Part shown: piece after piece, positions 1-27,936 of the stretch
Position numbering within the stretch: the first letter of the stretch is position 1
How the letters are laid out: every line of letters starts with the position of its first letter
IMG/VR virus record: IMGVR_UViG_3300010400_000045
Span: 1 to 27,936 of that record
Direction: 5' to 3' (one strand)
DNA: 27,936 bases
From: a virus
Program-made: the position numbers and the translations under genes
The notes under the pieces: model-generated
Seen by the model: only the letters and a program-made list of their open reading frames with translations
Databases searched by the model: none
What the model was told of the DNA's origin: nothing

Positions 1-332
1 AAGCCCCTTGCGGCAAGGTTCTGGGCCACGGTGTTGGAAGCCGTATTGGCTCCCGTGGCGATGGTCCCCTGCGCCTGAGAGTAGGCAGGACTCGACAGCA
101 CCCGCTGGTAGTGAGCGTTGGTGAGTCGAGAGATGTTCTGGGGGCTCAGGAGTTCGGCAATCTGCTGACGCAGCTTGGCCTGCGGGTCGCCCAAGAGCTT
201 CGCAATCAGGCCCGGGAGGAAGGCGAAGGCTGCGGGGCCAAGGAGAGCACTGAGCCCCAAGCCAGCACCAGCACCTGCGGCACCCCCAGCCCCCACCAAG
301 CCACTCGTGACACTAGGCAATCCGTACGCCAT
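1..332 (-). CDS. Gly/Ala-rich virion-type protein, C-terminus cut by window edge
   Basis: Reading leftward from an ATG at 332, the frame stays open to the window edge, giving 110 codons of an incomplete protein. The start follows a strong purine-rich ribosome-binding site (GGGAGGGAG). The first 50 residues are Gly/Ala/Leu-rich and hydrophobic, including a stretch ending in GLIAKLL that could span a membrane. A polar, Gln/Asn/Ala-rich part follows, with QAKLRQQIAELL likely helical. It lies last in the head-tail unit, after the nozzle-like and fibre-like genes. A hydrophobic N-terminus at that place is compatible with an ejected internal-virion protein, but no family is recognised and the assignment is positional. 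That it is a real gene is well supported; its function is not. Confidence 0.7.
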   Translation of the reverse strand, partial: MAYGLPSVTSGLVGAGGAAGAGAGLGLSALLGPAAFAFLPGLIAKLLGDPQAKLRQQIAELLSPQNISRLTNAHYQRVLSSPAYSQAQGTIATGANTASNTVAQNLAARG

Positions 333-356
333 GACTCCCTCCCTATGCGGGGGACT

Positions 357-1589
357 CTACCCCAAAGCCTCGATGCGCGAATCGATCAAATAGGCCGGAC
401 TTCCCGCCTTCACGACGGTGGTCGTGAACGTGATGTTCTGGCTCGCCGCAGCCTTCAAGACCACGGAGCCTTGAACGAAGGCGTTCAGTGTCCCCAGGTC
501 AAGGTTGTTGACGATGGCAGTGGCATTGAGCATGGGAACGTCCAAGGTCTGGGCCGAGCCGTCGTTCCAAGACGCCGTGACCTTCACGATGTCACCGCCG
601 CTTCCTGCCGTCGTGGTCTTCAAGTAAAAGGACAGGCGGTAGAGGCCAGCCGATGAGGCGTTCCCGGTGAGCATCGTCTGTGCGGCGAGACTGCCAGTCT
701 GTCCGGTCAGAGCGATGGTCCCGAGAACGCCAGAGGCTGAAGCTGCATTACCTACTGAAACCACCGAGCCTGCGGTGTCCTGCCACTTCTGGTTGCGGGT
801 CTGACCTGCGGTGATGCCAGACAAGTCGAACCGCATCTGCTTGGTCGTGGAAGCGTTGTCTTGGAACGTCGTCCCGTTCGCCGTGTTACAGCGAATGTTC
901 GTGTTGTTGAGCAGCGTCTTGCTGCTGACATTCGCCGTGCTGTTGGCCGTGAGCAGGGTCCCGGTTCCCGGGGGAATGGAGATGGAATCTCCGGAACCGA
1001 TACCCGCCCAACTCAACGACCCGACGTTCCCAGTCCCGCTGTCCTTCAGGGGAATGGAGTCCACGAAGCCAGAGGAATCGATGACGACAGCCCCGCCAGA
1101 AAGCGTGATGGATGCGAAGGTCGCCGCCCCTGCATTGTCGATGCTCGCGACCACCGCACCCAGACTCAAGTCCCCGGTCCCGGAGAACACGTTCAGTCCA
1201 CGGACCGAAGCGAATCCAGACGGAGAGATGAGGGCGATGAGTGCCCCAGTTCCAACAGAGATGATTTCCAGAACGCCCATCTTGAAGATGCCACTGTTAT
1301 CGATCAAAGCAACCAAGTCGCCGCCGTTCCTGCGCCACTCTTGGATATTGCTGGTCGGATTCAAACCTTGAACGGTACTGGTCGTCGTGGTCATGTCCAC
1401 GACACCGCCCCCAACCACCGCGTGTCCTGAGCCACTGGGGACCTGACCGTTCGATAGCCTTGAGAAGCCCACCGACGCATCCCGGCACCACGCATCCATG
1501 ACGCCGAGGATGTTCCTCAAGCGTGGGATGAAGTCCGGTGCCTTGATGTCAGGCAGCGACGCGAACGGGATACCGGGGAAGTCGCGCAT
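357..1589 (-). CDS. Tail-fibre-like structural protein, 410 aa
   Basis: A 410-residue protein rich in Ser, Thr, Gly, Ala and Asn, with almost no cysteine and many short beta-prone repeats. Residues about 1-45 look like a separate N-terminal attachment part (PDFIPRLRNILGVMDAW). The centre has the NVSSKTLLNNTNI / FQDNASTTKQMRFDLSGI pattern common in phage side-fibre shafts (SNKTL...F.D...T.K..FDLSGI). The last 120 residues (GLYRLSFYLKTTTAG onward) look like a beta-sandwich tip. The start ATG overlaps the stop of the upstream nozzle-like gene by one base (TAATG), so the two are probably translationally coupled. Role inferred: trimeric fibre or appendage contacting the host surface. The class is fairly well supported; the receptor is unknown. 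Confidence 0.65.
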   Translation of the reverse strand: MRDFPGIPFASLPDIKAPDFIPRLRNILGVMDAWCRDASVGFSRLSNGQVPSGSGHAVVGGGVVDMTTTTSTVQGLNPTSNIQEWRRNGGDLVALIDNSGIFKMGVLEIISVGTGALIALISPSGFASVRGLNVFSGTGDLSLGAVVASIDNAGAATFASITLSGGAVVIDSSGFVDSIPLKDSGTGNVGSLSWAGIGSGDSISIPPGTGTLLTANSTANVSSKTLLNNTNIRCNTANGTTFQDNASTTKQMRFDLSGITAGQTRNQKWQDTAGSVVSVGNAASASGVLGTIALTGQTGSLAAQTMLTGNASSAGLYRLSFYLKTTTAGSGGDIVKVTASWNDGSAQTLDVPMLNATAIVNNLDLGTLNAFVQGSVVLKAAASQNITFTTTVVKAGSPAYLIDSRIEALG

Positions 1590-4159
1590 TAGAGTCCGCT
1601 GTCCTCCATCCCGAACACCTGACTCCCGAGCACGATGAACTCCTGCTGGAAATCTCCCGTGGCCGTCGCCTGCATCCGGATGGTCATGCCCTCAGACTGG
1701 GTTCGAGGGTTGATGCGGTGCAGAGCCTGTCCCCCAAGCGTGATCCCGCCCGCCGGGTACTGGTTCACTAACGTCTGTGGCCCCACGTCGTTCGTCTTGT
1801 TGCCGATAACGGTGTAGACCAGAACCGGAGCCCCAGAGTAGTCCCCACAGTAGCCATAGAGGTCGTCCAGCATCCACTCGCCCGAGAAACCCGCGGCATA
1901 GATGGTGCGAGACGTCCACTGTGGACGCGGGTCCGCTGCCGGGATCGTGGCACTCGCCTGCTCGACGTAGATGCTCCCTGCCCCCGCCGCCGTGCTCCCT
2001 GCGGCAGTCCCGGAGTACCCGAAATAGAACGTCGTGTCGCCGTTGGACCGAGGCACAGCCCACGCTGCCGACATGTTCGCCCGCTGGCTCGAGACGAAGT
2101 TCCGCATGTTCACCGGACCCGAGAACTTGAAGTTACCCTCGGCGTCGATGTCCTTGCGGTCGTAACTCATCCACAGGCACTGTTCCGTCTCAGTAGTGCC
2201 GAACGCCGTCGTCTGGAAGAAGAACCGAAGGCTTCGATTCTCCGGGTCGTTCACGAGAGCAATCGGGGTACTGGAACCAGTCGGCATGTAGTTGCGCCAT
2301 GTCTGGTTCTTGGACCGCGTGATGAAGTTGAAGGCGTCGGTCGTGTGGATGCCCTTGTACGACACGAACGCCAACTGCTCCGCTTCCCCATCAATCGTGA
2401 ACGTGCAGCAACACATCGGGTTCACGATGCCGTTCGTGCGAGAGATGATCTCCGTCGCCCGCCCACGGTCGAAGCTGGCATCTCGTTCATTGGGCAGGTA
2501 GTTCACACGCCAGAGCGACGTATCCAGTCCGACAATCAAGCGGTTGTTCACCGTCCTGATGGCACGGACCTGGTCGTTCTCGCGAGTCTCGAAGTCGATG
2601 AAGTAGGTCGGCGGGAAGCTCTCAGGCTCACCGGGGAACGAGTAGCGGATAGTCGATGCGTTCAGGACATCGTTCACGACCAACGAATCCTGATACATGT
2701 CCCCGGTGTTCGAGGACGGGGGCGGGAAGTTCTTCGCCACCTGTGCCGAGATGTCCCCGAACGTGTAGACCACCGTGGGGAACTGGACCGTGGAGTCGAC
2801 CGAGGCCCCGTAGTAGACGGTGACACGGACGAAATCGACGCCGATGGTCGTGTTCGCCTGACTGACACTCAGGGCGACCATGAAGTTGGTGTCGAAGTCC
2901 GTGTCCACAAGGCTGAACTCGTTGGTCGGGAACCAGCGGTCATCCGAACCCCCGAGACTCAGGAGTGTCGGGGCTGCGGGATTGGTACTCGTGATGGTCC
3001 CCGCCTTGGACGCTACGATGTCCACGAACGTCGGCCGACTGCCGAACTTGGCGGTGTTCTTCTGCAGGAAGTGCCCATCACTCCGGCGTCGACCGATGGA
3101 AACCTTGACCGGCAACGGAGCAGAGCCCGCAGAGACATATGCCTCGACTTCGACCTTGATGCCCTTGACCACACCCCTGAAGCCACCCAGAGAGAAGTTG
3201 TACGCCCCTTGGATGGTCTGGGCGACGATGGAACCCACGGCACCAGACGCATAGACCCCGTTATCCGAGGCCATGCTTGAAGCGCTGACGAACCCGAAGT
3301 AGAACCCCGAGCCGTTGAACGACGCCGGGAAGCTCGACGCTGAAGCGACTGAAGTCGTGTCGGCGTGAGCTGAAGCACCAGTCGAAAGCTCCGCGATCAT
3401 GAACCCGACCGGGAACTTCTTGTCCGCCGCCAAGTCCTTCTTAGGGCTCCGGTAGATGCGCCAGTGCGTGGTCAGGGCATTTGCGAGCGTCGGCTGCTGG
3501 ATGGTCGGTAGGACCGACGTCGCTGAGACAAGCACCGTCGACACGCCATTGTCCGACGAGTAGGCGGATTCCAAAATGACTTCAGCATCGTCCTGCTTGA
3601 ACTTGGCGACCTCCGTGGTCCAATACTCGTAATACCCCGTCACCGTCTGGGAGAAGGCCCCTGCTCCTGTCGTGACGTTCGGGGCCGACTCCACCGGCTG
3701 CATCCCGTGTTGCCTGACAGTCGGAGCCGTCCCAGTGGCCGTCGCAGAGAGATAGACAACGGCGTTGGTCCCGATGGCGGAGGTATCGGCACTCGCACCG
3801 TTGACCAAGAAGAACCGGTTCCGGTAGTGGATGACCTCGAGACTTGTTCCCGAGGCAATCGTCGCGAGGTCAGTGAACGTCCCCATGACCCCGACCGGAG
3901 CGAACCGGTACTTCGTGTTCGCCATGGCCACCAGATAGTGGTCGCCATTGTCGAAGTGGATGTCTCGTATCCCTGAGACACCAGAGGCTGTGGACGCCGC
4001 CACGGTCCCGAATGACGACCGACCCGGGGCACGGATCAACGCATCCCCGCCGTTCTTGTAGACCACGTTCCGCATCGCGGCCAACTGTCCCGGCTTCAAG
4101 AGCGCAGGGTCTCGGTCCGTGACCAGACCACCGTTCAGGAGTTCGGTGCGGCGTCCCAT
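1589..4159 (-). CDS. Nozzle-like (T7 gp12-type) tail protein, 856 aa
   Basis: A large beta-rich virion protein. Residues about 8-45 carry NGGLVTDRDPALLKPGQL, then a RNVVYKNGG / RAPGR segment. This resembles the start of T7 gp12-type tubular B (nozzle) proteins, where NGG...Q.D...P.Q....N......G...RP...F is typical. The middle has NNRLIVGLDTSLWRVNYLP, like the 'ND.L.V......W' blades of such proteins. The length is close to T7 gp12 (about 800 aa). It directly follows the adaptor-like gene, with one base between that stop and this start. The adaptor-nozzle order is the standard one in podoviruses. Function by family: distal part of the short tail through which DNA leaves. Similarity is judged by eye, so a divergent tail protein of another type is possible. 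Confidence 0.6.
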   Translation of the reverse strand: MGRRTELLNGGLVTDRDPALLKPGQLAAMRNVVYKNGGDALIRAPGRSSFGTVAASTASGVSGIRDIHFDNGDHYLVAMANTKYRFAPVGVMGTFTDLATIASGTSLEVIHYRNRFFLVNGASADTSAIGTNAVVYLSATATGTAPTVRQHGMQPVESAPNVTTGAGAFSQTVTGYYEYWTTEVAKFKQDDAEVILESAYSSDNGVSTVLVSATSVLPTIQQPTLANALTTHWRIYRSPKKDLAADKKFPVGFMIAELSTGASAHADTTSVASASSFPASFNGSGFYFGFVSASSMASDNGVYASGAVGSIVAQTIQGAYNFSLGGFRGVVKGIKVEVEAYVSAGSAPLPVKVSIGRRRSDGHFLQKNTAKFGSRPTFVDIVASKAGTITSTNPAAPTLLSLGGSDDRWFPTNEFSLVDTDFDTNFMVALSVSQANTTIGVDFVRVTVYYGASVDSTVQFPTVVYTFGDISAQVAKNFPPPSSNTGDMYQDSLVVNDVLNASTIRYSFPGEPESFPPTYFIDFETRENDQVRAIRTVNNRLIVGLDTSLWRVNYLPNERDASFDRGRATEIISRTNGIVNPMCCCTFTIDGEAEQLAFVSYKGIHTTDAFNFITRSKNQTWRNYMPTGSSTPIALVNDPENRSLRFFFQTTAFGTTETEQCLWMSYDRKDIDAEGNFKFSGPVNMRNFVSSQRANMSAAWAVPRSNGDTTFYFGYSGTAAGSTAAGAGSIYVEQASATIPAADPRPQWTSRTIYAAGFSGEWMLDDLYGYCGDYSGAPVLVYTVIGNKTNDVGPQTLVNQYPAGGITLGGQALHRINPRTQSEGMTIRMQATATGDFQQEFIVLGSQVFGMEDSGL

Positions 4160-4160
4160 C

Positions 4161-5090
4161 CTACGAGTACGTCCAATCGATGAACCTCGTCGTGTTGTCG
4201 CCGTAGTTCGAGTACGTCGTCGCTCCCGGGACGAACATCAGGTCCTCGTCTGGCACCCGCGTCTGGTCTCGGACCATCATCTGCAGGCCTTCCTGAGACA
4301 GGGCATACCACGTCTTCAACTGCTCGCCCCGGCCTTCGCTCTTGTCCGTGATGAAGTGCCACTTGGCATACGCCAGCAGGTAGATCTCGAAGTCCTGCGG
4401 GATGTCGAGCGTCGCTCCATCCGCCGTTCCCAACGCCGACGACATCATCGTCATGCGCCGATAGTAGCGGGCCAAGAGGACGTCGCTCGAGGCCGGTGGA
4501 GGCAGAAGTCGGATGCGACCCTTCCCTCCGGAGAGGAACAGGTCGTACCAGTAACTGCTTGAGGTCGTCTGCTCGCTGCCGATGGTGCGGTCGTAGAGCC
4601 GTCTTCCCACTGGCCTGAGAGTCAGTCCCGCATTCAGGAGCCGGAACGTGTAGCCCTGATTCCAATCCCCGGGGAGCGCATAGGTATCCCGCGTCACGGT
4701 GACCGTGGCCGTCGCGGTGCCCGTGAAACCAGAGGCACTGACGTAGAACCCGAACCCTGAGGCTGCAGTCGCTGAGACACGAAGTCCGGTGATGAAGCCA
4801 ACGGCCGAGATCATGTCTTCGGGCAGAATGCCGTGTCCCGTGGGACAGGCCGCTGAGACAGCGCCGGCGGAGGCTGTGGCGACTACGGTGAAGGGGGCGA
4901 ACACCGTGACCGGAGCGGCCTCAGTGAGCATGAAGTTCCAGTTGGCGCGGGTATTGAAGTGCTGCAGAGCAGCGTTCAGCGAACGTCCGGCCCGGTTCGC
5001 CATCGCGTCATCGGCCGAGGCCCCGACGCAATCCGCGATCTCCCTTACGGCGTCACTGATGACTTTCGTTGAGGGCTGGAACAGGCTCAT
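4161..5090 (-). CDS. Adaptor-like head-tail (T7 gp11 / tubular A-type) protein, 309 aa
   Basis: The N-terminus is helical (ISDAVREIADCVG...RSLNAALQHFNTRANWNFM), matching the pattern of phage tail adaptors, in which an early helix is followed by an aromatic 'W.F' strand. After an inserted beta-rich section of Thr/Val repeats (about 60-130), residues about 180-255 hold the usual core: LLPPPASSDVLLARYYRR, then a LDIPQDFEIYLLAYAKW helix. By family it would bind the portal and carry the nozzle. Its start ATG has a GGAAGGAG site eight bases upstream and lies 38 bases inside the end of the GT4-like gene. It sits directly before the nozzle-like gene. Confidence is moderate because the match is by pattern only. 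Confidence 0.6.
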   Translation of the reverse strand: MSLFQPSTKVISDAVREIADCVGASADDAMANRAGRSLNAALQHFNTRANWNFMLTEAAPVTVFAPFTVVATASAGAVSAACPTGHGILPEDMISAVGFITGLRVSATAASGFGFYVSASGFTGTATATVTVTRDTYALPGDWNQGYTFRLLNAGLTLRPVGRRLYDRTIGSEQTTSSSYWYDLFLSGGKGRIRLLPPPASSDVLLARYYRRMTMMSSALGTADGATLDIPQDFEIYLLAYAKWHFITDKSEGRGEQLKTWYALSQEGLQMMVRDQTRVPDEDLMFVPGATTYSNYGDNTTRFIDWTYS

Positions 5091-6381
5091 CCGTGGCTCC
5101 TTCCGCCGCCTCTTGCTCCGCCTTGGCCTGAGCCTCGATCTCCGCCCACTGACTCAGGCTCACGGTCGGTTGCTCGCGCTTCCGCTCTTCCCTCAACTGC
5201 TCCCAAGACGCCACGATCTTCGGGACTTCCTTCATGGCGTCCCGGTTCTCCGATACCCAGTCCTTCGCGTTCGCCGCCAACTGACGGCGGAACGTCACGT
5301 CCTCGATGAGCCGGGACAACTTGGCCTCGAACTCCTCGGGGTTGTTGAACAACAATGCCGTCTCGCCATCGAGAACCTCAGCCTTGTAGGCGGCCGTGTT
5401 CTGCGCCAGCGTCGCCGCCGGCTTCTTCAGGACCGACGACTCGTAGAACTTGATGGCACTCCGGCAGTCGTTGAAGATGTTTGGAGTCAATGGCGCGAGC
5501 GAGATGTCGTGTCCCATGCATGCCAACCGGACCTTGTATTCGGGATAGTTGCACCAGTCGTGGAACGTCATGCGATGCGGCGGAATCAGTTCGTTGACCC
5601 ACGGGAACTGGGCACCCCAGATAATCCAGTGCACCTGCGGGTACTTGCGCGTGATGTTCCCCAGAGCTTCGCGAAGAGGGTAGAAATCTTCGTAATGAGC
5701 GATGCCACCCTGCCAGAGAATCTTGACCGTCTCCGGCTCTTCAGCCAGAGCAACCTGCGGGTAATGGTCCATCCGCACAAGGTTCGGGAATACCCTGAGT
5801 CTCCGAGGTGTCAGTTCTCTTGACACCGCATCGGAGACGGGTGGAGTCGAGCACTGGACCTGGTCGGCGAGCTGCAGGATCTTCTTCCAACTCGCGATGG
5901 CCTGCCGGTTCTTGGCCAGCGAGAAGCCGTTCTGGCCATCCTTCCACAACACCTTCTTCTCGCCGCCTTGGATGACACCGATTTCATGCCCAATCGGAAT
6001 CATCTGCCCGTTCATGTCCCGGACCCCGAGGCTCTTGAAGGCTTGATTCAGTGGGGAAACATTGAACAGGTTGTCGTCCGTCTCCACGACCACGGACGGA
6101 GCCCACTTCCAGTCCTTGTCCACCAACGAAGGAAGGAAGCTCTGGACACCGCGGATGTTGTTGATGGGCTGGTCGCCAACCGGCTGGTACAAGAGGATGA
6201 GGTCCGACTCACAGAACTGCCGGATACGCTCTTCCGGCGACACCGAAACTTCATTGGTGTCCAGCACGACCTTGATTGGGAGTCCAAGCTGGGCAGCAGT
6301 CTCGATGGGGACTTGAAGCCTGTAATGGAAAGAGGCTGTGTGGCGTCCCGGAATAAGCGTATAGACCGAGAGCGGCTTCAC
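5053..6381 (-). CDS. GT-B fold glycosyltransferase (GT4-like), 442 aa
   Basis: A retaining-type glycosyltransferase by pattern. The N-terminal Rossmann-like half opens MKPLSVYTLIPGRHTASFHYRL and includes VVETDDNLF (about 98-106), seen in phage and bacterial GT4-like proteins. The C-terminal half has KILWQGGIAHYEDFYPL (about 220-236), the loop at the start of the nucleotide-sugar domain. NDCRSAIKFYESSVLKKP (about 304-321) follows, where the KFYE/S glutamate normally contacts the donor nucleotide-sugar. A ready TALLFNNPEEF box follows, typical of GT4. A charged, Glu-rich helix ends the protein. The start overlaps the preceding stop as ATGA. It stands alone between capsid-associated genes and the adaptor, far from the main sugar block. 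The acceptor cannot be told; virion or host glycans are both possible. Confidence 0.8.
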   Translation of the reverse strand: MKPLSVYTLIPGRHTASFHYRLQVPIETAAQLGLPIKVVLDTNEVSVSPEERIRQFCESDLILLYQPVGDQPINNIRGVQSFLPSLVDKDWKWAPSVVVETDDNLFNVSPLNQAFKSLGVRDMNGQMIPIGHEIGVIQGGEKKVLWKDGQNGFSLAKNRQAIASWKKILQLADQVQCSTPPVSDAVSRELTPRRLRVFPNLVRMDHYPQVALAEEPETVKILWQGGIAHYEDFYPLREALGNITRKYPQVHWIIWGAQFPWVNELIPPHRMTFHDWCNYPEYKVRLACMGHDISLAPLTPNIFNDCRSAIKFYESSVLKKPAATLAQNTAAYKAEVLDGETALLFNNPEEFEAKLSRLIEDVTFRRQLAANAKDWVSENRDAMKEVPKIVASWEQLREERKREQPTVSLSQWAEIEAQAKAEQEAAEGATDEPVPALNESHQ

Positions 6382-6731
6382 ACCGGCTTCCCATCGATGA
6401 AGGTCTCGGTCCCTGCGGGAGCCACGGCATGGGAGCGGATGTCGTAGGTGCAGAACTTTCTGTTACGCCGCAGGAAGGCGTAGAACTTCTTCTTGTCACG
6501 CATGAACTCTGGCTCCAAGAGGGTCGTGACGGCTTGGAACAACGGGATGTTCGTGAAGCTGGCGACGTGCCTGAAGCCCTGCCCCCGATAGGCAGACCCA
6601 TCATCCGCCTGCCGCAGTTCCTTGATGGCGTCCAGACGAGGCCCGTAGACCTCTGGATACAGCTTCTCCATGGCGTCGGATGCCAGCAAGGAATCGATGA
6701 CGGGCTCGGACTTCCCGACGTAGAAGCTCAT
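6378..6731 (-). CDS. Small capsid-region protein, 117 aa, unknown function
   Basis: The start used is the ATG at 6731 because it forms an ATGA overlap with the preceding stop; a longer frame reading exists but lacks such coupling. The N-terminus is helical and acidic (PVIDSLLASDAMEKLYPEV). The C-terminal half has VASFTNIPLFQAVTTLLEP, then KKKFYAFLRRNRKFCTYDI. The layout 'V..IP......L.......D.K.F...L.....F.T' is faintly like small proteins found near the capsid gene in other podoviruses, but I cannot name a family. No signal peptide or membrane segment is seen. It probably belongs to the head module. Confidence 0.7.
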   Translation of the reverse strand: MSFYVGKSEPVIDSLLASDAMEKLYPEVYGPRLDAIKELRQADDGSAYRGQGFRHVASFTNIPLFQAVTTLLEPEFMRDKKKFYAFLRRNRKFCTYDIRSHAVAPAGTETFIDGKPV

Positions 6732-7045
6732 GACGCCTTGCTCGTCCTGACACCCGGTCCCCAACCACCCTGCGTCGCGGTCGGGTCCACGACATCGGTG
6801 GTCGACGGATAGCTCATGGAACCGTCTGCCGTAGGCGTGCTGATGGTCCCACCGGTCGGAAGAAAGTCAGGGGTCGCATGTTCAGCGTGCGCCTGCTTGT
6901 ATTCCTCGGCCTTGAACGTCACCGAGTCCGGAGTCCCGGCACTCGTGCTCGTGTCCAAGACAGGCTGAGACTCACCCGACTTCGGAGTCGGGGCCGCGTA
7001 GTCCTCACGGCAACCACTGGTACCGCCCTTGAACGTGACACCCAT
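6728..7045 (-). CDS. Low-complexity Thr/Ser/Pro-rich small protein, 105 aa
   Basis: Starts at the ATG at 7045, one base after the previous stop, and ends in an ATGA overlap with the next gene. An in-frame reading upstream would be Arg-rich and run over the neighbouring gene, so it was rejected. The protein is rich in Thr, Ser, Pro, Gly and Asp, with one short helix (FKAEEYKQAHAEHA) in the middle. It looks largely disordered. It is one of three small low-complexity genes directly after the capsid gene, so a capsid-decorating or assembly role is possible. I do not recognise the family. Confidence 0.6.
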   Translation of the reverse strand: MGVTFKGGTSGCREDYAAPTPKSGESQPVLDTSTSAGTPDSVTFKAEEYKQAHAEHATPDFLPTGGTISTPTADGSMSYPSTTDVVDPTATQGGWGPGVRTSKAS

Positions 7046-7046
7046 G

Positions 7047-7241
7047 TCACTCTCCCGGGGGCGTCTGCCCCTGATAGTTCCCGACCTGAGCCAACGCCTC
7101 CCCCAACTGCGGAGAGACTTCCGGACCCGCAGGGACACCGACATTCGGCGAACCCTTGAAGACTGAACCCTCACCCATCGACAACTGGGCATCGATCCCC
7201 ACCACCTTCGTGGGCTCGAATGACGTGGTCTCCGGAGCCAT
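7047..7241 (-). CDS. Small unknown protein, 64 aa
   Basis: Begins at the ATG at 7241, which shares one base with the preceding stop (TGATG); a GTG at 7244 would give one extra residue. It is proline- and glycine-rich with no clear hydrophobic segment (for example FKGSPNVGVPAGPEVSP). It keeps the tight spacing of the unit, with one base to the next start. Translated-gene status rests mainly on this packing. Function unknown. Confidence 0.5.
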   Translation of the reverse strand: MAPETTSFEPTKVVGIDAQLSMGEGSVFKGSPNVGVPAGPEVSPQLGEALAQVGNYQGQTPPGE

Positions 7242-7597
7242 CACTCACCCCCTCCGGTGATACCGAACGAATCCCCACCACCCGAAGAACCTCCGGAACT
7301 CGAGGAACCCCCGCGCTCGTGGGCCCCCGTGGTCCTGCGGTCCTTCATCTCGCGGGAGTAATCCGGAGCCGTCCACGTGATGCCAGACTCAGCACTGAGA
7401 GTCGGAACGTCGTAGCCGTCCGGGAAGGCATCGGGAGTGCCTTCGGGCAGCGTTCCCAAGCCATCCCCAGAGGTCTGGTAGTTCCCCTGGTCCTTGTCGA
7501 AGTTCGCGATTGACCCGAGACCCGGGACGACCGTTGGGTCGATGCCGTATCGAGTCTTGGTTGCGGCGATGAGGCCTCTGGACTGGTTTCCCGACAT
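7241..7597 (-). CDS. Small capsid-downstream protein with Gly/Ser tail, 118 aa
   Basis: The ATG at 7597 is preceded by GGAGG at good spacing, so it is preferred over an in-frame start 12 codons earlier that would lie in the hairpin. Residues 1-90 are mixed (RGLIAATKTRYGIDPTVVPG), and the last 30 are a Gly/Ser repeat ending GGGE. It is the first gene after the major capsid gene and after a stem-loop. A minor head or decoration role is possible but nothing in the sequence proves it. Confidence 0.6.
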   Translation of the reverse strand: MSGNQSRGLIAATKTRYGIDPTVVPGLGSIANFDKDQGNYQTSGDGLGTLPEGTPDAFPDGYDVPTLSAESGITWTAPDYSREMKDRRTTGAHERGGSSSSGGSSGGGDSFGITGGGE

Positions 7598-7611
7598 TGT
7601 GCCTCCGATGA

Positions 7612-7641
7612 AAGGGTGGGCCCGTGTCGGCACCCACCCTT
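7612..7641 (-). terminator. Stem-loop after the major capsid gene
   Basis: A perfect 9-bp stem (AAGGGTGGG / CCCACCCTT) with a 12-base loop lies 15 bases after the capsid stop and before the GGAGG of the next gene. There is no long U-run after it on the minus strand (only TTTC). It could be a partial terminator that makes capsid mRNA more abundant than downstream mRNA, or an RNA-stabilising 3' structure. The location is typical for such a device; the function is inferred. Confidence 0.55.
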
Positions 7642-7655
7642 GCCATTGGCTTGTG

Positions 7656-8630
7656 CTAGCCGTTCGTGACCCCCGTCATCGCGGCCCAACTCGACGGGTG
7701 AAGCAGTTCCAACGTCAACTCCATCAGTACGATACCGCGGGTGTGGTCGCCACCCTTTCCCATCGGTTTGTGCTGTGGCGCTCTGAAGAATGCGGTTCGC
7801 GCCATGGACCTATCCCCGATGTAGTACGCGCCCACGGCGGACGACGTGCTGATGGGGATGAAGCGGTCGGTGATGACGGCGTACAACTGGTTGAACGGGG
7901 TCTCGAAGACGTCGATGTTCGCCACGAGACGCTGGTCGGTGGCCGCGATGTTGCGGACATTGCCCGAGCCAGACGACACCGTGGCATTGACGAACTGACG
8001 CTTCGAGGCGGGAGCGAACCAGATGGAATCCGGCTCGGCACCGTTCTCGAACAGGGTCTGCGACAGGGTGCAGATGTCCGCTGTCGTCACACCGCCCGAG
8101 GCGGAGCTGGACGTGGTGATGCCGAAGCCACGGAAACCCGCCATCAACGGCGCGTTCGTCGCAGCCTCTGCGCCCGAGGCCGTCGACGCCGTGACCGTGG
8201 GCACCGTCCAGTAGCGTGCCTCGCAGTCTCGGGCGATGGCCTTGAACATCTTCATCACCTGGTGCTGGTACATGTCCGTGATACCCGCCGGATTGCTGGC
8301 GCGTTCGCGGTCCGAGACCAAGACGTGCTTCGAGAAGATCTGCGTCACGTTGAGCAGACGACTCGGAACCGTCAGTGAGTCACCGGAGAAGTCGACGCCT
8401 TCCACGACACCCGCCGTCGCCGTGGCCGGCAACGTATCCACCGTCCACGAGTGAACGGCGTCCTTCGCCCGAGTCTTGGGACTCGAGGAGAACATCGGGG
8501 TCTGGAACGAGTCGAGGATGGTGACGACGTCCACAAGGTCTTCGTGATGGACGTTCGTCGTGGCACCGAACAGGGTACCGACGTCGAAGGTTGAGACTAG
8601 GTTGGTTGGTACGGTCTGACCACCGGGCAT
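7656..8630 (-). CDS. Major capsid protein, SU10-like (DUF5309-type), 324 aa
   Basis: The pattern matches the SU10-type HK97-fold capsid family. An N-arm carries DLVDVVTILDSFQTPMFS (31-48), followed by 'W..D.L' (62-67). Then come VVEGVDF (75-81) and RLLNVTQIFSKHVLVSDRER (91-110), the R..N..QI....VS segment shared by these proteins. A long helix around 118-135 (YQHQVMKMFKAIARDCE) follows, and a C-terminal beta region ends with KPMGKGGDHTRGIVLMELTLE. About 324 residues is the usual size. The scaffold-like gene is directly upstream and portal is two genes further, the standard podovirus order. It assembles into the icosahedral shell. Confidence 0.85.
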   Translation of the reverse strand: MPGGQTVPTNLVSTFDVGTLFGATTNVHHEDLVDVVTILDSFQTPMFSSSPKTRAKDAVHSWTVDTLPATATAGVVEGVDFSGDSLTVPSRLLNVTQIFSKHVLVSDRERASNPAGITDMYQHQVMKMFKAIARDCEARYWTVPTVTASTASGAEAATNAPLMAGFRGFGITTSSSASGGVTTADICTLSQTLFENGAEPDSIWFAPASKRQFVNATVSSGSGNVRNIAATDQRLVANIDVFETPFNQLYAVITDRFIPISTSSAVGAYYIGDRSMARTAFFRAPQHKPMGKGGDHTRGIVLMELTLELLHPSSWAAMTGVTNG

Positions 8631-8656
8631 TTCCTTACGCCTCCCTCAGCACGTCC

Positions 8657-9379
8657 CTAGCGGTCGGGCCCCAGTGTCTGGCCGGCGCGCTGGAACTGCT
8701 GCTCCAGAAGAGGACCGAGCCGTGCTCGAGCGAACGCGCTCGCGTCCCGACTGGACCCCGTCCTCTGGAAGCGGTCGAACGCCTCCTGAGCGGCTGAGTC
8801 CACCCCGGGCTCGCGACGCGAATCGCCGCCGCGGCTCGTAGGGATACCGGCGTCGGTCTGCCCTCGCCCCGGAGGGGTCGGAGTCGCAGAACTGCGCCGG
8901 GAATCCCCGAACTTGAGGAAGGCGTATTCCATCGCCGCCACCGGGTTGGCCTTGAACAATGCTGGGTAGGTCTGGGCCAGGTCGGGGTCGGTGGCGATGA
9001 AACTCGCCACGTCGTGCTCGAACTGCACGTAGTCCGGGTGCTTCCCAACGATGGTCTGACGCGCCTGTACCCCATCCGAGAGGGGCTGCAGGGCTTGCCC
9101 GATCCGAGTCGTGATGAAGTCACCGAGAGCGTCGACAGGGACGCCGAACTCGGTGAGGCGGTCCTCGGGACTCGCGTGGCGGTCCGGGACGCCTTGGCGC
9201 GGGTTCGCCGCACCATTGCTCAGCAACTGGGTCACCAGCCCTTCGAGCTTGTCAGCCCGTTCGCGCTGGCGCTTGCCCTCTTCCGAGGATGCCCGATACC
9301 CATTCACGAGTGAGTTCGTGTCCGGATACCCGGCGAGGTCGGGATTCAAGGGCGGTTGGGTCGGGTTGTCGTCAGGCAT
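8657..9379 (-). CDS. Scaffold-like protein, 240 aa
   Basis: Charged, Gln/Arg/Asp-rich and mainly helical, without cysteines. A helix at about 30-55 (EEGKRQRERADKLEGLVTQLL) looks coiled-coil. A second helical part lies at about 80-150 (LTEFGVPVDALGDFITTRIG, YVQFEHDVASFIATDPDLA). A disordered Pro/Arg/Ser stretch follows, then a basic C-terminal helix (FARARLGPLLEQQFQRAG). Helical content, disorder, a basic C-terminus and the place directly before the capsid gene are all typical of scaffold proteins that guide procapsid assembly and then leave. Sequence identity to a known scaffold was not recognised. Confidence 0.65.
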   Translation of the reverse strand: MPDDNPTQPPLNPDLAGYPDTNSLVNGYRASSEEGKRQRERADKLEGLVTQLLSNGAANPRQGVPDRHASPEDRLTEFGVPVDALGDFITTRIGQALQPLSDGVQARQTIVGKHPDYVQFEHDVASFIATDPDLAQTYPALFKANPVAAMEYAFLKFGDSRRSSATPTPPGRGQTDAGIPTSRGGDSRREPGVDSAAQEAFDRFQRTGSSRDASAFARARLGPLLEQQFQRAGQTLGPDR

Positions 9380-9416
9380 TGCGGGATTCCTTTCCTTGAG
9401 GGGTTCGCCCTCTGGA

Positions 9417-9710
9417 CTACGGGAGCAACTGGCGGTCGAGTTCGTCGCGCCGCTGGTTGTGCTCCGACACCGCTACCTCATTGACCCAAGAGAACAGGAA
9501 CCATTCACAATCACGAATCATGGCCCTCAGGACTGAGTCAGTGGTGTCGAAGTCGGTGCCCTTGAACGTCTGGGTGCGTTCAGCATCCGTAAGCGTCAGG
9601 GACCGTGTGGCTTTCCGGACTCGGTTCTCGATCTCCGGACGTATCACATCATTCCATCCAACTGAGGTCAGGACAAGCCTTACCTTGTCGACCTGCTCAG
9701 GAGTCAGCAT
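9417..9710 (-). CDS. Small portal-scaffold junction protein, 97 aa
   Basis: Lies four bases after the portal stop and before the scaffold gene. The protein is helical and charged (VDKVRLVLTSVGWNDVI, LRAMIRDCEWFLFSWVNEV, then a Glu/Gln/Asp/Arg-rich helix). Genes of this size at this place are common in podovirus head modules and are usually of unknown function. There is no signal peptide. A structural helper is likely from location only. Confidence 0.7.
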   Translation of the reverse strand: MLTPEQVDKVRLVLTSVGWNDVIRPEIENRVRKATRSLTLTDAERTQTFKGTDFDTTDSVLRAMIRDCEWFLFSWVNEVAVSEHNQRRDELDRQLLP

Positions 9711-9714
9711 GGTG

Positions 9715-11625
9715 TCAAGACATCCCCGGCAGCGGCGCGCCGTTCCCTGTGGCCATCAGTTTACCCAAGACATCCGGGGATAGCTGGTCAAGCGGCTGAC
9801 TGACGGCGCCCGCCACCCCTGCCGGAGACTGCCCACTTTCTTGGGCCAACTGGTTGATCATGGGTACCTGCGTGACCAGCAGTTCATTGACGTTGGGGAA
9901 GTCGAAGAGGTCGAAGGCCTGTCTTGCAAAGTTCCCCCAGTTCACCAACTGCATCATGACCGGGTTAGCGGACATCATCTGCAACAGTGCCAACATGTTC
10001 TGCTGCCGGATGCCTCTACCGGTCATGTTCCGGGCCCCTACGGCTCGGGCCCTGTAGTCCGGCTGGAGGTCGTCGTAGTCGATGGTCGTCTCCACCGACT
10101 CGTAGGGCAATCCGGTCCCGGGGTTGATTGTGGCTAGGCTTGCGAGGATACGGACCTCGTGCGGGAACGTAAGCCACATCTTGTCCATGCGCCGGAACGA
10201 GTTGGCCAGACGTTCGATGAACCCTTCCTCGAGCAGAGTGGTCTCGAGACTCACACGGGTCAGGGCGTTCTCCTGCCGGCCCAAGAACCCCCGGGCCGTC
10301 TCTCGGCTCGAGCCCTGCATCCCGCCCAGCAGGGTCTCGGTTTCACCCGTGCCCAACTGCATCATCTGGAACAGGGTCGGGATCTCCGTGGCTGCCGCCG
10401 CAAGACCCCTCATGTCAGGAGACAGGGGGCGGATGCTCGTGTCATCCGCTGGGCCATCGACCAGAATAATGCGCCCAGCGCGGGTGAACAGGTGGCCGGT
10501 GTTTATGTTCACCCCAGAGTTAGCCACGTACATGGGGTCGATGAGTATGTCCAGAGCGTCCAGCTTCTGGTTCGTGATGCGGTTCGCCGTCTGCTGGGGC
10601 CCGAAGGCCACTTCCGTCTTCGCAACACCATCGAACGAGTACGGGTCCCGCATGGGCGAGAACGAGGCGAATGGCAACTCCTGGTTCCCCATCGGCCCTT
10701 CCCGGTCCTTCAAGACCACCTTGCCATTCCCGATGGCGAGGCAGCGGAACCGGATGCCGTCCGTCGCAAACTCCCGGGGGACCAGCCCGTGCATCTCCCA
10801 GATTTCCACGGGCTTGGAGAACCGCTCCTGACGTCTCGCTTGGTAGTCGTACTCGTTCCTGAAACTGACCCTGCGGACCGCGAACTCGTTCTCCGCGTCC
10901 GTGGTCATGTCGTACTGCCTTAGCAGTTCCACAGCCTGAGGGTCGAAGTAGGGGTAGTCCGAGTGGGCGTCGTCCAAGAGGTCTTCGAAGTCCACGTAAT
11001 AGCGGTGGATGACCCAGCCCATGTCCTCGATGGATGTCTTGGCCGGCTGCTGCCAGAAATCCAGACGGTCGACAGGTTCCCAGTCCGGGCCATCGAAGAT
11101 GGTCGCCATGCTCTCCCGGACCACCGGCACACTCAGGCCCGGAGCCACATGCTCCAACTGGCGAACCCGGTTCATCCGCCGCAACTGCTTCCAGCCGTAT
11201 CTGGCGATACCGGTCCCGCAGATGTCAGCCTGAAGGCAGAAATCAGTGGCCTTGACCACCGTCCCGCAGTCCTTCATCTGGGCTGAAATCAGGACCTCGT
11301 TCTTCTTGGCCCGCCCTACGTCTTCAGGGGCGTAGCCCTCGAACGTGACGATGGGCCACTGGCCGAAACTCGCCTGCACCTTCCGCGCGACATCCGACTG
11401 GATCATGGCGAAAGTGAAGGGGATGTTGACGTTGTTCCGGAACTGGGCGAGACGGCCCTGCCAAACCCCTCGGTAGGTGTCGTACCAACGCTGGAGCTTG
11501 GAGAAGAGGGCGGAGTTGTAGCGCAGCGAAGCCTCTCGACGCGCATTGACCAGCTCGATCTTGCGCGCTGCGGGGACTCCCGTCACCCGGGCCTGCACCG
11601 TGGCCTGAACGTTCCTTGTCGCCAA
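9715..11625 (-). CDS. Portal protein, 636 aa, TTG start
   Basis: Large mostly helical protein of the size typical of podovirus portals. The N-terminal part (about 20-75) has RREASLRYNSALFSKLQRWYDTYRG followed by NIPFTFAMIQSDVARKVQASF, a common opening of portals (a YR...R..VN.P.......V......). Later come FCLQADICGTGIARYGWKQL, a 'PF..F....DPY...G.' segment (LPFASFSPMRDPYSFDGVAK) and a helical stretch NRITNQKLDALDILIDPMYV. A Gln-rich C-terminus is also usual. By family it forms the 12-fold ring through which DNA enters and leaves. The best start is a TTG at 11625 with GGAGGG about ten bases upstream; there is no ATG nearby. Order terminase - (sugar block) - portal - scaffold - capsid fits. Confidence 0.85.
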   Translation of the reverse strand: MATRNVQATVQARVTGVPAARKIELVNARREASLRYNSALFSKLQRWYDTYRGVWQGRLAQFRNNVNIPFTFAMIQSDVARKVQASFGQWPIVTFEGYAPEDVGRAKKNEVLISAQMKDCGTVVKATDFCLQADICGTGIARYGWKQLRRMNRVRQLEHVAPGLSVPVVRESMATIFDGPDWEPVDRLDFWQQPAKTSIEDMGWVIHRYYVDFEDLLDDAHSDYPYFDPQAVELLRQYDMTTDAENEFAVRRVSFRNEYDYQARRQERFSKPVEIWEMHGLVPREFATDGIRFRCLAIGNGKVVLKDREGPMGNQELPFASFSPMRDPYSFDGVAKTEVAFGPQQTANRITNQKLDALDILIDPMYVANSGVNINTGHLFTRAGRIILVDGPADDTSIRPLSPDMRGLAAAATEIPTLFQMMQLGTGETETLLGGMQGSSRETARGFLGRQENALTRVSLETTLLEEGFIERLANSFRRMDKMWLTFPHEVRILASLATINPGTGLPYESVETTIDYDDLQPDYRARAVGARNMTGRGIRQQNMLALLQMMSANPVMMQLVNWGNFARQAFDLFDFPNVNELLVTQVPMINQLAQESGQSPAGVAGAVSQPLDQLSPDVLGKLMATGNGAPLPGMS

Positions 11626-11651
11626 TAGAGGGTCCCTCCGCCGCCGGTAGG

Positions 11652-12506
11652 CTACGCGCGCTCAGGCATGGAGTCTACAGCCGAGTTCAACCACCGGTCC
11701 CGCCACTTGGGCCACGACGCCCTCAGGTCGACCTCCGGCTCGTTCAACTGGTTCTCCCCGAGATTGGTCCAGATCACCTTGGGAGCATCATTCGCGATGA
11801 CGTCATGGACCCGGATGGCGGGGACTTTCAGCAATCCCGCCAGAACCACCGGGGCCGAGCCGCAGCCGATCATGGCCCGCGAAGCCCCGAGGTAGTTGGC
11901 CAGCTTCATGAAGTCCCCGTCGTCCGCGAATTCCGTCCAGTCCGGATAGGTTCGCGTCCCGATCTCTCTGTCCCTCTCATCCCCGACAAAGACAATCTCA
12001 TCGAACAGCTTCTCCAGTTCACCCCGGATGCCTGACAGGAACTTCCAGAACACGGGCGTATTGTGGGTATGGGGACACACGGGCATCCCGTGGAGGATGA
12101 GCCGGTTCTTCTTTCCCGAAGTCTCGACCTTCAAGCTCGGCTCGTTGGCCAGAACGTCGGGCTTGACCGACAGGTTCAACTTCGTCTGGTTCATGCACTC
12201 GAGCGTCAACTGGCGTACCGGAAAGCCACGGAGCCCCATGTGGACGATGGTCCGGTCCTGATGCGCTGACGTCGGGAGGTCGAAGTGCCACGGCTGACCT
12301 CCACAGGAGTAGTTCTCCACTCCTTCAATCAACTTGACTTGATTGACGCATGGTTGCGCCTCGAGTAACGGCACCAGCGGTCCGCAAGTACCGACGTCGA
12401 GCCATGCGTCAAACTTCTCGCCCGTCTTCTTCGCCCAGTGATAGGCCACGGGCCACTGATGCAATGCGTCTCCCATCTTACCGGGAAACGTGAAAGTCAT
12501 GCTCAT
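11652..12506 (-). CDS. GT9 / heptosyltransferase-like GT-B glycosyltransferase, 284 aa
   Basis: The first residues FTFPGKMGDALHQWPVAYHW match the 'G.iGD.....P......' opening of GT9 (ADP-heptose:LPS transferase-like) proteins. The second half contains a nucleotide-site-like stretch, FMKLANYLGASRAMIGCGSAPVVLAGLLKVPAIRV, corresponding to the 'L..l...a.l.ig.dSg..HlA.alg.P' segment of the family; here the usual Ser/His are replaced by GCGSAPVVLA. It is short for GT9 (usually about 320-350 aa). It is the last gene of the sugar block, joined to the upstream gene by an ATGA overlap. The likely activity is sugar transfer; donor and acceptor cannot be read from sequence. Confidence 0.65.
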   Translation of the reverse strand: MSMTFTFPGKMGDALHQWPVAYHWAKKTGEKFDAWLDVGTCGPLVPLLEAQPCVNQVKLIEGVENYSCGGQPWHFDLPTSAHQDRTIVHMGLRGFPVRQLTLECMNQTKLNLSVKPDVLANEPSLKVETSGKKNRLILHGMPVCPHTHNTPVFWKFLSGIRGELEKLFDEIVFVGDERDREIGTRTYPDWTEFADDGDFMKLANYLGASRAMIGCGSAPVVLAGLLKVPAIRVHDVIANDAPKVIWTNLGENQLNEPEVDLRASWPKWRDRWLNSAVDSMPERA

Positions 12507-13207
12507 ACCGCCGCCTCCGCGTAGAGTTCGATGGCCGCCTTTATCTTGTCGATGGCCTCATGTCTTCCAAGTGCCGCCCACATCGCAACAGACCTCGCGT
12601 CGTTGTGGATGTGGTAGATCTGGTACATCAGCTTCCCGACGTCAGTAAGGCTCGCGTCCTGCATGTCTCCCGTGGGTAGAGCCTCATGCCAGACCTTGAA
12701 CTCTTCGGGTCCTGCGAAGGCCATCTGCGTCGCTTCTCCCACGAGTTGCAGAGCCACGTCCCAGTAGGAGTGGTGGGTATCGAGCATACAGAACGAGCCC
12801 ATGACGTCGACCCACTCCGCCGTCGCCCACGGGAAGTCCATCCTCGGGACCTTGGAGCTTGAGAACGGAGCAATGAGCCCGATACCGCCCTTGAAAGCAT
12901 GTTTCGCCTGTAGCACCCATGAATCCCACCCGGGTGTCTCGAACAGGCAATCGTCCGTCGCGGCTCCGTAGGCTTCGTACCCCGGGCACTTGCGCCAGAT
13001 GTGGTTCAAGGAGCGGCACTGACCGACCCGTGGACCGACGACCATCTTGAAATCGCCGGGCAGGTTCTCGTAGTCGGCGACCTGGTCGTCGTCCACGTAG
13101 ACCACGATGTCCGCGTTGTCAGCAGTCCGCTCCACAGACTGGACCATCTTCACCAACCGGTGAGGCCTCCCCCGACTGGCGCACATCACCAAGACCTTGC
13201 CACTCAT
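12503..13207 (-). CDS. GT-A-like glycosyltransferase, paralogue 1 of 4, 234 aa
   Basis: N-terminal nucleotide-binding strand KVLVMCASRGRP (4-15), then a metal-binding-type acidic motif YVDDDQ (37-42), then a second acidic loop ATDDCLFETPGWDSW (83-97), and a late Trp-His (VWHEAL). This order (SRGRP, DxD, TDD-GWD-W, late His) is shared by all four paralogues in the block and fits a GT2-like GT-A fold. The C-terminus is helical and longer than in paralogue 2. Both ends have ATGA overlaps. The function inferred is transfer of one sugar of a multi-sugar glycan. Confidence 0.75.
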   Translation of the reverse strand: MSGKVLVMCASRGRPHRLVKMVQSVERTADNADIVVYVDDDQVADYENLPGDFKMVVGPRVGQCRSLNHIWRKCPGYEAYGAATDDCLFETPGWDSWVLQAKHAFKGGIGLIAPFSSSKVPRMDFPWATAEWVDVMGSFCMLDTHHSYWDVALQLVGEATQMAFAGPEEFKVWHEALPTGDMQDASLTDVGKLMYQIYHIHNDARSVAMWAALGRHEAIDKIKAAIELYAEAAV

Positions 13208-13854
13208 GGGTACATGGCCTCTCTCAGCTTGTGGACCACCTCGGGGAGTTTCAAAGCGACGTAGGTGAAGAACGACTGCGCGTCCTTCTCCCGGATGTCG
13301 GTGTTTGAGTGCGGGAGCCCATTGTGCGTGATGGAAAACCCGGGCTCAGGAGCGTGGACGATGGCCGTCATCTCGCCTATCAGACCCGTCAGGATGGGCC
13401 AGCAGAAGTGGTAAGTCTCGGGACACGCATACCAACCCACTACGTCAATCCAGTTCCTTGAGACGAAGGGCATGTCCACATGCTCACCGAGGTTGTGTCT
13501 TGGGGAGACGACGGCAAGACGATTGGGGAAGTTGTTCATCGCAGCTTGGACCCAGACATCCCAATCCTTGTCGTTCAGAGTCGTGTCGTCGGTGATGATG
13601 CCGTAAGCACTGTAATCCGGGAACTTCTCCACCAGATGATTCAAGGCTGCGACAGGACCGATTCTGGAGCCGTAGACAACCTGTGAGCCCGGAGGGTTGA
13701 CGCCGTAGAACTCACGTTGGTCCTCATCCACGTAGGCCAAGACATCGGCTTTCATGGCGGTCTTCCGAACCGACGCCACCATGTCCCGGAACGGCTCGGG
13801 CCTGTCTCTTGTGGGACAGAGCACCGCGACTCGCCCGTTACCCAAGGAGGCCAT
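13204..13854 (-). CDS. GT-A-like glycosyltransferase, paralogue 2 of 4, 216 aa
   Basis: The ATG at 13854 is chosen because GGAGG lies just upstream; a longer reading would run deeper into the FkbM-type gene. It overlaps that gene by 17 bases. The protein has CPTRDRP (13-19), YVDEDQ (41-46), ITDDTTLNDKDWDVW (87-101), a D.P......W....GW motif in the middle, and a late SITHNGLPH (His-Asn) motif. That His in GT-A enzymes often completes metal binding. Family usually needs a nucleotide-sugar donor and a divalent metal. A C-terminal helix follows. Confidence 0.75.
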   Translation of the reverse strand: MASLGNGRVAVLCPTRDRPEPFRDMVASVRKTAMKADVLAYVDEDQREFYGVNPPGSQVVYGSRIGPVAALNHLVEKFPDYSAYGIITDDTTLNDKDWDVWVQAAMNNFPNRLAVVSPRHNLGEHVDMPFVSRNWIDVVGWYACPETYHFCWPILTGLIGEMTAIVHAPEPGFSITHNGLPHSNTDIREKDAQSFFTYVALKLPEVVHKLREAMYP

Positions 13855-14479
13855 ACTGCCTCCACACGTACCCATCGTTGTCCTGACTCCTGAACACCCG
13901 TTCATAGCCCAAAGGCAACAGAACGTCGTCCAGAGCCCCTTGGTCCCATGATTCGACTAGCACGACCTTGGGCCGCCACCGCTTCAGGTCCAGTCCTGCC
14001 AAGACGTCTCGCTCAGTGCCTTCGGTATCGACGCACAGGGCATCCAGTCTCGGGAACTGGAGGTCGGCCATCAGGATCTCAAGCGTCGTCACGGGAACAA
14101 TGGTCGTCAGCCACTTCTCCCCCACCTGGTCCTTGAACTTGGGATGCTCCTGAGGCCTCAAGGACGAGAACGCCTCGATGTTGTCCAAGTGGATGTGGAA
14201 CGGACTTTCCTTGGCCGGCTTGTCCGACACCGCGCAGATACGGTGAAGGTTCCGCGTTTCCTTGAGCTTGTCGTTGTAGTACGGGTTGGCTTCAACGGAC
14301 AGAACGGTCCAGCGCCAGAAGTGCTCGAGCGTGTAGGTGGAGTTGGTGGACATGCCATCTGACGCCCCGACGTCGATGCAATACCCCCTGAACCCGGGAC
14401 GGAACTGGTCACGTATCCAGTCCGACAACTGGGCATTCGGGTGGTAGAAGACGTGCCGTATCGGAGGGGCGAGGGTCAT
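13838..14479 (-). CDS. FkbM-family SAM-dependent methyltransferase, 213 aa
   Basis: The SAM-binding motif CIDVGASDGMSTNS lies at 34-47, the second motif SVEANPYY at 61-68, and the FkbM hallmark CVDTEGTERDVLAG at 149-162. The last corresponds to the 'KIDvEG.E..vL.G' box. A C-terminal strand VVLVESWDQ follows, as usual in the family. FkbM-type enzymes often O-methylate sugars or polyketides; next to glycosyltransferases a sugar methylation is the natural inference. The protein is close to the family's usual length. ATGA overlap at its start. Confidence 0.85.
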   Translation of the reverse strand: MTLAPPIRHVFYHPNAQLSDWIRDQFRPGFRGYCIDVGASDGMSTNSTYTLEHFWRWTVLSVEANPYYNDKLKETRNLHRICAVSDKPAKESPFHIHLDNIEAFSSLRPQEHPKFKDQVGEKWLTTIVPVTTLEILMADLQFPRLDALCVDTEGTERDVLAGLDLKRWRPKVVLVESWDQGALDDVLLPLGYERVFRSQDNDGYVWRQYGLLG

Positions 14480-15165
14480 GTGAGGGCTTCCACCGGCTGC
14501 TTGGCCCGCAACAGTTCCAGAGCACGCTGGTAGCGGTTCGTGGTGAAGAACCCGTGGAGTTGACGCAAGTCCTCAGCACTCTTGTCAATGTCGGTGGGTT
14601 CCTTGCGGTCGTGCTCCACGAACATGACTTCGGGAGGGAGACGAACCAGCGAGGTCGCCTCCCCCAAGGCCTCGATGATGCTCGGCCAGCCGAAGTGATT
14701 CAGGGCCGGGTAGGCAATCCAGCCCAGACGTTCAATCCATTCGTCCGAGACGATGGCAAAGTCCATGAACGCGCCTTGAGAATGGGCCGGACTCATCGCC
14801 CAGACCTTCCCGAGACGTTCGGCTTCGTAGACGATGGCTTCGTCCCAACCCCGGACCGTGAACCGACAGTCGTCCACGAACAGCCCGAAGCCAAGATAAG
14901 TCCCCGATTCCTTCCGTGCCGCGCGGGTCAGGGCTTGCGCTGCGCCTACCGGACCACACCTCGGGCCGTAGGCAATCTTGAACGCCCCGGCCCCGACGAT
15001 CTTGGGCCTCGCCGCCTCGTACAGCTCCCGTTCATCGGAATCGACGTAGACGTAGATGTCTGCGAGACGTGAGGTGTTGAAGATGGACTGGACGGCTTGG
15101 AACAGGAGTTCAGGACGTCCTCTGCTGGGAATCAGGATGGCGATGCGCTTCTCGGTATCGCTCAT
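14476..15165 (-). CDS. GT-A-like glycosyltransferase, paralogue 3 of 4, 229 aa
   Basis: The ATG at 15165 overlaps the previous stop as ATGA, so a reading seven codons longer was rejected. Motifs: ILIPSRGRPELL (10-21), YVYVDSDERELY (38-49), GFGLFVDDCRFTVRGWDE (92-109), and late FVEHDRK in place of His-Asn. The 'Y.D.DE' and 'VDDC' acids are kept, so metal binding looks intact, but the last motif has diverged most in this copy, which may mean a different acceptor. A Ser/Pro-rich AMSPAHSQGAFMDF precedes the D.......W segment shared by the paralogues. Confidence 0.75.
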   Translation of the reverse strand: MSDTEKRIAILIPSRGRPELLFQAVQSIFNTSRLADIYVYVDSDERELYEAARPKIVGAGAFKIAYGPRCGPVGAAQALTRAARKESGTYLGFGLFVDDCRFTVRGWDEAIVYEAERLGKVWAMSPAHSQGAFMDFAIVSDEWIERLGWIAYPALNHFGWPSIIEALGEATSLVRLPPEVMFVEHDRKEPTDIDKSAEDLRQLHGFFTTNRYQRALELLRAKQPVEALT

Positions 15166-15848
15166 ACGGCGCTCGTCACCGGCCACGACAGACCTCCGAC
15201 AGACACCGTCAAGCCGCGGGTGCTCGCCTCCACCGCCTTACGGAGCATCGCTCGGTGGTCGTCCTTGTGCCACGCATACCATTCATAGAACTTGCGCGAG
15301 TCTGCTGAGAAGGTGGGGGACTCAGCGCCGACCTGGTTGTGGCGGATGTGGAACTTGTCTTGCGGGGCCTTGAACAAGCAGATGCCGTCCGACAGTGCAT
15401 CGATCACAGAAGGCCACGCATAGTGGAACAACTCCGGATGGATGAACCACCCCACCGCCTCCACGAACGCCTTCGTGACGAGCGGCATGTCGACACGATG
15501 GACACCCGAGTCGGCGCAGCGGGGAGAAACGACCGCAATCGGCCACACCGAAATGACTTCCTCCACCCAATCATCCCAACCCGGGGTCATGACCACGGAA
15601 TCGTCGGTCATGGTCGCCACCGCATCGTAGCCATCGGTGAACGCCTTCTTGGCGAGCGCCGCCCATCCGCGCGCGGGACCTACTCGAGGACCGTGGAACA
15701 CCTCTGCTCCCCCCATATCTGGGTACTCGGGAGCATCGGTGTCCATGTACGCCATGACGTGGGCCTTGGAGGTACGGTTGACGGAACGTACCGCTGTCAG
15801 GAACAGGTCCTTCCGGTCCCGGGTCGGGATCAACATGGCTATCTTCAC
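15162..15848 (-). CDS. GT-A-like glycosyltransferase, paralogue 4 of 4, 228 aa, GTG start
   Basis: The GTG at 15848 forms a GTGA overlap with the preceding methyltransferase stop and places KIAMLIPTRDRKDLF directly at the N-terminus, as in the paralogues. A longer in-frame reading is only an overlap artefact. Further motifs: AYMDTDAPEY (33-42), TMTDDSVVMTPGWDDW (79-94), SPRCADSGVHRVDMP, WFIHPELFHYAWP and a late HIRHNQV. All motifs shared by the set are present, so this is a good candidate for an active GT-A enzyme. It is the first glycosyltransferase of the block in transcription order. Confidence 0.75.
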   Translation of the reverse strand: MKIAMLIPTRDRKDLFLTAVRSVNRTSKAHVMAYMDTDAPEYPDMGGAEVFHGPRVGPARGWAALAKKAFTDGYDAVATMTDDSVVMTPGWDDWVEEVISVWPIAVVSPRCADSGVHRVDMPLVTKAFVEAVGWFIHPELFHYAWPSVIDALSDGICLFKAPQDKFHIRHNQVGAESPTFSADSRKFYEWYAWHKDDHRAMLRKAVEASTRGLTVSVGGLSWPVTSAV

Positions 15849-17104
15849 AGCACCAACTCGATGTTGGGAAGTGGGAACACAAGTGTGGTGCCGGAGTTCA
15901 AGAGGTCTCTCTCGCGTTTGACGAACTCGTCCCGGAACGCCCACGGCAGCGCGAACAGGAACCGGGGGTTGTCTGCGCGCATCTCGTCCTCCGACACCAC
16001 GTCCAACCACGTCCCCGCCATCTTCAACCCATGCTTGGCGGGATTCCTGTCTGCGATGGCCCTGAATGCTCCGGGGCAATCGAGGTACTGGAGCAGGCAG
16101 CAACCCTTGGTACTGGCCCCGTAGAGCCAGAGACCTCGCGGGGTCTCCAGAGGCCCCCTCAGGAGGTCAATCATCTGCGTCTTCCACTTCCACACCCGCT
16201 GCGAGAACAGCGTCGCGGAGCGTTCGCTCACTCCAACGTGGTCCCCCAGATGCCACGACGCTGCCGGAACCGAGGCCTTCTGCGCGAATACCCGCATCGA
16301 GCCGCCGTTCACCTCGTTGTACGTGACTCCGACGATACGGAGCCCGTGCTTGCGGTAGAGCTTGTCCAGACTCGGCAAGTCGTAGTAGCAGACGTGTTCA
16401 TGGCAGATGGCGTCGAAGGCGTTCCGCTCCATCATCGTCGGCGCGTCGTTCAACTGGTTTATCCAGACACCCGTGGGGCTCAAGACTTTGGCGATGTCCG
16501 CGACGAAGTCACTCGGGTTGTCCAAGTCGTAGAACATGGCAATCGTCGTGACGACGTCACAGGCACCCTTCCGCTCCGTGGCCATCAAACAGTCATGCTT
16601 GGCGGAGAAGTAGTCGGAGATGACGTGGTCGGAGACTTTGTGCAGGTCCTCCTTGAAGTTCCGCGCCGGCTCACACGCGATGCGACGGAACCTGTCAGGA
16701 ACCCTAGACAGCAAGTAGCCATCGTTAGCCCCGATGTCCAGCCACGTACCCTCCTGCACGAACTCAGCAGCGGAGTTGACAACGTCGTTCAAGGCATCGC
16801 GCATCGTCTGGTTGACCGAACTCCGGTACCAGAAGTTGCGATAGAGCAGGTCGCGATTGACCGTGACCGAGAGTTGCAGCAGTCCGCAGTCGGAGCAGCG
16901 CACGAGTTCCAGCGGGGCTTTGGGCAGGTCCAAGTCGGGGATGGCGGTGAAGTTGACCAGGTACTGGTTCCCGAGCGAGAGCACAGCGTGAAGTTCCCCG
17001 CTGTCGCAGACACGACAGGTCGTCCTCTCCGCCCAGACATCATTCTTCAGGACCTCGGTCAGCACAGCGCCCTCCCTGACGGTTGCCTTCACGTGCGTCC
17101 TCAT
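15845..17104 (-). CDS. Zinc-binding sugar C-methyltransferase-like protein, 419 aa
   Basis: Three-part layout of the NDP-sugar C-methyltransferase family. First, an N-terminal zinc site with CRVC (30-33) and CSDC (70-73). Second, a central SAM domain with WLDIGANDGYLLSRV (about 121-135) and the family-specific AICHEHVCYY (232-241), matching the 'HEH..Y' catalytic-type box. Third, a C-terminal Rossmann-like domain with WLYGASTKGCCLLQYL (326-341). The family adds a methyl to a keto-sugar nucleotide carbon (for example deoxysugars with a branched methyl). The length is typical. The start at 17104 overlaps the terminase stop as ATGA; a reading eleven codons longer was rejected. Together with the FkbM-type gene it suggests an unusual methylated sugar. 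Confidence 0.85.
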   Translation of the reverse strand: MRTHVKATVREGAVLTEVLKNDVWAERTTCRVCDSGELHAVLSLGNQYLVNFTAIPDLDLPKAPLELVRCSDCGLLQLSVTVNRDLLYRNFWYRSSVNQTMRDALNDVVNSAAEFVQEGTWLDIGANDGYLLSRVPDRFRRIACEPARNFKEDLHKVSDHVISDYFSAKHDCLMATERKGACDVVTTIAMFYDLDNPSDFVADIAKVLSPTGVWINQLNDAPTMMERNAFDAICHEHVCYYDLPSLDKLYRKHGLRIVGVTYNEVNGGSMRVFAQKASVPAASWHLGDHVGVSERSATLFSQRVWKWKTQMIDLLRGPLETPRGLWLYGASTKGCCLLQYLDCPGAFRAIADRNPAKHGLKMAGTWLDVVSEDEMRADNPRFLFALPWAFRDEFVKRERDLLNSGTTLVFPLPNIELVL

Positions 17105-18831
17105 CGGATTGGCTCCCTCGGTACGAGTTCTCTCCAACTCCGTACATCGTCACTCTCGAAATCGTCCAGATTGACGCCATCCATGTGAATCGGGGTCGCA
17201 CCCCTGTCCCACGGCGTCCGCTCCTGCTGCCGTCTCATCGGCTGGTACAACTCGGTCTGGAAGGCATCGGAGTGGGCATCGGCCCAGTCAATCTTGGTCC
17301 GCGGATTCACGGCGTACTGGCCAATCTGCGCCATCTGGGCAGTGAGCCTATCCATGCCCGGCGCACCCTTGACCCAACGCACATGCCCATCGACCCAGAA
17401 CGTCGATGCTGAGTGTAGCCGTTCGTACTTCTTCGTGGCTCCACGTTCAAACTCGATGAACCTAGGCATGGGCTCGTTCACGTCAGCGAAGAAGTTGACC
17501 AAGTTGAGACGCCACGAGTCCTTCTTGCCGGCACGAGTCTTCTCGTCCGTGATGGCGATGATATGGAAGCCCTGACGTCGATACCGCTGGACAGTCGAGA
17601 CCAACAACTTCCCGAAGTCCTCAGCCCTGAGAGTCGCGTTGCCATGAGCTTCGATGACGTAAACGTCCCCCGAACCGTTCCTCGGGTAGCCATGGACAAC
17701 CAATACCGTCTCATCCTTGCCCGTTATCTTGGTGCCGTCCGAGAAAGCAGTGTCGCAGCAGATGGCGAACCGAAGGGCCGACCACGGCACGTCCTTCTTC
17801 TCGATGGCGCACTGGTTGATTTGGTCACGAGTGATGGGGTTGAGTTCGGAGACCGAGGGGTCGTTCATGATCTGCGAAGCGTACCGCAACGGTTCGGACT
17901 TGGCGTACCGCTTCAACCGGTCTTCTGGCCAGACCAGTGGAGTCGTGGGGTTCCCGGAACCATCTCTCCCAGCCAAGAAGTAGACGTGAATCATGCCGTC
18001 CGGGTCGATGGGGATGGAATCGGTCTGCATCCCTGAGACTGAAGCCACTCCGAGGCTCTGGAACCCGACACCGAAGTGGTCGCCCGGGTCATACCGGGTC
18101 CCCGGCCAGACCACCAGACCGTTACCCTGAACCACGGGAATGAGAGAGGTAATCTGGGAGTTGACGGCCTGCAGCCAGTTGGTGTCAGTGGTCAGACGTT
18201 CGTAGGAGATGGGGTCGTCGTAGAACAGGGCGTCTGGATGACTTCCCGTGATGGAGGTCTCGACGCCGAAGATAATCATGGACGGGTCCTGCCGCGACGT
18301 GTTCTTGCGTCCGGTATGGACAATCTCCCTTCCCGTCCACTTGCGTGCCCCCGTAGACCAGTCCCCGTAGAGCTTGGCCCAGAGGGCTGAATCGTCTGAA
18401 CCATCGAGAACGGCCTTCATGCCCTCGAGCATCTTCTGGGCAAGACCCTCCTTCTCCGCCCCGGTGGCCGTGGCGATGTCAGGGTCACGCAGATGGAGCC
18501 ACAACTGGCCGGCGCGGGTGATCATCGTGGTCTTGCCGATCTCTCGGTGGACCAGGATAGCCAGGTGCTTCTGCCGCTTGATGCCCTGCTTGCGCCACAT
18601 CATCCACTCATCGACATGATGCTGGAACCAGCGAGCCATGGGTTCATGGACGTCGGGGTCGATCCAATCCTTGCCCTTAGGGTTCAAGCCAGCACCGAAG
18701 GCGTAGAGGAAGAAGGACCAGAAGTCCTGCCGGCAGAAATGACGTAGCAGGGCCATCTCTTCGATGGGGTCCCAGCCTCCGGGCTTACGCGGCCGGTCCA
18801 GCAGGTTCAGGTTGGTTAGATGTCTCGACAT
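17101..18831 (-). CDS. Large terminase subunit (packaging ATPase-nuclease), 576 aa
   Basis: ATPase part: Walker A-like LVHREIGKTTM (about 93-103) and Walker B-like DALFYDDP (about 200-207). Nuclease part: RFAICCDTAFSDGT (about 354-367), IAITDEKTRAG (about 426-436) and IDWADAHSDAFQTEL (about 514-528), giving the acidic triad expected in the RNase H-like domain. The size is typical. The ATG at 18831 was chosen as it has AGGAAAAGA directly upstream; starts at 18861 or 18885 would extend the overlap with the upstream gene. Even so the N-terminus overlaps that gene by 47 bases. By family it cuts concatemeric DNA and pumps it into the procapsid through the portal. Its end overlaps the first sugar gene by ATGA. 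Confidence 0.88.
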   Translation of the reverse strand: MSRHLTNLNLLDRPRKPGGWDPIEEMALLRHFCRQDFWSFFLYAFGAGLNPKGKDWIDPDVHEPMARWFQHHVDEWMMWRKQGIKRQKHLAILVHREIGKTTMITRAGQLWLHLRDPDIATATGAEKEGLAQKMLEGMKAVLDGSDDSALWAKLYGDWSTGARKWTGREIVHTGRKNTSRQDPSMIIFGVETSITGSHPDALFYDDPISYERLTTDTNWLQAVNSQITSLIPVVQGNGLVVWPGTRYDPGDHFGVGFQSLGVASVSGMQTDSIPIDPDGMIHVYFLAGRDGSGNPTTPLVWPEDRLKRYAKSEPLRYASQIMNDPSVSELNPITRDQINQCAIEKKDVPWSALRFAICCDTAFSDGTKITGKDETVLVVHGYPRNGSGDVYVIEAHGNATLRAEDFGKLLVSTVQRYRRQGFHIIAITDEKTRAGKKDSWRLNLVNFFADVNEPMPRFIEFERGATKKYERLHSASTFWVDGHVRWVKGAPGMDRLTAQMAQIGQYAVNPRTKIDWADAHSDAFQTELYQPMRRQQERTPWDRGATPIHMDGVNLDDFESDDVRSWRELVPREPIR

Positions 18832-19339
18832 TCTTTTCCTGTCCGACGATGCTCGCGGCATCGACTCGTCCCTGCTCTTGGTCAATCAAGAGTTGCAGGG
18901 CCTTCTTCTGGCACCAGTCCTTGACCACCGCAAGCCCCTTACCCATCGGGTAGCCCTGCGGCACTCCGGGCCTCTTGATTTCAGGGAAGCGGCGGTAGAG
19001 CTGCTTCAAGTTGACCGGCAGGGTCGCGCGGTCGATAATCATGTCCGCGACCGTGACTCTGGGGGCAGCGTGGTTGATGGGCCGTTTGGCTGCGGGGAAG
19101 GCCTTGCGGTAGGCCAGTTGAGCAACGGTAGGTCCTGCGGCGCGGATGATACGGCCCAGACGTTCGATGGCTTCGGCATCGGAGATGGGGTCAGGGAGCG
19201 TGATGGAACCCGTCTCTTGAGCGGCGACCATCTTCAAAGCCCTGAAGCGTTCAGCGCCTTCCCCATTCCGAGCGATGTCGGAGAGGATGGTCGTGACTTC
19301 ATCCAGCGTCAGGGGCTTCTGTTTCGGTTCCGGACTCAT
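18785..19339 (-). CDS. Probable small terminase subunit, 184 aa
   Basis: Directly precedes and overlaps the large terminase gene, the usual place for a small subunit. The start ATG at 19339 overlaps the previous stop as ATGA. Residues about 10-45 are helical (LDEVTTILSDIARNGEGAE), the middle has AERFRALKMVA and RLGRIIRAAGPTVAQLAYRKAF, and a basic helix-rich part follows. The 'FRALK..A' element is common in DNA-binding helices of small terminases, but I do not see a clear named family. The C-terminal tail is Pro/Ala/Gln-rich. Function by family: binds the packaging site and regulates the large subunit. Confidence 0.6.
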   Translation of the reverse strand: MSPEPKQKPLTLDEVTTILSDIARNGEGAERFRALKMVAAQETGSITLPDPISDAEAIERLGRIIRAAGPTVAQLAYRKAFPAAKRPINHAAPRVTVADMIIDRATLPVNLKQLYRRFPEIKRPGVPQGYPMGKGLAVVKDWCQKKALQLLIDQEQGRVDAASIVGQEKNVETSNQPEPAGPAA

Positions 19340-20160
19340 CGCTGCTTGATGGTAATGAGAACAGCGGAGATGCTGTCGGCCCCAACCGCCGCTGCATTGC
19401 AACTACCCGTGAAGGTAACGGCAGACTTGCCAATAAGCTGGCGTCTACCATCGATGAGCTTCAAGTTGGCGCTGGAGGCCTGTTGACCTCTGACGAAGCT
19501 GTTCGTGAGCGTCAAAAGTGTATCGGGATTACAAGCAACTCCGCCGATTGCCAACTCACCTTCATTGGTCAGAGCCGTCGTAGCTCCGGTCGTAAAAGAC
19601 ACCGGGGCCGCAGCCAATGACTGAGTCTGCACGACCTTGGTCTTGTCCACCGGAGAACTCGCAGCGCCCTTGATGCTGAACATGGAGATGACGATGTCGG
19701 TCGGGGCCGATACATACGTGAGGCTCAGCGACTGTGGTCCCGGGACCGTCAACGTCCCGCTGAACGTGAAGATGGCGATGCCGGGGTCCCCGCCGCCTCC
19801 GGTAGTCCCAACAGCTTTGGTCAATGCGTCAGACCCGTTCAACTGGATTGTGGTTGGTCCGGAGTCTGGCGAGCTGGCATCCGCGACAATCGCAACGAAC
19901 AGGTCACCGGTCGTGAACTGGAAGTTGGGAGTCGCGACGGACCCCGACCCCCCTGAATCCGAGAACGTCCCCAGGTTGGTGATGGCGAATGGAGACGGAC
20001 TGGTGCCTGCCAAGACGTAACTGTTGCGTCGCTGCCGGTCCAACTGTTCCCGAGGGATGGTCTCGTTGCAGCCGGGACAAGTGTAGAACGGAGTCAGCAT
20101 GAGCACGGGTTTCTCGGGGGCACCGCACCCGGGACAGAAGAACTGGACGCGAGAGACCAT
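19336..20160 (-). CDS. Zinc-ribbon plus beta-sandwich virion-type protein, 274 aa
   Basis: N-terminus has two CPGC knuckles: FFCPGCGAPEKPV (C9, C12) and YTCPGCNETIPREQL (C28, C31), a compact treble-clef or zinc-ribbon. The remainder is Ser/Thr/Gly-rich and beta-stranded (FTTGDLFVAIVADASSP, SLSLTYVSAPTDIVISMF, GELAIGGVACN), like secreted or virion beta-sandwich domains. The same Cys pattern starts two other genes (at 21964 and 22568). I infer a shared docking or assembly domain with a variable beta tip. The gene lies between the beta-helix gene and the small terminase; TAGGAG precedes the ATG. Confidence 0.6.
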   Translation of the reverse strand: MVSRVQFFCPGCGAPEKPVLMLTPFYTCPGCNETIPREQLDRQRRNSYVLAGTSPSPFAITNLGTFSDSGGSGSVATPNFQFTTGDLFVAIVADASSPDSGPTTIQLNGSDALTKAVGTTGGGGDPGIAIFTFSGTLTVPGPQSLSLTYVSAPTDIVISMFSIKGAASSPVDKTKVVQTQSLAAAPVSFTTGATTALTNEGELAIGGVACNPDTLLTLTNSFVRGQQASSANLKLIDGRRQLIGKSAVTFTGSCNAAAVGADSISAVLITIKQR

Positions 20161-20169
20161 GATGGACTC

Positions 20170-21177
20170 CTAGGACCACCGCTTGAGGTGCATACCGGTC
20201 GGAAGATCGTACACCGGCTGACTACCGTTGACGACGAACTGCTCGTAGATTTCGGCCTTCGTCACGCCTGCACCCACTTCGATGAATCGGGTAACGTTCG
20301 AGACCCTGCCCGGTCCGACCACCGCATGGCATGGTCCCGAGCCAGCGGTAATGGAGATAGCACAGCGAGTGCCGCTGCTCGTGACCTCAGTGCCGTTCAC
20401 GTATCCACCACCCCAGACCGTCAATCCATGGGCATTCTGGGCCACGATGCCCCGGTCTGAACCCGAGGCGATGGCTGAAGTCGCGAAGTCTTCGATATGC
20501 GGGTTCAGGAACACATACTCACCCGACGACACGAAGCACTGTCCCGCGCCCGTCGAAACCGTGGCATTCTGCTCCCAGTAGCAGTTCTGGAACACGCACT
20601 GGCAGGCTTGGAACAATGTCCCCCAGTCCTTGTTGTTCAAGATGAACACGGTGTCCATGATGCCACCGGTCAGGGGCCCTCCGGAACTGAATGCTCCGTC
20701 CAGCCACGCGATGCCACGGTTCCAGCAGTTCTCGACCATGACATTCTTGATGACGGGGAACTCGAAGTTGTTCGCTCCGCCGTTATTCCCCTTCATGTGG
20801 ATGCCGGAGTCCCCGGTGCTGGCAATGCCAAGGTCTTGGATGACGAGGTTCCGAAGAACCGCCGTCGAAGTAAGCTCACACTTGATGCCATATCCACCTG
20901 TGTGTGCAGCGACAGAGCCCCCGAGCAACTTCCCACCGTGAATCCAGACGCGGTCGGTGATTCCGGCGGGCATCTGCAGGTCGATGACGGGGTCGGTGTT
21001 GACCGCTGGCGCAAGAGTAGCCCCCGGCTCCATGTGAATCTCGCCCGGGCCCGTCAGCACGACACCACCACTCGGGGCGGTCCATGCATTGTTCGGGAAG
21101 TAAAGCGTGTCGCCGGCGGACCATGCGGCGTTCGCTGCAGCCACGGACGGGAACGACGAGACGTCGAGGCGAGCCAT
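20170..21177 (-). CDS. Beta-helix (tailspike-like) protein, 335 aa
   Basis: Repeating short strands typical of a right-handed parallel beta-helix: GIKCELTSTAVLRNLVIQDL, GIHMKGNNGG, FPVIKNVMVENCWNRGIAW, GGIMDTVFILNN, then CVFQNCYWEQNATV and EYVFLNPHIEDF. The N-terminus (LDVSSFPSVAAANAAW, then DTLYFP and GPGEIHMEPGA) is the common opening of pectate-lyase-like phage spikes. Such proteins bind or cleave host polysaccharide. No catalytic acid triad can be assigned by eye. It lacks the zinc-ribbon found in three neighbours. Its start shares one base with the stop of the next gene upstream. Confidence 0.72.
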   Translation of the reverse strand: MARLDVSSFPSVAAANAAWSAGDTLYFPNNAWTAPSGGVVLTGPGEIHMEPGATLAPAVNTDPVIDLQMPAGITDRVWIHGGKLLGGSVAAHTGGYGIKCELTSTAVLRNLVIQDLGIASTGDSGIHMKGNNGGANNFEFPVIKNVMVENCWNRGIAWLDGAFSSGGPLTGGIMDTVFILNNKDWGTLFQACQCVFQNCYWEQNATVSTGAGQCFVSSGEYVFLNPHIEDFATSAIASGSDRGIVAQNAHGLTVWGGGYVNGTEVTSSGTRCAISITAGSGPCHAVVGPGRVSNVTRFIEVGAGVTKAEIYEQFVVNGSQPVYDLPTGMHLKRWS

Positions 21178-21962
21178 CAGTAGTGCGAATGCCCGTAGAT
21201 CTTGACGATGTTGAACTGCATGTCCAGTGCCGTGGTGTTCCCTGCGTTGCTACCAGCACATTGAGGCCCCATGAACACGGTGTTCCGAGGCAGGGTCGTG
21301 GAGACACTTCCAGAGTTGGCGAGGACGTCGGAGTTGACGTCGTAGAGCGCCCAGTAGACAACCGTGTCGTTGGGCTTCGCGAACAACTCGAAGTCGAAGC
21401 AGAGAGCGTCTTGGAGGTTCGGGACCAGAGACGCAGCGATGCTGGTCTTGGTCGTGGTCGAGTTGTCACGGGTGACGATGTTCAACCGCGTCGACCCCGT
21501 GTCCAGATCCGAGGCGTCGTGCCAGAGTCCGATGACATCGCCCGCCACAGTGTCTGACGCCACGACAGCGGTGGTGCTGCTGGAGAGCCCCGCAAAGATA
21601 CGGTCGCCGGTGGTCCAGTTGGGAAGCTGGAAGCGAAAGGAAACGTAGAAGCCACCGAGCCCAGCGGCATTCCCGCGCCACATGAAAGCATCTTCAGCCG
21701 CGTTGAAGCCGATGCCGCAGACCTGGTTGGTGGTCGTGACGACACTTGAGAACCGGGTGCGCTTCATCTGGCTGACGATGGAGGGGCCGCCCGTCGCTGG
21801 AGCAGGGTGCGCCACCGTCACGCCTGCCCCTGCCGTCCATGTCATGCCGAACCCCGTACCTGTGGCAGTCGTTCCGTTGGCGGGGGTCCAGAGGAACGTA
21901 TGGCCGGTACGGAGTGCCGACTGGTAGGGGCTCTGGAGCGGGAGATTGACGGTTCGTCCCAT
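21177..21962 (-). CDS. Lectin-like beta-sandwich appendage protein, 261 aa
   Basis: Ser/Thr/Gly/Asn-rich beta protein. The middle has MWRGNAAGLGGFYVSFRFQLPNW and GDRIFAGLSSST, then GDVIGLWHDASD and FDFELFAKPNDTVVYWALYDV. The 'GGF...FRF.......D...F.GL......GD..G.W.D' order is typical of concanavalin-A-like jelly-roll tips of phage appendages. No zinc-ribbon or signal peptide. The location among the spike and glycosidase genes fits a receptor-binding or virion-decorating role. Judged by pattern only. Confidence 0.65.
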   Translation of the reverse strand: MGRTVNLPLQSPYQSALRTGHTFLWTPANGTTATGTGFGMTWTAGAGVTVAHPAPATGGPSIVSQMKRTRFSSVVTTTNQVCGIGFNAAEDAFMWRGNAAGLGGFYVSFRFQLPNWTTGDRIFAGLSSSTTAVVASDTVAGDVIGLWHDASDLDTGSTRLNIVTRDNSTTTKTSIAASLVPNLQDALCFDFELFAKPNDTVVYWALYDVNSDVLANSGSVSTTLPRNTVFMGPQCAGSNAGNTTALDMQFNIVKIYGHSHY

Positions 21963-21963
21963 A

Positions 21964-22551
21964 TCAGGGCGTGACGATGGTCAAGAAAGCCGACGATGCC
22001 TGCTTCACTGTCACGATCCCAGTGCCGAAGGTATTGGCGGCTTGGAGTTGGAGGGTCCCCGTGGCACTAGGGAGGATCAAGCCCTCGTAGGTCGCGAGGT
22101 AGTTGGCGCTCGCTTGCGACAGGTCATCCCAGGTCATCTTGGTCCCCGTGACATCGGCGGCGAACACCGTCGTCGCGGGCTTGGTCACTGACAACGCTAA
22201 ACCCACCTGTGACCCCGTGGTCACGGTGGGGGACTGGGCGATGATGACGAATCGGAAGAGGTAGTAGGTACCGGCGATGACGGAGAACTTCAAGCCCACG
22301 ACGTCAGCAGGCGTGGTGCTCGAGAACGTCTGGTCGCCGTTCAACCTCGTGGTCAGGGTCACGACGTCACCCGGTTCCGGCAGGGCACCGGCAAGAGTCG
22401 TCCGAAGTTCACGAACGGTCTTGAGCGCAAGCCTTGGGAACATCTCGCCACAGCCGGGGCAGAGGAAGGGCTGCGAGTAGCCGGAGACCTGTACGCGGGT
22501 CGTGGGGACCGGGGTCTCGCAATCGGGGCAGACCAAGCGTGTGGCTGACAT
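21964..22551 (-). CDS. Zinc-ribbon plus small beta domain protein, 195 aa
   Basis: The N-terminus is LVCPDCETPVPTTRV ... FLCPGCGEMFPRLAL (C8, C11, C31, C34), the same two-knuckle pattern as in the 274-aa and 505-aa neighbours, including the following PR..L. The remainder (about 50-195) is a beta-rich domain (DVVGLKFSVIAGTYYLFRFVI, VGLALSVTKPATTVF, YLATYEGLILPSATGTLQLQ), a pattern common to trimeric fibre-tip beta-sandwich domains. One base separates its stop from the next start. The role inferred is an appendage subunit docked by its zinc-ribbon. Confidence 0.6.
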   Translation of the reverse strand: MSATRLVCPDCETPVPTTRVQVSGYSQPFLCPGCGEMFPRLALKTVRELRTTLAGALPEPGDVVTLTTRLNGDQTFSSTTPADVVGLKFSVIAGTYYLFRFVIIAQSPTVTTGSQVGLALSVTKPATTVFAADVTGTKMTWDDLSQASANYLATYEGLILPSATGTLQLQAANTFGTGIVTVKQASSAFLTIVTP

Positions 22552-22567
22552 GGCGTGCTTTCTTCCG

Positions 22568-24085
22568 TCACGGGTAGTTCACCCAGAAACGCCCATCTTT
22601 CTGCGCCAACGTTGCAGTCTGTTCGACGGTACCATTGTTGATCGTCGGCCACACCGTTCCGGTGAGACGACGGTATGGCTTCCCGAGATTGATGCTCGTC
22701 GCATTGACGTTGCCGTTCACCGCGACGACGCCGTTCTGGAAGTACCGGACCCAGCAGCCTCCGGAGTCCTTGTAACCGTAGTCCAGAGGACGACCGAGCC
22801 AGCCCATGTGCTTGCAGGTCGGGTCCATGACTCCGTTCGGAAGGACGCTGTATTCGTCTGCGACCCAGTTGATGGGAGCAGGGTCGTGGTCTGCTATCCA
22901 CATCGTTTGGAGGCCGCCGAGGATGCACGCCGAGCCTAGCCCGTAACGGAGGTTCTTGCTCCAGGAGTTCGGGGTGATGGTCGGCGAGTTTCCGGCGTCC
23001 ACCTCGGACTTTATTAGCAACGTCCCATCGCCGGTTGGTGTCGGGCCTCGCCACATCGAACCGAGCTTGGTCATGGCATCGTCGTATGACGAGAACTGGC
23101 CGAACCCCGGAGGACGCGGGTCTCCGGCAGACCCACGTCCCAAGTCCCAGCCCTCACACATCTCACCCGTAATGACGACGGTACGAGCATCGGGAATCCC
23201 GCTCCCACCCCGGTTCACGAACACCAACCCACCGGTCGCCTTCAGTTGAGTGAGCGTGTCCACCGTTCCCGATAGCACCGCAGCTTCAAGGGCTGCGAGG
23301 TTGGCATAGTTCAGTGGTGCTCGCGTGTAATCCGCTGCGGCGGGGTCAGGATAGGCGGGTCCACCGACTCCAAGCATGGAATCCAAGAAGTACCCATCCA
23401 CCAAACCCTGAGAAATCATCGGCGTGCAATGCGTCTTCCAAATGTTCGCGGCTGCCGTAGCGGCTCCGGGCTGGCCCATGTCCCACCAGTATTTCTGGGC
23501 ATTGATTCCGGGGTCCTCGCTACTAGGGTAATGCGCGCCATCGACGCGATAGATGCGGATGTCCGGGGGACCGTTCAGCAGGTGCCAGAAATCGCCGTAC
23601 TGCGTGTCGCTGTAGTTGCCATCAGCGAAGTGCGGGAACTTCCACTCCCACGGGTCGTACATGAGGATCTTGATTCTCGGATTCAAGCTCTTGATGAGAG
23701 AACATGCCTGTTGGCTCGCAGGCCACCCGATGTTCGACCACGGCACGTTACCGAACACAGCCAAGTGGAACTTGGCGAATCCGTTCATGATACTCATGTT
23801 GAACGCACCACCGCTCAACCAGGGCGAACCGTTTGTATCGGTCCCGGCGTACTGCCAGATACGCGGAAAGTCCATGTTCGACAGCGTCACGTTCTGGCCG
23901 CCTTCACCTCGGACGTGATGACCATGGGCATGGGCGGTGAAGAAGTCGAAGATGCGCTTCAGGAGCGGCCTAGGGGTCTGCATGTGGCAGACCGGGCAGT
24001 CGTAGGTGTAGGCACGCGCGAAGTGCTGGACGGGCGGAGGCTTCACCGGAGCGCCGCAGCCGGGACAGACCAGAACGCTTCTCAC
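22568..24085 (-). CDS. Zinc-ribbon plus GHL15-like putative glycosidase, 505 aa, GTG start
   Basis: The GTG at 24085 overlaps the upstream stop as GTGA and puts the zinc-ribbon at the N-terminus: LVCPGCGAPVKPP (C7, C10) and YDCPVCHMQTPRPLL (C30, C33). The large remainder looks like a TIM-barrel glycoside hydrolase. FPRIWQYAG opens it, then INAQKYWWDMG, SQGLVDGYFLDSML (about 226-239, with strand-end D231 and D235) and TGGLVFVNRGG, GEMCEGWDLG. The pattern resembles hypothetical glycosyl hydrolase family 15-like proteins (GHL15), whose substrate is unproven. A C-terminal beta domain (GGCWVRYFQNGVVAVNGN, LTGTVWPTINNGTV) follows. I infer a virion-borne enzyme that trims host surface glycan. The enzyme class is tentative. 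Confidence 0.65.
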   Translation of the reverse strand: MRSVLVCPGCGAPVKPPPVQHFARAYTYDCPVCHMQTPRPLLKRIFDFFTAHAHGHHVRGEGGQNVTLSNMDFPRIWQYAGTDTNGSPWLSGGAFNMSIMNGFAKFHLAVFGNVPWSNIGWPASQQACSLIKSLNPRIKILMYDPWEWKFPHFADGNYSDTQYGDFWHLLNGPPDIRIYRVDGAHYPSSEDPGINAQKYWWDMGQPGAATAAANIWKTHCTPMISQGLVDGYFLDSMLGVGGPAYPDPAAADYTRAPLNYANLAALEAAVLSGTVDTLTQLKATGGLVFVNRGGSGIPDARTVVITGEMCEGWDLGRGSAGDPRPPGFGQFSSYDDAMTKLGSMWRGPTPTGDGTLLIKSEVDAGNSPTITPNSWSKNLRYGLGSACILGGLQTMWIADHDPAPINWVADEYSVLPNGVMDPTCKHMGWLGRPLDYGYKDSGGCWVRYFQNGVVAVNGNVNATSINLGKPYRRLTGTVWPTINNGTVEQTATLAQKDGRFWVNYP

Positions 24086-24264
24086 GGCGCATGACCGTTG
24101 GTGTCCTCGGTCCACACCCACTTGACCTCGAGACGGGGCAGATTGTCACCTAAATATCCACCCTCTTCTGAGGCCCAGACAGAGTAGCCGACGACGGTCT
24201 TGCCTTCCTTCAGGTATTCGTTGGCGAGTTCCGGGAAGGCGTCCCTGCCCACGCACCGAGGCAT
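24082..24264 (-). CDS. Tiny unknown protein, 60 aa
   Basis: Starts at the ATG at 24264, sharing one base with the previous stop (TGATG), and ends in a GTGA overlap with the glycosidase-like gene. The sequence is acidic and well composed (PELANEYLKEGKTVVGYSVWA, then RLEVKWVWTEDTNG). The region upstream in the same frame is Arg-rich and lies opposite another gene, so it was left out. One Cys only, no membrane segment. Function unknown; real-gene status rests on coupling at both ends. Confidence 0.6.
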   Translation of the reverse strand: MPRCVGRDAFPELANEYLKEGKTVVGYSVWASEEGGYLGDNLPRLEVKWVWTEDTNGHAP

Positions 24265-24479
24265 CAGTCGGGCCGATACCGGGCGTAAGTCTGGGCAAGA
24301 CGGGCTTGGCGTCGGGTCTTGGGATTGCGGGAGTGCGTGGCGGCGGCGATACGCGCGGCACCGATGCGTTGACCTTCGGGGATACCGAGTGAACGGTGAA
24401 GGCCGCCCTCGCTCGTGGTCTCGCTGACACGAGAGAGTGGCTTCCTGCCGGCGGCCTTCGAAGCAGGAGATTGGCGCAT
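24264..24479 (-). CDS. Tiny basic protein, 71 aa
   Basis: Very basic (many Arg and Lys) with QRIGAARIAAATHSRNPKTR and a C-terminal ARLAQTYARYRPD. It may bind nucleic acid, though this is inferred from charge only. Coupled by one-base overlaps (TGATG) at both ends with its tiny neighbours, forming a compact trio (24082..24685). I do not recognise the family. Confidence 0.55.
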   Translation of the reverse strand: MRQSPASKAAGRKPLSRVSETTSEGGLHRSLGIPEGQRIGAARIAAATHSRNPKTRRQARLAQTYARYRPD

Positions 24480-24685
24480 CAGCGACTCCTTTCGCGGGCG
24501 TGGATCTTGTCCGGGAGGTTCGGGACATCGTTCGTCGTCTCGATCATGTAGGTCCGTTCAGGCGGAGTCACCGAACTCGCGGTGTCATGATCGGCAATCA
24601 GGTCGCCACCTAGGAACCCCATCCTGCGGCGACGCTCGACGGAATCGAACGGTTCACCATGGCGGTCAACGATCCGGGTGCCCAT
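24479..24685 (-). CDS. Tiny charged protein, 68 aa
   Basis: The ATG at 24685 follows a good GGAGG site and is the first start after the intergenic hairpin. The protein is charged (IVDRHGEPFDSVERRRRMGF, then an acidic middle and DKIHARERSR). No Cys and no hydrophobic segment. It is the first of the trio of tiny genes leading into the appendage genes. No function can be read. Confidence 0.55.
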   Translation of the reverse strand: MGTRIVDRHGEPFDSVERRRRMGFLGGDLIADHDTASSVTPPERTYMIETTNDVPNLPDKIHARERSR

Positions 24686-24711
24686 GCTATGACCTCCGTT
24701 GTCACGAGAGA

Positions 24712-24756
24712 GGGGCCGCGGCCGACCGTATCCGTGGGTCACGAGACCGCGGCCCC
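24712..24756 (-). terminator. Perfect 10-bp GC stem-loop between early-type and appendage genes
   Basis: GGGGCCGCGG and CCGCGGCCCC pair perfectly around a 25-base loop. On the minus strand the stem is followed by TCTCTC rather than a U-run. It lies in the only sizeable gap (24686..24806) of the leftward unit, between the replication-type genes and the virion genes, so a terminator or attenuator splitting early from late expression is a natural reading. Terminators without a U-run are known in high-GC actinobacteria. A 9-base direct repeat GTCACGAGA (24701..24709 and 24738..24746) flanks and enters the loop. Confidence 0.5.
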
Positions 24757-24806
24757 ACGACAGGAGGTTCGTGACCGGGGCATGGTGTCTCAGGTCTGGA
24801 ACCGGG

Positions 24807-25226
24807 TCAAGGACCAAACGGCTTCCACGTGGTTCCCATGTCCTCCCAGCGTCTCGCGGCATCGAGCAACCAATGACGGTCCGGATGCTTTCTGGCCAAC
24901 GACCGATAGACCACGGCACACGTCTCGGGCGTGGCTCCTTCGGTGGCCATCTGGTAGACCATTTTCAGTTCCTCGAGCAGTTCGTGGGTCATGGGCTTCG
25001 TGTCGACGTTCCCGCCCTCGACCCACTCGGCCCAGGCGTCACGGATGCGCTGCTTGACCCGTTCGGGTTCCCATCCAGAAGCCAACTTGATGATGGCCCA
25101 GTTCTGCCACTCGTTGATCTTCCGGACCGAAGTCAACGTCTTCTCTGAGAGGAAAGCCGAGACCCAGGCAGTCATGGAAGCGTTTCCGGTCTCGGTCGAC
25201 CTCGAGGACTTGCGAGGGATGGTCAT
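24807..25226 (-). CDS. Unknown protein beside the replication-type gene, 139 aa
   Basis: Begins in an ATGA overlap with the DUF1376-like gene, so it is probably co-translated with it. Helical, Trp-rich (INEWQNWAIIKLASGWEPE, then IRDAWAEWVEGGN, then MVYQMATEGATPETCAVVY and a final RHWLLDAARRWEDMG). It looks like a small globular helical protein. Position next to a replication organiser hints at a partner role in DNA replication, but I see no recognised motif. Confidence 0.65.
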   Translation of the reverse strand: MTIPRKSSRSTETGNASMTAWVSAFLSEKTLTSVRKINEWQNWAIIKLASGWEPERVKQRIRDAWAEWVEGGNVDTKPMTHELLEELKMVYQMATEGATPETCAVVYRSLARKHPDRHWLLDAARRWEDMGTTWKPFGP

Positions 25227-26020
25227 GAGGCCTCCAATACGAGGTTACGGTGGTAGTCATTCAGCCATGTGGCGGCATGAGGGTAGTGCCTGGTCTCCCG
25301 TTTCTCCGACCTCCACAACTCCACGGCAGCCTCGAAAGCATCCATCAACCGGTTGAAGTCGGCGTCTGGGTCACGGTGCGGGACCTTGTTCCAAGCCGAT
25401 AAGGCGTCGGCCTTCGAACACTGGCGCCCAAGTCTCATCCACGCCGTCCAGAACTGTTCGTGGAACGCACCGATCCACTCCGATTCCTTGGGGCTAATCA
25501 CCGCCTTAGGTTTCGGTGTCTTCTTCTTTGAATCGCCATTCTCAGAGACCGAGCAAAGCGAGGATGGTGTTGACTTAGATTCTTCTACTTCTCCATCTAC
25601 TTCTACTTCTACCCCCGGTGACCGTGATGATGACCGTGACGGTGACCGTGATGGTTGAGCGCGCTTCCCCAATGTTTTCAACGCCCCAGCCACTCTGGCG
25701 GTGTAGTTGTTGGCCAGCCTTTCGTATTCCCTGACCATCCGGCGCTGGATCCAGACACCCTTCTCGCTCGAGACGTCGAACGCCGCCCTGACCGATTCCC
25801 AGACCAAACATGGCCGGTCATCTTTCGACGGTATCCGGTGCATCCCCCCGAACTCGCTGGCCAGCTTCTCTGGAACTCGCCCAGGTGTCTCCGATAGCCA
25901 GCTTCTGGCCAAGAGCCTGATGTAGCACCCCTCGGCCTCCGCCGTCATCCCCGCCACCACCGGATCGTTCAACCAGTCCTGAGCATGAAACGGAAAGTAG
26001 GGCAACTTGTTGGAGCCCAC
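25223..26020 (-). CDS. DUF1376-like replication-organiser-type protein, 265 aa, GTG start
   Basis: Residues 1-60 follow the DUF1376 pattern: LPYFPFHAQDWLNDP (a 'P.f.....W..d' opening), then MTAEAEGCYIRLLARSWLSE, equal to 'T.eeeG.Y..LL...W'. A winged-helix fold is expected. A low-complexity linker at about 130-160 (Arg/Ser then Glu/Val repeats) is coded by near-repeats. The C-terminal domain (about 180-265; FWTAWMRLGRQCSKADALSAW, then HAATWLNDYHRN) resembles the DNA-binding end of phage replication initiators. It is the first gene after the leftward promoter and leader hairpin. GTG at 26020 has GGGAGG just upstream. Role inferred: origin recognition or helicase loading. Confidence 0.7.
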   Translation of the reverse strand: MGSNKLPYFPFHAQDWLNDPVVAGMTAEAEGCYIRLLARSWLSETPGRVPEKLASEFGGMHRIPSKDDRPCLVWESVRAAFDVSSEKGVWIQRRMVREYERLANNYTARVAGALKTLGKRAQPSRSPSRSSSRSPGVEVEVDGEVEESKSTPSSLCSVSENGDSKKKTPKPKAVISPKESEWIGAFHEQFWTAWMRLGRQCSKADALSAWNKVPHRDPDADFNRLMDAFEAAVELWRSEKRETRHYPHAATWLNDYHRNLVLEAS

Positions 26021-26034
26021 ACGACCTCCCTGCC

Positions 26035-26131
26035 AAAAAGCAGAACGCTGGCCCGCACACGGTACTGCTCGGCTTTCACTTCCCGGCGAGGAATGAAGGG
26101 CCTTCGTGTACGGACCAGCGTCCTGCTCTCT
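26035..26131 (-). ncRNA. 26-bp leader hairpin with only G-U mismatches on the minus strand
   Basis: Segments 26106..26131 and 26035..26060 pair over 26 consecutive positions. Five differ from perfect complementarity, and all five become G-U wobbles in the minus-strand RNA; on the plus strand they would be A-C mismatches. The 45-base loop can form a further small stem (CUUCAUUCC with GGGAAGUGAAAG, with bulges). The element starts about 15 bases after the expected leftward transcript start. It ends with UUUUU just before the GGGAGG site of the first gene. It may be a leader attenuator, an RNase III-type processing stem or a regulatory RNA; which one is not determined. Confidence 0.6.
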
Positions 26132-26152
26132 TCCCTTCTCCTCGCCACCTAC

Positions 26153-26181
26153 AACCTATGCCCTCTGATCACACCCGTCAA
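26153..26181 (-). promoter_or_regulatory. Leftward promoter of the main unit
   Basis: On the minus strand TTGACG (26181..26176), a 17-base spacer, then TAGGTT (26158..26153). The spacer ends in GAGGGCA just before the -10, exactly like the rightward promoter. The match to TTGACR-N17-TAGRRT of actinobacterial housekeeping promoters is good. Predicted start near 26146. It would drive replication genes and perhaps the whole virion unit. Confidence 0.6.
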
Positions 26182-26281
26182 CCCCCTCTCCCCCATTTTT
26201 CTCGTACATTTCGGGAGTGGGGTAACAACTCGACCTCAGCGGCTCGTCGGGGGCCCTCCCCGCCCCGTTTCCCACGTTCCA

Positions 26282-26302
26282 ACACGCATGTTGACACGCA
26301 TG
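26282..26302. repeat. Direct repeat ACACGCATG, 12-base period
   Basis: ACACGCATG occurs at 26282..26290 and again at 26294..26302. The second copy contains the GACAC half-site used in the nearby dyads. Two copies are too few to claim iterons, but the phase and location in the control region make it worth recording. Confidence 0.5.
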
Positions 26303-26321
26303 ACCATGCACACACGTGCAC

Positions 26322-26339
26322 TGTGTCAAGATGGACACA
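26322..26339. promoter_or_regulatory. Dyad 1, TGTGTC-N6-GACACA
   Basis: Perfect 6-base arms around AAGATG. On the minus strand it contains TTGACA. It is one of three sites with identical arms and identical spacer length in 146 bases, as expected of operators for one dimeric repressor or activator. Confidence 0.6.
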
Positions 26340-26368
26340 CTTTCATACAACACGCGCAATGCGTTGCT

Positions 26369-26384
26369 ATGCAACATGTTGCAT
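26369..26384. promoter_or_regulatory. 16-bp perfect palindrome
   Basis: ATGCAACATGTTGCAT is fully self-complementary. It is embedded in a wider set of GCAAC/GTTGC elements from 26356 (GCAAT, GTTGC, TATGCAAC), so the whole 26356..26391 stretch could form alternative cruciforms. It is different in sequence from the TGTGTC dyads and so probably binds a different protein. Confidence 0.55.
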
Positions 26385-26424
26385 GAGAGCAATGGGGCGT
26401 GGAGGCGCGGAGCTGGGCGATACC

Positions 26425-26444
26425 CTGTGTCCCGGAAGACACAG
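26425..26444. promoter_or_regulatory. Dyad 2, CTGTGTC-N6-GACACAG
   Basis: Perfect 7-base arms around CCGGAA (itself nearly symmetric). Inner six bases of each arm equal those of dyads 1 and 3. Centre is 23 bases from dyad 3, near two helical turns, so binding on nearly the same face of DNA is possible. Confidence 0.6.
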
Positions 26445-26447
26445 TGA

Positions 26448-26467
26448 GTGTGTCAATGGAGACACAC
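26448..26467. promoter_or_regulatory. Dyad 3, GTGTGTC-N6-GACACAC
   Basis: Perfect 7-base arms around AATGGA. As in dyad 1 the minus strand carries TTGACA inside it. Same arms and spacer length as the other two copies. No binding protein gene can be assigned within the window. Confidence 0.6.
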
Positions 26468-26643
26468 CGAGGGGGAAAGGGTCAGGGATGGGCTAGGGCT
26501 GGCTATGGTGTCTGGGTAGTGGGTTCGTGCTGGGTAGCGGTCATGATCGCAGCCTGTGGCATCTATGGCAGTCAGGGGCGATCTTGGGAGGGTGTCCGGA
26601 CTGGCTCGTTGCAGGCTCTAGTCTGTGAGGTGAAGATTTACCC

Positions 26644-26672
26644 TTGACGTGACGATGGGGAGGGCATAGAGT
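26644..26672 (+). promoter_or_regulatory. Rightward promoter
   Basis: TTGACG (26644..26649), 17-base spacer, TAGAGT (26667..26672). The spacer ends in GAGGGCA, as in the leftward promoter, and the -10 fits the actinobacterial TAGRRT pattern. The first start codon with a ribosome site (GGAG) is at 26724. The pair of matching promoters points away from each other across the dyad cluster. Confidence 0.65.
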
Positions 26673-26723
26673 GTGTGTGACGGGCGCTACCACGGCGCTC
26701 GAGTCCACGAAATGGAGACCCCG

Positions 26724-26783
26724 ATGCCAACGACGAAGCACACCTGTGGCGGGCCGGTGTTCGGCAAGCGCACGGCAGGCTGC
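26724..26783 (+). pseudogene. 5' part of split Cys-rich gene (gene 1)
   Basis: Twenty codons with two cysteines (C8, C20), ending inside the left inverted repeat. The matching 3' part is on the opposite strand at 26860..27026. Joined through the repeat in the same codon phase (ACG GCA GGC TGC in both), they give a 70-aa protein with nine cysteines: C8, C20, C23, C49, C51, C58, C60, C63 and C69. It carries KHTCGGP, then CPRCDEL, then YCRCATTPLGCKC, then CHRYPYC, a clear small zinc-binding-type protein. Confidence 0.7.
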
Positions 26784-27149
26784 GCGCTTGCGCCTCGATA
26801 CTGGCAGCGAGCGCTTGATAGCGGTTCGTGCTCATGGCCCCGTGTCTCCCTTCCCCGTGTCAGTCGCAGTACGGATAGCGGTGGCAGGTGTCGCACTTGC
26901 AGCCGAGCGGCGTGGTCGCGCAGCGGCAGTAGTCATCGGCGCGGAACGTGTCTGGCTTGCGGATGTTCCAGCGGACCGGAGCTGCACCGGCGCTCAACTC
27001 GTCACAGCGCGGGCAGCCTGCCGTGCATCACGCAAGGCGAGTTTCGGGGTCAGCCGTTGAATGTCGGAGCGCGCATCGAAGTCTCGCGCCGCTACCGTCG
27101 CGTCCTCAATGTCATCATGCGCCACGCCAGCGCGCGGGGGCCGAAGTGA
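26724..27149 (+). CDS. Hybrid reading frame through the inverted segment, 141 aa as given
   Basis: In the orientation given, the frame starting at the ATG at 26724 (GGAG upstream) stays open for 142 codons. Residues 1-20 (MPTTKHTCGG, then PVFGKRTAGC) are gene-like. Residues 21 to about 100 read the reverse of two other coding pieces and look like noise (Ser/Arg/Cys-rich). The end (ITQGEFRGQPLNVGARI onward) is gene-like again. So this is most likely not a natural single protein but the ends of two genes joined by inversion of the part between. Whether the hybrid is ever translated in nature depends on whether the inversion is real. Confidence 0.4.
   Translation: MPTTKHTCGGPVFGKRTAGCALAPRYWQRALDSGSCSWPRVSLPRVSRSTDSGGRCRTCSRAAWSRSGSSHRRGTCLACGCSSGPELHRRSTRHSAGSLPCITQGEFRGQPLNVGARIEVSRRYRRVLNVIMRHASARGPK
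26770..26783 (+). repeat. Left 14-bp inverted repeat of the flipped segment
   Basis: GCACGGCAGGCTGC, exact inverse of 27013..27026. It is part of both split genes' coding sequence. Outside bases differ (GC-AAGC versus TGAT side), and inside the copies differ by a two-base shift before CGCGCT. Confidence 0.85.
26770..26835 (-). pseudogene. 5' part of split 62-aa gene (gene 2)
   Basis: Reads leftward from an ATG at 26835 (MSTNRYQALA, then ASIEAQARSL, then PC), ending in the left repeat. In the flipped orientation it would follow the stop of gene 1 by 24 bases, with AAGGGAGA upstream as ribosome site. It joins in frame with 27027..27149. Beyond the repeat, the minus-strand continuation looks like non-coding sequence. 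No family is recognised. Confidence 0.65.
26860..27026 (-). pseudogene. 3' part of split Cys-rich gene (gene 1)
   Basis: From the right repeat leftward the frame reads GCPRCDELSAGAAPVRW, then RKPDTFRADDYCRCATT, PLGCKCDTCHRYPYCD and a TGA at 26860. It has no start codon of its own on this strand; a stop lies directly upstream of the repeat (27028..27030). Its composition and Cys spacing show it is coding. It completes the piece at 26724..26783. Confidence 0.7.
27013..27026 (-). repeat. Right 14-bp inverted repeat of the flipped segment
   Basis: GCAGCCTGCCGTGC on the plus strand, exact inverse of 26770..26783. The distance between the copies is 229 bases. Confidence 0.85.
27013..27149 (+). pseudogene. 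3' part of split 62-aa gene (gene 2)
   Basis: Codes ITQGEFRGQPLNVGARI, then EVSRRYRRVLNVIMRHA and SARGPK before a TGA at 27147..27149. Basic and probably helical at the end. It lacks an own start and joins in frame with 26770..26835 after flipping. The following gene starts at a GTG overlapping this stop (GTGA). Confidence 0.65.
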
Positions 27150-27346
27150 ACCCCGAACGCTTCGGCATCGAATCCGCCTCTGCTCTCGCCATGCTGGCGG
27201 TCGCCAATGGCATCATCCGCAAGCGCGATCGGTTCGACTTCGCCTGCTGGCTCGCCGACACGTACCGCGACGAAGACGACGAATACGTGCGCGGCTTGAA
27301 CCTGTCCACGCTGCACGGGCGCTTTCTCGAATCGCGGGCCGCATGA
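27146..27346 (+). CDS. Small unknown protein, 66 aa, GTG start
   Basis: The GTG at 27146 overlaps the previous stop. The sequence NPERFGIESASALAMLAVA, then RDRFDFACWLADTYRDEDD and LSTLHGRFLESRAA is well composed, helical and acidic in the centre. ATGA overlap with the next small gene. The upstream in-frame extension runs into the flipped segment and looks non-coding. Function unknown. Confidence 0.65.
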   Translation: MNPERFGIESASALAMLAVANGIIRKRDRFDFACWLADTYRDEDDEYVRGLNLSTLHGRFLESRAA

Positions 27347-27435
27347 CCCCGCTCGCATCATTCGTTGCCTTCGCACTTTCGGCCACGTTCGCCATCGTGC
27401 GCCATGCTCTCAACCTGCGGAAAGGATCGTACTAG
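27343..27435 (+). CDS. Membrane-like mini-protein, 30 aa
   Basis: ATG at 27343 in an ATGA overlap. It codes LASFVAFALSATFAIV, one hydrophobic segment, followed by a basic tail (RHALNLRKGSY). Size and layout are those of a single-span membrane peptide with a positive end. Too short to classify; could be a small regulator or a leader of the next gene. Confidence 0.45.
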   Translation: MTPLASFVAFALSATFAIVRHALNLRKGSY

Positions 27436-27437
27436 CC

Positions 27438-27936
27438 ATGAACGCCACGACACCGAAGCACGCGACGCCCACGAGCCTCGCGGGGCTGCTCGCTAGGCAC
27501 GGAGCCTGCGCCGACGCCCGCGAGTGGGCGAAGCCCTACGCCACGCTACAAGAGGCATGGGGCGCCTGCGAGCGCGCCGACTGGATGCTGTGGCTGCTCG
27601 TGCGACTCCACGGCTACAAGGGACAGGTCGTGCACGCGACCGTGGACTGCGCGGAGACGGCGCTGCCGATCTACGAGAAGCGGTACCCGAACGATTCGCG
27701 GGTCCGCGACTTCCTCGCGGTCACACGCCGGTGGGCGGACGGCAAGGCGACGTTGGACGAACTGCGGGAGGCGCGCAGCGAATGTTACGCCGCCGCCGCC
27801 GCCGCCGCCGCCGCCGTCGCCTACGCCGCCGACGCCGCCGCCGCCGCCGTCGCCTACGCCGCCGCCGCCGCCGCCGCCGCCTACGCCGCCGCCTACGCCG
27901 CCGCCGCCGCCGCCGCCGCCGACGCCGCCGCCGACG
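27438..27936 (+). CDS. Imm5-like protein with alanine-repeat tail, cut by window edge
   Basis: ATG at 27438 with AAAGGA upstream; the frame is open for 166 codons to the edge. The 5' half has the Imm5-like pattern EAWGACERADWMLWLLVRL (about 38-56) followed by TVDCAETALPIYEKRYPND and VRDFLAVTRRWADGKATLDE. 'W.AC.R.DW.LWL' is typical of Imm5-domain proteins, common in phages and known from polymorphic-toxin immunity predictions. From residue about 117 it becomes nearly pure Ala with Tyr, Val and Asp at intervals (YAAAAAAAAAVAYAADAAA), probably a long helix. The function in phages is unproven. Confidence 0.7.
   Translation, partial: MNATTPKHATPTSLAGLLARHGACADAREWAKPYATLQEAWGACERADWMLWLLVRLHGYKGQVVHATVDCAETALPIYEKRYPNDSRVRDFLAVTRRWADGKATLDELREARSECYAAAAAAAAAVAYAADAAAAAVAYAAAAAAAAYAAAYAAAAAAAADAAAD
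27787..27936 (+). repeat. GCC-codon repeat coding poly-Ala/Tyr helix
   Basis: About 150 bases of nearly pure GCC with TAC, GTC and GAC at irregular steps, continuing to the window end. Only one frame gives the Ala/Tyr/Asp series of the Imm5-like protein. Such repeats change length by slippage and are hard to assemble, so the exact copy number here should be taken with care. Confidence 0.85.

Follow-up and report, generated by a model that had tools for sequence, protein, structure and literature searches.

A sugar-gene block between terminase and portal as a probable virion glycosylation pathway in a lineage of uncultured phages

A block of seven sugar-modification genes (17104-11652, all on the minus strand), bounded by the genes of the large terminase subunit and an SU10-type portal, is present in a 27,936-nucleotide stretch of DNA from an uncultured tailed phage (IMG/VR record IMGVR_UViG_3300010400_000045, hereafter the window). 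The favored interpretation, to which we give a probability of about 0.6, is that these genes encode a glycan pathway, expressed late with the head proteins, that would add a methylated short sugar chain to at least one virion protein. The block itself is real and not due to chance, as indicated by the E-values of its families, its recurrence in 28 further non-redundant genomes and dN/dS values of 0.07-0.11. All seven genes announced in a preliminary description of this DNA are present, and the late, co-translated arrangement proposed there is upheld by profiles, structure models and relatives.

Table 1. Features of the window discussed in the text
Feature	Coordinates	Strand	Evidence or remark
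TerL (terminase large subunit, upstream flank)	17101..18885	-	phrog_38 7e-41
CMT, block gene 1	15845..17104	-	three-domain zinc SAM C-methyltransferase
GTa1, GT-A glycosyltransferase 1 (GTG start)	15162..15848	-	phrog_14945 1e-7
GTa2, GT-A glycosyltransferase 2	14476..15165	-	phrog_14945 8e-12
FkbM-family methyltransferase	13838..14479	-	PF05050 8.5e-17; TIGR01444 5e-13
GTa3, GT-A glycosyltransferase 3	13204..13854	-	phrog_14945 1.5e-14; start corrected to 13854
GTa4, GT-A glycosyltransferase 4	12503..13207	-	phrog_14945 2e-11
GT9-like GT-B glycosyltransferase, last block gene	11652..12506	-	structure model only
SU10-type portal (downstream flank)	9715..11625	-	PF23899 1e-14; phrog_1216
Major capsid protein, candidate acceptor	7656..8630	-	phrog_1328 1e-45
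GT4-like glycosyltransferase, outside block	5053..6381	-	phrog_7162 glycosyltransferase 4e-21

The coupling of the block genes by overlaps is also confirmed. Counted from the terminase on, six of the seven junctions are overlaps of 4 bases: ATGA at TerL/CMT, GTa1/GTa2, GTa2/FkbM, GTa3/GTa4 and GTa4/GT9-like, and GTGA at CMT/GTa1. The FkbM and GTa3 genes overlap by 17 bases, and a gap of 26 bases separates the GT9-like gene from the portal gene. Since the genes overlap from TerL to the GT9-like gene, the block is probably made together with the packaging and portal proteins. This position in the head operon tells the timing of the pathway, not its target.

The search for the same block in other phages, one of the checks proposed at the outset, provided a comparison set of 29 non-redundant genomes of an uncultured lineage, each with both terminase and portal. 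Portal and terminase searches among cultured-phage records found at best 21-26% identity. The CMT and GT9-like genes are flanked by TerL and portal in all 29 genomes, and CMT adjoins the terminase in 28 of them. In L010-type phages, TerL and CMT are separated by a 125-aa ORF, whose candidate identification as a HAD phosphatase found no support in Pfam. The number of middle genes varies from zero to five for the GT-A genes, which are absent from nine genomes over the sequence covered by their contigs, and from zero to three for FkbM. Even where terminase and portal are 99% identical, as in one pair of phages, the middle genes differ. An HNH gene lies within the block of one relative (L015). TerL identity falls to 53% across the lineage, and the position of the block in the head operon remains constant. 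The dN/dS of the block genes is close to 0.1, equal to that of terminase and portal; as judged from these substitution rates, the block genes are under purifying selection, and their interpretation as pseudogenes or junk cargo can be discarded.

The assignment of the first gene to the C-methyltransferases is well supported. CMT has the domain order Methyltransf_13 (2e-11), Methyltransf_23 (2e-13) and Methyltransf_14 (1e-22), all above the Pfam curated cut-offs, and its profile matches D-mycarose 3-C-methyltransferase (4rv9, 2e-53) and TcaB9 (4e-39). The three-domain layout, the zinc cysteines and the Glu-His pair are common to CMT and this family: C30, C33, C70, C73 and H235-E236-H237 are invariant in nine phages, and the Glu-His pair aligns with the EH of 4rv9 and TcaB9. 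In contrast with the TcaB9 family, the Tyr two positions ahead of the Glu is replaced by Cys in most of these phages, and CMT is encoded in a phage head operon without partner sugar-nucleotide genes in the window. The FkbM-type assignment likewise stands, with scores above the curated cut-offs for PF05050 (62.2 against 22.7 bits) and TIGR01444 (49.7 against 37.7).

The four GT-A proteins do not match any Pfam glycosyltransferase family at E-values up to 1, and they are thus classified by their GT-A fold and phrog_14945 rather than as PF00535. The family alignment contains conserved DxD, DD and a C-terminal His. The AlphaFold model of GTa3 (pLDDT 92.9) has a GT-A fold, and Foldseek matched it to the GT2 enzymes WrtF, TarP, RmlT and SpsA (E-values from 6e-9 to 4e-7). 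The GT-A nature of these genes was thus correctly recognized, but their description as four paralogues implied a local duplication that the phylogenetic neighborhood does not support: the closest relative is found in the same genome for only one of the 65 GT-A genes of the lineage, which excludes local tandem duplication as their source. Since the closest relatives are in other phages, the apparent paralogues are better seen as members of an exchanged pool. Enzymes of the phrog_14945 type also occur in tandem pairs, 24-26% identical, in the Streptomyces phages Coruscant, EGole and Tribute; yet these are large phages, and the pairs are located beside a cytidylyltransferase or nucleotidyltransferase, outside the terminase-portal interval.

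The last gene had been called GT9-like, a name that holds for the predicted fold but not for sequence families, as no match was found in Pfam, PHROG or NCBIfam. Its model (pLDDT 78.9) resembles WaaC (VIA Z 17.3 over 251 residues), WaaF (16.1) and TibC (14.2), and on this basis the protein is a GT-B glycosyltransferase with a heptosyltransferase fold. The fold is shared with these GT9 enzymes along the entire chain (Z 14-17), whereas the phage protein is shorter, only 12-14% identical and without Pfam match, and it is therefore named for its fold and not as a GT9 member. The GT9 donor site, which we take to be a DxGxxH motif with its Asp and His, presumably corresponds to the stretch CGSAPVVLAG in the window; judging from this stretch, the donor-site residues may have been lost. 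Homologues were found neither in 50,697 phage records nor, at the sensitivity of that scan, in bacterial and archaeal genomes (one for each of 84,980 species). Sequence searches of solved structures with the FkbM protein, the GT-A family and the GT9-like family returned only noise.

An eighth sugar enzyme, overlooked in the preliminary description, is encoded by the GT4-like gene, which is separated by a few small genes from the major capsid gene upstream of it. The protein is below threshold for PF13692 (Pfam group-1; 20.9 against 27 bits) and NF038229, while an outgroup homologue (L246) passes PF00534 (27.3 against 26.4 bits). The gene is 60-72% identical to its relatives; it follows the capsid gene in all 22 testable genomes and is also found in two outgroup contigs.

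These enzymes can be arranged in a putative pathway. By analogy with its family, CMT would put a branch methyl on a host NDP-4-keto-6-deoxy sugar. The first sugars would be attached and extended by the GT4-like and/or GT9-like enzyme, a role suggested by the presence of these two and CMT in every genome. The soluble GT-A enzymes, whose set varies, would add the outer sugars, one linkage each, and the FkbM enzymes would cap them through O-methylation. The comparison of genomes shows an exchange of middle genes among phages while the ends remain constant, which would serve to alter the coat pattern. The products of CMT-type enzymes normally require a 4-ketoreductase before transfer, and the fact that none was seen in the window counts against a glycan pathway, as do the missing Pfam match and the possible donor-site loss of the GT9-like protein. 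The earlier claim that nucleotide-sugar synthesis genes are missing applies to the window, to 10 of the 11 long relatives tested for epimerases and dehydratases, and to 12 of 12 records tested for nucleotidyltransferases; it does not extend to one relative with a GDP-fucose-synthase-like SDR within its block.

The same enzymes could instead act on the host. A late change of LPS, capsule or another surface glycan might mask the receptor for competing phages or for the progeny once released, and the heptosyltransferase fold is indeed that of LPS enzymes. CMT and FkbM types are known from surface-polysaccharide loci, and CMT homologues (34-42% identity) are scattered over many cellular genomes, pointing to no clear host. 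Nevertheless, the block has no membrane glycosyltransferase, flippase or anchor. None of the eight sugar-enzyme proteins has a convincing membrane helix; the hydropathy maximum over 19 residues (1.67) belongs to the GT9-like protein, within its predicted Rossmann core. This suits cytoplasmic protein modification rather than membrane-linked O-antigen conversion. Moreover, coupling to the terminase implies very late production, leaving little time for a surface change to matter, and the constant head-operon place also argues against host-surface modification, which we consider unlikely.

Another possibility is that the space between terminase and portal simply tolerates insertions, and that the exchangeable genes located there share no single purpose. 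The interval had been described as normally uninterrupted, but other genes, among them an exonuclease, methyltransferases and a GT2, fill 1.0-2.8 kb of it in four outgroup contigs (TerL 34-40%), and the place is likewise interrupted in some Microbacterium phages (PMC7302621). The outgroup content, the HNH gene of L015 and the variable core would fit such cargo. Yet none of the 29 genomes has lost CMT or the GT9-like gene, the selective constraint equals that of terminase and portal, and the outgroup genes are themselves partly sugar-modifying (a rhamnosyl O-methyltransferase family in L244, GT2 in L243), all of which makes this explanation distinctly improbable.

It is still harder to see the GT-A enzymes as glycosylating modified bases of the phage genome against restriction. 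GTa2 weakly matches phrog_842 (beta-glucosyl-HMC-alpha-glucosyltransferase, 8e-4) and a TET-associated glycosyltransferase is among the structural neighbors (rank 30), but no DNA-glycosylating Pfam family was matched at E-values up to 1, and no thymidylate-synthase-type gene or domain was found in 12 records by searches whose controls worked. A Tet_JBP search was empty, as were its controls. Furthermore, methylating enzymes of the CMT and FkbM types act on sugars, and the nine genomes whose covered sequence is devoid of GT-A genes also make DNA hypermodification very unlikely. Finally, antibiotic sugars are the best-known context of the CMT family, but it is highly improbable that the enzymes produce a methylated sugar as a small soluble compound (signal, inhibitor or lysis aid) and leave particle and surface unmodified, as no aglycone-making gene or exporter was recognized nearby and a large variable glycosyltransferase set is typical of glycan chains.

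Virion glycosylation has precedents. In mycobacteriophage Corndog, it was proposed for gp35-gp38, an O-methyltransferase and glycosyltransferases beside the portal in the head operon (PMC4351075), and a passage of PMC12363180 citing Freeman 2023 reports it for Corndog, Che8 and Myrna. The sugar genes of the window lie within the structural operon, as in virion glycosylation of this kind, and an O-methyltransferase and several glycosyltransferases embedded beside the portal are shared with Corndog (cluster O). However, Corndog is a siphovirus of Mycobacterium with four such genes, flanked by portal and protease; its account mentions no C-methyltransferase, heptosyltransferase-fold enzyme or arrangement of fixed ends and variable core, and its virion glycosylation involves different enzymes. 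The podovirus ctQWt234 (MW202801) has a six-gene sugar cluster in its head module, including a GT4-like relative (27% identical), but this cluster comes after the capsid gene and includes radical-SAM-like, PhyH, NodB-like and DREV genes, and the terminase and portal of that phage are adjacent. Sugar genes in phage head modules thus recur.

Conserved ends and an exchangeable middle also recall bacterial O-antigen and capsule loci, where the middle genes determine the glycan type. Contrary to them, the phage block lacks polymerase, flippase and donor synthesis and sits in the head operon. Under virion glycosylation, the sugar chain on the particle most likely varies among phages. More tentatively, the block might be a phage counterpart of serotype loci. 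In that case, the two fixed end genes would act with the capsid-linked glycosyltransferase to make a shared C-branched core glycan on the virion, while exchangeable GT-A and FkbM genes, recombined at the conserved ends, would switch the outer coat between near-identical viruses.

Virion glycosylation of the Corndog gp35-38 kind was already known; the gene set, its site and the swappable core are new. If the proposed pathway is correct, virion glycosylation would be long established and always present in an uncultured lineage, with swappable chemistry, and would extend beyond a few actinobacterial phages, and CMT would be among the few phage enzymes expected to produce branched-chain sugars. 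The lineage would also offer a natural series of near-identical phages differing mainly in coat-glycan genes, with which the environmental purpose of phage virion glycosylation would become directly testable.

The seven sugar genes lie between the large terminase (TerL) and portal genes as one tightly coupled unit. ATGA or GTGA overlaps occur at six junctions, including that of TerL with the zinc SAM C-methyltransferase (CMT), the FkbM-family methyltransferase and GT-A 3 genes overlap by 17 bases, and 26 bases separate the last block gene, encoding the GT9-like enzyme, from the portal. G+C content (0.59-0.63) does not set the block apart from its flanks and thus offers no hint that foreign DNA was inserted very recently. 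The 27,936-base record itself is possibly a fragment.

Features of the window in minus-strand order; the zinc-ribbon genes, upstream of terminase, come last
Feature	Coordinates	Strand	Remarks
Small terminase		-	
Large terminase		-	phrog_38
Sugar block	17104-11652	-	seven genes
CMT	17104-15845	-	
GT-A 1	15848-15162	-	
GT-A 2	15165-14476	-	
FkbM	14479-13838	-	
GT-A 3	13854-13204	-	
GT-A 4	13207-12503	-	
GT9-like	12506-11652	-	
Portal		-	SU10 type
Major capsid protein	8630-7656	-	phrog_1328; among capsid genes beyond portal
GT4-like glycosyltransferase	6381-5053	-	phrog_7162, 4e-21; downstream of major capsid gene
Conserved gene following GT4-like	5090-4161		
Zinc-ribbon gene	20160-19336	-	
Zinc-ribbon gene	22551-21964	-	
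Zinc-ribbon gene	24121-22568	-	517 aa; N-terminal CxxC

When IMG/VR contigs were searched for relatives of the terminase, the GT9-like enzyme, CMT and the portal, 210 viral loci emerged (the search E-values refer to candidate stretches, the relatives' gene starts are approximate and the contigs are classed as linear). These loci fall into 87 groups, between which no identical stretch of 300 bases is shared. Terminase and portal are together on one stretch in 33 groups, and 29 of these, counting the window, make up the close lineage. The ends of the block are fixed: CMT and GT9-like genes are found between terminase and portal in all 29 genomes, and CMT is the first labelled gene past the terminase in 28, the exception (L256) having one GT-A gene ahead of it. 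The middle varies from 0 to 5 GT-A and from 0 to 3 FkbM genes per genome, and in several deep branches these genes are instead located directly ahead of the small terminase gene. Many relatives (e.g. L007, L009, L037, L039, L043, L046 and L049) also encode a short DUF4254-like protein (80-98 aa) in the GT9-like/portal interval, which is absent from the window. Since unrelated large phages (L093, L102, L104, L111) also encode members of this family close to CMT and FkbM genes, the family probably belongs to the same biochemistry. CMT and FkbM relatives likewise lie at most ~3 kb apart (about 318565-322545) in the 735-kb uncultured phage genome LR756501.1; the pair therefore co-occurs in very different phages. 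Between terminase and CMT, L010 has a 125-aa ORF (11635-12012; identical copies in L005, L011 and L012) with an FDLDDTL motif; it looked HAD-like by eye, and Pfam gave only weak, unrelated matches. A low-complexity Gly-Tyr-Asp repeat ORF of L131 (about 14131-14418), at the end of contig G007, possibly marks an assembly limit.

The nearest relative of a GT-A copy is found in its own genome in 1 of 65 cases (genomes with two or more GT-A genes), and that of FkbM in 11 of 51. The scarcity of such pairs means that most copies are old, distinct versions drawn from a shared pool. Between the loci L014 and L015, terminase and portal are 99% identical, CMT 89% and the GT9-like protein 91%, whereas the middle genes are GT-A, FkbM and FkbM in L014 and one FkbM plus an HNH gene in L015. 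The HNH endonuclease gene (L015, 9525-9995) occupies the place of the second FkbM of L014, and it is possible that its product drives block exchange. The sugar genes all have median dN/dS values of 0.07-0.11, and terminase and portal have about 0.10; the sugar genes are intact and in use.

In the four outgroup contigs (L243-L246, terminase identity 34-40%), the terminase-portal interval has no CMT, GT9-like, GT-A or FkbM homologue. It contains PolB-type exonuclease-like genes, Methyltransf_11 genes, a GT2 gene in L243 and, in L244, a gene of the rhamnosyl O-methyltransferase/CmcI family. Sugar-type genes at this site extend beyond the close lineage. The GT4-like gene is at the same place in all 22 testable genomes, and the relatives' proteins are 60-72% identical to the window's. 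Its group-1 matches are sub-threshold in Pfam and NCBIfam. As two outgroup contigs also have it (one homologue above the Pfam group-1 cut-off), it appears to be older than the block. Among the shared sugar genes it shows the highest conservation: its mean pairwise identity is 62%, compared with 56% in CMT and 54% in GT9-like; portal and capsid reach about 70%.

The Methyltransf_13, SAM and Methyltransf_14 domains of CMT each score above cut-off, and a profile of nine phage copies matches the solved structures of D-mycarose 3-C-methyltransferase (2e-53) and TcaB9 (4e-39). CMT retains the cysteines that bind zinc as well as the Glu-His pair; in the window, Cys replaces Tyr two places before the Glu. 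FkbM exceeds the cut-offs of both Pfam and NCBIfam. In one relative (L039/L040), CMT is followed by a GDP-L-fucose-synthase-like SDR (NF047922, 1e-26, under its strict cut-off), an enzyme type whose substrate is a 4-keto sugar nucleotide of the kind expected for CMT. For virenose in Coxiella, the proposed route combines a C-methyltransferase with a GDP-4-keto-6-deoxymannose epimerase/reductase (PMC3539893).

The four GT-A proteins have phrog_14945 as their sole convincing sequence match; a model (pLDDT 92.9) has a GT-A fold resembling WrtF, TarP, RmlT and SpsA, and 15 family members retain YxDxD and DD motifs as well as a C-terminal His. The GT9-like protein has no sequence match in Pfam, PHROG or NCBIfam, and its model, of moderate confidence (pLDDT 78.9), matches WaaC (Z 17.3 over 251 residues), WaaF and TibC. 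No convincing membrane segment was found in any sugar protein.

The three zinc-ribbon genes share a similar N-terminal Cys4 ribbon and have unlike C-terminal parts. Relatives have homologues in the same position, but these are only about 30% identical and diverge far faster than the adjoining terminase. The 517-aa protein scores barely above the cut-off for GHL15, hypothetical glycosyl hydrolase 15 (27.7 bits; cut-off 27), and may possibly be a glycan-degrading virion or receptor-binding part.

Beyond the observed enzyme classes, arrangement, conservation and exchange, we infer a target and a chemistry: most likely, the block and the GT4-like enzyme glycosylate virion proteins late in infection. 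The block would be made along with the head proteins, the host would supply sugar nucleotides and CMT would produce a branched methyl sugar. The universal GT4-like and GT9-like enzymes would begin the chain on a virion protein, the variable GT-A enzymes would add outer sugars and FkbM would provide a cap. The position of the GT4-like gene makes the capsid protein the first candidate acceptor, tail or decoration proteins being equally open. As regards DNA modification, a Tet_JBP search gave no match and is uninformative, since its controls also failed to match.

Microbacterium phages show that it is not unusual for further genes to separate terminase and portal (PMC7302621). In Corndog, genes for an O-methyltransferase and for glycosyltransferases lie next to the portal gene; capsid modification was proposed, and mass spectra gave fewer capsid peptides than expected (PMC4351075). 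Virion glycosylation was later reported in Corndog, Che8 and Myrna (PMC12363180, citing Freeman 2023). The present block follows the same principle, but it belongs to a lineage with an SU10-type portal whose cultured relatives are at most 26% identical in terminase or portal. It also differs in its gene set, in its place and in its design of fixed ends around a variable core.

Follow-up and report, generated by a model that had tools for sequence, protein, structure and literature searches.

A 257-bp inverted segment between 14-bp inverted repeats splits two small genes of a viral contig

Near the right end of a viral contig, two small genes appear to be split by a DNA inversion, and the question arises whether this is a natural switch, a mutation of the phage or a product of amplification and assembly. 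The window, meaning the whole stretch of DNA analysed, is a 27,936-base viral record of IMG/VR, probably a genome fragment. Its leftward genes include those for SU10-like portal, major head and distant terminase proteins, and a short rightward operon, which contains the inverted segment, begins at about 26.6 kb. Several small glycosyltransferase- or methyltransferase-like proteins, recognised by eye, are encoded at 11652-17137 between the portal and terminase genes; such a row inside a phage structural block is unusual.

The 257-bp segment at 26770-27026 is bounded by GCACGGCAGGCTGC on the left and GCAGCCTGCCGTGC on the right, which are exact reverse complements of 14 bp, and the match grows to 17/18 when the arms are extended. 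This pair is the longest inverted repeat within 1 kb anywhere in the window, and dinucleotide shuffles gave expectations of 0.11 (within 1 kb) and 0.03 (within 260 bp) for inverted repeats of at least 14 bp. The 229-bp spacer between the arms spans parts of two genes, A and B, each of which, as the DNA is given, is divided between the two strands, half on each. Reversal of the segment made both genes complete. Gene A then reads METPMPTTKHTCGGPVFGKRTAGCPRCDELSAGAAPVRWNIRKPDTFRADDYCRCATTPLGCKCDTCHRYPYCD up to its stop codon, with nine cysteines and 70-74 aa, and gene B reads MSTNRYQALAASIEAQARSLPCITQGEFRGQPLNVGARIEVSRRYRRVLNVIMRHASARGPK up to its stop codon (62 aa), preceded by the ribosome site GGGAAGGGAG. 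Gene A has two candidate starts, ATG at 26712 (74 aa) and ATG at 26724 behind GGAG (70 aa), the latter being the probable one. In the reversed form, the stop of gene B overlaps the GTG of gene C (27146) as AAGTGA. Apart from the inversion, both genes are intact, free of stops and frameshifts. The original prediction had described the exact repeats, the completion of the two proteins with a ribosome site and an overlap with the next gene, and the splitting of each gene across both strands, and on all of these points it was confirmed.

Features of the inverted segment and its surroundings, in the orientation given
Feature	Position	Strand	Basis
Predicted promoter, sigma-70-like (TTGACG-17-TAGAGT), upstream of gene A	26644..26672	+	1 found, 0.2 expected
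Hybrid open frame, 158 codons, given orientation only, ends on gene B stop	26673..27149	+	
Gene A 5' part (METPMPTTKHTCGGPVFGKRTAGC)	26712..26783	+	frame, homologues
Left arm, 14-bp inverted repeat	26770..26783	+	sequence
Gene B 5' part (MSTNRYQALAASIEAQA)	26784..26835	-	frame in reversed form
Gene A 3' part (PRCDELSAGAAPVRW...YPYCD, stop)	26860..27012	-	frame, homologues
Right arm, 14-bp inverted repeat	27013..27026	-	sequence
Gene B 3' part (..SLPCITQGEFRG...GPK, stop)	27013..27149	+	frame in reversed form
Gene C, GTG start overlapping gene B stop	27146..27346	+	open frame

The region upstream of the operon carries several candidate control elements. Just upstream of the gene A homologue of contig L002, in the same place as the predicted promoter of the window, a promoter-like TTGACT-17-TAGATT was recognised by eye. 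Three exact TGTGTC-N6-GACACA dyads (26322-26339, 26426-26443 and 26449-26466; 0.01 expected by shuffle) sit in the intergenic region that separates the gene A operon, read rightward, from a replication-initiation gene read leftward, and likely represent a cluster of repressor operators. L002 has the dyad at 1811 (exact), 1739 (two mismatches) and 5950 (one mismatch). A perfect 16-bp palindrome, ATGCAACATGTTGCAT, lies inside the dyad region of the window at 26369-26384.

Relatives of gene A were then used to determine its normal order. A degenerate pattern, CxGPxFG...GCPRC, detected relatives in IMG/VR, but this pattern presupposes an intact junction; 8-residue patterns of protein A gave no match in IMG/VR. 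The fair test was provided by two IMG/VR scans with patterns ending before the junction, which are blind to the residues downstream. All 18 true relatives from the first scan run on through CPRC or CIRC into DEL, REL or a close variant. The second scan gave 34 matches, two of them unrelated, and the remaining 32 are likewise uninterrupted, with CPRC or CIRC followed by DEL, REL or a close variant. No inverted relative was found in either scan, in collections that may omit near-identical records. The check named in the original prediction, a search for the uninterrupted protein in related phages, thus came out in favour of the reversed form at the left junction (32/32), and the order given here, looked for as the normal gene of homologues, was found in none of the 32.

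Gene A family members in IMG/VR contigs follow the pattern TTKHTCGGPVFG[RK]xTxGCPRCDELxAGAxPVxW. The reversed gene A aligned with that of L008 over 44 aa at 70%, and about 51 nt at 26974-27024 are 84% identical, in reverse orientation, to gene A of L030. For the hybrid protein read from the order given, good alignment stopped at the junction cysteine in most matches. An exact 20-mer match in the Rhizobiales contig L049 was taken as chance, its translation being devoid of the gene A start motif. Among family members, the protein of L015 shows a weak similarity to the C-terminal part of DpdA/queuine tRNA-ribosyltransferase (PF23859, E 0.009, below the cut-off; phrog_1279, E 0.018), and gave no match in 50,697 GenBank phage records. 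No near-identical contig was found, and the ancestral order of gene A is known from distant homologues only. By this homology the normal order at the left junction is settled, with the reversed form as the predicted functional one. Since all gene A homologues cross the junction as in the reversed form, the order given is, as judged from sequence, the derived, broken form, and the functional order would be promoter, gene A, gene B and gene C. With the order restored, gene A becomes one more member, its C-terminal half diverged, of a small family of cysteine-rich phage proteins, for which the GenBank phage collection gave no match.

A search of 26 viral records and of the GenBank phages gave no relative of protein B, nor did its 8-residue patterns match IMG/VR. 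Because gene B has no detectable relative, homology does not bear on the right junction, for which frame continuity, the ribosome site and the stop overlap are the evidence that points to the reversed form.

In the order given, the left piece of gene A is in frame with the right piece of gene B, and together they form an open hybrid frame of 145-158 codons. Its openness for 158 codons could suggest that the order given is native and the hybrid a real gene, but this reading is very improbable, since every gene A homologue reads through the junction in the opposite orientation and codon usage of the inner frame of the hybrid is poor. Against a model built from the long genes of the contig, the reversed frame of the inner segment scored best at -8 bits, as compared with a range of -22 to -59 bits for the five other frames and -34 bits for the inner frame of the hybrid. 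Genes A and B themselves score near zero against this model, and because early genes depart from the main codon usage of the contig, codon usage alone is weak support for the reversed frame. Antisense frames of 229 nt within the genes of the window are open in 25% of cases; frames this long being open so often, the hybrid is judged to be accidental, and its openness is no evidence of a gene. A match of the hybrid to phrog_6555 (E 0.0028) was rejected, as the profile is promiscuous and also matches 6 of 14 control genomes.

A natural invertible switch was one of the two explanations offered in the original prediction. As a programmed switch, it would have a site-specific recombinase of the phage or its host flip an intragenic segment, turning genes A and B on or off and leaving the 145-158-aa hybrid in the off state; a conserved site, a recombinase and both states would then be expected. 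This explanation gains from a repeat that exceeds chance expectation in length and falls within the 10-40 nt described for the flanks of invertons (PMC11892184; 14 bp exact, 17/18 extended), and from the open hybrid frame. The relatives, however, speak against it. At the corresponding site of gene A homologues, the longest inverted-repeat partner is 5-9 bp against a background mean of about 7, the 14-bp partner occurring in this contig alone. Because the relatives do not carry more than this background, the 14-bp repeat looks like a product of chance. Both arms are ordinary coding sequence, encoding RTAGC in gene A and SLPC in gene B. A hybrid frame would be open in one case out of four anyway, the phrog_6555 match is weak, and no relative was inverted. 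Neither a serine (PF00239) nor a tyrosine (PF00589) recombinase was found in the record, itself a fragment, or in 10 relatives, two of them of about 42 kb, in agreement with the original remark that no recombinase gene is visible; a flipping enzyme might still be encoded by the host or by an unsequenced part of the phage. Of the marks of an inverton, the central one of which would be two orientations in the population, the flanking repeats are present, and a recombinase and conservation of the site in relatives were both looked for and not found. We consider the programmed switch unlikely. Its fuller version, a reversible switch of the early operon that would exchange two small proteins for one hybrid, with the downstream genes translationally coupled, under a host or unseen phage recombinase, appears slightly less probable still.

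We favour, as the probable explanation, double template switching at an inverted repeat that arose by chance, which would have inverted the segment without loss either in the phage or in vitro. A growing strand whose end lies in one arm would anneal to the opposite arm, on the complementary strand or on a folded-back one; the polymerase would then copy the loop backwards and switch back at the second arm, so that 257 bp would be inverted without loss between arms that may have arisen by chance within the coding sequences of A and B. Such double polymerase template switching is the most likely mechanism. The inversion has arms longer than 9 bp, and its reversal restores both genes. The arms are predicted to pair in single-stranded DNA, all 14 pairs being formed in both the MFE and the centroid structures, although the whole predicted fold of the segment was no better than shuffles (z 0.64). 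At 229 bp the spacer is long, a feature that disfavours the process. Because the inversion is the only damage to either gene, the event should be recent, reversible or technical; we infer that it was recent. Within the favoured explanation, the weight divides about evenly between an origin in the phage, which is possible, and an origin in vitro, during amplification or library making and then fixed by the assembler, which is slightly more credible.

Two narrower readings overlap with double template switching, and both the chimeric-molecule branch of the one and the whole of the other are also counted within it. That the inverted order never existed in any phage, and was produced by hairpin chimeras in amplification or library making or by a path error of the assembler, is a serious prospect but falls somewhat short of even. 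In multiple displacement amplification (MDA), joins at short complementarity are for the most part inverted (PMC1855051). The site lies in a GC-rich, presumably thinly covered stretch some 900 bp short of the contig end, which is located inside a GCC-rich repeat and suggests difficult coverage; this end (27438-27936) encodes an Imm5-like domain (PF21805, E 1.2e-11) and then a long Ala/Tyr/Asp repeat coded by the GCC-rich DNA. The two genes have no other defect, which fits their being truly intact, and the IMG/VR scans showed the order given in no other record. Common assemblers use k-mers longer than 14 bp, so that an assembler alone would not make this inversion. Two matched junctions are also required; as MDA chimeras are for the most part single joins with deletion, a perfect two-ended inversion would need two switches or two chimeric molecules, a point that weighs against the favoured explanation as well. 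In addition, a coding-model scan of the inverted repeats tested detected no further gene-splitting inversion in the window or the loci, though such a scan is blind to the A/B case itself owing to the atypical codons of early genes; its top candidate, L045 4402-4715, was rejected, the gene being intact in the order given. The other reading, a sporadic mutant that arose by template switching during replication in some phages, with A and B knocked out and C coupled to the hybrid, remains tentative. It agrees with a perfect conservative inversion at an inverted repeat, with arms predicted to fold in single-stranded DNA, and with a hybrid frame that still ends on the gene B stop at the start of gene C; the long spacer weighs against it, as does the high frequency that a mutant must reach to become the consensus.

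If double template switching took place in the phage, chance inverted repeats of about 14 bp could invert hundreds of bases, knocking out or restoring two early genes. If it was technical, the locus would be a documented case of an artefact that splits genes in public viral contigs, and annotation pipelines would report from it a hybrid protein that does not exist.

Three known systems can be compared with this locus. Invertons have flanking inverted repeats of 10-40 nt (PMC11892184), and intragenic invertons were described by Chanin et al. 2024, as cited in PMC11868660. Short inverted repeats around a coding segment and alternative reading frames are shared with these systems, but here no recombinase was found, no second orientation was seen and the repeat is not conserved. 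Among chimeras formed in MDA, 85% are inverted joins, made where short stretches of no more than 21 bp are complementary, and most are single joins with deletion (PMC1855051). The present case is similar in that nearby segments are joined in inverted orientation at short complementary stretches, and differs from the typical chimera, with its one junction and deletion, in having both junctions and no loss of sequence. In yeast genes, template switching between short inverted-repeat arms leads to reversible inversion of the spacer, observed only where the arms exceed 9 bp (PMC8604942). The yeast spacers are of a few bp only, whereas 229 bp across two genes are involved here; as in yeast, the arms are longer than 9 bp and lie inside coding DNA, and the inversion is conservative and in principle reversible.
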